This document shows positions 1 through 48,290 of a DNA stretch of 48,290 nt, in pieces; positions within the stretch are counted from its first letter, which is position 1; each line of letters starts with the position of its first letter. The notes below the pieces were generated by a model, which saw nothing but the letters and a program-made list of their open reading frames with translations, was not told the origin of the DNA and ran no database searches. The stretch is taken from contig JANQLN010000114.1 of NCBI GenBank assembly GCA_028280575.1, positions 1 through 48,290 of the forward strand, written 5' to 3'. Position numbers and translations under genes: made by a program. This DNA is from Clostridia bacterium. Its GTDB lineage: Bacteria; Bacillota; Clostridia; Acetivibrionales; STF1-152.

Positions 1-78
1 GATGAGGTTGCCGAATTATTAGAACTGCCTTACAATATTGTAGAAAAATTGCAAAAAGAGATTAACCCTGTAAATTAG
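1..78 (+). CDS. 3' end of an unidentified gene (partial)
   Basis: Frame 1 is open from the window edge to a TAG at 76-78 and gives a 25-residue C-terminus beginning DEVAELLELPYNIVEKLQKE. The tail is helical and charged. It resembles the C-termini of Rpn/PD-(D/E)XK transposase-like proteins, but it is too short to assign. The gene would read toward the leader-distal end of the CRISPR array. Confidence 0.45.
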   Translation, partial: DEVAELLELPYNIVEKLQKEINPVN

Positions 79-113
79 CTTACTATAATGAAAGTGCAAA
101 AATGTAACAGTGT

Positions 114-270
114 ATTTCATTCTAACTTTTGGTAATATTTTGCATGCGTTTCTGCATTCCAGTGTACTTCCCAACTTTATTCAGTCCACTCTGGTAAGAT
201 TTTAACTCTAAAGACACATATGTATATGTGGGAGAAGATAATTTCAATACCACTCTGGTAAGATTTTAAC
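114..270 (-). CRISPR. Short decaying CRISPR array, three repeats and two spacers, type I-B-like repeat
   Basis: The best repeat is 241-270 (30 bp). Read on the minus strand it begins GTTAAAATCTTACC and ends GTATTGAAAT, and the ATTGAAA-type 3' end is typical of clostridial I-B repeats. A second copy at about 178-206 shares the 20-bp core exactly, with one deletion and a few changes at its 3' end. A third, strongly decayed copy lies at about 114-143 (it keeps ATTTCA and GGTAATATTTT). Spacers are 207-240 (34 bp) and about 144-177 (33-34 bp). Decay increases with distance from the leader on the right, as expected for the old end of an array. No cas genes are in the window, so any processing would depend on a locus elsewhere. 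The leader, regular period (62-64 bp) and spacer length support the call; the low copy number is the main caution. Confidence 0.75.
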
Positions 271-472
271 CCCATTACAAAATCGGGTAAAAAGCTCTTA
301 AAATAAGAGCTTGCTTTCTAATTTCATACCTTTTTTGTCGTCAACCTCTCACAGTGCAAAAAAGCCAGGGGCTCGACGACACCAGTAATACCAACGCTTG
401 TAGAGCCATTTTATACTATTTTACTGGTTTTTGTCAACCAGTATTTTCTTCATTTTCATGACCTCGACGACT
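271..472 (-). promoter_or_regulatory. CRISPR leader with promoter
   Basis: On the minus strand this stretch runs into the intact repeat. It holds TTGACA (437-432), a 17-bp spacer and TAAAAT (414-409), which would start transcription near 402. GTCGTCGAG occurs at about 472 and again at about 382, with a related inverted GAGGTTGACGAC near 335-345. These recurring GTCGTCGA elements are, as I recall, typical of clostridial CRISPR leaders. A 9-bp perfect hairpin (292-300 with 304-312) followed by a short T-run lies between promoter and first repeat. Confidence 0.6.
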
Positions 473-489
473 AAATCTTATTGTCGATA

Positions 490-1134
490 TTACAAACAAT
501 TTAGTATCTCAATTAATTCTCCCGGCCTAAAAATTATCATGTCAAACTCCTTGTAGTCTTCAACTTCACAATATCCATATGCCGCACCAACCGAAAATAT
601 CTGATTATATTTGGCAGCTTTTGAATCCTTCTTTCTGTCACCGACCATTACCCAGTTTTTTACCGGTTTGTTCTTTATAATGTTTGCTACCATAAGCTCT
701 TTATCAGGTTTGTTACAATGAATCTTTTCAAAAAATGGATGCAGTTCACATGCTCTTAAGCAGTCATCAACGTGTTCAAAATCTCCTGTACTTGCTATAT
801 ACATCTTATGCCCTCTTTTTGACAGGTCTTCAAGCAAATCTTTTACACCCTCAAAAAGCATACCTTTATTAATATCTTCAACAATCTTTCTTTCTGCTGC
901 TTCAACTTCTTTAGCAAAACCAATCAAGATTTTTTTATCTATATCCGGATAAATCTTATAATAAAAAAATGGATTCGCATATCCAACGGCAGCTTTAATA
1001 ACTTCATCTTTGGGCATTTCAAGCCCATATCCCTGGCACACTTTTTCAAATGCCGGAATGGCAATTTTTGCAGAATCAATCAGTGTCCCATCCATATCAA
1101 AAATAATATTAGTCTCATTTGTCATAATATCCAT
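490..1134 (-). CDS. HAD-superfamily phosphatase (phosphoglycolate phosphatase-like)
   Basis: A 214-residue cytoplasmic HAD hydrolase. Motif I is FDMDGTLIDS (nucleophile Asp13, acid Asp15), a helical cap follows, and the distal acidic motif is GDRKKD near residue 166. The length and the I-A-type cap fit phosphoglycolate phosphatase or a small sugar-phosphate phosphatase. The ATG at 1134 has GGGG about 10 nt upstream; an in-frame ATG three codons later is an alternative. It lies downstream of the PTS operon on the same strand but behind that operon's terminator, so it is probably a separate unit. The substrate cannot be read from the sequence; a phosphosugar is an inference from context. Confidence 0.85.
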   Translation of the reverse strand: MDIMTNETNIIFDMDGTLIDSAKIAIPAFEKVCQGYGLEMPKDEVIKAAVGYANPFFYYKIYPDIDKKILIGFAKEVEAAERKIVEDINKGMLFEGVKDLLEDLSKRGHKMYIASTGDFEHVDDCLRACELHPFFEKIHCNKPDKELMVANIIKNKPVKNWVMVGDRKKDSKAAKYNQIFSVGAAYGYCEVEDYKEFDMIIFRPGELIEILNCL

Positions 1135-1305
1135 AATTTATTTACCCCGTTACCTTAAACATATCCATCCAAACAGTTAATAACTCCATCGTGAATTAAG
1201 CTAAACTAGAGCATCGCCAAACCTGACAAGCGTAACAAGCTCTCACGCATCATCCAAAAAACGTTTAAAAGTTTCTGCCTTTCACACTCTTAACTATATT
1301 CCACT

Positions 1306-1341
1306 TTAAAAAATCTGGATAATAAATATATTATCCAGATT
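1306..1341 (-). terminator. Intrinsic terminator of the PTS operon
   Basis: A perfect 13-bp stem (1312-1324 with 1329-1341) has a 4-nt loop. On the minus strand it is followed by six T residues, counting two at the base of the stem. It sits 33 bp past the EIIC stop codon and closes the GntR-EIIA-SIS-EIIB-EIIC unit. Confidence 0.85.
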
Positions 1342-1373
1342 CCGTCCTTTTTCCCAATCAATCCGGGCTATTA

Positions 1374-2717
1374 TTATTTAATGCCTTTATTATTTCTTCT
1401 AACCTGGTTGATACATTGAATTACAAATACTGCAGGCACTAAAATAAAGCCAATGGCTGGAATCTTAAATGCCGCAAGAATCCCCATAGCATCCAGACAG
1501 TCATGTCCTATTCCATCCGCACCATAAGCTGCAAAATCATAGATTGTAGACAAGAATGCTGTTCCGAATATCAGCAAGAATCCATATACAAAACCTGCGA
1601 TAATCGCACCTCTTCTTCCACCTTTAGCATTACCAAAGATACCGGCAACACCGCCGGTAAAAAATGCACCGATTATGGACACCAATGGAACAACGCCAAA
1701 TACCCAGGAGCTTACAAGCATAGCTACTATCATACCAGCCACAGCAGTTACAAAACCAATCATAAGCGATACGGGAGCATAAGCGAATATTGCAGGTACA
1801 TCCAATGCAGGAATCGAGCCAGGAACCAATTTATCAGAGATACCCTTAAATGCGGGTACAAGTTCACCCAGGAACATTCTAACCCCCTGCAATAACACAA
1901 GTATACCGGCTGTAAAACCTAGAGCTTTTAGAATACCAAATATAATATAATTCTGATCTCCGGCAAAATCAACAACTTTAGCCGGTCCTGCAATAAGAAC
2001 CAATGCCAGGTAAAATAAACCCATTACGATAGCTATAGCCATAGTTGTATCCTTAAAAAATTCAAGTGCTTTCGGCACCTTCATATCTTCAGCGTCTTTT
2101 GATTTATCTCCAAGCCATCCGCCGATATAGCCGGCAGGAACCGTACCAAGAGTTGTCAGATGAGCAATACCGAAACTATCATTCCCGGTAAGCTTTCTAA
2201 CAAGCGGTTGAGTCATTGTAGGGAAAATAACCATAAGCAAACCCTGAAGCACACTTCCGATTACAATCATAAGGGCATAGCTGAAACCTGCCGCATATAA
2301 CAAGAATGCAACCGTTACGGATAGTATCCACATCATATGTCCCGTCAGGAAAATATACTTTAGCGGAGATACCCTTGCGATTAAAATATTAACCAGAAAA
2401 CCTACACCCATTATAAGCGCACTGGCTGATGCAATTTCCGGAACGGCTCCTTGCATAGCCCCAACAACTCCTTCGGATGTTGTCGCAAATCCCTGGAGAT
2501 TAAACACACCGGTAAATAAGTTTACAAACGGTATGATTTCTCCCACCAGCAATCCGGCACCTGCAGATAAAATCAAAAGTCCTATAGCTGTTTTAACTGT
2601 TCCGGAAAAAACAATTCCAAATTTCTTTTTCTGCAATATCAGACCAATCATTGCCACAAGTCCCAATACTATTGCAGGCGTCTTCATGATGCTTAGAATA
2701 AAATCCAAACCTTTCAT
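1374..2717 (-). CDS. PTS EIIC, L-ascorbate (UlaA/SgaT) family
   Basis: A 447-residue integral membrane protein with about 11-12 hydrophobic segments. The N-terminus (LDFILSIMKTPAIVLGLVAM...IGLILQKK) and the loop GTVPAGYIGGWLGDKSKDAED are characteristic of the UlaA/SgaT family of PTS permeases. It would form the channel through which a sugar is imported and phosphorylated with the EIIB and EIIA encoded upstream. A GGGGGAGG ribosome site precedes the ATG at 2717. It is the last gene of the operon. No ascorbate-pathway genes (UlaG lactonase, UlaD, UlaE, UlaF) are present, so the substrate is probably another sugar; nearby nagA and the SIS protein hint at an amino sugar (inference). Confidence 0.9.
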   Translation of the reverse strand: MKGLDFILSIMKTPAIVLGLVAMIGLILQKKKFGIVFSGTVKTAIGLLILSAGAGLLVGEIIPFVNLFTGVFNLQGFATTSEGVVGAMQGAVPEIASASALIMGVGFLVNILIARVSPLKYIFLTGHMMWILSVTVAFLLYAAGFSYALMIVIGSVLQGLLMVIFPTMTQPLVRKLTGNDSFGIAHLTTLGTVPAGYIGGWLGDKSKDAEDMKVPKALEFFKDTTMAIAIVMGLFYLALVLIAGPAKVVDFAGDQNYIIFGILKALGFTAGILVLLQGVRMFLGELVPAFKGISDKLVPGSIPALDVPAIFAYAPVSLMIGFVTAVAGMIVAMLVSSWVFGVVPLVSIIGAFFTGGVAGIFGNAKGGRRGAIIAGFVYGFLLIFGTAFLSTIYDFAAYGADGIGHDCLDAMGILAAFKIPAIGFILVPAVFVIQCINQVRRNNKGIK

Positions 2718-2761
2718 ATAACAACCTCCCCCTTTTATTTAGTTAACAACTGTAGGAAATA

Positions 2762-3037
2762 TCAGCTTTTTTCATCAAGAAACGCACTGATGTTTTCCTT
2801 CACCTCGTTAACATCCATAATATTATTAACAAAAACTACGTTATCCTGACCGGCAAAGTTCTCACGAAAGCTCTCTGTCGTAACGATCATATCACATTTC
2901 TGGCCCTTGATTGTTCCCATATCCCAATGCTCTATTACACAATCAACGCCTAATTGTGACATAGCTGTATCTACCGTCATTTTAAGTATCAGGCTCGAAC
3001 CAACTCCTAATCCACAGACTGTAATAACTCTAAACAA
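2762..3037 (-). CDS. PTS EIIB, UlaB/SgaB type
   Basis: A small cytoplasmic phosphocarrier of 91 residues. The phosphorylated cysteine is Cys8 in VCGLGVGSS, which forms the P-loop of the lactose/ascorbate-type EIIB fold. I place the start at TTG 3037 because GGAGGT at 3050-3045 lies 8 nt upstream. The ATG at 3052 overlaps this ribosome site and has none of its own. The gene stands between the SIS gene (36-bp gap) and EIIC (44-bp gap) and passes phosphate from EIIA to the sugar bound by EIIC. Confidence 0.88.
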   Translation of the reverse strand: MFRVITVCGLGVGSSLILKMTVDTAMSQLGVDCVIEHWDMGTIKGQKCDMIVTTESFRENFAGQDNVVFVNNIMDVNEVKENISAFLDEKS

Positions 3038-3073
3038 TATTCCTACCTCCATTATTCATAAAATTTTGAAATC

Positions 3074-3808
3074 TTATAAACATGAAATCAATGGACCATA
3101 TTTTTCGATCCACTTTTCGTTAATCTTATCTCCTATATCCAAATTCGAGCTAACATATATAGGAGGATTAACGCCGTTTTCAACGCATAACTCAACGGTT
3201 CTTGCCATTATGCTCTCCATTACGGCAGTGCCGAGTACTGTTGACGTCCCGCAGAACTTTGGTTCAAGACCGTCAATAGAAAGAGCTGCATCCCCTTCAA
3301 TACATTTGATATCAATAACCACATCAACAACCTCTTTCAAAAGCTTGCCTGAGGAATGTCTTGATTCAACCCCATTGGAAAAGTTAACTGAAGTAAGGGC
3401 GATTACTTTCATTCCTATCTCTTTTGCCGCCAAGGCCATATCAATAGCTCCGGCATTTCTTCCTGAAACCGAAACTATAATCATAGTATCATCCGGTGAG
3501 GTGTTTTCCAGTTTTAAATATTCGTCACTAAAACCTTCTATACGCTCTTGCAGTGTGCTTAGTTTTGCCTTGGGAAATAATGCCAAATGCGGAATGATCA
3601 GCGCATTAACCGGCACTAAACCTCCTGCTCTATAAAATACTTCCATTGCAAATATCTGTGAGTGACCACATCCGAAAACATGAATGACCCTGTCTTTGCA
3701 TATGGAATCTGCACAATACCTCGCTGCTTGGTCTATTGATGCATTTTCTTCATCGAACTGTCTGGCTAATTGTTTTGTAATAACTGAATAAAACTCTTTA
3801 TGTTTCAT
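3074..3808 (-). CDS. SIS-domain sugar isomerase-like protein (UPF0309 type)
   Basis: A 244-residue soluble protein with one SIS (phosphosugar-binding) domain. Recognisable parts are IHVFGCGHSQIFAMEVFYRAGG (residues 42-63) and the Ser-rich sugar-phosphate loop MIIVSVSGRNAGAIDMAL. The length and the FYRAGGLVPVN signature fit the UPF0309 family, which often sits beside PTS or amino-sugar genes. It may isomerise the phosphosugar delivered by the neighbouring PTS, or bind it as a sensor; the reaction is not known for the family as far as I can tell. GGGGAGAGGG precedes the ATG at 3808. It lies within the operon between EIIA and EIIB. Confidence 0.85.
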   Translation of the reverse strand: MKHKEFYSVITKQLARQFDEENASIDQAARYCADSICKDRVIHVFGCGHSQIFAMEVFYRAGGLVPVNALIIPHLALFPKAKLSTLQERIEGFSDEYLKLENTSPDDTMIIVSVSGRNAGAIDMALAAKEIGMKVIALTSVNFSNGVESRHSSGKLLKEVVDVVIDIKCIEGDAALSIDGLEPKFCGTSTVLGTAVMESIMARTVELCVENGVNPPIYVSSNLDIGDKINEKWIEKYGPLISCL

Positions 3809-3837
3809 TTCCCTCTCCCCTTAATTATTTTTAAGCT

Positions 3838-4290
3838 TTAAGTGCTGCAAACACATTTTATAATTTCTAAAATCTTGTCTTTATCACCTATATTCCTGAC
3901 AAGGCCTAAAAACTCTTCGTTCTGCAGCAATTTAGCTAATTCTTTTAAAGCTTCAATATGTGACTTAGAATCAATTGCCCCAAATGCAAAGGCAGCTTTT
4001 ATTTTCTCACCGTTAAAATCTGTAAACCTGACCGTATCCTTTAATGTTATAAGGCTTAAACACGTTTTATGGACGGACTTACCTGGCCTTCCGTGAAAAA
4101 ACGCTAACTCAGGAGCTAAAATCATGTACGGCCCAAACTCTTCAACAACCTCTATCATGGACTGGATAAACGGCTCATCTACATCTTCCGCTTTAACCAA
4201 AAGGCTTCCGCTTGCCTTAACTGCTTCTCTCCAGCTTGCGCATTCTACTCCGACAGCTATTCTTTCTTCAGTCAACATCTTTTCTATCAT
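3838..4290 (-). CDS. PTS EIIA, fructose/mannitol/ascorbate type
   Basis: A 150-residue soluble phosphocarrier. The active-site histidine is His66 in LAFFHGRPG, matching the PHARP-like motif of the EIIA-Man/Fru fold as found in UlaC/SgaA. It takes phosphate from HPr and passes it to Cys8 of the EIIB. AAGGAG precedes the ATG at 4290 by 7 nt. It is the second gene of the operon, 75 bp after the GntR regulator and 29 bp before the SIS gene. Confidence 0.88.
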   Translation of the reverse strand: MIEKMLTEERIAVGVECASWREAVKASGSLLVKAEDVDEPFIQSMIEVVEEFGPYMILAPELAFFHGRPGKSVHKTCLSLITLKDTVRFTDFNGEKIKAAFAFGAIDSKSHIEALKELAKLLQNEEFLGLVRNIGDKDKILEIIKCVCST

Positions 4291-4365
4291 GTACTATCTC
4301 CTTATGTAATAATTTATTCTTGTGGTACTGTCGTTATTACCAGTCTTATTAATAAAAAATCTTTA

Positions 4366-5091
4366 TCAGGTTTTTAGTTCTATTGTAAACTCGAACACAT
4401 CGTTTTTTGATACTATTGTAGAGTAGCTTACGACTTTTGAACCCATATACGATATACGTTTAATCAAAAGGCCATAATGATCTTTTACACACTCAAGCAG
4501 CCTGCACTCTGACGGTCTTAATTCACAAGCTTTAAAAGTTTCAATTGCCCTATCTATTGTTATTCCATGCTCAGATTCAAGTGTTTTATATAATGATACC
4601 TTCTCCAAGTCAATGTTTAATAAAAACTCATAATCTCCAAATGGAAAATATGACTTTTCAATAATAACCGGTTTATTTTTTTCAGCAAAACGCAGACGCT
4701 CTAAAAATATAACAGCGGAATTTGGTTCAATATTCAAATTTCGTGCTACGGTCTCACTTGCATCAACAACAACACAGCATATTACTTTAGTATAAGAAAC
4801 CTTGCCCTGCTTTTTCATCTCCTCAGAAAAACTGTATACATTTTTTAAGTTCTGAACAATGCTACGGTTAACTACAAAAGTTCCTTTTCCCTGGAATTTC
4901 TCCAATTTGCCCTGTCTTACACTTTCATCTATTGCATTTCTGACTGTAATGCGACTCAAATTATATTTTTCCACCAATTCACGTTCTGAAGGAATCTTTG
5001 ATCCAACAGGCCAAATTCCGTCTTCTATTTTTGAATTGATTTCCTCTGCAAGCTTATAATATAGAGGTACTGCATCGTTTATCTTGCTCAT
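4366..5091 (-). CDS. GntR/HutC-family regulator of the PTS operon
   Basis: A 241-residue repressor. The N-terminal winged helix (residues about 7-75: VPLYYKLAEEINSKI, SRITVRNAIDE, GKGTFV) is followed by a UTRA effector domain (about 95-238) that usually binds a phosphosugar or related ligand. TAGGAGCC precedes the ATG. It is the first gene of the PTS operon and lies directly behind a consensus promoter whose spacer contains an 18-bp palindrome, so autoregulation by its own operator is likely. The inducer would plausibly be the sugar phosphate made by the PTS. Confidence 0.9.
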   Translation of the reverse strand: MSKINDAVPLYYKLAEEINSKIEDGIWPVGSKIPSERELVEKYNLSRITVRNAIDESVRQGKLEKFQGKGTFVVNRSIVQNLKNVYSFSEEMKKQGKVSYTKVICCVVVDASETVARNLNIEPNSAVIFLERLRFAEKNKPVIIEKSYFPFGDYEFLLNIDLEKVSLYKTLESEHGITIDRAIETFKACELRPSECRLLECVKDHYGLLIKRISYMGSKVVSYSTIVSKNDVFEFTIELKT

Positions 5092-5133
5092 CTCGGCTCC
5101 TATAATCCAATATCAACTTGTATTATATATTAT

Positions 5134-5162
5134 ATTATAAATTGGTTATATCCAATTGTCAA
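5134..5162 (-). promoter_or_regulatory. Promoter and operator of the GntR-PTS operon
   Basis: On the minus strand: TTGACA (5162-5157), exactly 17 bp, TATAAT (5139-5134). This is a perfect sigma-A match. The spacer with the adjoining base forms AATTGGTTATATCCAATT (5140-5157), an inverted repeat with 6-bp arms. A bound repressor there would block RNA polymerase directly. A related half-site lies at about 5106-5113, in the leader of the message. Confidence 0.85.
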
Positions 5163-5221
5163 TAGTTTTTTTATTAAGCTTTCAGAGTTTTTCAAAAGCA
5201 AAACTAATTTACGTCTTACAA

Positions 5222-6067
5222 TTATCCTTTAATTCCAGAAAGTGCACTACCCTGCATGAGATATTTCTGGCCAAATATGTAAATAAGCAGAGGTGTAATT
5301 AAGGAAATTGATACTCCCGCAAGTATCGCAGAAACACTCCCGGTACCCATATATCCCTTTAATACTGTTAGACCTAACGGTAAAGTCATTTTTTCATAAG
5401 TGCTAATAAAAATTAAGGGATTCATAAAATCATTCCACATCATTATGAAACTCATAATACTCACAACTATTATCGAAGGAATAGACATAGGCAATAGAAT
5501 ATTCCAATATATCCTAAACCTTGTGGCTCCGTCAATATATGCTGCTTCGTCATAACTTTTGGGTATAGTAAGCATAAATTGTCTTACCAGAAATATTCCA
5601 AGAGGATGAATTAACGCCGGTAAAATTAATGCCAAATGAGTATCCATTATACCTAAAGCCTTTACAAATAAAAATTTAGGTATAATAGTAGATTGGTAGG
5701 GTATCATTATTCCCGATAACATTATTATAAATAATACATTTCGCCCCTTAAACTTGATTCTTGAAAATGCATAAGCCGCAAGGCTCGTAACGATACTCTG
5801 CCCAACTGTGACTACTATGGTTATTTTTATACTATTAAATATAAAATTAAAAAAAGGTAATTCTGTAAACACCCTTTTGTAATTTTCTATGTGAAAAGAA
5901 GTAGGGAAAAACGAAGGCGGTAGACTAAAAGACTCCTTCGGCAAACGCAAAGATGTAGAAATAATCCAACAAAAAGGCAGTAACATAAAAGCTGCAACCA
6001 GAAACATAGCTATTTTAACCCATGCATCTGATTTTTTCTTATTTTTTTTATAGCTGAATAAAGACAT
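5222..6067 (-). CDS. ABC sugar transporter permease (MalG/UgpE type)
   Basis: A 281-residue inner-membrane permease of the CUT1 class with six predicted membrane segments. The EAA loop is at YDEAAYIDGATRFRIYWNILLP, where it docks the ATPase. It is the third gene of the unit binding protein - permease - permease. No ATPase is encoded here, as is usual when a shared MsmX-like ATPase serves several importers. The ATG at 6067 has GGTGG 9 nt upstream. A 130-bp gap with its own promoter separates it from the PTS operon downstream. Confidence 0.9.
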   Translation of the reverse strand: MSLFSYKKNKKKSDAWVKIAMFLVAAFMLLPFCWIISTSLRLPKESFSLPPSFFPTSFHIENYKRVFTELPFFNFIFNSIKITIVVTVGQSIVTSLAAYAFSRIKFKGRNVLFIIMLSGIMIPYQSTIIPKFLFVKALGIMDTHLALILPALIHPLGIFLVRQFMLTIPKSYDEAAYIDGATRFRIYWNILLPMSIPSIIVVSIMSFIMMWNDFMNPLIFISTYEKMTLPLGLTVLKGYMGTGSVSAILAGVSISLITPLLIYIFGQKYLMQGSALSGIKG

Positions 6068-6116
6068 AAATTAATACCACCATTTCTATTTTAGTGTTTG
6101 ATTTATTTTATAAAAA

Positions 6117-7040
6117 TTACTCGTAATCATAATTAACCCACTTTTTCTGTAAACTAAATTGTATCAATGTCAATAATAAAATAATGATAAACAAAATTAC
6201 CGCAATTGCAGATGCATATCCCATTTGATAGGATTTAAATGCTTTTTCATATATAAATAATGCTATTGTCCTGGAGGAATCACCAGGTCCGCCATTTGTT
6301 AGCAGGAAAGGTTCTTCAAAAATCTGCATTGCACCGATAAATGTTGTAGTTATGACGAAAAAAATTGTAGGTGACAATAATGGTATGGTTATTTTAAAAA
6401 ATGTCTGTAATTTGTTAGCTCCGTCAATAGTTGCAGCTTCATAAAAAGAATCCGGTATATTTTGAATTCCTATTAAATAGTACAAAAAAGGAGTGCCGAC
6501 AAATTTCCATATGCTGAATATTGCAATTGCGGGTATGGACCATTTAGTTGATATAAGCCAGGGAATAGAATCAGCTCCCAACCTGTTTAAAAAATAGTTT
6601 ATCACACCAAAGTCCTTATTGTATAAATAAGTCCATGCAATAGCAACAGAAGCAGTAGTAACAACACTGGGAAAATAGATAGCTGTTCTAAAAAAATACT
6701 TCAATCTTCCAGAGACTTCTTTTGAAACTCCTATTGCCAGCAAAAGTCCAATTATTACATGTAACGGAACCAACACAACTACGTATTTTAGAGTATTTTT
6801 GAATATTGTTCCTGTAACAGGATAGTCAAATAATTTTATGAAATTATCTAATCCTACAAACTCTGTGGGTGTTATTATATTGTATTTTGTAAAGCATAAA
6901 TAACATACGGTTAAAACAACAGGACCGGCGACAAAAAGTACAAAAGTAATAATAGCAGGAGATAAAAACAAATAGGCAGATATAGTGTCCTTTACATTAT
7001 TTTTAGTATATTTTAATTTTAAATTTTTATTATTTGTCAC
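6117..7040 (-). CDS. ABC sugar transporter permease (MalF/UgpA type)
   Basis: A CUT1-class permease of 307 residues with six membrane segments and the EAA loop FYEAATIDGANKLQTFFKITIP. I choose GTG 7040 because AAGGGGAG (7055-7048) lies 7 nt upstream. An ATG at 7064 is in frame but would put that ribosome site inside the gene. It forms the translocation channel with the permease encoded 50 bp downstream. It follows the binding-protein gene after an intergenic stem-loop. Confidence 0.88.
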   Translation of the reverse strand: MTNNKNLKLKYTKNNVKDTISAYLFLSPAIITFVLFVAGPVVLTVCYLCFTKYNIITPTEFVGLDNFIKLFDYPVTGTIFKNTLKYVVVLVPLHVIIGLLLAIGVSKEVSGRLKYFFRTAIYFPSVVTTASVAIAWTYLYNKDFGVINYFLNRLGADSIPWLISTKWSIPAIAIFSIWKFVGTPFLYYLIGIQNIPDSFYEAATIDGANKLQTFFKITIPLLSPTIFFVITTTFIGAMQIFEEPFLLTNGGPGDSSRTIALFIYEKAFKSYQMGYASAIAVILFIIILLLTLIQFSLQKKWVNYDYE

Positions 7041-7071
7041 AATACTACTCCCCTTATGATGCATTATTTTT

Positions 7072-7103
7072 AAGTGCTGAATTTGGATTTAAATCCAGCA
7101 CTT
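7072..7103 (-). other. Intergenic stem-loop between binding protein and permease genes
   Basis: AAGTGCTG (7072-7079) pairs with CAGCACTT (7096-7103), and the loop contains a TGGATTTAAATCCA-like palindrome. In binding-protein operons such hairpins often protect the 3' end of the upstream message, so the binding protein outnumbers the permeases. On the minus strand no T-run follows, so it is not a strong terminator. Confidence 0.55.
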
Positions 7104-7150
7104 TTATTTTTTCCCAAAAGCAAAAAACTACTTCCGAAATTTTCTATACA

Positions 7151-8494
7151 TTACTTAATCGGACTTTGTTCCAGTACATTATCTATTTCCTCAGTCGCCT
7201 TATCCATTGCTTCTTGTGCACTCATTTCATTGGTTAATACTGCTGACAGATATCTGTCAAAAACATTTGCTATTTCCGCATATGCAGGTGGTGATTCTAC
7301 AGGCTTTGCATAGTCAGCACTTTTATAATACAATTCATGATTCTCTGGTATTCCTAATTTTGGTATTACTTCTTCAGCAACTGATTTTCGACATGGAATA
7401 GAACCTGCAGAATAATAATTTTTAACAAAATACTCCCCTGCCGTCCACACAGCAGTTTTCATTGCCTCATATGGGTGTTTTGTTCCGTTTATTACACAAA
7501 AACCTCCACTTCCGTATATTACATTTTTAGACTTGAATTTGGGCAAATACTGAACAGCGGCATCTTTGAAATCATTATTAATGTAGGTCAAAGTAGGCCA
7601 TCTTCCCCAAGACCCCATAGCAATCTGCCCGTCTACCAATCTTTGAATGTCATCTACCCCTGGTTCAGGCATAGCTGCATATTCGTATTTATTAACCATA
7701 TCCTGCCAAAATTGAAACATCTCTACCGAATTAGGCTGGTTTAGTGTACACTTGGTCATATCCTCATTCAATACACTTGCATTATTATTAAAAAGCCATG
7801 AGGAAAATCCAAAATAATATGCTGGTACGGCAACAGCATATTGCTTTTGTCCTCCTTCAGTTTTAGTAAGTTTACTGCAATAATCTAAAAACATATCCTT
7901 GTCCCAATCTTGTGGCGGCAATTCCAGTCCCGCATCTTCCAATAATTTTGTATTCATGTGCAATACAACATTATTCCATTCGCAAACCAAAGCATATGTT
8001 TTTCCGTTAACAATAAATGGTGCTTGGAGTTTGGGATGAATATCATCTTTAGCTTCTTTCAATTGTTCAGGGTTTTTATCAAAATATTCATCCAAAGGAA
8101 CAGCTAAACCCAAATTGACAAACATTTGTATTCCTTCAATTGCAACAAAAGCTAAATCTGGTGGATTGCCACCGGCTACCATAGTCTTTATTTTAGTGAA
8201 GAAATCGTTCCACCCTGATCCACTGGTAACCGGTACATATTGAACTTCAGCTTTTATATCAGGATTTTCCTGGTTAAATTTATCGAGTATTTTTTGAGTA
8301 TTTTCTTTATTCTGTCCCTCTCCCATAATTGCCAGTTTTATTGTAACCGGTTCATTTTTATTATTGGAATCAGTATTTTCCGATGACACTTTATCATCTT
8401 TATCAGGCCTATTTCCACTACTACCTCCGCAACCTGCAAATGCTAATACCACTGCCAACACTAATATAGAAATTAATATTTTTTTTAATTTCAT
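7151..8494 (-). CDS. ABC sugar-binding lipoprotein (family 1 extracellular solute-binding protein)
   Basis: A 447-residue lipoprotein. The signal sequence MKLKKILISILVLAVVLAFA ends at the lipobox Cys21 (AFAGC), followed by a Ser/Asn/Asp-rich linker (residues 22-49). The mature part starts with ITIKLAIMG-type strands and has the two-lobe pattern of CUT1 binding proteins. It delivers a mono- or oligosaccharide to the two permeases downstream. GGGAGG lies 10 nt before the ATG. Two candidate promoters precede it, one near (8604-8631) and one with a palindromic operator about 540 bp upstream. Confidence 0.9.
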   Translation of the reverse strand: MKLKKILISILVLAVVLAFAGCGGSSGNRPDKDDKVSSENTDSNNKNEPVTIKLAIMGEGQNKENTQKILDKFNQENPDIKAEVQYVPVTSGSGWNDFFTKIKTMVAGGNPPDLAFVAIEGIQMFVNLGLAVPLDEYFDKNPEQLKEAKDDIHPKLQAPFIVNGKTYALVCEWNNVVLHMNTKLLEDAGLELPPQDWDKDMFLDYCSKLTKTEGGQKQYAVAVPAYYFGFSSWLFNNNASVLNEDMTKCTLNQPNSVEMFQFWQDMVNKYEYAAMPEPGVDDIQRLVDGQIAMGSWGRWPTLTYINNDFKDAAVQYLPKFKSKNVIYGSGGFCVINGTKHPYEAMKTAVWTAGEYFVKNYYSAGSIPCRKSVAEEVIPKLGIPENHELYYKSADYAKPVESPPAYAEIANVFDRYLSAVLTNEMSAQEAMDKATEEIDNVLEQSPIK

Positions 8495-8603
8495 TCTAAA
8501 CTAACCTCCCTTTTAATTTCGTAGCATCAAAAGTACTGATATACTAATGACCTGTAGTACTTTATTTCAAATGCTTTCCTGCCGCTTTTATTTTTGTCGT
8601 ATA

Positions 8604-8631
8604 ATTATAGCAGCAACAGGATTATTAACAA
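8604..8631 (-). promoter_or_regulatory. Possible promoter of the CUT1 operon
   Basis: On the minus strand TTGTTA (8631-8626), 16 bp, TATAAT (8609-8604). The -10 is perfect and the -35 matches four of six. It lies 110 bp before the binding-protein start. The rest of 8640-8920 shows no gene; it is AT-rich, with stop codons in all frames. Confidence 0.45.
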
Positions 8632-8927
8632 TTGTGGAGTTTATGGTTTTAATTATGGCAAAACTGCAGACAAAATGTTTCCAGTATTTTGTCTACAGTC
8701 TTTACCTTAGCATTACACACTGAAAATTATTTTTCCATCAAATCCACTTTTATTATGTCCTATGCATATGAACTAACCTGTTCTTATCATAGTAACTCCT
8801 ATATAAAATAAATAAAGCAAAGTTACTATTTACAAATGTCGATTTTTATGCGAAAATTAAATTGTTGAGAAAGTTAAAATTTGCAATCCAAATAAATGGT
8901 ACTAAAATCACCACCTTTTCTATCAAG

Positions 8928-8965
8928 ATAATTGCTTTTTTAATCCCATGAGAAAAAGCAATTAT
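8928..8965. repeat. 13-bp inverted repeat in the long leader of the CUT1 operon
   Basis: ATAATTGCTTTTT (8928-8940) is perfectly complementary to AAAAAGCAATTAT (8953-8965) with a 12-nt loop. On the plus strand TTTT follows. On the minus strand no T-run follows, so for a transcript from the 9036-9064 promoter it would be a leader hairpin rather than a clear terminator. Confidence 0.5.
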
Positions 8966-9016
8966 TTTGTATTATTTTTTGTTTGCGTACACGCTATAAA
9001 AATATTTGATATCTGC

Positions 9017-9064
9017 TGGTACGTACCACTTCATTATTGTACTACTATAGTCTTTATTTGTCAA
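9017..9064 (-). promoter_or_regulatory. Promoter with palindromic operator at the start site
   Basis: On the minus strand TTGACA (9064-9059), 17 bp, TACAAT (9041-9036). The perfect 12-bp palindrome TGGTACGTACCA (9017-9028) sits where transcription would start. TGGT...ACCA palindromes are the usual form of HutC/NagR-type GntR operators, and a GntR gene ends 270 bp upstream. The only downstream gene on this strand is the binding protein at 8494, giving a leader of more than 500 nt. The plus-strand frame over 8948-9304 is discussed among the rejected items. Confidence 0.6.
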
Positions 9065-9336
9065 CATGAAATTAACTTGAGTTTTCCAGTTTTTTATTTT
9101 TGTTTTTTATTTTTAGAAAGTTTATGTGTATTTTGTAAATGGAGAAACCCAAATGAAATTTACGAACACGACAGCTTTAAAAAAAATGGTATATCTAAAG
9201 ACTATCACCCTGACCCGATAGTCCAGATGGGCTTACTTGCGGATAATCTACAACATAAACGCTCAAACCATTTTTTTCAATATGGAAATGACATTTTACC
9301 CTAACTTATTATTTTAATTTGTTTGGTAAAATACTT

Positions 9337-10083
9337 TTAGATATTGCTCTTATTTTCCAAACTTATACGGTATTTAAAAATATCTCCTCTTGCTATTACT
9401 AACGAATATTCGACTATTTTATTTTTGAAATTATCATTAGCGTATGTAAAACGTTCTATTTTTAGACCTGGCATTCCTGTTGGCACTTTCAACAATTTAC
9501 TCTCCATTTGGTTAATTGCAATTGGTCTGAAAAGCTGCTCCGCGGATGCAAAATTAATATTATATTCTTTTCTCATCAAATCATACAAAGGGCTGGTTTT
9601 TAACACCTCCAGAGTTAGGTTATTAAACCTACTATAAGGTAAGAATGTTGTTTCCAACATCATAGGTATGCCATCTCCAAGTCTTAGTCTCTTTATGCAA
9701 AATACATCTTCCCCCTGATTGATCTGCAGCTTTGCAGCTATTTTATCATTTGCCCGCTCAAGTTTATAGTCTACAAATACTGATTTAGGCACTTTTCCTA
9801 TTCTTTTCATCTCTTGTGTAAATGAATAGATTTCAACCATTCTTTGTTCAACATATTTATTAGCCACAAAATTCCCTTTTCCATGGACCTTAATAATATA
9901 CTCATTTTTTTCCAGCTCGTCCAAAGCCTGTCTTGTTGTCGTTCTGCTTACATCATATTTTTCACAAATATCTCTTTCACTATCAATTTGACTGCCTATT
10001 TCAAGATTTTGAATCTGTTCTATCAAAATATCTGCAAGCTGAACATAAAGCGGAATATTAGAATCTCTATCAATTTTTTTCAG
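9337..10083 (-). CDS. Second GntR/HutC-family regulator, probably started at CTG
   Basis: A winged-helix plus UTRA regulator of about 248 residues. The complete winged helix needs the segment IDRDSNIPLYVQLADIL, which is encoded at 10074-10024. No ATG, GTG or TTG lies between the in-frame TGA at 10095-10093 and a TTG at 10026. CTG at 10083 has GAGGG (10094-10090) 6 nt upstream and is the best start; TTG 10026 would remove the first helix. The UTRA domain covers about residues 100-240. The gene diverges from nagA, and a GntR-like palindrome lies downstream before the CUT1 operon, so it may control both. Its inducer is probably an amino-sugar phosphate, as for NagR (inference). Confidence 0.82.
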   Translation of the reverse strand: MKKIDRDSNIPLYVQLADILIEQIQNLEIGSQIDSERDICEKYDVSRTTTRQALDELEKNEYIIKVHGKGNFVANKYVEQRMVEIYSFTQEMKRIGKVPKSVFVDYKLERANDKIAAKLQINQGEDVFCIKRLRLGDGIPMMLETTFLPYSRFNNLTLEVLKTSPLYDLMRKEYNINFASAEQLFRPIAINQMESKLLKVPTGMPGLKIERFTYANDNFKNKIVEYSLVIARGDIFKYRISLENKSNI

Positions 10084-10200
10084 ATTAATCCCTCATTTCT
10101 TTTTATCGTATTTTAGCATAGTTACTTAATTTACACAATACTTAACCATATCGTCCTCGTAATGAATCACAGGATTTTGTTTCTGTGAACTTATTTATTC

Positions 10201-10279
10201 TTGACATATAAAACCTTTTGGTATATTTTAATATTAAATTAAACTATTATAACCAGTTGATAGTTAATGATAATACTAT
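10201..10279 (+). promoter_or_regulatory. Candidate nagA promoter and half-sites
   Basis: TTGACA (10201-10206), 17 bp, TATTTT (10224-10229); a TATATT at 10222 with 15 bp is the alternative. Downstream lie AACTAT (10241), ATAGTT (10260) and ACTAT (10275), which form inverted pairs and could be a repressor site. The divergent GntR gene starts at 10083. Confidence 0.4.
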
Positions 10280-10384
10280 CTGGATGGATTAAGAATATGG
10301 TGATAAAAGGAATGGCTGCATCCAGCAGTTGAGAAATTATTTGAATTGTTCAAAAAAACCAATACTACAGAGAGGGGCAACCTT

Positions 10385-11521
10385 ATGAAAGCGATAACCA
10401 ATGCGCATGTTGTTCTTAAAGACAAAGTTCTAAATAACCATACTGTTTATTATGATAAAAAAATCCAAAGTATTGAACCTGCAAACCACGATGAAAAGGG
10501 CGAACAAGTCATTGATGCTGAAGGTTTGTACCTGATACCCGGATTGATTGACCAGCATATCCACGGATATATGGGATTTGATACCATGGATTCAAACCCG
10601 GATGGATTGTTGGAAATGGCAAAAAACCTGCTGCAAAATGGTGTAACAGGTTTTCTTCCTAGCACAGTTTCCATGGACAACACCAATTTAGAACATGCTC
10701 TTCATTCAATTAGAAAAGCGAAAGAAAGCAGTTATACGGGAGCTCTTATACTCGGTGCCCACCTTGAGGGACCGTATCTTAACCCTGTAAAGAAAGGCGC
10801 ACATGAAGCAAGATATCTTAAGCGACCCGAGAAAAAATTTATTACACAATTTTTGGATATAATCAAAATTGTTACATTAGCTCCGGAAACCTCATCCGAT
10901 TTTATCTCATGGGCAAGAGACAAAGGTGTAATCATTTCACTGGGCCATACTGCAGCAACATATGATGAAACATGCCATGCATTTAATAATGGCGCATCAC
11001 AAGTAACACACCTGTTTAACGGCATGAGCGGAATACATCATCAAGACCCTGGAGTTGCAGGCGCTGCACTGCTCAGTCCTGGAATAAAAGCGGAACTGAT
11101 TGCTGATACTATTCACGTTCGAAAAGAGCTTTTTCCATTAATATATCGACTCAAGGGTAAAAATGATATCATATTAATATCCGACTGTATACGAGCAGGT
11201 GGTATGCCTCAAGGAAAGTACAAACTTGGAAACCTTGATGTTTTCACTGATGAAAAGAGTGTGCGTTTAAGCAATGGGACGTTGGCAGGCAGCAAGCTTA
11301 AACTGAATAAAGCAGTACATCTATTTAAAAAACATGCAAATATTCCACTACATGAAGCTGTTGCCATGGCTTCTTTCAATCCTGCACACCATCTGGGTAT
11401 TGATCACGAATGTGGCTCTATTGAGCAGGGATTAAGAGCAGATTTAGTTTTAGTAGATGAAAACATGGATGTAAGGTTGGTTATTACAGAGGGCAAGGTT
11501 GTTTATCAAGAATGTACATGA
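10385..11521 (+). CDS. nagA: N-acetylglucosamine-6-phosphate deacetylase
   Basis: A 378-residue amidohydrolase that removes acetate from GlcNAc-6-P to give glucosamine-6-P in the cytoplasm. Visible landmarks: IPGLIDQHIHG (His58, His60 metal pair), GAHLEGP (Glu128), SLGHTAATYDE (His188), THLFNGMS (His209) and LISDCI (catalytic Asp267). The length is normal. I use ATG 10385, preceded by GAGAGGGG at a 7-nt distance, rather than the ATG 39 nt upstream. No nagB follows, so the next step must be encoded elsewhere or be done by the SIS protein of the PTS operon (speculative). It stands alone on the plus strand, opposite the second GntR. Confidence 0.92.
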   Translation: MKAITNAHVVLKDKVLNNHTVYYDKKIQSIEPANHDEKGEQVIDAEGLYLIPGLIDQHIHGYMGFDTMDSNPDGLLEMAKNLLQNGVTGFLPSTVSMDNTNLEHALHSIRKAKESSYTGALILGAHLEGPYLNPVKKGAHEARYLKRPEKKFITQFLDIIKIVTLAPETSSDFISWARDKGVIISLGHTAATYDETCHAFNNGASQVTHLFNGMSGIHHQDPGVAGAALLSPGIKAELIADTIHVRKELFPLIYRLKGKNDIILISDCIRAGGMPQGKYKLGNLDVFTDEKSVRLSNGTLAGSKLKLNKAVHLFKKHANIPLHEAVAMASFNPAHHLGIDHECGSIEQGLRADLVLVDENMDVRLVITEGKVVYQECT

Positions 11522-11744
11522 TATGCCTTGAGGTGCCGGTATTTGATGGTATATCATGGAAAAATCGACTTTAGTCCTGCATAATAATGAGTTCGGGTAA
11601 AAATAAAAAAGCTCATAAACCGAAATGTATTATGTAGCGAAAGACAGAGTTATTATTATTGGAATAATGACAGCTGACCTAGTAATGGTCCTGACCGGTT
11701 TGATTGGTGATTTATCGGCCGGGATCAATTTTTATATTTTGCCG

Positions 11745-12815
11745 CTAAGTCTGAGTATTTGAGCTAATAAAGTCAAGAACTTCTTTTGCCTCTTCAATAC
11801 CGGATACATCAATATTCAGAATTATCCTTCCCTTTTTCAAAGAATCAATTTTATTATAAACATCTGAAGCCGTACACCTTGTCATTAAAGGTATATTGCC
11901 ATTCATGGCGATCACATTTTCAATACGGTCAATTGGGCGTTCAGCATTAGGGTCCCAGCTTATCTGGAGGCATTTCAAGTTATCCAGCTCCGCTATCTTT
12001 TTGTGAACATGGTAACCTTTAGCATGATGGTGTATATATGCACCATCGTTTGCATCCAACACTTTTTGTGAATATGGCATTCCAAATTCTTCATAGATTT
12101 GAGGTGAACACAGGTCTGCAATATCTTCCGACAAGAATATTGACTTTCCGGGAACCCAAACACCCCATATTACAGTTCCGCCTTTAGCATCGGCAACATA
12201 TTTTCGCTGGCCCTTTTCAAACTCAATTATTATTTCCGTACAAATTTCCAGCAGCTTTTTTACCTCCAACGGATAATCATAAAAATCATAAAAAAGGTCG
12301 CTGCCCCTGAATCCATTGGCCATATCCAATGGGGAAAAATGTGAGAAGGTCTGGATAAAATAGTCTCCTTCGTTGTATTTATAAAGCGTTTCCGTATATT
12401 TTTGTATCAGTTCATACCAAATAGTATTCTTATTGAAGGCAAAGCCGTTTAAATCCTCCCAATCCTTAACGGGATGGTCTGCCCAGCTGGTGTTTTTGCC
12501 GAAGGTCACTTCCATTGCCGAAGCGAAGGCACTGTTTACTCCGGTCCCAAACTCAGGAGCTATAAAAGGCAGGTAATAGTTATCCATTTTTTCTGTTTCC
12601 TTCATAAAATGGCGGATTCGTTTTATCCTGTCCAGAGCAAAATTCTCAATCTCATTGGCAAAATCCCACTGGTCGTAAGTCCTGTTGTCAAATTCATCAT
12701 TATCGTAGTCCATGTTAAAGGCATAAGGGCTTATAATCGGTATAATTTGTCCAGGACTATTATCTTTATAAAATTCTATGTACCTGTTTATGGCCTTTTC
12801 TATTCTTCCATTCAT
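11745..12815 (-). CDS. Uroporphyrinogen decarboxylase-fold protein (methyltransferase-like)
   Basis: A 356-residue protein of the URO-D/MtaA superfamily. Recognisable are the N-terminal region IIPIISPYAFNMDY, the central GGTVIWGVWVPGK strand, the His-rich stretch AYIHHHAKGYHVHKK (about residues 262-276) that replaces the usual HICG metal site, and the C-terminal GNIPLMT plus Val-Tyr-Asn-Lys-Ile helix. Family members are heme-pathway decarboxylases or zinc-dependent corrinoid methyltransferases; without a corrinoid protein nearby neither role is proven. AGGAG precedes the ATG by 7 nt. It is a single-gene unit with its own promoter, convergent with nagA. In sugar loci such proteins are sometimes found with transporters, function unknown. 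Confidence 0.75.
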   Translation of the reverse strand: MNGRIEKAINRYIEFYKDNSPGQIIPIISPYAFNMDYDNDEFDNRTYDQWDFANEIENFALDRIKRIRHFMKETEKMDNYYLPFIAPEFGTGVNSAFASAMEVTFGKNTSWADHPVKDWEDLNGFAFNKNTIWYELIQKYTETLYKYNEGDYFIQTFSHFSPLDMANGFRGSDLFYDFYDYPLEVKKLLEICTEIIIEFEKGQRKYVADAKGGTVIWGVWVPGKSIFLSEDIADLCSPQIYEEFGMPYSQKVLDANDGAYIHHHAKGYHVHKKIAELDNLKCLQISWDPNAERPIDRIENVIAMNGNIPLMTRCTASDVYNKIDSLKKGRIILNIDVSGIEEAKEVLDFISSNTQT

Positions 12816-12868
12816 ATCCTCAAACTCCTTTGGCAGCTTAAAGACTATAAAATATTTGCTAAAAATAT

Positions 12869-12898
12869 ATTATAAAAGAGAATTTGACCCGGTGTAAA
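12869..12898 (-). promoter_or_regulatory. Promoter of the URO-D-like gene
   Basis: On the minus strand TTTACA (12898-12893), 18 bp, TATAAT (12874-12869), about 55 bp before the start codon. The -10 is perfect and the -35 matches five of six. Confidence 0.65.
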
Positions 12899-13007
12899 CT
12901 TCAAATTCACAACAATATTTCAATTTCGCGCAAAGACATATAATTTAAACAGCCATCTTACAGTGTATTACAACTGTATTCAATCATCAATATTCCTTAT
13001 AATCCAT

Positions 13008-13169
13008 TTATGTCCTTGATATTATGAATTTCTTTATATTGTCTTCCAATTTATAATATTCAAGAAAGAGATAGTGAGTTTTATCCAATATAGCTACTAT
13101 AAAAATAAATAACACCAAAAAAGAAAAGAAAACACTTCCGGTTTTAAGCTTGAATTTTTTTAACAGCAT
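13008..13169 (-). CDS. Possible small membrane protein (53 residues)
   Basis: An open frame from ATG 13169 to TAA encodes a Lys-rich N-terminus (MLLKKFKLKTG), one hydrophobic segment (SVFFSFLVLFIFIVAIL) and a charged amphipathic tail ending KKFIISRT. GGGTGA lies 6 nt upstream. This is a typical layout for a single-pass bacterial microprotein. I do not recognise it. No promoter is obvious and chance cannot be excluded. It is the only coding candidate in the gap 12816-13490. Confidence 0.35.
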   Translation of the reverse strand: MLLKKFKLKTGSVFFSFLVLFIFIVAILDKTHYLFLEYYKLEDNIKKFIISRT

Positions 13170-13373
13170 TTTATCTCACCCAAATAGTCAGATTATGACA
13201 ATACCGAAAATGCTCTTAAGCAGAGCACCTTGCTGTAAAACAGCTACATGGGCATACCCGTTAATTTGTTGCTTTACATGTGGAGTTTGAGCTAAAATAA
13301 TGGATGAAAAGACACTTGCAAGGAGTTTTATCCAGAGCTGCCATTTGTGTCAGAAAAACCATACCCTTGACAA

Positions 13374-13418
13374 TGCAACTATTTATTAGTTGCACATTAA
13401 TATAAATAAGTGTATAAT
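13374..13418 (+). promoter_or_regulatory. Promoter and palindromic operator of hicB-like gene
   Basis: TTGCAC (13390-13395), 17 bp, TATAAT (13413-13418). The -35 overlaps a perfect inverted repeat, TGCAACTA (13374-13381) with TAGTTGCA (13387-13394) around TTTAT. HicB antitoxins repress their own promoters, so this is a good candidate operator. Confidence 0.6.
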
Positions 13419-13490
13419 ATCTTGAGTTTAAAAAAGTATCAAATTAATGAATTGATTGAAGTATTAAAAAACCAAGGAGTGATATAAATT

Positions 13491-13832
13491 ATGAAGGATG
13501 TTATGTTATATAAAGAGTTTATAGGTTCGGTACACTATAGTACAGATGATGAAGTATTCTTCGGAAAAATAGAAGGTATTGGTGACTTGATTACTTTTGA
13601 AGGCAGTAGTGTTCATGACTTGAAGTCTGCATTTGAAGAAGCTGTTGAAGATTATCTTAAACTGTGCGAATTGAATAATAAACAGCCACAGAAAACATAT
13701 AAAGGGAGCTTTAACGTTAGAATATCACCTGAATTGCATGGTAAAGCCGTACGGGAAGCTTTGCTCAGGGGTATCTCCTTAAATCAGTTTATTGAAAGTG
13801 CCATTAAAGAGAAGGTGCTGACATTAAAATAA
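13491..13832 (+). CDS. HicB-family antitoxin without a visible HicA
   Basis: 113 residues. The N-terminal half (YKEFIGSVHYSTDDEVFFG, then GIGDLITFEG) is the partly degenerate RNase-H-like HicB fold. The C-terminal RISPELHGKAVREALLRG plus SLNQFIESAI is a ribbon-helix-helix DNA-binding domain. The family normally neutralises the HicA mRNA-cleaving toxin. No hicA of normal size (about 60-80 codons) lies on either side. Only a 21-codon frame (13422-13487) with a HicA-like first helix occurs between promoter and start, so this is an orphan or a remnant. CAAGGAGTG precedes the ATG. Confidence 0.85.
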   Translation: MKDVMLYKEFIGSVHYSTDDEVFFGKIEGIGDLITFEGSSVHDLKSAFEEAVEDYLKLCELNNKQPQKTYKGSFNVRISPELHGKAVREALLRGISLNQFIESAIKEKVLTLK

Positions 13833-14045
13833 CAATTGATACAAGGGAAGTGTTGTGCAATAATTAATTAATTTTTTATTTATATGCATATTATACATTA
13901 TAAGGATATTATCTGTTTTCTTGCAAAATAGAGTGGCGTATCTACTGGAACAACACAGCAATGACGGATCTGTAACATAGTTTAAATAAATAGCTTTAGG
14001 TATTAATATTTAGTGTAAAAATACAGTTGACTTTATAAAAAGTAG

Positions 14046-14124
14046 GTATGGATATAGGCCACATTAAATATTTCATAAATTTATGATTGACAAAAATGTA
14101 AGGCAGCCATATAATATTCATATG
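14046..14124 (+). promoter_or_regulatory. marR-type gene promoter, possibly giving a leaderless message
   Basis: TTGACA (14087-14092), 17 bp, TATAAT (14110-14115): a perfect sigma-A promoter. The expected start of transcription, about 7 nt after the -10, falls on the ATG at 14122. CATAT (14108-14112) and ATATG (14120-14124) form an inverted repeat over the -10. GTATGGATA at 14046-14054 recurs inverted as TATCCATAC at 14708-14716, ahead of the ABC operon. The gap 13833-14045 shows no gene. Confidence 0.6.
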
Positions 14125-14610
14125 ATATACCGTAAAGATAATAAAAGTCTTGCATATGCTGTTTTGAACCTGGCGGAAAATTATCTGCGTCAGGAAAAAG
14201 AAACTCGTTACTATGGGACTGATGTTCCGATTTTCTATTCGGAAATCCATGTGCTTATGGAAATTGTCGATCATCCGGGAATCCATATTAATGGACTTGC
14301 AGAAGAATTAGACGTTACCAAAGCATCTGCTTCCGAAATGGTCAAAAAGCTGGAAAAAAAGGGTCTGGTTGAAAAGAGAATCGACGAGCGGAAACTTTCA
14401 AAACTGGCGGTTTATGCAACGGATAAAGGCAAGCTGGCACATGAAAATCATGTGAAATACCATGACAGGTTTGAACAAATGATTGAAAAACATGTCTCCA
14501 GTGGGACAGCAGCTGAAGTTGCGTTTTTACTAAAATTTCTTCATAACGTTGTCAAAGACCTTGACAAAGTGAATGAAGTAACGGTACATCAGGAAAAACA
14601 GAATAAATAG
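14122..14610 (+). CDS. MarR-family transcriptional regulator
   Basis: 162 residues from ATG 14122. The winged helix covers about residues 40-110: HINGLAEELDVTKASASEMV is the recognition region and KGLVEKRIDERKLSKLAVYATDKG the wing. Flanking helices give the dimer. An upstream in-frame ATG at 14083 precedes the consensus promoter and has no ribosome site, so I reject it. It is the first gene of the block that includes the ABC pair and Nik-type importer and probably represses both, since a shared 9-bp motif lies before its own gene and before the ABC operon. Its ligand may be the transported metal complex or drug (inference). Confidence 0.87.
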   Translation: MIYRKDNKSLAYAVLNLAENYLRQEKETRYYGTDVPIFYSEIHVLMEIVDHPGIHINGLAEELDVTKASASEMVKKLEKKGLVEKRIDERKLSKLAVYATDKGKLAHENHVKYHDRFEQMIEKHVSSGTAAEVAFLLKFLHNVVKDLDKVNEVTVHQEKQNK

Positions 14611-14618
14611 GAATATAC

Positions 14619-14653
14619 ACCATTGCTTTTTAGCATGTTGGGGCAATGGTTTA
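14619..14653 (+). terminator. Weak terminator after marR
   Basis: ACCATTGC (14619-14626) pairs with GCAATGGT (14643-14650) with a 16-nt loop, followed by only a short T-run. It would partly separate marR from the ABC operon. Confidence 0.4.
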
Positions 14654-14666
14654 ATATACAAGTTTT

Positions 14667-14716
14667 AGTATGGTTGCCATACTTTTAATTCGGCCCAAAT
14701 AGTCAGGTATCCATAC
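14667..14716 (+). promoter_or_regulatory. Candidate operator elements before the ABC operon
   Basis: AGTATGG-TTG-CCATACT (14667-14683) is a 7-bp inverted repeat followed by TTTT. GTAT-CC-ATAC lies at 14707-14716. Both carry GTATGG/CCATAC half-sites as found upstream of marR. They could be MarR operators; the first could also act as a terminator. Confidence 0.4.
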
Positions 14717-14752
14717 TTTTTTTACTATAACAAAGTTAGGGAGGTCTAACTC

Positions 14753-16486
14753 TTGAAGTACAAAGATTTTATCAAAGAAATCAAATCCAAAAACAAAGCA
14801 TCCTCGTTCTACATGGTTGTTAATGTTACAGCGGGACTGGTTACAGTTTTGCTGGCAGTATGGATGATAAGCCTGTTCCGGCAAGGAGAAGCCGCCAAAG
14901 AACACCTCATCGGCATATGTGCAGCAATTTGCATCTGCCAGATATTAAAGGCTGTATTTTATGCGATGGGGATATGGAAAGCGCACTATGCTGCTTACCA
15001 TTCACTGGCTGACATTCGTATGGACATTGTAAACCATATGAAGAAGCTGCCTATACGGTTTTTCCAAAAAAAGAAAACCGGCGATCTGTCCAACATTATC
15101 AATCATGATGTAGAGCAGGTGGAAATTTTTTTGGCCCATGCACAGCCGGAAATATTCATTTCAATTTTGATGGTACTTTCGATATCAGCGGCATTGTTCA
15201 TTATTGACTGTCGCACCGGTCTTGCCATGTTCATCCCAATACCTGTAATAATTGTCTATCAAAACCTGTGCACCAGGTTTCAGTCAAAAATCATGAATAC
15301 CTATGTAAAAAGCACAAAAGAAATGAATGAGGATTTGGTTGAGTATATCGGAACCATGCCGGCGATAAAAGCCTACTCCGATGAGGAAAAGAGAACGTCG
15401 CTTGTGCTGCAACATATGAAAGATTACATCAAATGGGTGAAGAACATGATGCTTTCCATTTCCTGCCCGCAAAGCATCGGGCAGCTTATCATGGAAATTG
15501 GCATTGTGCTGGTGGTAATCGTCGGCTCAAGCCGTATGGTAAACGGTGATCTGCCCGTGACCAGCTTTATACTTTGTATCGTTCTTGCCAACCTGTGTAT
15601 CACCTCAGTCATGAAGTATATGTCGTTTCACCATGCCAACATTGTTTTAGGCTCATCGGCGGCGAGTATCTATACCGTCATGAGTGAAACTCCAAAGGAA
15701 GAATATCCTGCACTTTTAAACCTGCGCAGCGGTGATGTGGAATTGAGAAATGTGTCTTTCAGTTATGATAATCGTGATGAAGCACTTCATGACGTAAGCT
15801 TGACTTTTCGTGAAAATACCGTCAACGCCCTTGTAGGTTCTTCCGGTTCGGGGAAATCCACAATAGCTAATCTGATTATGGGCTTCTGGAAAACGGGCAA
15901 AGGCACTGTTTCAATCGGCGGACAAGATATAGCCAGGATGAACAGCCGGGACTTGTCTACACTGGTATCCATTGTCCAGCAAGAGTCTTTCCTGTTCAAC
16001 ACGACCATCGCGGAAAATATCCGTATTGGGAAAAAGAATGCCACCATTGATGAAGTGATAGCTGTCGCGAAGATGGCTCGTATTCATGACATGGTACAGG
16101 CATTACCTGATGGGTACAACACCATTGTAGGGGAAGGCGGCGCAAAATTGTCAGGTGGTGAAAAGCAGCGTATCTCCATTGCCAGGATTATGCTGAAAAA
16201 TTCTCCTATCATCATTTTAGATGAAGCTACGGCAGCGATAGACCCTCACAATGAATATTTAATACAGGAGGCCATTAGCAATTTGAGCCGTGGCAAAACC
16301 GTTATTTCCATCGCCCATCATCTGCGTACTATCGTTAATGCGGATCAGATTGCTGTCATGGACGACGGCAAGGTAGCGGCGGCAGGCACACATCATGAAC
16401 TGGTGCAGAACTGCCCTTTATACACCGATATGGTGAGAGCGCAGGATGAAGTAGATAATTGGGAAATCAAGGAGAGGATTTTATGA
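14753..16486 (+). CDS. ABC exporter-fold transporter subunit A (membrane plus ATPase)
   Basis: A 577-residue half-transporter. The six-helix ABC-exporter domain spans residues about 15-310. The nucleotide-binding domain follows with Walker A GSSGSGKST (about 362), Q-loop in SIVQQESFLF, signature LSGGEKQR (about 465) and Walker B IIILDEATA (about 486). It starts at TTG, with GGGAGG upstream. It overlaps the next half-transporter by 4 bp (ATGA), so the two form a heterodimer. Such pairs include drug exporters and the siderophore importers YbtPQ/IrtAB. The Nik-type importer downstream favours a metal or metallophore role, not proven. Base composition is richer in GC than the flanks. Confidence 0.87.
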   Translation: MKYKDFIKEIKSKNKASSFYMVVNVTAGLVTVLLAVWMISLFRQGEAAKEHLIGICAAICICQILKAVFYAMGIWKAHYAAYHSLADIRMDIVNHMKKLPIRFFQKKKTGDLSNIINHDVEQVEIFLAHAQPEIFISILMVLSISAALFIIDCRTGLAMFIPIPVIIVYQNLCTRFQSKIMNTYVKSTKEMNEDLVEYIGTMPAIKAYSDEEKRTSLVLQHMKDYIKWVKNMMLSISCPQSIGQLIMEIGIVLVVIVGSSRMVNGDLPVTSFILCIVLANLCITSVMKYMSFHHANIVLGSSAASIYTVMSETPKEEYPALLNLRSGDVELRNVSFSYDNRDEALHDVSLTFRENTVNALVGSSGSGKSTIANLIMGFWKTGKGTVSIGGQDIARMNSRDLSTLVSIVQQESFLFNTTIAENIRIGKKNATIDEVIAVAKMARIHDMVQALPDGYNTIVGEGGAKLSGGEKQRISIARIMLKNSPIIILDEATAAIDPHNEYLIQEAISNLSRGKTVISIAHHLRTIVNADQIAVMDDGKVAAAGTHHELVQNCPLYTDMVRAQDEVDNWEIKERIL

Positions 16487-18231
16487 TTAAAAAGATATTT
16501 TCGATAACAACAGGCAGGGGCAAGGCTCTTATTATAATGGCTTCACTTGCTTTTACAGCCAGCGGTTTGCTGGGTGCCTACTTGATGTACGTTGTAGTGA
16601 AATTAATCAATGATATCAAGGATTACAACAGCGGAGCCTCTCTGGGCGGCATATGGCTGACCCTGCTTATCATTGTCGGGCTTAAAGCACTCCTACGAAT
16701 TGTGGCTGATCTGGCAAAACACTTCGCGGGCTTTGACGTGGTTTACAAGGTGCGTGAAAGCATCATTTACAAACTGAAAAAGTTTTCCCTCGGATTTTTC
16801 AGTAATGAGCGTTTGGGGGAAATCAGCACCATCATTCATAAGGATGTTGACAAATTGGAGAGCATTGTCGGCCACTTCATATCTATCATGATCAGTGACG
16901 TATTGATATCCTTAATACTCGGCGTTTGGCTGTTTAGTCGGAGTGTTCCATTGGGAATTGCCATGGTTTCTTTGCTGCCCTTTGCCGTTATCGCGTTAAT
17001 GTCCGGACTGAAAAAAAATATGAAGCTGCAGAAAGAAACGGGCAATGATCTGGCGGATATGGTGAGTCTGTTCATTGAATACACAAAGGGTATCCCTCTA
17101 ATGAGGGCATTTCCCGAAAACAGCACTTTTGAAAAGAAACTGCAAGAAAGTATTGATGAGTTTGGCAAAAGCTCCCGTACAAGATCAAAATCTGTGGCGA
17201 ACTATGTGGGGAGATTCCGCTTTTTCTTAGAGCTTGCCAATGCGGTGATGCTTATTGCGGGAACAGTTATGCTCTACAAGGGAATAGTTGATATAACCGT
17301 GTTTTTGATGTTTGTTATATTCAGTTCGGAATTTTATAAGCCGTTTTGCAAAATGGAAAATTATTGGCGGGATTATCTGGACGTGAAAGACAGCTATCTG
17401 CGTGTGGAATGGCTTTTAAGCGCCCCGGTTGTTCCTGAAAAGGAAAATCCCATTAGAGCAAAGGCCTTTGATATTACCTATGAACATGTAGGTTTCTCTT
17501 ATGAGTCTAAGGACAATACCCTTGATACAGACGAATTCTCCTTACAGGATGTGAGCTTCCATGTCCCGCAGGGTTCCCTTGCGGCTTTGGTAGGCCCTTC
17601 CGGTTCCGGTAAAACCACAATTACCAATCTGCTGCTTCGGTTTTGGGATAATCAGGATGGTTCTATCAAGGTTGGCGGTGTTGATATACGGGACATGGAT
17701 TACGATTACCTGCTTTCCAATATCAGTATCGTGATGCAGAATGTAGTGCTTTTCGCGGACAGCATTTATGAGAATATCCGTATTTGCAATAAGAACGCCA
17801 CAAAGAAGCAGGTTATTGAAGCTGCCAAGAGGGCACAAATCCATGATTTCATCATGACCCTGCCGGATGGCTACGACACACAGGTAGGGGAAAATGGCGT
17901 AGGCCTTTCCGGCGGACAAAAACAGCGCCTATCCATTGCGCGAGCCTTTTTGAAAGATGCACCTATCGTCATACTGGATGAAATCACCAGCAATGTTGAT
18001 CCGGTCAATGAAGCAAAGATACAAAAAGCGGTCAGTACACTTGCACAGGGGCGGAGTATTTTAGTGATTGCCCATCACTTGAAAACTATACGGGGTGCAG
18101 ACCAAATTGTTGTATTCAATAAAGGAAAAATCGCAGAAACGGGAACACACCGGGTACTTCTTGAAAAAAACGGCCTGTATGCGCAATTGTGGCAATCGCA
18201 GGAGGATGCACAAGGATGGAGAATAGCATGA
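16483..18231 (+). CDS. ABC exporter-fold transporter subunit B
   Basis: 582 residues from ATG 16483, where ATGA overlaps the stop of the partner gene. AAGGAGAGG lies just upstream, so I reject the in-frame TTG 24 nt earlier. The membrane domain covers about residues 15-315. The ATPase has Walker A GPSGSGKTT (about 370), signature LSGGQKQR (about 475) and Walker B VILDEITS, with His-loop IAHHL. Both halves keep their catalytic Glu, so neither site looks degenerate. It works with the preceding protein as one transporter. The two share the IAHHL switch motif and similar NBD layout, which suggests an old duplication. Confidence 0.87.
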   Translation: MIKKIFSITTGRGKALIIMASLAFTASGLLGAYLMYVVVKLINDIKDYNSGASLGGIWLTLLIIVGLKALLRIVADLAKHFAGFDVVYKVRESIIYKLKKFSLGFFSNERLGEISTIIHKDVDKLESIVGHFISIMISDVLISLILGVWLFSRSVPLGIAMVSLLPFAVIALMSGLKKNMKLQKETGNDLADMVSLFIEYTKGIPLMRAFPENSTFEKKLQESIDEFGKSSRTRSKSVANYVGRFRFFLELANAVMLIAGTVMLYKGIVDITVFLMFVIFSSEFYKPFCKMENYWRDYLDVKDSYLRVEWLLSAPVVPEKENPIRAKAFDITYEHVGFSYESKDNTLDTDEFSLQDVSFHVPQGSLAALVGPSGSGKTTITNLLLRFWDNQDGSIKVGGVDIRDMDYDYLLSNISIVMQNVVLFADSIYENIRICNKNATKKQVIEAAKRAQIHDFIMTLPDGYDTQVGENGVGLSGGQKQRLSIARAFLKDAPIVILDEITSNVDPVNEAKIQKAVSTLAQGRSILVIAHHLKTIRGADQIVVFNKGKIAETGTHRVLLEKNGLYAQLWQSQEDAQGWRIA

Positions 18232-18256
18232 ATTTATGATGCGAACCTGAATATAA

Positions 18257-18361
18257 GATTGTGATGCCGCTTATGCGAAGTTTCAAGATTTAGGACGAGC
18301 CGGTGCCTCCGTCATGGTCAGGGGAACCACAGCAGATATAAAAAACATGAGAAGAACTTAA
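18257..18361 (+). pseudogene. Possible gene remnant between the two transporter modules
   Basis: A 34-codon open stretch ends at TAA 18359-18361 and encodes FQDLGRAGASVMVRG near its middle. It has no start codon or ribosome site and is closed upstream by TAA. Codon use looks protein-like and it has no homology I can name. It may be the tail of a gene lost when the ABC pair and the Nik genes were joined. Confidence 0.25.
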
Positions 18362-18390
18362 CCTTATACAAGAAAGGACGTGAGAACGAG

Positions 18391-19338
18391 TTGTTTAGAT
18401 ACATAAGAAAGCGATTGACTAACCTTATCGTTGTGTTGTTTGGCGTAACAGTCCTTTCCTTTTTGCTGTCAAATATTTCTCCGGTGGATCCTGCTGAGGC
18501 TTATGCCAGACGGATATTGAAGAGTCCTGCTCCTCAAAAAATCGAAGAAATCCGTCTTAAAATGGGGCTTGACTTGCCATTATATCAACAGTATATCAAT
18601 TGGATTGGCAGATGTCTCAGAGGTGACCTGGGTTCATCTCTGCTGACAAAAAATCCGGTCAATTATGACATTGCGCAGAAACTGCCTGCAACCATGCAGC
18701 TTGTAGCTATAGCTTTGTTTTGGATTCTGATCTCATTTATACCCATCGGTATCATTTCTGCTGTCAGAAAAAACAGTCTTTTTGACCACTTAATAAAAGG
18801 GGTGGCCATATTAGGTATCTCCATTCCAAGCTTTTGGCTGGGCTTTCTGTTTCTTTTTATATTTGCGGTTACCTTCCCTGTTTTTAAGGTTATAGATTAT
18901 GGAAATATCAAAAGCCTGATTCTTCCCTCGCTGGTTCTTGCCATACCTACAGCATCCTCGTTTGTCCGGTTATTCCGTGCCACAGTACTGTCTAACTTGA
19001 ACAAGGACTACGTCGTTTACGCCAAGGCGAGAGGAATCAGCTCCAACAGGATTGTCTGGGGTCATGTTTTAAAAAACTCACTTCCCCCAATAGTTACACT
19101 ATTTTTTCAACACTTGGGATATATGCTTGCCGGAAGCGCAGTAGTTGAAAGCGTTTTTTCGCTAAAAGGAATAGGACTGCATCTGCTTAATGCCGTTACA
19201 GCCCGTGATTTACCGACAATCAACGGCTGTGTACTGGTCATTGCCATTATTTTTGTACTTTGCAGCATACTTGCGGATGTAATCAACATGGTTCTGAATC
19301 CTCGAATAACGGACAAGGAGGAAGGACTTTATGAATAA
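18391..19338 (+). CDS. Nickel/oligopeptide ABC permease, NikB/DppB type
   Basis: A 315-residue permease with six membrane segments, the family N-terminus MFRYIRKRLTNLIVVLFGVT and the LPATMQL and GISIPSFWLG signatures. The EAA-like loop VYAKARGISSNRIVWGHVLKNSL docks the ATPase. It starts at TTG with AAGGAC 12 nt upstream, a rather long distance. It overlaps the next gene by 8 bp. Subunit of a five-gene importer for nickel, a metal chelate or peptides. Confidence 0.88.
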   Translation: MFRYIRKRLTNLIVVLFGVTVLSFLLSNISPVDPAEAYARRILKSPAPQKIEEIRLKMGLDLPLYQQYINWIGRCLRGDLGSSLLTKNPVNYDIAQKLPATMQLVAIALFWILISFIPIGIISAVRKNSLFDHLIKGVAILGISIPSFWLGFLFLFIFAVTFPVFKVIDYGNIKSLILPSLVLAIPTASSFVRLFRATVLSNLNKDYVVYAKARGISSNRIVWGHVLKNSLPPIVTLFFQHLGYMLAGSAVVESVFSLKGIGLHLLNAVTARDLPTINGCVLVIAIIFVLCSILADVINMVLNPRITDKEEGLYE

Positions 19339-20155
19339 AGCACTCTTAAAAAACAAGCAGATCTTGATTGGTCTTGCCCTGATACTGTTTGTATCAACGA
19401 TTGCGGTTTTTGCTCCGCTCATTGCGCCTAATGATCCGAATAAAATAGATGCACTAAATAAGTTTCTATCTGCAAAGGGAGAATATCCGTTGGGAACGGA
19501 CCAGTTAGGCCGATGCGTTTTTTCAAGGCTGATCTTTGGCGCCAGGTATTCTCTGGGTATTGCAGTTCCCACACTGCTGGCGTTGGGAACCATGGGGCTG
19601 GCCTTTGGAACAGCTGCAGCCTATATAGGCGGACGGCTTGAACGGGTATTCCTTATTGTTTGTGATATTTTCATGGCATTTCCTCCGCTGATTATCGTTT
19701 TGTCCCTGGTCGGAGCACTGGGACAAGGGTTAGAGATTATTCTTGCAGCGGTGATTTTCTCCATGTGGGTCTGGTACGCGAAGGTTATACGAACCTATGC
19801 GGGGATTGAAAGAGCAAAAGACTATATTCTGGCGTCAAAAATCGCCGGATGCAGTGGACTAAGAATTGTATCGCGTCACATTATACCCAATATCCTGCCC
19901 CAGTGCATTGTAATTGTAAGCACGGGGATAGCTGCCCTTATTCTGATGGTTTCCAGCTTTTCTTTCCTTGGACTAGGGTTTGAGGCGGGAACGCCGGAAT
20001 GGGGTGCAATGCTCAACCAAGCCAGATCCAGCTTTTATTCTCATCCGAGATTAGTTATCTATCCCGGCCTTTGCATTTTACTCACATCGGCAGGTTTCAA
20101 TCTTTTTGGGGAAGCTCTAAGGGATGTGATCTCCCCTGAGGAGGCGAGCGAATGA
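19331..20155 (+). CDS. Nickel/oligopeptide ABC permease, NikC/DppC type
   Basis: 274 residues. The N-terminal helix is followed by the NDPNKIDALNK and YPLGTDQLGRCVFSRLIFGAR motifs that mark the DppC/NikC family, and a C-terminal five-helix domain with the loop YILASKIAGCSGLRIVSRHIIPN. GAAGGACTTT precedes its ATG, inside the end of the partner gene. It overlaps the ATPase gene by 4 bp, which implies translational coupling. Confidence 0.88.
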   Translation: MNKALLKNKQILIGLALILFVSTIAVFAPLIAPNDPNKIDALNKFLSAKGEYPLGTDQLGRCVFSRLIFGARYSLGIAVPTLLALGTMGLAFGTAAAYIGGRLERVFLIVCDIFMAFPPLIIVLSLVGALGQGLEIILAAVIFSMWVWYAKVIRTYAGIERAKDYILASKIAGCSGLRIVSRHIIPNILPQCIVIVSTGIAALILMVSSFSFLGLGFEAGTPEWGAMLNQARSSFYSHPRLVIYPGLCILLTSAGFNLFGEALRDVISPEEASE

Positions 20156-20946
20156 CTGAACTGTTGAAGGTAAGCAAACTATGCATCGGCCTAAAGCCAC
20201 AAACCTTCCCTATTGTGAAGAATGTAAGCTTTGCGCTCCGGGAAGGGACTTCATTAGCTGTTGTCGGGGAAAGCGGAAGCGGAAAAACCATTACCTGCAA
20301 GTCAATCATGCAGCTTCTAAACCCAAAAACCTTTCAGGTTTCCGGGAGTATACGGTATAGGAAAACAGAACTCCTTACTATGGACGAGAAAGGAATCCGT
20401 GCACTGTGCGGAAGCAAAATCGCCATGATCGTCCAAAATCCCATGACGGCATTTGACCCCACTGTCAAAATAGGAGCGCAGATAGTGGAAACCTTAATGG
20501 CCCATCAAAGGATCAGTAAAAGAGATGCTTATGCATCCGGAATCCTCGCGCTTCAAAAAATGAACCTTCCCCGCTGCGAACAGTTGATGGACAGCTATCC
20601 CTATACTTTAAGCGGAGGCATGCTGCAAAGAATCATTATCGCCTTGTCCCTTATTCACGAGCCGGACATCATCATTGCCGATGAAGCCACCACCTCCCTG
20701 GATGTCAAAAACCAAAACATGGTCCTGGATGAACTGGAAAAAATGAAGAGAAACGGCATTGCACTATTGCTTGTGACCCACGATTTTGGCGTGGCGGCAA
20801 AGCTTGCGGACAATGTGATCGTAATGCGGGAGGGTAAGATTATCGAGCGGGGTACGGTATATGACATTTTTGAGTCTCCCCGAGAAGCCTATACAAAGGA
20901 ACTGCTGAAGGCCAGCATTCTTAAAAGGGGGAATTGTATTGATTGA
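20152..20946 (+). CDS. Nickel/oligopeptide ABC ATPase, NikD/DppD type
   Basis: A 264-residue ATPase: Walker A GESGSGKT (about residue 40), signature LSGGMLQR, Walker B IIADEATTSLD, His-loop VTHDFG. At 264 residues it is close to NikD and shorter than DppD/OppD, and it lacks the extra C-terminal extension of peptide systems. That weakly favours metal over peptide. ATG overlaps the previous stop by 4 bp; the following gene overlaps it by 8 bp. Confidence 0.87.
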   Translation: MTELLKVSKLCIGLKPQTFPIVKNVSFALREGTSLAVVGESGSGKTITCKSIMQLLNPKTFQVSGSIRYRKTELLTMDEKGIRALCGSKIAMIVQNPMTAFDPTVKIGAQIVETLMAHQRISKRDAYASGILALQKMNLPRCEQLMDSYPYTLSGGMLQRIIIALSLIHEPDIIIADEATTSLDVKNQNMVLDELEKMKRNGIALLLVTHDFGVAAKLADNVIVMREGKIIERGTVYDIFESPREAYTKELLKASILKRGNCID

Positions 20947-21727
20947 ACTTAAAGACTTATCTAAACGCTATATTTCCAAAAATAAGTACGGAAAGAAATT
21001 ACGGGTGGATGCCTTGAAGCAATTGTCCTTGACCCTTGTTAGTGATACAAGCTATGCCCTTGTCGGTGAGAGCGGCAGCGGTAAAAGCACTCTCGCCCGG
21101 ATACTGGCGTGTGTCGAACGTCCCACAAGCGGTGAGATATGGTTTGACGGAAAAAATGTTGCCGCTATGCGTTCCAAAGCACTTCGCTTGAAAAGAAAGG
21201 AATTCCAGATGGTTCTGCAAAACGCGCAAAGCTCTCTTGACCCCCGGCTCAGGATCTACGATTCCATAGCCGAACCAATCAGATGCCTGACTCAGACTAG
21301 CAGGTCGGACGAGCGCAAAATGATTTTAGAGATTGCCGAAAAAGTTCAATTACCTGAGGCGCTACTAGAGCGCTTTCCCCATGAACTCAGCGGTGGGCAG
21401 CAGAAAAGGGCTTGTATTGCAAGGGCAATGAGCGTTTCCCCAAAATTCATAGTATTTGATGAATCAGTTACCGGCTTGGACGTAACGCTCAGGAAACAGA
21501 TCCTGGATTTGATTTTGCAGCTTAACAGAGACGGGCGGCTTAGTATGTTCCTGTTTATTACCCATAACATTGATGTAGCGCTTTATATGGCTGATAACAT
21601 CTTTGTTATGAAAGACGGCTCTGTTATTGAACAGCTTGAAAATGCAGCATCCTATGGGGATTTCCGCCATGATTATTCCAGAATGCTAATAGAATCTCTT
21701 CCACCCCGATCACCGTTGCACCGTTAA
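20939..21727 (+). CDS. Nickel/oligopeptide ABC ATPase, NikE/DppF type
   Basis: 262 residues with Walker A GESGSGKST, signature LSGGQQKR, Walker B IVFDESVTGLD and His-loop ITHNID. It forms the second ATPase of the importer. It begins at TTG with AGGGGG 8 nt upstream, inside the end of the previous gene. The Ser after the catalytic Glu in Walker B (DESVTGLD) is typical for DppF-type proteins. Confidence 0.87.
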   Translation: MIELKDLSKRYISKNKYGKKLRVDALKQLSLTLVSDTSYALVGESGSGKSTLARILACVERPTSGEIWFDGKNVAAMRSKALRLKRKEFQMVLQNAQSSLDPRLRIYDSIAEPIRCLTQTSRSDERKMILEIAEKVQLPEALLERFPHELSGGQQKRACIARAMSVSPKFIVFDESVTGLDVTLRKQILDLILQLNRDGRLSMFLFITHNIDVALYMADNIFVMKDGSVIEQLENAASYGDFRHDYSRMLIESLPPRSPLHR

Positions 21728-21777
21728 GGCGGAAGGATTTTAATATAAACTCTAACAAGAAAAGGAGATTGATTATT

Positions 21778-23382
21778 TTGAAAAAATTGATTGTTATGCT
21801 ATTGGCTATTGCGTTGTTACTGACGGCTTTGGCCGGGTGCTCCAAGCCTGCTGATGATACCGGGAGTACGATTAATGAAATCACGCTCAGCGAGAGCTGG
21901 AACTTTGAGAGCTTTGCCCCTCTTACATTGGAGGCTAGCAACCATGGAATCATGTACTATACGCGTAATTTTTATGAAACCCTTGTCAGTTACGATAACG
22001 GCAAAATTGTTCCCGGCCTTGCTGAAACATGGGAAGTGTCTGAGGATGGTCTTGTGTATACCTTCCATCTGAGAGAGGATGTGAAATTTACTGACGGAGA
22101 GCCCTTTAATTCTGAAGCTGTTAAAAAGAATCTGGAGTTAATTCCCATCAACCTCGGTATTTATAATGGTTATTTTGGAACAGTGACTACGCTGTTCGAC
22201 AAAATCGTCCCAGTGGATACCCATACGGTTGAGGTGCATTTGACCCGTCCCTATTATGCAGCACTGAATGATTTTTCCATGGAGATGGTTTTGGCAATGG
22301 TGTCTCCTAACGCATACAATGAGGACGGCTCCTACAAGGATACTTTGAAAACTGCCACCCTGGGTACCGGGCCTTATGTGTATCAAGGAGATACAGACGG
22401 TACAACATATACATTTGTTAAAAATTCTGAATACTGGGGTGAAGAACCTCAAATAGATCGTTTTTATGTGAAGGTGATTCATGATAATGACGCCAGACAA
22501 CTGGCTTTGCGCAATGGCGAGGTGGACATTTTCGTGGGGGCCAGGCAAATGTCCTACAATAGCTTCAGTGAACTGAAAAAGGCAGGGTACGGATCGCTTA
22601 TCTCCGATGGCTCAAGTAAAACTCAATACCTTGCGTTTAATGTGGAAAAATCACCTTTTGACGACTTGAATGTTCGCCGGGCCGCCAGCCACGCCATTGA
22701 CAAAGCGAGTATTTGCAAAAGCGTACTTGGGGGATTGGCTACAGAGGCAAACAGCCTCTTTCCCCCGAATTTACCTTACTGCGATGTCGAGCCTGTAACA
22801 TATGAATATAACAGAAAAAAGGCGATTAAGCTCCTGGAGGACGCCGGTTGGTTTGATACCGATGGTGATGGCATTCGTGAAAAGGATGGCATCCAATTAA
22901 AGGGAGAACTGGTTTATGAAACAGACGATACGGTGATGGAGGATCTTGCTCTTGTTTTGTGTGCTCAACTGAAAGAGGTCGGCATGGATATTAAGCCAAA
23001 TGGCATGGAGGTTGCTGCTTGCTTTAACGAATACGAAAAGGGTAATTACTCTATTGGCCGCACTTTCACATACGGCGGCGTTTGGGATCCTCATACGACC
23101 ATTACCAACGCTAATCCTGGTCAGGGTAATGATGTGCTAAATCGTGCGTCTACGCTTATTGACAATGCCGGCGAGCTAATTGAAGCTCTGAATGTCACTG
23201 TTGACAAGGAAAAAATAAAGGAAACTTATGAATTTATTTTATGTGAGATCAGCGATAAGGCTCTACTTGTTCCACTTTACTATACGAACGAACTAGTAGT
23301 ATACAATAAAGACAAAATCCAGGATTATTCATTTGAAGGAGAGCTGGGTTATATATACGTTCCCCTAATTAAGGTGAAATAA
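21778..23382 (+). CDS. Nickel/peptide-type ABC binding lipoprotein (NikA-like)
   Basis: A 534-residue lipoprotein of the family 5 binding proteins. The signal peptide MKKLIVMLLAIALLLTALAG ends at the lipobox Cys21. Typical family parts are PGLAETWEVSEDGLVYTFHL, FNSEAVKKNLE and YLAFNVEKSPFDDLNVRRA. I choose TTG 21778, 10 nt after AAAGGAG; TTG 21769 lies only 1 nt after it. It captures the ligand for the Nik/Dpp permeases upstream. The binding-pocket residues cannot be judged by eye, so nickel, a nickel/cobalt chelate, a nicotianamine-like metallophore or peptide remain open. Confidence 0.88.
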   Translation: MKKLIVMLLAIALLLTALAGCSKPADDTGSTINEITLSESWNFESFAPLTLEASNHGIMYYTRNFYETLVSYDNGKIVPGLAETWEVSEDGLVYTFHLREDVKFTDGEPFNSEAVKKNLELIPINLGIYNGYFGTVTTLFDKIVPVDTHTVEVHLTRPYYAALNDFSMEMVLAMVSPNAYNEDGSYKDTLKTATLGTGPYVYQGDTDGTTYTFVKNSEYWGEEPQIDRFYVKVIHDNDARQLALRNGEVDIFVGARQMSYNSFSELKKAGYGSLISDGSSKTQYLAFNVEKSPFDDLNVRRAASHAIDKASICKSVLGGLATEANSLFPPNLPYCDVEPVTYEYNRKKAIKLLEDAGWFDTDGDGIREKDGIQLKGELVYETDDTVMEDLALVLCAQLKEVGMDIKPNGMEVAACFNEYEKGNYSIGRTFTYGGVWDPHTTITNANPGQGNDVLNRASTLIDNAGELIEALNVTVDKEKIKETYEFILCEISDKALLVPLYYTNELVVYNKDKIQDYSFEGELGYIYVPLIKVK

Positions 23383-23426
23383 GGATATTCGATTTAATTC
23401 TTGGACGCAGATTTGAAGACCTATTG

Positions 23427-23474
23427 TGGCAGAGGGGGTGAGATTTGAACCCACGGAGGTATTACGATTTCCAG
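23427..23474 (-). other. 3' fragment of a tRNA-Ser-like gene (attachment-site remnant)
   Basis: On the minus strand: an anticodon-loop-like CTGGAAA (GGA, serine), a TCGTA half-stem, then a perfect T-arm GTGGG-TTCAAAT-CTCAC, acceptor CCCCTCT, discriminator G and CCA. No 5' half (D-arm, acceptor 5' strand) is present, and the variable arm between the two parts is too short for a serine tRNA, so it is not functional. Partial tRNA 3' ends of this kind arise where an integrative element recombined into a tRNA gene. No integrase is visible in the window. Confidence 0.7.
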
Positions 23475-23619
23475 TTGTGGATTTTGAAAAAATTGTTTTA
23501 TATCTTTTTATAACACCTTGGATAACAAAAGGGTAACACGTTTTGACTGCGTTATTATTTACAGTGTTCCATACTAATTTTAAGGTTAACCCAATAGTGG
23601 TTAAGAGTTTATATCTTAT

Positions 23620-23790
23620 TTAATATAGTACTCTAAATTCTTTATCAGAAAATATTCTATCTACAATTTTTACACACTCAAATGTTTCTGTTGCTTGTTG
23701 TATATCAAATTTTCCTACATAGAATATTTTTGCATTTTCATTATATGTACATTTTAAAATGTCTATCATTTTTCCCTTTTCGGTCAACAT
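23620..23790 (-). CDS. Hypothetical 56-residue protein, doubtful
   Basis: An open frame from ATG 23790 to TAA encodes a mixed alpha/beta-type sequence containing MIDILKCTYNENAKIFYVG. There is no clear ribosome site. A TTG start 10 codons upstream is possible. I do not recognise the sequence. It may be a fragment of mobile-element cargo, since it lies just beyond the tRNA fragment. The rest of 23475-23895 holds no other coding candidate. Confidence 0.22.
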   Translation of the reverse strand: MLTEKGKMIDILKCTYNENAKIFYVGKFDIQQATETFECVKIVDRIFSDKEFRVLY

Positions 23791-23895
23791 GTATCTATAG
23801 TTGCAAATCTTTTTTTGCAACCATATACTAAAAATAGCAAATAAGGACAGGTAATTAAAATCATGAAATGTTATTATTAATATAGGGGGTTACTG

Positions 23896-25380
23896 ATGAA
23901 TAAAGAAAATTTTTTACAACAAGTTTTTAATTATATTGATGAAAACATATCAGAATGTATTGCAATAGACAAAATAAGTGAGTACATGCATTATTCAATC
24001 TATCATTTCAGCCGTACTTTTACCGAATTAACAGGGATGTCACCAATGCGTTATATTACACTTCGAAAATTGCAATATGCTATTTTCAACCTTTCCAACA
24101 GCGAAAAAGTAGTTGATGTTGCTTTGAAATATGGTTTTGATACTCCTGAAGGCTTCTCAAAAGCCTTTAAAAATTTTTATGGGTATAGCCCTGCTAAATA
24201 TCCATTTTATGATAAATTAAATCATCTTCAAAAAATAGATATGACAGTATTCAATAATTTTTTCGGAGGTAGTATTATGACTTCTCAACCTGTTCAAAAA
24301 GGAGCATTAAAATCATTATTGACTGTTGCAGAAAAGGGAGTAAGAAAGAAATCAAAAGAAAAACTTCCCACACACGCAATGGGCTTTCCCGCCATGATGT
24401 CAGCAATAAAAACTTTTATGGGTTTAGACCCAAGAATGCAAATTCACTTTCATGAACCATATAACAAAACATTCCTATGGGATTTGGATTACTATTTTCA
24501 GATGGCGGTATCAACAGAAGGATTTGGATTGTTTTATGATTTGCCCCAAACAGCAATTGCAAATAATTATTGGAACGGGGAAGCACTTAAAGATTGTTTT
24601 ACCGGCGAAGGTATAAAATATCGGCTTTTCGCGGAAGAAAAATGCATTTCAAAAGATGAGATGTTAATTCCCGAAAATATCAATAACCTTATTCATAAAC
24701 ATTTAAAGAAAAATCTTCCATTAATCATTATTTATAATGCAAATCTTTATTTATTTGTTACCGGTATATGCGAAAACAATATGCAGTTATTGGCTTTTCC
24801 ATTTTCAGACGGCAATAATAACGGAGCATTTGAAATGCAAAAAAACAGCCGATTATATCAAAACTGGAATGACAATATCGGAGCTATTATTTTCATTGAC
24901 GGTATATGTGAACCTGCTCCGCGAAAAGAAATTATTACAAAGGCTTTAAGGCGCGGATATGAAATGCTGACCGAAACGAAACCGACGTATTATGAATATG
25001 GATTTGGCGATAATCTTTATAAAAGTTGGATTTCATTTATAGATAATGACGAGAATTATAAAACCAAAAAGGATTCCCAAAGATATATCTCGCCTGAATG
25101 GTGCGATATGGCTGAACGACGTGCTTTTACAGCAGAATTTTTCCTTGAAGCTGAAGAATATATTGGTCAGGGGAAACTCAAGTCCGCATATGATTCTTTT
25201 TATCAAATCACTGATAATATGAAGAAAATTCATGGTTTGGTTCTAGGCAAAAATATGGGCAAATTACTCGAAAGAGAAACGAGAAATATTATTATTTCAA
25301 TTCTAAATCAATGCAAAGATTTAGACCATACAGCTGCTGAAAACATAAAATTTGTATTGGATGAGTGTTGTACAGTATAA
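23896..25380 (+). CDS. AraC-type regulator with N-terminal HTH and an unrecognised C-terminal domain
   Basis: 494 residues. Residues about 8-105 form two AraC helix-turn-helix motifs: DKISEYMHYSIYHFSRTFTE, then VDVALKYGFDTPEGFSKAFK and the closing GYSPAKY. The remaining 380 residues are a mixed alpha/beta region (for example LPLIIIYNANLYLFVTGI and ALRRGYEMLTETKP) that I cannot place. N-terminal HTH is less common than C-terminal in this family (Rob is the known type). It might be a ligand-sensing domain. AGGGGG precedes the ATG. The stop is followed directly by a truncated gene on the other strand. The region is low in GC (about 32% in one line counted). Confidence 0.8.
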   Translation: MNKENFLQQVFNYIDENISECIAIDKISEYMHYSIYHFSRTFTELTGMSPMRYITLRKLQYAIFNLSNSEKVVDVALKYGFDTPEGFSKAFKNFYGYSPAKYPFYDKLNHLQKIDMTVFNNFFGGSIMTSQPVQKGALKSLLTVAEKGVRKKSKEKLPTHAMGFPAMMSAIKTFMGLDPRMQIHFHEPYNKTFLWDLDYYFQMAVSTEGFGLFYDLPQTAIANNYWNGEALKDCFTGEGIKYRLFAEEKCISKDEMLIPENINNLIHKHLKKNLPLIIIYNANLYLFVTGICENNMQLLAFPFSDGNNNGAFEMQKNSRLYQNWNDNIGAIIFIDGICEPAPRKEIITKALRRGYEMLTETKPTYYEYGFGDNLYKSWISFIDNDENYKTKKDSQRYISPEWCDMAERRAFTAEFFLEAEEYIGQGKLKSAYDSFYQITDNMKKIHGLVLGKNMGKLLERETRNIIISILNQCKDLDHTAAENIKFVLDECCTV

Positions 25381-25768
25381 GCACATGGGGGTTGTTTATC
25401 GGTGTTAGCTTGTCCAGCGGCACATTCACTTCCCATAATACCGGATTTGCCGCCTCAATCTCTGCGATAGAAATATCTGTAACTTCCTCCGGCGGGTCGA
25501 ACAGCGCGGGATCAGCCATTCTTTTTTTCACTGGAACAAGCAAGGCGGCAAGCTCTCGTTTTTCATCGGGGGAAATCAAGTTCTCCAGTATAGCAGGATG
25601 GCGCATCTCTCCTGAATGAGTATAGTCAATCATATAAAATTTGTTGTCATCAAAGCTCTTTACAACAGCTCGGAGCCTCTCACCTAAATCATCGTCAAGA
25701 TAAACATTGACCGATGCGAACAGCCCGCCGTTAAAAGTAAAATCATAATATCCGCTGTCATTTTTTTT
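25381..25768 (-). pseudogene. Truncated gene fragment
   Basis: The minus-strand frame is open from 25768 across to the end of the AraC gene, but there is no start codon or ribosome site in the first 45 codons and a stop (TAA 25771-25769) sits at the head. It encodes a protein-like sequence with NGGLFASVNVYLDDDLGERL and ALLVPVKKRMADPALF. It looks like the middle of a gene whose N-terminus is gone and whose 3' end runs into the AraC gene. I do not recognise the family. The following 25772-26226 has no gene I can support. Confidence 0.5.
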
Positions 25769-26226
25769 TTAATGTCCCCTGAAGGAAATAGACAATATAT
25801 ACCCCAGAACTTGGACATTTAGTGCCAACATACTTTGAGCTTTATAAAATGGCAAAAACGCTAATTACTATAATCCATACTGCAATCTTTCAAATCAGCA
25901 ATTAACTCATGAATATAATACTATATTACCTGTGTGTGGCTTGGAAGCTGCATGAAAAGGTAGGGGAGATCCATCTGCAAGGCTGTAAAGAAGTGAAACA
26001 GGAAATAATAAATCCCCATATATTGATTTTGCTTCTGAAGTTGCTCCAAATAGGTTATTGCTTCCTGTAAATCCATATCTGCCTCCAGAATTCCGGTCAG
26101 CTAAATTGGAGGCGTATGCTCCCGTCATCAGATTGATTTTGCTTAAAACAATATGACCATTGCCTATCTCATTTCTGCCGTCAAGGCTATTTTTTTTAAA
26201 AGTGTAGTGAAAATATCTTGATAAAA

Positions 26227-26263
26227 ACAACTGAACTGGCAAAAAGTACACTTTTTCAGTTGT
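26227..26263. repeat. Nested inverted repeat before the LplB operon
   Basis: ACAACTG (26227-26233) pairs with CAGTTGT (26257-26263). Inside it AAAAAGT and ACTTTTT pair around AC. It may be a terminator-like or regulator-binding hairpin; it lies 13 bp before the -35 of the importer promoter. Confidence 0.4.
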
Positions 26264-26276
26264 ATTATCCATGTAC

Positions 26277-26306
26277 TTGAACTTATGCATAATGTATAAT
26301 TATAAT
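26277..26306 (+). promoter_or_regulatory. Promoter of the lplB/ytcP/lplA-type operon
   Basis: TTGAAC (26277-26282), 18 bp, TATAAT (26301-26306). A second TATAAT directly precedes it (26295-26300). The gene begins 32 bp downstream with GGGG before its ATG. Confidence 0.6.
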
Positions 26307-26337
26307 CAATAAAGAGGTTATTTTACGGGGTTTTATA

Positions 26338-27312
26338 ATGAACAAGAATATGTATAATACAGTATTGCAAAGCTCAAATGCCTGGACTGAAAAAATGAAA
26401 AGAGGTGTTCGTTTCTGGGGAAAAATAAAGCAGCACGGTATACTTTATTTGCTTTTTGCACCCGTCATAGCATATTATGTTCTGGTAAGATACTGGCCGA
26501 TTTTTCTGGCGTGGATAGCGGCCTTCAAGGATTTGAAGATAGGTTCAGGCGTTTTCAGCAGTGAATGGGTAGGACTTGAAAACTTTCGCATTGTTTTTAC
26601 GGACGCAGAGCTTTTAAGGGTTATAAAAAATACTTTTGAAATTAGTATCCTTCGCCTGGTTATAGGTTTTTTACCTCCCATATTTTTAGCTATCATGTTT
26701 CATGATATGGTACTGGTCAGGTTTAGAAAATGGTGCCAGACAGTGATGTATATACCTCATTTTTTTTCATGGGTTATTATTTATGGTCTGGTTTTTGCAT
26801 TTTTCTCAACAGGATCCGGATTCATTAATAATATCCTTGAGATGGCAGGTATGCAGAAGGTGGACTTTCTGGTCAGTTCCGCGTGGTTCAGACCCATACT
26901 CATCGGGTCCAATTTATGGAAGGGACTAGGCTGGGGAACAATTATATACATGGCTGCATTAACTGCAATAGATAAACAACAATATGAAGCAGCAAAAATA
27001 GATGGTGCAGGTCCGATAAAAAGAATCATTCATATTACGTTCCCCTGCATACTGCCGGTAGTAAGCTTTGTCTTATGTATTAACCTGGGTTTCATATTGT
27101 ATGCCGGTGGTGAACAGATTCTCATGTTTTACAACAGCTCTGTATATGATGTTGCAGATGTAATAGATACATGGGTTTACCGTATTGGCCTTGGCAGTAT
27201 GAGGTACGGGGTTGGAACTGCAGTTGGCCTGTTTCAGTCATTTATAGGAATGATTGTGGTTATAGTATCAAATTACTTATCAAAACGTTATACCGGCAAT
27301 GGTATATGGTAG
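26338..27312 (+). CDS. ABC sugar permease, LplB type
   Basis: A 324-residue permease with six membrane segments, starting with a cytoplasmic N-terminus of about 35 residues. The YPLFAP-like N-terminal signature (HGILYLLFAPVIAYYVL) and the EAA loop QQYEAAKIDGAGPIKRIIHITFP mark the LplB branch of CUT1. It pairs with the permease 11 bp downstream. No ATPase gene is present. This type imports plant or host polysaccharide fragments in clostridia and is usually run by the neighbouring YesM/YesN pair. Confidence 0.88.
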   Translation: MNKNMYNTVLQSSNAWTEKMKRGVRFWGKIKQHGILYLLFAPVIAYYVLVRYWPIFLAWIAAFKDLKIGSGVFSSEWVGLENFRIVFTDAELLRVIKNTFEISILRLVIGFLPPIFLAIMFHDMVLVRFRKWCQTVMYIPHFFSWVIIYGLVFAFFSTGSGFINNILEMAGMQKVDFLVSSAWFRPILIGSNLWKGLGWGTIIYMAALTAIDKQQYEAAKIDGAGPIKRIIHITFPCILPVVSFVLCINLGFILYAGGEQILMFYNSSVYDVADVIDTWVYRIGLGSMRYGVGTAVGLFQSFIGMIVVIVSNYLSKRYTGNGIW

Positions 27313-27323
27313 GAGGCAAAAAG

Positions 27324-28211
27324 ATGCGTAAAGTAATACAGGTTGATTCGGAAAAGCTATATCAGATAATTATTACTTCAATAGTATCCATATTGTCTTT
27401 AACCATGATTTTTCCCCTTGTATACGTACTGGGAATGTCACTTACATCCCAGCCTGAGTTAATTAGACGAGATTACTTTGTTATAATACCTGAAATGCCC
27501 GTTTTGACAGCATATAAACGTATACTCTCTTCTCCATCAATTTGGAAAGCGCTGGAGATTTCATTATTCAGAAGCATTTTTGGTACGGCGCTGTCACTTT
27601 TTATTATGCTCATAGGTGCTTTTGTTCTTTCCAGGAAAACTCTGCCGGGCAGAAAACAGTTTCTTATTATGATACTGGCAACTATCCTTTTTAACGGCGG
27701 ATTGATCCCTTCCTATTATGTAGTGAAGCAGCTCGGACTTATCAATACGGTTTGGGCCATGATCATACCTCCCCTTATTGACAGTTTTGGTTTACTGGTT
27801 ATCAAGATTTTCATTGAGAACCTCCCCGAAAGCCTGGTAGAATCAGTCAAGCTTGACGGGGCAAGCGAAATCCAGCAGCTTATATATATTGTTGCTCCAT
27901 TGTCAGGTCCTGCCCTGGCAGCCATAGGAATGTTTACTGTTGTAAACCACTGGAACAGTTGGTTTGATGCACTAATATACCTGACCAGGAAAAATCTTTA
28001 CCCACTCCAGATGGTCCTGCGAAATATGATGAGTGTAGAAGGGATGGGTAATGACATGATGAACTACCTGCTAAAAGACACGGAGAGAGTAGCAAGCGAA
28101 TCCATAAAAATGGCAACTGTTGTAGTTGGCGTACTGCCCATCTTGATGTTATACCCTTTTTTGCAGAGATATTTTATTCATGGAATCTACATGGGATCTG
28201 TGAAGGGTTAA
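27324..28211 (+). CDS. ABC sugar permease, YtcP/LplC type
   Basis: A 295-residue permease with six membrane segments. AGGAGG precedes the ATG at 27324; a longer in-frame reading would overlap the upstream gene heavily and lacks a ribosome site. The EAA loop is LVESVKLDGASEIQQLIYIVAP. The C-terminus YFIHGIYMGSVKG is typical of the YtcP family. It completes the membrane channel with LplB. Confidence 0.88.
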   Translation: MRKVIQVDSEKLYQIIITSIVSILSLTMIFPLVYVLGMSLTSQPELIRRDYFVIIPEMPVLTAYKRILSSPSIWKALEISLFRSIFGTALSLFIMLIGAFVLSRKTLPGRKQFLIMILATILFNGGLIPSYYVVKQLGLINTVWAMIIPPLIDSFGLLVIKIFIENLPESLVESVKLDGASEIQQLIYIVAPLSGPALAAIGMFTVVNHWNSWFDALIYLTRKNLYPLQMVLRNMMSVEGMGNDMMNYLLKDTERVASESIKMATVVVGVLPILMLYPFLQRYFIHGIYMGSVKG

Positions 28212-28258
28212 CTATACAAAAAGTCTGGCGCGCAGACAATTCAGTATTTATTGTATAG
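28212..28258 (+). other. Intergenic stem-loop before the binding-protein gene
   Basis: CTATACAA (28212-28219) pairs with TTGTATAG (28251-28258). A second small hairpin (GTCTG with CAGAC) is nested inside. It lies between the permease stop and the binding protein and may stabilise or process the message. No T-run follows. A weak promoter (TTGAAT, 18 bp, TATATA) lies at about 28293-28322. Confidence 0.45.
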
Positions 28259-28345
28259 AAGGGGGATGATATTCTAAATACATATATTGATTGAATTTTT
28301 TTAAGTGAGAACACTATATAAGCCAATTAACAAGGAGGTATTGTA

Positions 28346-30031
28346 ATGATAAATTTTAAAAAGGCTGTTTGTTTGCTTATTGCACTATGCTTATTCTCAG
28401 GCCTTATTCTGACAGGCTGCAAAAGTAACAGCGACCAGGCGGATACTCCAAAGGACGGGGAAAATAGTTCAACAACAGGAAAAGATAATATAAATGATGT
28501 AATAGAGCCCCGGCCGGTTACCGAATTTCCGGATGCTTTTCCCCTAGCTCCCAGTGCGGTAGACCCGAATGTTTACAAATATGATGACCTGAGTAAAAAG
28601 TACAGTTTTGAAATTATGCTGTCAGGCGCTATATTCCAGTCAATAGATGATGATCCTATAAAGAAATATATGGATGAAAAATTCAACACCGATGTTACAT
28701 TTACAAGCCTGAAACCAGAGGATTTACGAAATACAGTAGCTGTAAGGTATTCATCCGGAGATGCACCGGATGTAGTTAAAATGCCCTTTAAGGAAGTGGC
28801 AATAACCCTTTTTGATCAGGGAAATCTGGTTGAAGGTTCAGTGGTACTTCCATACATGCCGCAGCTTGCCCAATATGTTACCAAATCATACAGGGATTAT
28901 GCCACTGTTGACGGTAAGATGATCGGTATACCAAGGTATCCGACCTTTGCGGACAACTGGGGATTGTTTATAAGAAAAGACTGGCTGGAAGCATTTGGTA
29001 TGGATAAGCCTGCAACTGAGGATCAGCTTTTTGAATATGCAACGGCATGTGTACAAAAGGACCCGAACCGAAATGGCGAGGCCGATACATGGTTTATGGG
29101 AGGAGCCGGAAGCGGTAACGGATTCAGTATGCTGAATGAACTAAGAACAATGTACGGACACACAGGGATCCATGTTGTGGATAATAAAATAAACCATCCC
29201 ATACTTAATGGTTCAACCAGGGATTTTCTAAAGTTTCTAAACAAGCTCTACAGTAATAACCTATTGACTCCGGACTGGTATACTATAGACTGGGAACGTT
29301 TCAAATCATATTCAATGAATGGCCAGGTCGGAATGCTCCGTTATCCCGGATGGAACCTTATTGATGAAACATATAATGCCCATAATAAGGATGCAGAAAG
29401 CATTCAGGTCTGGGAGCCCATGGATCCTCTGGTATCAAATGACGGAAGAGGCGGCAAGCTTCAGCCTGGAAGTGCACCTGACGGTATTTACATCTTTAAG
29501 AAGGAACTGGAAGATGATATGGGCAAGCTTAAAAGAATAGCTCATTTTCTGGATACATGCATGTATCCAAATGAAAACTACTGGACGGTTTCCCAGGGGG
29601 GAGGACCTGAAATATATCAGGACGGTTCCAAAGTAACCTTCAATTCTGACGGGACGAATGTTTTCTATATAGAAAAAGATGTACATCCTGCCTATACGGA
29701 GCAGAAAAATAATTGTCTTTGGGATTGGCAGTTTATAGGATATTCACTGATATGGCAGGTATATGACGACGAGCCTGTAGGTGTACTGGGCAGCAAGCAC
29801 AATATGTATGTAATCGGTCTTCCGCGGTATACCAACTATGGCATGCTGATTAATCCGGACCCTGTAATAGAAACAAAATTGCGTGAATTCAACCTTACAA
29901 ATGAAATTGCATTTGTATTGGGAAAACGGAGTTTTGATGAGTGGGACCAGTATGTCAAGGAATGGAAAGATGCAGGAGGACAGGAGTATCTTGAAAATGC
30001 GGCAGAACAGCTGGGAGTATCCATGCCGTAA
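28346..30031 (+). CDS. ABC sugar-binding lipoprotein, LplA type
   Basis: 561 residues. The signal peptide of about 25 residues ends in the lipobox LILTGC, followed by a Ser/Thr/Asp-rich linker up to about residue 50. The size and the pattern GSGNGFSMLNELRTMYG, plus the C-terminal EWDQYVKEWKDAGG motif, match the large LplA-type binding proteins. It hands saccharide fragments to LplB/YtcP. GGAGG lies 8 nt before the ATG. Confidence 0.88.
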   Translation: MINFKKAVCLLIALCLFSGLILTGCKSNSDQADTPKDGENSSTTGKDNINDVIEPRPVTEFPDAFPLAPSAVDPNVYKYDDLSKKYSFEIMLSGAIFQSIDDDPIKKYMDEKFNTDVTFTSLKPEDLRNTVAVRYSSGDAPDVVKMPFKEVAITLFDQGNLVEGSVVLPYMPQLAQYVTKSYRDYATVDGKMIGIPRYPTFADNWGLFIRKDWLEAFGMDKPATEDQLFEYATACVQKDPNRNGEADTWFMGGAGSGNGFSMLNELRTMYGHTGIHVVDNKINHPILNGSTRDFLKFLNKLYSNNLLTPDWYTIDWERFKSYSMNGQVGMLRYPGWNLIDETYNAHNKDAESIQVWEPMDPLVSNDGRGGKLQPGSAPDGIYIFKKELEDDMGKLKRIAHFLDTCMYPNENYWTVSQGGGPEIYQDGSKVTFNSDGTNVFYIEKDVHPAYTEQKNNCLWDWQFIGYSLIWQVYDDEPVGVLGSKHNMYVIGLPRYTNYGMLINPDPVIETKLREFNLTNEIAFVLGKRSFDEWDQYVKEWKDAGGQEYLENAAEQLGVSMP

Positions 30032-30112
30032 TAATTATGATAAAATAATAGGTGGCAGTTTGCTGTCATCTATTATTTTACCATTGTGCGAAGGGGAGTG
30101 GCTTTTCCATTT

Positions 30113-31816
30113 ATGAAATTGCATGCCCGGACAAAGCTCGTAATACTGCTGATAATTCCAAGTATTACATTTTCATTGCTGATAGTGAATTTATCAGGGA
30201 AATACCTGTCGGATTTCTTCCGGGGCACTCAGCAGGAGACTCTTTCAAAGGTATCGGAACAGATCACACATTCGCTAAAAGGCTCAATTGATCAAATCAA
30301 CATATTGGCCGTTGACCTGGAACAAAGAATCTTAACAGTCAGGGATAAGTCAGATATAAGGGAAATAATAGATATATTGAGTAAAAACCGTACCGATTTT
30401 ATCCGGGGTATTGCTTTTGTTGATATAAACGGTACAGCTGTAGGGTCCCCTAGAATCTATTGGGATTATTTTTCAGAAAAAGAGAAATCTATAATTGAGG
30501 ACAACCGCCAAAAAAAATCCTTCGGAGTATATTGGTCAAATCATTTTTATTCCCTGATCAGCCAGGGGAATCCCTATAATGCTGCCAGTATTGTGGTCAA
30601 GCCGGTTTATAAGGATAAGCAATATGCCGGTTCCATTGCAATTGTAGTCGATGTTAATAAGTTTTTATCCAATACCGCAATATACGGAGGAAATTATGAG
30701 ATAAGGACATTGCTGTATGACAGGGACAATTCCCTTGCAGACACATTGAATCCCCAGAGCTATTTGGAGGGTAATAACAGGTTCATTTCAGAAGATAATC
30801 TTCAGTCCTTTGAGTCGGCTATCGGTTATCTTGACCAAAACGATTTTTACTATTCTGTTTCATCACTGCCCTATCACCCGTATTGGAAAGTAGTAACAAT
30901 AGGTAATGTCCAGAAGCTTGAAAGCAAATTCAAACCTTTAAACAACAGTGTTTTGATTGTATTATTGTTTGGAATAACAGGCTTGTTTTTTGTTTACCTG
31001 ATTGTCCTGTGGTGGTTTACAAAACCTTTAGTCCAGATGAGCAGGGCGATATGGCAAATGGGTGTCGGAAATTTTGACTATAAGATAAGCATGAAAAGAA
31101 ATGACGAATTTGGAAGAGTTGCAGGTGAATTCAACAGAATGTCCGGGCTGATAAAAGACCTTTTCCAAAAACTGAATGAAGCAAACGAAAAAAAAAGGGA
31201 ATCGGACTTTCAAGCTTTAATGTCCCAGGTAAATCCGCATTTTTTATACAACACTCTTAATTCCATAGATATAATGGTGGATGCCAGCTCCAAACAGGAT
31301 GTTCATAATGCAATGGAAATGCTTATAAACCTTTTGAAATATAGCTTGAATAAAGAAGGGCGGATGAGTACGCTCGAAGATGAATTCCACTATATTAGAA
31401 ATTATATTACACTCCAGAAAATACGTTATGGGAACCGGTTTGAGTTTGATATAATGGAACCCGGAGAGCTGTCAGGTGTTAAAATACTTAAGCTTATACT
31501 GCAGCCTTTGGTGGAAAATTCAATCTTCCATGGGCTTAACCCGTTGATAGGCAGAAAAGGTTATTTGAAAATTGAAGCCTGGAAGGATAAAAAAGATTTA
31601 TTAATAAAAGTTTCGGATAACGGAGTGGGTATTCCCGAGGAGGCTCTTAACCAAGTTTTGAGCGGCGAGAAGGTATACAGAAGTTCAAGCTCAACAGGTA
31701 TAGGCCTTGTGAATGTCCACGAGCGAATACAGTTATATTATGGTGAGGAATACGGATTGACAGTAAAGAGCATTTTGGATGCCGGAACTGAAATAATAAT
31801 AAAGGTTTCCGTTTAA
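30113..31816 (+). CDS. YesM-type sensor histidine kinase
   Basis: 567 residues. Two membrane segments (about 8-26 and about 283-305) enclose an extracellular sensor domain. A HAMP domain follows, then the kinase box SQVNPHFLYNTLNSIDIM with its phosphoacceptor His, and the ATPase motifs LQPLVENSIFHG and DNGVGIPEE. I use ATG 30113; a GTG at 30086 would overlap the GGGGAG ribosome site, although that site lies 14 nt from the ATG. It senses a saccharide, possibly through the binding protein encoded before it, and phosphorylates the YesN-type regulator encoded next. Confidence 0.88.
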   Translation: MKLHARTKLVILLIIPSITFSLLIVNLSGKYLSDFFRGTQQETLSKVSEQITHSLKGSIDQINILAVDLEQRILTVRDKSDIREIIDILSKNRTDFIRGIAFVDINGTAVGSPRIYWDYFSEKEKSIIEDNRQKKSFGVYWSNHFYSLISQGNPYNAASIVVKPVYKDKQYAGSIAIVVDVNKFLSNTAIYGGNYEIRTLLYDRDNSLADTLNPQSYLEGNNRFISEDNLQSFESAIGYLDQNDFYYSVSSLPYHPYWKVVTIGNVQKLESKFKPLNNSVLIVLLFGITGLFFVYLIVLWWFTKPLVQMSRAIWQMGVGNFDYKISMKRNDEFGRVAGEFNRMSGLIKDLFQKLNEANEKKRESDFQALMSQVNPHFLYNTLNSIDIMVDASSKQDVHNAMEMLINLLKYSLNKEGRMSTLEDEFHYIRNYITLQKIRYGNRFEFDIMEPGELSGVKILKLILQPLVENSIFHGLNPLIGRKGYLKIEAWKDKKDLLIKVSDNGVGIPEEALNQVLSGEKVYRSSSSTGIGLVNVHERIQLYYGEEYGLTVKSILDAGTEIIIKVSV

Positions 31817-31849
31817 TATGACAGGTAAAAGCTGGGGAGTTAATTTTTT

Positions 31850-33418
31850 ATGGATAAATTTTTAAAGCTATTAATAGTGGATGATGAACCGCTTGCAAGA
31901 AAAAGGATTTTATCTTTTAAACTCGAGAAGCATGGCTTCAAGGTAGTAGGAGAGGCCGGTAACGGTAAAGAGGCGCTCAGGATGGTCTCCACACTCAAGC
32001 CTGATATTGTGGTAACCGATATTGTCATGCCGGTTATGAATGGTCTGCAGCTATTGGAAGAGCTGGGAAAGCTTATGAATCCTCCCGAGGTCATACTTCT
32101 TACTTGTTATGATGACTTTAGCAAGGTCCAGATGGCCCTGAGGCTTGGGGCACAGGATTATCTTGTTAAAGTTATGCTGAAGGAAGAGGAACTTGTCCGG
32201 GTAATAAAAAAAGCCGCAAAGGTAATATTCAAAAAACTTCAGACTCATTATAAAGTTATCAGGAAAACTCTATATGACTTGATGCTGTCCGATTCTGACC
32301 TATTATTTCATGAAAATGCCCGACAATTGAAGGAAACAGGTTTTATCTTAAGCTTTTTCCGGCTATTCATACTGGAATTCAAGACTGTTCAAATGCAAAT
32401 GCTTGAAGCACATAAGCTGTCCATTGAAAAATGGGAAGGTAATATTGGCTGTATTGTTTTGAATATGGCTCCAAAAGAATGGATTGTATTGCTGTATGAA
32501 AACAAATCAAAGGATTTCAAAAGCTTTGATGAAAAATCATGTGCATATTGCAAAAGACTTTTATATGATTTGAAAGGTTCGGTTACGGATGGAAAACAGG
32601 TGCCCAAAATAATACTGGGAAGAGTACATAACGGGGCAGACAAGCTTCCCAAAGCATATGATTGTATTATACCTGTCCGTGAGGAATTGTTTTATGCAGG
32701 CAGGAATACTTTAATAATAGACGAGGAATCACCGGGCAGGTATTTTAAAAATATGCCTGCGGATAAGTTTCAGGAAATTATTGATAAAATGCATACGGCA
32801 TGTATGAAAAATAATGGTGAGGGGGCAGCTCAATGCCTGCTTTCATGGTTTAACCTGGTTCATACAAAATACAGGCCAAAAGCAGATGAAATTAGAATTA
32901 TGGCTTCGCTGCTGGCAGCCTGTATCCCTGCCGATATAACAATTCCAGGGGTTAACGGGGTTTTTGTTCCGGTGAATCAATGGCTCATGGAACAGGTTGA
33001 ATCAGCCGGACACATGGAAGAGGTAAATTCAGCTGTCAAGAAAACCTCCGAATATCTTTACAAATTCCTTAAATGCTTTAAGGGCTCAATGCGTAATGAA
33101 ATAAAGGAGGCATTGGAGTTTATCCATAAAAATTACAGCAAGTCAATCAGTCTGGAAATGACAGCTGGTCATGTAAATTTAAGTACCAGTTGGTTTAATA
33201 CTCTTTTCCGGTCTGAAACCGGACAAACATACAATTCATACCTTGTGAAATACCGGCTGGAATTGGCTAAAGAGCTTCTTGCCGGTACGGATTTATCAAT
33301 ACGGCAAATAGCCGGACAAGTTGGTATTGGTGATCCTCACTATTTCTCCCGCCTATTTGCAAAGACACTGGGACAAAGTCCGAGAGCTTTTAGGAAAATT
33401 CACATACAGGAAAGCTAA
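31850..33418 (+). CDS. YesN-type response regulator with AraC output
   Basis: 522 residues. The receiver domain (about 7-125) has the acidic pair in VDDEP, the phospho-Asp in DIVVTDIVMPVMNG and the Lys in DYLVKV. The middle region (about 130-410) is the linker typical of YesN. The AraC helix-turn-helix pair is at about 425-520 (ISLEMTAGHVNLSTSWFNTL and IRQIAGQVGIGDPHYFSRLF). It follows the kinase gene by 33 bp and should activate the importer operon and perhaps a glycoside-hydrolase gene elsewhere. The ATG has GGGGAG 10 nt upstream. Confidence 0.9.
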   Translation: MDKFLKLLIVDDEPLARKRILSFKLEKHGFKVVGEAGNGKEALRMVSTLKPDIVVTDIVMPVMNGLQLLEELGKLMNPPEVILLTCYDDFSKVQMALRLGAQDYLVKVMLKEEELVRVIKKAAKVIFKKLQTHYKVIRKTLYDLMLSDSDLLFHENARQLKETGFILSFFRLFILEFKTVQMQMLEAHKLSIEKWEGNIGCIVLNMAPKEWIVLLYENKSKDFKSFDEKSCAYCKRLLYDLKGSVTDGKQVPKIILGRVHNGADKLPKAYDCIIPVREELFYAGRNTLIIDEESPGRYFKNMPADKFQEIIDKMHTACMKNNGEGAAQCLLSWFNLVHTKYRPKADEIRIMASLLAACIPADITIPGVNGVFVPVNQWLMEQVESAGHMEEVNSAVKKTSEYLYKFLKCFKGSMRNEIKEALEFIHKNYSKSISLEMTAGHVNLSTSWFNTLFRSETGQTYNSYLVKYRLELAKELLAGTDLSIRQIAGQVGIGDPHYFSRLFAKTLGQSPRAFRKIHIQES

Positions 33419-33523
33419 TAATTCGTAGTAAATTGCAGCATATTTTCCCCATTACCGAATGAGCCACTATCGCTCTTCCTTAAGACAGGTATATCTCTTT
33501 TAATAATACTTTACATCTGTATC

Positions 33524-34282
33524 TCATATTAATTCAAACAATTCTTTTGTTTCACATTTTAATCCCTCAAAATAAAAGGATAAAGCAGTTTCACCCACAT
33601 TAAAGGATTTCATAATTTCGACGGAATAATCTGTAAAGCTATATATATATACGCTCTTATTCTTGATATCTATAATCCAGTATTCCCTGACACCGGAGAG
33701 CATATATGTATTAAGCTTGTCAACCATATCCTTGCTTCTTGTGCCGGGTGAAAGTATTTCCGCAACCAGTGCCGGTGTACCCATATATTTCCCATTTTCG
33801 TCTATTGTGGTTTTATAATCACAAGCTACTGTAATATCCGGCTGCATAACATCAGGCTCTGATAAATCTTTTTTGTAGAAGTGAACACCAAATGGTGCCA
33901 CATATGCTTTACATGCTTTGCCCTTTAAATAACTGTTGAAAAGTATATACAGGTATCCCAATATATCCTGGTGGAAGCTTGACGGTGATGAAAGCAAGTG
34001 TATCTCACCATTTATGAATTCCATCCTTTGAGTAGTGTTCTCATAAATCTGCATAAATTCACTATAGGATACTTTTTTCCCACCGTATACATAGTCATGT
34101 GCATTTTCCTTTACTGTAAAATAAGCTTCAATTTCAGTAATATAAGGCGTCAGCCTTGAAATCTTTTTATTGTTCTTGGTTATGACAACCTCCTTTTTGT
34201 CCGAAGTCATATCAAGGTATTTACCCAGATTCATTTTCAGCTCCGTAGCCGAAATAACCAATCCTTCCCGATATTTGCCCAT
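33524..34282 (-). CDS. Fusion of a Phd/YefM-type antitoxin domain with a Uma2 (DUF820) nuclease
   Basis: 252 residues. Residues about 8-50 (VISATELKMNLGKYLDM, then EVVITKNNKKISRL) match the Phd/YefM DNA-binding antitoxin fold. Residues about 75-250 are a Uma2-type PD-(D/E)XK domain: RMEFINGEIHLL, QPDITVACD, ALVAEILSPGTRSKD and SGVREYWIID. The probable catalytic set is the PD aspartate, the VAE glutamate and the following basic residues. I start at ATG 34282, with GGGGGTG 6 nt upstream; ATG 34303 has no ribosome site. The gene has its own consensus promoter. It could be a self-regulated nuclease or a toxin and antitoxin in one chain; function is inferred. Confidence 0.85.
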   Translation of the reverse strand: MGKYREGLVISATELKMNLGKYLDMTSDKKEVVITKNNKKISRLTPYITEIEAYFTVKENAHDYVYGGKKVSYSEFMQIYENTTQRMEFINGEIHLLSSPSSFHQDILGYLYILFNSYLKGKACKAYVAPFGVHFYKKDLSEPDVMQPDITVACDYKTTIDENGKYMGTPALVAEILSPGTRSKDMVDKLNTYMLSGVREYWIIDIKNKSVYIYSFTDYSVEIMKSFNVGETALSFYFEGLKCETKELFELI

Positions 34283-34302
34283 GAAATACACCCCCATATA
34301 CA

Positions 34303-34357
34303 ATTATATGCCATCGTACGGTTTTTGTCAATATTTCGTTCGGTTTTTCGTTCGGTT
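34303..34357 (-). promoter_or_regulatory. Consensus promoter and direct repeats upstream of the Phd-Uma2 gene
   Basis: On the minus strand TTGACA (34331-34326), 17 bp, TATAAT (34308-34303), a perfect sigma-A promoter. Two copies of TTCGTTCGGTT on the plus strand (34335-34345, 34347-34357; period 12) abut the -35. These are a good candidate binding site for the N-terminal Phd domain. Confidence 0.7.
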
Positions 34358-34380
34358 TTCGGAATTCATGCTGAACAGCC

Positions 34381-35163
34381 TCAAGATCCTGTTGACCTGT
34401 AATGCTTCACCCCGAACCTCCATACAAAAATACACGGAATAATAAACAGCATTCCGTAAAGCGGAGATAACATGTACAAAACGCTGCTGCCCTCTTTTTT
34501 GTCCAGTATGTACATCAAAGGCAGGTAATTGACACAACCAAACGGAATAATGAAAGTGAAAAATCTTGTAACCCATTTTTTATAAATGTTCAAAGGGTAC
34601 TGGGACATTTCCCTGCCGCCGTCTGTAAATATATTTGCAACCTCAATCCCCTGGATGGTCCAAAAGCAAAGGGTTGCAGCCAGGACAAATATACCTGTGA
34701 ATATGAATATGCCGCTGACTGTCATCAAAATTATCGTCAATACCTTAAATACATGCCATTCTACGGAGAGATTCAATACGGCAATTGAAAGCACAATCAC
34801 GCTCTGCAAGAGCCTCCCTATCCGGGTAAACTCAAATTTTGAGCCAAGGACCTGCAGAAAAGTACTTCTTGGACGTACCAATACCCTGTCAAACTCTCCC
34901 CTTACCACGAGACTTGAGAAACTGTCAAAGCCTCTTGCACAGCATTCACTTATCGAAAAGGACATATGCATGATGGAAAAACAAAGGGCCACTTCATAAA
35001 AGTCCCATTCTTTAAGCATTCCAAAACGCTCAAAGAGAAAATACAATGCAGCAAATACAGAAAATGGTACTAAAAACTGTCCACATGAAAGCAGGATGAA
35101 AGAAGTACTGTACTGCATCTGTGATTTAATTAAGATGGAAAGATATTTAAAATAAAGCTTCAT
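34381..35163 (-). CDS. ABC-2 type exporter permease subunit (DUF990 type)
   Basis: 260 residues with six membrane segments, cytoplasmic N-terminus and no ATPase domain. The layout, the Phe/Arg-rich loop RPRSTFLQVLGSK and its pairing with a second permease and an ATPase match the ABC-2 / DUF990 exporter class. I start at ATG 35163; a TTG three codons earlier sits only 1 nt after GGGAGG. It is the third gene of the unit ATPase - permease - permease. The substrate is unknown; related systems export drugs, antibiotics or glycolipids. Confidence 0.82.
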   Translation of the reverse strand: MKLYFKYLSILIKSQMQYSTSFILLSCGQFLVPFSVFAALYFLFERFGMLKEWDFYEVALCFSIMHMSFSISECCARGFDSFSSLVVRGEFDRVLVRPRSTFLQVLGSKFEFTRIGRLLQSVIVLSIAVLNLSVEWHVFKVLTIILMTVSGIFIFTGIFVLAATLCFWTIQGIEVANIFTDGGREMSQYPLNIYKKWVTRFFTFIIPFGCVNYLPLMYILDKKEGSSVLYMLSPLYGMLFIIPCIFVWRFGVKHYRSTGS

Positions 35164-35168
35164 AAAAT

Positions 35169-35972
35169 TCAACCTCCCTGGACTACAACACGTTTTAACA
35201 CCTTATCAAGTGCGATTTTTCCCAAAATTACCAGCACAACCAGCCAGGCAACCTGTGTCACAATGCCTGCCAATGCCTCATTCCCGGATATATTGCCGCT
35301 GTATACCCTGAATGGCAGATCGGAGGCCAAACGGAAAGGCAGTAAATATGCTATTCTTTTAAGCCATGAAGGCATTAAGGGAACCGGTATGACCTTACCT
35401 GCAAAAAATTCACCAAACACACCAAATATTAGTAAAGAGCCAGCCGGAGACATTGTTATGAAAACAGATATATATATGAACATGGATATTGCGACCAATA
35501 CCAAGAGACCCAACAAAAGTGTTATAACAAAAAGTATGAAGGCATCAGGACCGGGAGGAAATGACATACGGTATGATTGAGGCAATATGAATGCTACCAG
35601 GAGTATGGGAGAGCAGCGAAGCAGTGCCCCTGACAATCTTTGCGCTATAAGCTTTGCATACCAGAAGCCGTAAAGGGTGCATGGCCTGCATAATTCATAT
35701 GAAATATTTCCACCTGTTATCAGTGAAAATATTTCACCATCCCTGTACCATAATATGACAAAAACAAGAAAAGCCTGCTGAAGCCAGATATAGCTGACAA
35801 GCTGCTCCATTGATATAGGCTGCGCTTTTCCTGCATTGAGGTAAAAAGCTTCATATACCATTATAAGTATGAATCCCCAGAAAAACTGGGTTGCCACTCC
35901 AGCCAGGGCGGCAATCCTGTACTGCAGTCCATTTAAAAGGCGCATTCTGAATATTGAAACATATGCTCTCAT
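35169..35972 (-). CDS. ABC-2 type exporter permease subunit
   Basis: 267 residues, six membrane segments, start sequence MRAYVSIFRMRLLNGLQYRIAALAGVATQ typical of DUF990-type partners. AAGGAG precedes the ATG, and it overlaps the ATPase stop by 4 bp (ATGA). It forms the other half of the membrane channel. It has an RPCTLYGFWYAKLIAQ loop like that of its partner. Confidence 0.82.
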   Translation of the reverse strand: MRAYVSIFRMRLLNGLQYRIAALAGVATQFFWGFILIMVYEAFYLNAGKAQPISMEQLVSYIWLQQAFLVFVILWYRDGEIFSLITGGNISYELCRPCTLYGFWYAKLIAQRLSGALLRCSPILLVAFILPQSYRMSFPPGPDAFILFVITLLLGLLVLVAISMFIYISVFITMSPAGSLLIFGVFGEFFAGKVIPVPLMPSWLKRIAYLLPFRLASDLPFRVYSGNISGNEALAGIVTQVAWLVVLVILGKIALDKVLKRVVVQGG

Positions 35973-36946
35973 ATCTCATACTCCTTGTATAATTTTGCAA
36001 TAATCTCGTCCACAGGAGGGTTTTCCACAGTAACATCCAATAGCTCATACTGGTTTGTAAGTGCAGTTATAACCCTGGAAACACTGGTTTTTTGTGTATC
36101 CACAAATAAGACTGCCCTCTCAGGCGACCATGACAGTAAATCAGTTCCTTCAATCTGAGGCTTCCGGCTGCTCTCATCATAGTCTATGGTTACGGTCTTG
36201 TTTGTTCCAAACCTGTTTCTCAAACCGGAAATATCACCATCATATAAAATTCTCCCCCTGCCAATCAGCAAAATCCTGTCCGCTAAAGCTTCTATGTCAT
36301 TCATGTCATGGGTTGTGAGAATTACAGTAACCTTTTTTTCTGCATTGATTCTTTTTATGAACTTGCGCACTGCAATCTTGGAAACTGCATCAAGTCCGAT
36401 TGTGGGCTCATCCAAAAATAGTATTTTGGGATTGTGCAAAAGTGATGCTGCAATTTCGCATCTCATCCTTTGTCCTAGGCTCAGCTGGCGGACAGGATTG
36501 TTTATAAATGAGCCAAGATCAAGTGTATCGGTGAGCATGGCAATATTTTTCCTGTACTCAATTCCGGGTATTTTGTAAATATCACGTAATAACTCAAAGG
36601 AATCAATTACAGGAACATCCCACCACAGCTGAGACCTTTGGCCAAAAACCACACCTATATTTTTGACATGCTCAACCCTTTCCTCCCATGGTGTCCGGTT
36701 CATTATGCTGCAGCTGCCCCGGTCAGGCAGCAAAATACCGCTCATTACTTTGATAGTTGTAGATTTCCCTGCTCCGTTAGGCCCGATATAGCCGATAATT
36801 TCACCTTCATCAATTTTGAATGAAACATCCTTGAGAGCTTCAATTTCAATATATTCCCGGAAAAACAGCGACCTGGCTGCCGATATAAGGCCCGGTGAAC
36901 GCTTTGAAACCTTGAATGTTTTGTATAAGCCTTCCACAGTTATCAT
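35969..36946 (-). CDS. ABC-2 exporter ATPase
   Basis: 325 residues: Walker A GPNGAGKST (about residue 62), signature LSLGQRMR, Walker B ILFLDEPTIGLD, His-loop TTHDM. The C-terminal extension after about residue 230 is typical of ABC-2 ATPases. I use ATG 36946, with GGGAGG 6 nt upstream, and reject a 31-codon N-terminal extension that is hydrophobic and has no ribosome site. First gene of the exporter operon. Confidence 0.88.
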   Translation of the reverse strand: MITVEGLYKTFKVSKRSPGLISAARSLFFREYIEIEALKDVSFKIDEGEIIGYIGPNGAGKSTTIKVMSGILLPDRGSCSIMNRTPWEERVEHVKNIGVVFGQRSQLWWDVPVIDSFELLRDIYKIPGIEYRKNIAMLTDTLDLGSFINNPVRQLSLGQRMRCEIAASLLHNPKILFLDEPTIGLDAVSKIAVRKFIKRINAEKKVTVILTTHDMNDIEALADRILLIGRGRILYDGDISGLRNRFGTNKTVTIDYDESSRKPQIEGTDLLSWSPERAVLFVDTQKTSVSRVITALTNQYELLDVTVENPPVDEIIAKLYKEYEI

Positions 36947-37113
36947 AATTGACCTCCCAGCTTTTAATTTTTGCAATTTTTTAAGGGCAATATATTTTAC
37001 ACTAATAAAATAAAAAAATAAAACTGCCAATAGCATCAAATCGGATGCCTGGTTACTATTTAAAGATAACCTGTTTACAGATATGTTTTTCTCTCATTAT
37101 TTTAAAATTTCTC

Positions 37114-37225
37114 TTGACAAATTACCATTTTGAGGTTATATTATAGTTACAGACGTGAAACAGATGTGTGCCGGGCATACTACATTATAAAAAAGCTTAA
37201 CCAACTGGAAATAGTTGGTTTTTTT
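37114..37225 (+). ncRNA. Candidate short RNA with promoter and terminator
   Basis: TTGACA (37114-37119), 17 bp, TATATT (37137-37142) would start a transcript near 37149. It ends at an intrinsic terminator: AACCAACT (37199-37206) pairs with AGTTGGTT (37213-37220) and seven T residues follow. The product would be about 77 nt. It contains CGTGAAACAGATGTG and TGCCGGGCA, which resemble no riboswitch I can name. Alternatives are an attenuated leader or a chance promoter. The gene at 37479 has its own promoter further downstream. Confidence 0.5.
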
Positions 37226-37349
37226 ATGCCTTTTTTTATACAAATACCTCCAATTATACAACAGAAAAAAGAATTAAAGTCGTTTCATACAACGCAATTT
37301 GCTCAACATGAATATTTATGTAATTTATTAATATTTTTATTTCATATTA

Positions 37350-37378
37350 TTGATTTTTTGTTTTTCCTGTGATATTAT
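37350..37378 (+). promoter_or_regulatory. Promoter of the condensation-type acyltransferase gene
   Basis: TTGATT (37350-37355), 17 bp, TATTAT (37373-37378). The gap between this and the ncRNA terminator (37226-37349) is AT-rich and holds no gene. Confidence 0.5.
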
Positions 37379-37478
37379 ATAATTATTAAATTATTTTATT
37401 TTATTTATTTTATATTTTTTACAGATCAATATCTGAAAAGATATATTATATTTAAAATAACGTAAGGAGGTCTTTGAA

Positions 37479-38882
37479 ATGGCACAGGTAAAAACCTATA
37501 ATCCGAGCAAAATAAGAAATCTTTTGGGTAATGAGCGGAAATTTTTGTGGAGTCCGGTGGCAAATGTTGCAATTTCGGCAAGAATAGAAGGAAATATTTC
37601 GGAGGACAGGCTGAAAAATGCAATCAACAGGCTGAAAGGCAGGCATCAGCTGTTATCATCAAGAGCCGTTTACAATGAAACCGGAGAGGCCTGGTTCAGC
37701 GGGGATAATGTCCCGGAGATTCCTTTGCGGGTAGTACAGCGCGAATCTGATTACCACTGGCTTAAAGAGTTGATGGCAGAGCATCATAAGCCTTTTGATA
37801 TTTTTAAGGGTCCGTTAATCCGGTTTACTCTCATAAAATCTCCTGAAATTTCCGATTTTTTAGTATTTTGCCAGCATTCAATCTGTGACGGTACAGGTCT
37901 TTCATATCTCATTAGAGATATATTATCCCATACCGCAGACCCTGACCTTGAAATAACTCCGCTGCCTCTTCCTCCTCTTCTTTCTCCCGGTGATCTGGCA
38001 TCATATGTACGAGGCGGCTTTAAAAGGTCCATGAAAAACTTTTTCATAAAAAAAATGAATGCCAAGTGGAGAAAAAACATGACCTCATTTGACCAGGAAG
38101 ACTTTGAAAATATCCATAAGGCTTATTGGCAAAAACACAATTACAGGATTGTTTTTATGGAGCTTTCTGAAGGCCAGACCAAAAATCTTGTGACAAGATG
38201 CAGGCAAAAGCTGATTACTGTCAACTCAGCTCTATGCACCGCTTTTCTTGCTGCGCATGGCAAAATAGCCGGACCATTTAAAGGTCAGAAGCGTAATGTG
38301 GCAATACCGGTTGATTTAAGGAACAGAATGAAAAACCCGGTTGGTGATGTCTTATGTCTTTATGTTGGGAGTATGATGCTAAAGTTCGACTATAACAATA
38401 AGAAGGGATTCTGGCAAAACACAAAAAGGTTTCATCAAAGGATCAAAAATGACATGGAATCGAAAAACCTGTTTGAAACATTTATCGACCTGGAAAGCAT
38501 GGACCATACACTGATGGATGCAATGCTGGGCTTCGGTATTCTTGCAGGGGATGTGCCGAAATCATTCAGCAAATATGAGAAGCTTTCTTCCTTTGCTTCT
38601 AAAAAGAACAATATGGCTGTCAGTTTTGGGAAAAAATTCTCCGCGTCAATACCGGGGCTTGTTATGACAAACCTTGGCAAAGTGAACATCCCTGATACCT
38701 TTGGAAACCTGAAGGTAGACAAAATGTTTTTTGCTCCTTCCACCAGTGAATATTTCCCTTTAGCTCTTGGAGTCATAACAGCAGGCGGAAAACTGACACT
38801 GACTATAAATTTTGTGGATGAGGCCATTACTGAGAGGATGGTGCAAATCCGTGATTGCGCCATGGATATTTTAGGAATATAG
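37479..38882 (+). CDS. Stand-alone condensation-domain acyltransferase (PapA/alcohol acetyltransferase-like)
   Basis: 467 residues of the chloramphenicol acetyltransferase / NRPS-condensation fold. The active-site HHxxxDG motif appears as CQHSICDGTG (His133, Asp137). The first of the two His is replaced by Gln, but the second, catalytic one is kept. The DFGWG position appears as the TNLG and NIPDT region. It is not part of a multidomain synthetase and has no carrier protein nearby. Likely jobs are transfer of an acyl group to an alcohol or lipid (PapA5 or AATase-like). GGAGG precedes the ATG. A terminator follows, and TetR, MFS and GDPD genes lie downstream. Confidence 0.75.
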   Translation: MAQVKTYNPSKIRNLLGNERKFLWSPVANVAISARIEGNISEDRLKNAINRLKGRHQLLSSRAVYNETGEAWFSGDNVPEIPLRVVQRESDYHWLKELMAEHHKPFDIFKGPLIRFTLIKSPEISDFLVFCQHSICDGTGLSYLIRDILSHTADPDLEITPLPLPPLLSPGDLASYVRGGFKRSMKNFFIKKMNAKWRKNMTSFDQEDFENIHKAYWQKHNYRIVFMELSEGQTKNLVTRCRQKLITVNSALCTAFLAAHGKIAGPFKGQKRNVAIPVDLRNRMKNPVGDVLCLYVGSMMLKFDYNNKKGFWQNTKRFHQRIKNDMESKNLFETFIDLESMDHTLMDAMLGFGILAGDVPKSFSKYEKLSSFASKKNNMAVSFGKKFSASIPGLVMTNLGKVNIPDTFGNLKVDKMFFAPSTSEYFPLALGVITAGGKLTLTINFVDEAITERMVQIRDCAMDILGI

Positions 38883-38896
38883 GGTAAATCATAAAA

Positions 38897-38937
38897 AGTA
38901 TGAATGACCGTCAATATTACCGGCCATTCATACTTTT
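38897..38937. terminator. Bidirectional terminator between the acyltransferase and tetR
   Basis: AGTATGAATG (38897-38906) pairs with CATTCATACT (38925-38934), with an inner CCG/CGG pairing and flanking A- and T-runs on the two sides. It serves the two convergent genes. Confidence 0.8.
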
Positions 38938-38972
38938 ATTCTTAATACCCCTATTATACAGTCTTCAAACGA

Positions 38973-39560
38973 TCATCTCTCCCTCAATCCATCCCAGAAA
39001 AGCATGTACATTTCTTCTGCAATCCTTGGATTTACCTGAGAATCCTTCATGAGCTTTTCATTACTGATGATGGAGTTTTGGTACATTTCTATATACAAAA
39101 GTATGGAATCCATGGATATATCCCGCCTGAAATAAGCAATTCTTTGTCCTTCCTTGATTATTTCCTTAAGGATTCCCCTGACTTTTTCAGAAAATTCAAA
39201 AACAAGGCTTTTTATATATGAATCATTCTCTACCGATTCAGAAAAAAAAGCAAGGTTTCCATTCCTGATAAAATCAATTTTCAATGAAAGGAACTTTTCA
39301 AGCTTATCCCCGATAGACATTTGTTCCTTGACCACTTCAAGCAGCTTGTCCGTATTCTGGTCAATCATCCTTTTGATAATCTCAAGCTTCAAGTTATCCT
39401 TGCTTTCGAAAAAGTTATATATGGAAACCTGTGAAACTGAAGCCTTTTTGGCTATTTCAGCAATAGTTACCTTGCCGAAGCCAAACTTATTGAACAGCTC
39501 CAGTGCAGCATTCATAATGAACTCTTTTTTTCTTTCACGTCTTTTTTCAAAACCGTTCAT
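38973..39560 (-). CDS. TetR-family regulator
   Basis: 195 residues with the N-terminal helix-turn-helix (ALELFNKFGFGKVTIAEIAKKASVSQVSIYNFF, residues about 18-51) and an all-helical ligand domain. I start at ATG 39560, because GGAGGT of the message lies just upstream; the earlier ATG overlaps that ribosome site. It is divergent from the MFS gene (39912) and convergent with the acyltransferase, so it may control one or both. The ligand is unknown. Confidence 0.88.
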   Translation of the reverse strand: MNGFEKRRERKKEFIMNAALELFNKFGFGKVTIAEIAKKASVSQVSIYNFFESKDNLKLEIIKRMIDQNTDKLLEVVKEQMSIGDKLEKFLSLKIDFIRNGNLAFFSESVENDSYIKSLVFEFSEKVRGILKEIIKEGQRIAYFRRDISMDSILLYIEMYQNSIISNEKLMKDSQVNPRIAEEMYMLFWDGLRER

Positions 39561-39757
39561 TGATACCTCCAAAAAGTAAAAAATAAAATATATGAAATAT
39601 TATAATACACATACTTGAAATTGTAAATAGATTGCAGTAATATATGAAGCGTATCGATATACTTATTTCATTTTTTTTGGAATAACGCATCAAATCAAAT
39701 TTATTTACTGTCAATATAAAGTATACTAATTATATGTATGCTCTAAATAAAGATATA

Positions 39758-39870
39758 TTAACATATAATTATATTATTTTTAATAAAATCATGTTAAAAT
39801 TAGTACTACAGCGAAAAATTTTATTATGAATGTTTTAAATCAGATTTTCAAAGGTTTTTTCGCTGTAGTA
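39758..39870 (+). promoter_or_regulatory. Possible promoter followed by a 15-bp inverted repeat
   Basis: TTAACA (39758-39763), 17 bp, TAATAA (39781-39786) is a weak candidate for the MFS operon. Downstream TACTACAGCGAAAAA (39804-39818) is perfectly complementary to TTTTTCGCTGTAGTA (39856-39870) with a 37-nt loop. This would be a long leader hairpin or a TetR-related site. The rest of 39561-39911 holds no gene. Confidence 0.5.
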
Positions 39871-39911
39871 TAGTAATTATATAACTTTTTGGTGACCTCG
39901 GGGGGTATTAT

Positions 39912-41180
39912 ATGAAACTGAATTACAAACAGACTTTTTTTGTAGGGCTTGCATTTATGTCTATCTGCTCATTCTGGCAGTTGTACGATAACATAATACC
40001 ACTTATTCTCAAAAATACCTTCAACATAAGTGACACTGTATCAGGTGCATTAATGGCTGCCGATAATGTATTGGCCCTTTTCATGCTGCCATTTTTCGGC
40101 ATGCTTTCGGATAAGACGAATACAAGGCTTGGAAAAAGAACACCTTATATACTTTTCGGTACCCTGGCAGCTGCAGCCGGAATGCTGCTTATTCCCTATG
40201 CCGACAGCATCGGTTCATTGGTCCTTTTCCTTATTGCCCTGGGTGTTGTATTATTTTCAATTAGTACATACAGGTCGCCTGCAGTAGCTTTAATGCCTGA
40301 TATTACTCCAAAACCTCTTCGTTCAAAGGCCAATGCCGTCATAAACCTTATGGGAGCCGTTGGGGGTATAATAACCCTGGGCTTTGTTGCACTTTTGGTA
40401 CCTGCAGGAAAAAATCCTGGTTATTTTAGTGTATTTTTATCTATTGCAGTAATAATGATTGCAGCAGTGATAGTCTTAATGCTTGCCATAAAGGAAAAAA
40501 AGATAATACACCAGCCAGAAAATGAGCCGCCCGAAGAAAAAGAAGACACACAAGCAGGAAAAATGAAGCGTGAGGCCAAAAAGAGTTTTTTCTTTTTATT
40601 GTTCTCGGTATTCTTATGGTTTATGGGCTATAATGCCATAACCACTGCTTTTTCCAAATATGCACAAACCTACTGGGGACTTGAGGGAGGCCTGTTTGCA
40701 TATACATTGATTGCGGCACAGGTAGCTGCAATCCTGTCATACATTCCCGTTGGTATTATTGCCTCAAAGGTGGGACGTAAAAAAACCATACTTTTTGGAA
40801 TTGCCATGCTTGCACTTGCTTTTGGCTGTGCTGCCTTTTTCAAAAGCTTCAGCGCCGTACTTTTATTCTTCTTTGCCCTGGCAGGCATTGGCTGGGCATC
40901 AATAAACGTAAATTCATATCCTATGGTGGTTGAAATATGCAAAGGCTCTGATGTTGGCAAATACACAGGCATTTACTACACATCTTCCATGTCGGCACAA
41001 ATTATCACTCCTGTTTTTTCAGGAGCCCTTTTGCAGTATGTCGGCTATTGGACCCTTTTTCCCTATGGAACTTTTTTTGTTGCAGCAGCATTTGCAACAA
41101 TGCTTCTGGTAAAGCACGGAGACAACAAGCCACAAACTACGGCATCCAAAATAGAGGCTTTTGTGTCCGGTGATGCTTAA
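39912..41180 (+). CDS. MFS transporter (GPH/SLC45 type)
   Basis: 422 residues with twelve membrane segments. The loop-2 signature GMLSDKTNTRLGKRTPYILFG matches the GPH / SLC45 group of cation:sugar symporters. A charged loop (about residues 197-222, rich in Glu and Lys) separates the two halves. It could import a sugar or glycoside, or export a small molecule. GGGGGG precedes the ATG. A GDPD gene follows by 20 bp, so the two probably form an operon opposite tetR. Confidence 0.85.
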   Translation: MKLNYKQTFFVGLAFMSICSFWQLYDNIIPLILKNTFNISDTVSGALMAADNVLALFMLPFFGMLSDKTNTRLGKRTPYILFGTLAAAAGMLLIPYADSIGSLVLFLIALGVVLFSISTYRSPAVALMPDITPKPLRSKANAVINLMGAVGGIITLGFVALLVPAGKNPGYFSVFLSIAVIMIAAVIVLMLAIKEKKIIHQPENEPPEEKEDTQAGKMKREAKKSFFFLLFSVFLWFMGYNAITTAFSKYAQTYWGLEGGLFAYTLIAAQVAAILSYIPVGIIASKVGRKKTILFGIAMLALAFGCAAFFKSFSAVLLFFFALAGIGWASINVNSYPMVVEICKGSDVGKYTGIYYTSSMSAQIITPVFSGALLQYVGYWTLFPYGTFFVAAAFATMLLVKHGDNKPQTTASKIEAFVSGDA

Positions 41181-41200
41181 GATAAGCGGAGGTAAACGTC

Positions 41201-42016
41201 ATGATAATATTCACAATTGCAGCAGCTGCCATATTTTTGCTGATTTCTACATATATATATTTGATTGCTCCTTCCAAAAGCTGTAAAATGAATGCTTTTT
41301 GCAGATGGTTTTATGCCCATAGGGGACTTCATAAACTGGAAGAAGGAATAGCGGAAAATACAATGCCCGCTTTTGAAAAAGCTGTTGCAGGTCAGTATGG
41401 AATTGAGCTTGACATCCACCTCTCAAAAGATCATCAGGTAATAGTGTTTCATGATGATACACTAAAGCGTGCATGTAATATAGACAAAAAAGTATCTGAA
41501 TTGACATACGATGAGTTAAGAGGCTGCAAGCTTTTCGGTACCGACCAGCATATTCCCCTGCTGGCTGATGTGCTGAAAACGGTCTCCGGCAAGGTGCCCC
41601 TTATTATTGAATTAAAGTCATGCAGGAAATTGAAAAAACTCTGCTTAAGTGCTTCAAGCCTGCTTATGGAATACAATGGCTTGTTCTGTATAGAATCTTT
41701 TGATCCCCGGATAGTAAAGTGGTTCAGGATAAACAGGCCCCAAATCATCCGGGGGCAGCTCTCATCAGCTTTGTTAAAAGAGCCCAATGACCTTTCGTTT
41801 CCAACTGCTTTTGCCATTTCAAATTTGCTGACAAACTTCATGTCCAGGCCGCAGTTCATAGCATATAAATACCAGAACAGAAAGAATATAAGCTTTTTGA
41901 TATGCAAAAAGCTGTTTGGTGCCAATACTGCCGCATGGACCATAAAAAGCAAACATGAGCTGCAAAACGCAAAAGAATTATATGACATGTTCATTTTTGA
42001 AGACTTTATCCCATAA
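41201..42016 (+). CDS. Glycerophosphodiester phosphodiesterase, membrane-anchored
   Basis: 271 residues. An N-terminal hydrophobic segment (about 3-23) is followed by the GDPD domain: FYAHRGLHKLEEGIAENT, GIELDIHLSKDHQVIVFHDD, PLIIELKSC. The AHRG histidine and the E-x-D and HDD acidic groups are intact. It splits glycerophosphodiesters from deacylated phospholipids or teichoic acid into glycerol-3-P and an alcohol, probably at the membrane. GGAGG precedes the ATG. It shares an operon with the MFS gene. Confidence 0.88.
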   Translation: MIIFTIAAAAIFLLISTYIYLIAPSKSCKMNAFCRWFYAHRGLHKLEEGIAENTMPAFEKAVAGQYGIELDIHLSKDHQVIVFHDDTLKRACNIDKKVSELTYDELRGCKLFGTDQHIPLLADVLKTVSGKVPLIIELKSCRKLKKLCLSASSLLMEYNGLFCIESFDPRIVKWFRINRPQIIRGQLSSALLKEPNDLSFPTAFAISNLLTNFMSRPQFIAYKYQNRKNISFLICKKLFGANTAAWTIKSKHELQNAKELYDMFIFEDFIP

Positions 42017-42132
42017 AGGGCATCCATTGCAGGGTAGCTATTTGTCTGGCGTTTTTTTGATTATACATTAACAAATTTTTCTAAAGAAAATAAAAAAATC
42101 ATCATAAAGAGCTAAAATCCATCTCTTTATTT

Positions 42133-42162
42133 TTGATTATATTATGGTAAGATTAGTATAAA
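42133..42162 (+). promoter_or_regulatory. Promoter of the second Lpl-type importer operon
   Basis: TTGATT (42133-42138), 18 bp, TATAAA (42157-42162), 25 bp before the start codon. Confidence 0.55.
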
Positions 42163-42187
42163 TGATGAAAAGAAAGAGGTCAAATAT

Positions 42188-43156
42188 TTGAAAAAAACAA
42201 GTGGGTATTGCGCTGCTGTGAATAAAAACAGGCAAAACAAATTTATTAAGGAAATGAAAAAACATGGTTCGCTGTATTTACTTATGGTTCCAGGTATCCT
42301 GTATTTTATCATTATCAGATATTTGCCCATGTGGGGGATATCTATTGCATTTTTTGACTATAAAGTGTGGCTGACAAACCTGTTTGACAATCAATGGCTG
42401 GGATTGGAGAATTTCAGGAGTTTTATTCAGAGTCCTTCATTTACAAGGATTTTAAGAAATACACTTGGAATAACCGGATTAAAACTCTTAATCGGGTCGC
42501 CGTTTCCCTTAATCCTTGCATTGATGCTGAATGAAATAACGCAAAAAGCAACCAAACGGGTTATACAAACCATTACATATTTGCCTCATTTCCTGTCATG
42601 GGTTATTATTTACGGATTATTTTTTGCCATGTTTAATCAAACATATGGTGCAGTGAATAACATACTTGTTCATTTAGGACTTGACAAGATAGATATCCTC
42701 ACAAATAAGAGCTTTTTTTGGCAAACGCTTTTAGCATCTCATATATGGAAAAATATAGGATGGGGAAGCATTATTTATTTGGCATCAATTAATAGCATAC
42801 CAACAAATTTGTATGAATCTGCAAGTATTGACGGGGCCAACCGCTGGCAAAAGACATGCCATATAACAATCCCGTCGGTACTACCGGTATTTGCCATTTT
42901 GTTTATTTTGGCCCTGGGCAGAATCCTCAATGAAGACTTCCAACAGGTGCTTATGTTTATGGGAGGGCCGGACGCAGTATATATGACTGATGTGGGTGAA
43001 GTGTTTGAGACATATGTTTTCAGGGTGGGATTGGTTGAAGCAAGATACAGTTATGCAACAGCCGTGGGAATATTCAAATCAATTGTAGGATTGATACTTG
43101 TAATAAATGCAAACAGGATAGCGAAGAAATATTTTAATTACCGTGGAGCCTGGTAA
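42188..43156 (+). CDS. ABC sugar permease, LplB type
   Basis: A 322-residue permease with six membrane segments: the N-terminal HGSLYLLMVPGILYFIII signature and the EAA loop NLYESASIDGANRWQKTCHITIP. It starts at TTG with AGAGGT 7 nt upstream. It resembles the LplB of region 6 in layout but is clearly diverged. No ATPase is encoded in the operon. Confidence 0.87.
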   Translation: MKKTSGYCAAVNKNRQNKFIKEMKKHGSLYLLMVPGILYFIIIRYLPMWGISIAFFDYKVWLTNLFDNQWLGLENFRSFIQSPSFTRILRNTLGITGLKLLIGSPFPLILALMLNEITQKATKRVIQTITYLPHFLSWVIIYGLFFAMFNQTYGAVNNILVHLGLDKIDILTNKSFFWQTLLASHIWKNIGWGSIIYLASINSIPTNLYESASIDGANRWQKTCHITIPSVLPVFAILFILALGRILNEDFQQVLMFMGGPDAVYMTDVGEVFETYVFRVGLVEARYSYATAVGIFKSIVGLILVINANRIAKKYFNYRGAW

Positions 43157-43194
43157 TATGCAGCTGCGCAAAAAACCTGAAAGGGAGATATACC

Positions 43195-44076
43195 TTGATA
43201 ACTAATCAAAGGAAATTACGGGTGAGCTATATTATCATAAATATGTTACTGATACTCCTTGCCGTGACAATAGTAGTGCCTTTTTACATGGTCATATTGT
43301 CATCCTTTACAAAGGAGACGGACCTTGTAAAGCATGGCGGCATGCTGTTTATTCCTCAATCCATAACTCTTGAGGCCTATAAAACAGTTTTTAATGAAAA
43401 CAGGATTATAACGGCTTTCAAAAATTCACTGTTTATCACTTTGACAGGAACCTTCTTCCATGTCCTCATAACATCCATGCTGGCATACCCTTTATCAAAA
43501 AAGCTCCGTTACGGAAAAGTAATCGGTTTTCTCATATATTTTACAATGCTGTTTAACGGGGGGCTGATTCCGACTTTTTTACTCCTTAAAAGAATAAATC
43601 TTTTAAACACTTTATGGGTAATTATTGTAGTAGGATTGGTCAGCCCATACCATATGATTCTTCTGCGGAATTTCTTTGCTGAAATCCCTGGAGAGATTGA
43701 AGAATCTGCATTAATAGATGGCGCGGGACGGTTTAAAATCCTTTTTAAAATGATTTTTCCCCTTTCCCTCCCGGCGATCGCCACCATTGGATTGTTTACC
43801 ATGGTATTTTACTGGAATAACTGGCTCAATGCCGTATTTTTCATACCGGATAAAAGTAAATGGCCGTTGCCCACTATTTTAATGTTAATGCTGCAAAATT
43901 CATTGCGTACACAGACACCGGAGGACATTGTCAGTATTGAAGACATGGCAAGTGTACCGGCAGAGTCCCTTAAATATGCTACTCTAATGGTGACCACGGT
44001 ACCCATTATGCTTGTGTACCCGTTTTTACAAAAGTATTTTGCAAAAGGCATAATAATAGGAGCCGTCAAGGGATAG
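43195..44076 (+). CDS. ABC sugar permease, YtcP type
   Basis: A 293-residue permease with six membrane segments, EAA loop IEESALIDGAGRFKILFKMIFP and C-terminus YFAKGIIIGAVKG. It starts at TTG with AAGGGAG upstream. It pairs with the LplB-type protein before it. Confidence 0.87.
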   Translation: MITNQRKLRVSYIIINMLLILLAVTIVVPFYMVILSSFTKETDLVKHGGMLFIPQSITLEAYKTVFNENRIITAFKNSLFITLTGTFFHVLITSMLAYPLSKKLRYGKVIGFLIYFTMLFNGGLIPTFLLLKRINLLNTLWVIIVVGLVSPYHMILLRNFFAEIPGEIEESALIDGAGRFKILFKMIFPLSLPAIATIGLFTMVFYWNNWLNAVFFIPDKSKWPLPTILMLMLQNSLRTQTPEDIVSIEDMASVPAESLKYATLMVTTVPIMLVYPFLQKYFAKGIIIGAVKG

Positions 44077-44141
44077 CATGTAGCTTAAGAAGGTCTTGGT
44101 TTCAGGCCTTTGGATATAAAATAAAAAGGAGTGGAAAAAAT

Positions 44142-45755
44142 ATGAAAAGAGCAAAAGTGTTCATTGCAGTTTTATTGATGGCATTGATTCCTTCAATGTT
44201 GATGGGCTGTCAAAAAGATGAAAGTGAAACAGCCGCCACTACAACTGCAGCCGGAGAGGAAAAACAGGGAGAGGAAAGCAAGGAAGAGGAAAAAAAGGAA
44301 ATAGAGGATTATGGCCTGATTAGAATAGGCGTTGCCCAGGGAGGAACCCAGCATGAAACACCCGAAGACAATGATTTGGTGGAAGAGGAAATCAACGCCA
44401 TGCTATTAGCCGACAGAAATGCAAAAGTTGACCTGGAGGTTGTCTATTTTACAAAATCGCAAAGAAAGCAGGAGATTAATATTAAAATAGCTTCCGGTGA
44501 ACGGCTTGATATTATCGGACAGTATTGGAATGACACCCCAGGTTTCATGCAGCCTATGGACGAGTACCTGGATAAATACGGGCAAAACATAAAAAAACTG
44601 ATACCCGGTTATGCCTGGGATAATGTTACCATTGACGGCAATATTATGGCCATAACATGTTCAAGGCCCCAGTGGGCTCTTAACGGCGGCTTTGCTGTAA
44701 GAAGCAAATTGTTGGATGAGGCAGGTATTGAAAATAAGCCTTCAAATATTGAAGAAGTAGAAGCAATGCTTGCAAAATTTAAGGAAATGGGATATATTGC
44801 AATGACCTCCTTCCAAACAGAATTCCTTATAATGACCTTTGGCGGGACGATTGAAGGGTATAAAGGTTCACATGAGTTTAGAAAACCTTTATATATAGAT
44901 GAAGCCGGGAATGTTATGCCGGAAATTGTAACACCCGCCAATTTGGAAATGACCATGAAAATACGCAGCTGGGTGGAAAAAGAATATCTTCCGGGTGATT
45001 ATGTTACAATGAATGCACAAACCATGCTGCAGCTTATAAAAACGGGTAAAGTTGCTTCCTGGGTTGAGAATAATCTTGGCTGGTCAGGACAAACATATGA
45101 AGCCATGCTGGCTATTGACCCGGATGAAAGACTTGAAATCATTCCATGGTTGGGAAAAAAGCCAAAGATAAGTCCTGTCGCAACCACAGTTTGTTTCACA
45201 CCCAATACCAAAAATTTCGAGGGCACCATCAAATATTTTGACTGGATATGCAGCGATTATGAAAATTATTATACTGCCGCATATGGTATAAATGGTGTTC
45301 ATCGCCATAATGACTACGAAAATATGACCACTGAGCTGATTGATACTGTAAATGGAAGAAAGACCAGATTTTTGGGCAGAGGGTTGGTTGGCATTTTAAA
45401 CCTGGATACTGATTTTGGAAAACGGATGCAGGAAAAAATCAGTCCTGATTCAACCGTAGCACAAATAAGAACCCAGGAGTACCATGATACAATATATAAA
45501 ACCTATGTCAACTGGCCGGATGATAAAAAAGTAAAAAATCCGTTTTATAACTATCGCGTCCGAATTGAGGATGACAGCCTCAGGACCAGTATGGAGGAAG
45601 AATATAAAACCATAAGGCAAAAACGGGATTCATATATTATTGAGGGTGATTTAGAAGCCTATAAGAAAGCGCTGGATGAATTTAAGCAAGCCTGGGAAAC
45701 AAAATATATGAAAATTTTTACCGATGTATTTAATAAAGCTGCAGGCAATAGGTGA
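44142..45755 (+). CDS. ABC sugar-binding lipoprotein, LplA type
   Basis: 537 residues with a signal peptide and lipobox (IPSMLMGC, Cys23), then a Glu/Thr/Lys-rich linker up to about residue 50. The mature part carries IRIGVAQGG and SGERLDIIGQYWND and is a typical large LplA-type binding protein. AAAAGGAG precedes the ATG. It hands its ligand to the two permeases; a sulfated oligosaccharide is suggested by the sulfatase downstream. Confidence 0.86.
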   Translation: MKRAKVFIAVLLMALIPSMLMGCQKDESETAATTTAAGEEKQGEESKEEEKKEIEDYGLIRIGVAQGGTQHETPEDNDLVEEEINAMLLADRNAKVDLEVVYFTKSQRKQEINIKIASGERLDIIGQYWNDTPGFMQPMDEYLDKYGQNIKKLIPGYAWDNVTIDGNIMAITCSRPQWALNGGFAVRSKLLDEAGIENKPSNIEEVEAMLAKFKEMGYIAMTSFQTEFLIMTFGGTIEGYKGSHEFRKPLYIDEAGNVMPEIVTPANLEMTMKIRSWVEKEYLPGDYVTMNAQTMLQLIKTGKVASWVENNLGWSGQTYEAMLAIDPDERLEIIPWLGKKPKISPVATTVCFTPNTKNFEGTIKYFDWICSDYENYYTAAYGINGVHRHNDYENMTTELIDTVNGRKTRFLGRGLVGILNLDTDFGKRMQEKISPDSTVAQIRTQEYHDTIYKTYVNWPDDKKVKNPFYNYRVRIEDDSLRTSMEEEYKTIRQKRDSYIIEGDLEAYKKALDEFKQAWETKYMKIFTDVFNKAAGNR

Positions 45756-45781
45756 CATATATTACGGATAAGGTGATGATA

Positions 45782-46579
45782 ATGATGGGTAAGGCAGCAA
45801 GGCAGGAAATGGCGGATCATATAAGCAAAAGGTTTTATGGGCTGCTGGATTATAAAATTACCGGTCAGCCGTTAAAATCAAAAGTGCAATGGGAAAATGA
45901 ATATATGATTTTCGCCTGCCCCCATAGCAGACCGGATTTAAAAGGGTACATGAAAATGATAAAATATCCCTTGGATAATGAAAGGCATGGCCTAAAGATA
46001 CGCTTGTGCCGTTTTGGAAACGATGGTTATCATTGTTTTTTGCAAATGAATTTGGAATGCTTGAATGATTTTTTATGTACCCCGGTAAAATGGACATTTG
46101 AAACCAAGCTTGCAAAGCAATGGGATGAAGAGGCGTATCCTTACACTTGCCAGCAAGGAGAATGCTTTGTTGACAGAGGGACATTATATGAAACAATAAA
46201 TGGTAAGGACAGGTCAAAACCATTAAAAGGAAATTATACCTTTCGATACAATTTGTTTGATGCTATTCAGACAAATGGGGAAAAAATGGATGGGGCATTT
46301 TCATTTTCAATAATCGACGAATTAAATGTTATAAAAAAGGATAATATGCTGAAACCTTATATTGAGCTTAACCTTCCTTCTATAAATAAAAATATGGATA
46401 TAAGGAGCTATGTACACACCGGTCAATCCGTCATACCTGCTGTATACGGCCTGGGTTTTGACGGCAGGGTTTTATTTTACATCAGCGGGATTGAAATTTT
46501 ATTTCTTATAAACAGGGAAAATGAATTGTCGAAAGGATGGAAAAATTTATATGAAAAACTTCGTAATTATCATTGTTGA
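45782..46579 (+). CDS. Protein of unknown function between importer and sulfatase genes
   Basis: 265 residues, no signal peptide or membrane segment, mixed alpha/beta with several aromatic-rich strands (for example YTFRYNLFDAIQTNG). Two cysteine pairs are spread along it without a zinc-binding pattern I trust. I start at ATG 45782 with AGGTGA 6 nt upstream; a GTG at 45752 overlapping the previous stop is possible. It overlaps the sulfatase gene by 29 bp, so the two products are probably made together. I do not recognise the family; it may act on the same imported saccharide. Confidence 0.6.
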   Translation: MMGKAARQEMADHISKRFYGLLDYKITGQPLKSKVQWENEYMIFACPHSRPDLKGYMKMIKYPLDNERHGLKIRLCRFGNDGYHCFLQMNLECLNDFLCTPVKWTFETKLAKQWDEEAYPYTCQQGECFVDRGTLYETINGKDRSKPLKGNYTFRYNLFDAIQTNGEKMDGAFSFSIIDELNVIKKDNMLKPYIELNLPSINKNMDIRSYVHTGQSVIPAVYGLGFDGRVLFYISGIEILFLINRENELSKGWKNLYEKLRNYHC

Positions 46580-47942
46580 CCAGATGTCCATGGATTGCAT
46601 ATCCCTATATAAAAAATATTTTAAGGACGAAGCCTACCTTGCCCATTGGGTGGATACTCCCAATCTTGACAGAATGATTAACGAAGGCGTATCATTTACC
46701 AGGTCATATACCCCCAGTGCCGTTTGTTGTCCTGCAAGAGCATCTTTATTTACCTCCAGGATGCCTGTAGAGCATGGTGTAATCTGCAATAATATCGGCA
46801 TTGACCGCAATGTTCCCAATATGGGTGAATGGTTTGGCGATCATTCCGATTATACCATGCATTATTGCGGGAAATGGCACGCAGGGGGTAAATGGAACTG
46901 TCCCCAAAAAGAAGGCGCCAGAAAAATCCCGGGCATGAACGTCTTACCCATAGGTGAACATAGTAACGGAAGTAACCTTGATTATAAAGTGTCCCAGACC
47001 GTATCTGCTTTTGTAAGAAATTACGATAAGGATAAGCCCTTTATCCTGGTTTCAGGATTGCTAAACCCCCACGATATTTGTTTCTGGGCACATGACTTTG
47101 GTGTCAAAGATACCATAAAACGTTCCTCTGATTTTTTTGATATTGAAAACCATTTGCCGCCTGTCCCACCCAATATGGACTATGATTTCATTGAACCGGA
47201 CAAGGAACATGTCAAACCGCTGCCGCCGCATTTTAATGCACATGAATGGCAGAATTACCTTTATGATTATTGCCGGATGGTAGAAAAAATAGACTCTGAT
47301 GTGGAGAAAATATTAAATGCTGTTGAAGACAGGGATGATGATACATTTGTAATATTTACCTCTGACCATGGAGACGGTTTGGGCCGGCATGGCAGAATTG
47401 AAAAATGGCATCCTTATGAGGGCTCAAATAAAATACCTTTAATCTTCTGGAATCCTAAAAGCATATGCAAAGGGTTCATAAACAACAGTCATTTTGTAAA
47501 TTTACTGGATATATTTCCTACAATTTGTGATTATACGGGTGTAGAAATGCCACCCCATTCAAGAGGGCTGAGTCTTAAGCCTTTGCTGGAAGGAAAGGAG
47601 CCTGGAGAATGGAGGGACCATATTTATATAGATTATGAAAAAACGGGAAGAATCATCATCAGTGAGAGGTATAAATATGTTATGAAATACAAATTCTCCG
47701 GCAACGACGATTTACAGTTTATCAGGAAAGAAGACGGCGTTTTTGAATCCTTTGGCAAGGGAGCAGGGCATACCTATGAGAAATATTCAGAACGCATGCT
47801 TTTCGACCTGGAAAAAGACCCCTGGGAAAAAGTCAATCTATACAATAATCCCAATTATAAGGAAGTTTTAAGCTGGCATGAGGAAAAGCTTAAGGAATGG
47901 GAAGAAAAATTAATACCGGGGATGCATTATGACCGGAATTAG
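46551..47942 (+). CDS. Cytoplasmic sulfatase (Cys-type, CCPAR)
   Basis: 463 residues of the alkaline-phosphatase superfamily. The N-terminal motif CCPARASLFTSR gives the formylglycine site at Cys59 (C-x-P-x-R). The metal-site aspartates are in IIVDQMSMD (Asp10) and FTSDHGDGLGRHG. There is no signal peptide, so it acts inside the cell on an imported sulfate ester (aryl-, choline- or sugar-sulfate). I start at ATG 46551; the ATG 30 nt earlier lacks a ribosome site. Formylglycine formation in anaerobes needs an anaerobic maturase (anSME), not seen here. A phosphonate-monoester hydrolase role is the main alternative. Confidence 0.85.
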   Translation: MKNFVIIIVDQMSMDCISLYKKYFKDEAYLAHWVDTPNLDRMINEGVSFTRSYTPSAVCCPARASLFTSRMPVEHGVICNNIGIDRNVPNMGEWFGDHSDYTMHYCGKWHAGGKWNCPQKEGARKIPGMNVLPIGEHSNGSNLDYKVSQTVSAFVRNYDKDKPFILVSGLLNPHDICFWAHDFGVKDTIKRSSDFFDIENHLPPVPPNMDYDFIEPDKEHVKPLPPHFNAHEWQNYLYDYCRMVEKIDSDVEKILNAVEDRDDDTFVIFTSDHGDGLGRHGRIEKWHPYEGSNKIPLIFWNPKSICKGFINNSHFVNLLDIFPTICDYTGVEMPPHSRGLSLKPLLEGKEPGEWRDHIYIDYEKTGRIIISERYKYVMKYKFSGNDDLQFIRKEDGVFESFGKGAGHTYEKYSERMLFDLEKDPWEKVNLYNNPNYKEVLSWHEEKLKEWEEKLIPGMHYDRN

Positions 47943-48059
47943 ATAAGGGGGTGAAAAAGCTATTTGTCATATTTTACTTCTCTGTTCTTCTAGCTTAGGG
48001 ACATCATAAGGTATTTGACTTTTCGAGCAAGTAAAAAAAAGGAAAGAGGTGTAAATAGT

Positions 48060-48290
48060 ATGAAAAAATTATTTGCCTTTGTGTTGTGTACTTTTTTTAT
48101 TGTAATGTTCATTGCTCCGTCACTGTTAACCGACTCCGGAAAAGCCAATGCAATAATTGATGTAAAAGGGAAAATGTGGTATGAAGATAATAATCTTCGT
48201 GTGGCTGCCGGCTATCCTTCGGATATGGTATATAAATTCAGCACAGCTCCGGAGAGCTGGCAGTATGCAAGAGACAATATGAGCGTCTAC
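48060..48290 (+). CDS. Secreted protein, 5' part only
   Basis: A signal peptide (MKKLFAFVLCTFFIVMFIAPSLLTDSGKANA) is followed by IIDVKGKMWYEDNNLRVAAG, and the gene is cut by the window edge after 77 codons. AGAGGTG precedes the ATG. Position after the sulfatase suggests a secreted glycan-binding or -degrading protein, for example a cellulosomal enzyme, which cannot be confirmed. 47943-48059 holds no gene. Confidence 0.8.
   Translation, partial: MKKLFAFVLCTFFIVMFIAPSLLTDSGKANAIIDVKGKMWYEDNNLRVAAGYPSDMVYKFSTAPESWQYARDNMSVY

Follow-up and report, generated by a model that had tools for sequence, protein, structure and literature searches.

The CRISPR systems most similar to the locus analysed here are those of type I-B with Cas1b (TIGR03641) and Cas7-Cst2 that are carried by clostridia and their relatives (genomes G045, G542 and G649). 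They resemble our locus in having 30-nt repeats that end in ATTGAAAY, a leader directly after the cas operon, a dyad of 44 bp within that leader and several arrays per genome, and they differ from it in that their cas operon is intact, whereas the genome studied here lacks the operon and its arrays hold one to four decaying repeats. The nearest to our repeat is GTTTTAATCGAACCATAGTGGGATTGAAAC, found in arrays of G542 and G649 (L104, L174 and L175, whose operon comprises Cas1b, Cas7-Cst2, Cas5, Cas3 and Cas6), with which it shares the core ACCATAGTGG and the end ATTGAAA. In these arrays the leader element is oriented as in our locus and likewise stands a short way from the repeat (44 nt; 63-65 nt in our genome), and in genomes with this repeat (L183; L185, 8179-16058) cas2 lies before cas6 and the leader after cas3, whereas in our genome the leader followed cas2. 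An incomplete leader of 65 bp beside an imperfect repeat has been described in Clostridium autoethanogenum, 10 kb from its arrays, and is comparable to our locus in that a leader and a degenerate repeat are stranded in a clostridial genome; that species, however, keeps active cas genes and three arrays, while the genome studied here appears to have lost its cognate set (PMC4022347). In the type I-A system of Sulfolobus islandicus a leader-proximal stem-loop is bound by Cas1 and a leader-distal motif by Csa3a, these being used for integration (PMC9456107). The arrangement of a distal conserved motif and a proximal hairpin is in outline that of our leader, but subtype and domain are different, the sequences are unrelated, and our element is a candidate binding site.

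The stretch of DNA that we analysed, called the window here, is the whole of contig C66 (48,290 bases) from a genome of 4.35 Mb in 143 contigs with an estimated completeness of 99.09%. The array lies on its minus strand and begins with an intact, leader-proximal repeat at 241-270 (GTTAAAATCTTACCAGAGTGGTATTGAAAT, 30 nt), which has a single difference to GTTTAAATCTTACCAGAGTGGTATTGAAAT, the consensus over the genome. The second repeat, at 177-206, matches the first exactly over its first 21 nt and is damaged in its last third; the 21-mer common to both is the sole 21-mer in the 48 kb window that recurs at a spacing of 40-90 bp. Of the third only a decayed remnant is left (AAATATTACCAAAAGTTAGAATGAAAT, with a single gap, at about 114-140), whose score was equalled by 8 of 3812 controls (0.2%) for a 55-nt stretch at the expected place and by 10 of 1080 when the stretches were 176 nt long; a free search would not single it out, and its credibility comes mainly from its position. 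Between the repeats lie a spacer of 34 nt at 207-240 and one of about 33 nt at 144-176, giving a period of 64 nt that is close to the 65-68 nt of the sister arrays described below, as direct repeats with uniform spacers would. The conserved leader is at one side and the decayed repeats are at the other end. The original prediction of three minus-strand repeats (intact, damaged and decayed), two spacers of about 34 bp and decay increasing away from the leader is thus borne out, its coordinates being right within a few bases. We take the crRNA 5' tag expected from this array to be the 8 nt ATTGAAAT.

The suggestion that the spacers could reveal past encounters with phages or plasmids was followed up by searches, which gave no credible match. 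Neither spacer matched elsewhere in its own genome or gave a meaningful E-value among 50,697 phage records and 72,556 plasmids (best plasmid E = 2), spacer cores of 20-22 nt were without match in IMG/VR, and the spacers of the sister arrays gave chance-level matches only. The exact window repeat was likewise absent from a scan of GTDB contigs and IMG/VR, and the leader, sought in 60 relatives (none of the same genus), was present in the window genome only.

The window leader is 88% identical to two sister leaders in the same genome. It was predicted to have its own promoter, and a sigma-70-like TTGACA-16-TATAAA directed at the array is indeed found on the minus strand at 437-408 (11 of 12 positions; identical in both copies on contig C60); the prediction nevertheless omitted the most conserved part of the leader, which is a dyad element of 44 bp at 337-380 on the same strand (GTCGTCGAGCCCCTGGCTTTTTTGCACTGTGAGAGGTTGACGAC). 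The leader end between this element and the first repeat (271-336, minus strand) is kept in both C60 copies and in the copy on C35. Within it a hairpin of 9 bp at 292-312 (AAGCTCTTA...TAAGAGCTT), just before repeat 1, is present in all four leader copies and looks like an intrinsic terminator placed between promoter and array; Fervidibacillus halotolerans has an unrelated hairpin in the same position (L042, L043). On the other side, the left arm of the element occurs once more (GTCGTCGAGG, 462-471, minus strand), and this copy abuts the former cas2 stop codon in the window, as it does in both C60 copies, as if the element had once directly followed cas2, which is the arrangement of other genomes. 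What may be the last few codons of cas2, in a very short and decayed piece, occupies 471-491 on the minus strand and is weak taken alone, although a BLAST match to the cas2 tail on C60 extends to window position 491. The gene directly upstream of the leader (490-1134, minus strand) encodes a HAD-family hydrolase and is a neighbour outside the system. Elsewhere in the window, positions 1-78 hold the C-terminal end of an ORF interrupted by the contig start (...DEVAELLELPYNIVEKLQKEINPVN*; 25 residues, no Pfam match), and 14083-14610 encodes a 175-aa protein with a MarR/CARF-type regulator fold that weakly matches CasR, Csa3 and CARF-linked regulators in PADLOC (E about 1e-6), which is probably due only to the shared winged-helix domain.

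A search of the host genome with the repeat found it again, together with the leader, at three further loci, none of which has more than four repeats. C60:25231-25466 has the leader with a single repeat, C60:30754-31195 the leader with four, and C35:139-424 three repeats plus a decayed one, its leader being broken off inside the element's right arm. Short length and decay mark all four arrays. Seven repeats with at most three mismatches were found genome-wide, and the reversed pattern used as a control gave none. Both C60 copies preserve, immediately before the leader, the 3' end of cas2 (about 35 codons, ...GKIIDVNKDSVIIFKARDRKWLEKSVIGQEKQNTDNMI*), which matches Cas2 of the Cas1b operon of G045 (46% over 26 aa, E = 4e-7) and is far less similar to the genome's own two Cas2 proteins; the cas2 pieces of 36-38 aa gave no match in Pfam. 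A dispersed repeat of about 70 bp also lies just upstream of a C60 array (C60:31330-31399), with copies at 80-90% on C59:50695, C22:209 and C51:2705.

No cas gene was detected among the 25 window proteins with PADLOC and Pfam, in agreement with the predicted orphan or relic status of the array. Looking for cas genes elsewhere, which had been proposed as a check, brought up two complete loci, and these are the only places in the genome with a cas1 gene, but both have other repeats. The locus on C53 is a complete type I-C operon (Cas1c at 464 bits and Csd2, above cut-off) with the 32-nt repeat GTTGCCTCCAATACGGAGGCGTGGATTGAAAC, and that on C143 a complete type I-B operon (Csh2, Csh1, Cas5h) with the 37-nt repeat GTTGAAATACAAGATCCATTAAAATAAGGATTGAAAC; both repeats are dissimilar to that of the window. 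Cas1b (TIGR03641) had no match in the genome at E <= 1e-60, the two Cas1 proteins scoring 124 and 179 bits on this model against a cut-off of 304. The cognate operon of the window repeat was thus not found in the genome beyond the cas2 tails, and because about 1% of the genome is possibly missing and several contigs end beside the four arrays, it could sit in an unassembled piece.

Taking together the sister leaders and repeats, the foreign repeats at both cas loci and the lack of a Cas1b match, we consider it quite probable that the window holds an array, dead or dying, left over from what was once a type I-B system of the Cas1b kind with several arrays, and with a leader element that is a likely docking site for integration in relatives. 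The cas2 tails at two sister copies are the trace of a cas operon that formerly abutted the leader, and the likeliest history is the loss of the Cas1b operon followed by decay of the arrays: spacer acquisition would have ceased with the operon, and the arrays would then have shrunk, decaying from the leader-distal end. An array that is small and orphaned but still in use could instead be served in trans by the Csh-type I-B or the I-C proteins, since the operons on C143 and C53 have the main cas genes and repeat 1 and its promoter are intact. Processing by Cas6 and Cas5 is specific to the repeat, however, and the window repeat measures 30 nt with a TACCA/TGGTA stem where those of the two operons measure 37 and 32 nt; with all four arrays short and decaying besides, continued use seems to us very improbable. 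That the repeats are a chance tandem similarity and no CRISPR at all, as one might think because just two of the window's copies are clear, has a negligible probability: the seven genome-wide repeats against none in the control, the common leader and the cas2 tails speak against it, and the coincidental period that had been named as a possible refutation is excluded by the same repeats and leader.

The dyad element found in this relic consists of two inverted arms of 13 bp that flank an invariant TTTTT-CACT core. Searched as a pattern, it has one match in the window (one mismatch; 0.00 expected) and occurs in 7 of 391 genomes of the class, while controls were without match; in Fervidibacillus halotolerans it stands before two arrays, with one further copy on its own. 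A sequence model was then made from 14 copies, including that of the window, which as a training member scores 61.9 bits (E = 3e-12). This model matches 83 of 299 genomes of the phylum (about a quarter), with up to 10 copies per genome. We examined 99 copies with their flanks, three of which were truncated by contig ends. At 84 of the 99 sites the opposite strand has an array that begins at a distance of 96-145 nt, and at 8 an array lies on the same strand, so that 92 of the 96 readable sites lie at the leader side of an array; the remaining four are without array, although one is near a single decayed repeat. Solitary copies with no array nearby (L041 4786-4830 in F. halotolerans, L077 1501-1545 in G680 and L141 603-647 in G514) are possibly orphan leaders. 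The element also tracks Cas1b, a TIGR03641 match being present in 64 of the 83 genomes with the element, and missing from 19, versus 29 of 216 without it (odds ratio 21.7, p = 1e-25), an association that, like the spacing statistics below, is phylogenetically non-independent because leaders and cas genes have common ancestry. In Rfam the element was unmatched in any source and the loci of the window genome all remained below the gathering score; the sister repeats reached 25 bits on CRISPR-DR2 (cut-off 37).

Detecting arrays de novo from direct repeats alone, with 40 loci added, gave 86 opposite-strand and 18 same-strand sites, one ambiguous site and 29 unresolved ones, many at contig ends. 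Two architectures emerge. In the opposite-strand one (class A) the element lies about 96-146 nt from an array with repeats of the TACCTATRAGG type, and in the same-strand one (class B) it lies mostly 44, 53 or 63-65 nt from arrays with other repeats, an [ACG]CCTA repeat core being present at 86 of 87 opposite-strand sites and 1 of 19 same-strand sites (p = 4e-18). In G542 alone the arrays that it precedes have repeats of four or more types. The window copy, on the same strand as its array, 65 nt away and beside a non-CCTA repeat, belongs to class B in orientation and distance, and the 18 same-strand sites include it and one C60 copy. Its orientation is normal for its kind, since the loci with the nearest repeat (L104, L174 and L175) share it. 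An artefact of decay or a unique inversion was also considered for the window element, and is ruled out by 15 other same-strand sites of the same architecture.

The distances themselves are not evenly spread. Class A distances cluster near 108, 120, 132 and 144 nt with a best period of 11.8-11.9 (bootstrap 11.5-12.5; p about 5e-5 with jittering and one value per family), and class B distances cluster at 44, 52-54 and 63-65 nt, with two further at 123 and a best period of 10.4 (R = 0.75). Steps near one helical turn (about 10-12 bp) are an indication of a DNA site that keeps its register to the leader-repeat junction, although this evidence is suggestive only, given that the class A period exceeds the 10.5 bp of B-DNA and that the statistics retain any effect of shared descent. 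The open literature that we searched contained no description of the element's sequence or of phased leader motifs in type I-B; the most relevant comparative study of leader motifs, by Santiago-Frangos et al. (2021, Curr Biol 31:3515; cited in PMC9602844), may contain the element, and reportedly deals with phased upstream leader motifs that keep their register to the leader-repeat junction.

As for what the element does, a double-stranded DNA docking site for spacer integration in the intact relatives appears most likely. A leader-encoded RNA hairpin, for example a CRISPR-linked small RNA or a cis-regulator, would explain why the window copy folds better than its shuffles (z = -3.2) and why column pair 9-36, being TG, CG or TA, pairs on one strand only, while the co-variation of the outer arm pairs (GC/UA, UA/CG) fits a hairpin and a dyad bound by a dimer alike. 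The strand asymmetry is mixed, however: among 89 distinct copies pair 9-36 favours one strand (83 versus 50) and pair 11-34 the other (41 versus 80). In class A, moreover, the array promoter has the element upstream of it and on the other strand, the mean promoter-like signal is 9.4 toward the array but 7.1 toward the element (shuffles 7.8), fixed distances to the repeat are unexpected for an RNA gene, and the element has no Rfam family. We thus regard the RNA as improbable and prefer a DNA site because of the mixed wobble asymmetry and of promoter signals that point toward the array and not the element; a gene for an antisense RNA, transcribed from a promoter of its own, was also considered and is unsupported, there being no promoter signal toward the element. 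Only slightly better are the prospects of a site at which a protein would regulate transcription of the array or the cas genes and that has no part in integration. As a long dyad that adjoins the end of the cas operon and has promoters on both sides or on one, the element would suit such a regulator, yet the promoter comes after the element in class A and before it in the window genome, and the element keeps its register to the repeat and not to the promoter, the distance from the -10 box to the repeat being widely scattered.

If the element is a docking site for integration, it would be bound as double-stranded DNA by the integrase (Cas1b-Cas2-Cas4) or by an accessory protein with affinity for DNA, and since the element tracks Cas1b we infer that the binder to consider first is the integrase with Cas1b, or a partner of it. 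Held on a fixed helical face with respect to the leader-repeat junction, the bound element would direct new spacers into the first repeat. A wider proposal, which we put forward tentatively and would sooner doubt than accept, is that leaders of Cas1b-type systems across the phylum have in the dyad an undescribed module that is independent of the repeat. The integrase, or else a host protein, would dock on it in a set helical register, with two orientations that match two repeat classes, and the module would replace the IHF-dependent leader recognition of proteobacteria.

The relic array alone is ordinary, and the dyad element with its two architectures is the part worth following. To our knowledge, how spacer integration is aimed is poorly understood beyond the systems that use IHF, and the element is a concrete, testable candidate for aiming integration at the leader in the type I-B systems of Gram-positive bacteria. 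Its sequence model locates CRISPR leaders, orphan ones included, and gives their orientation.
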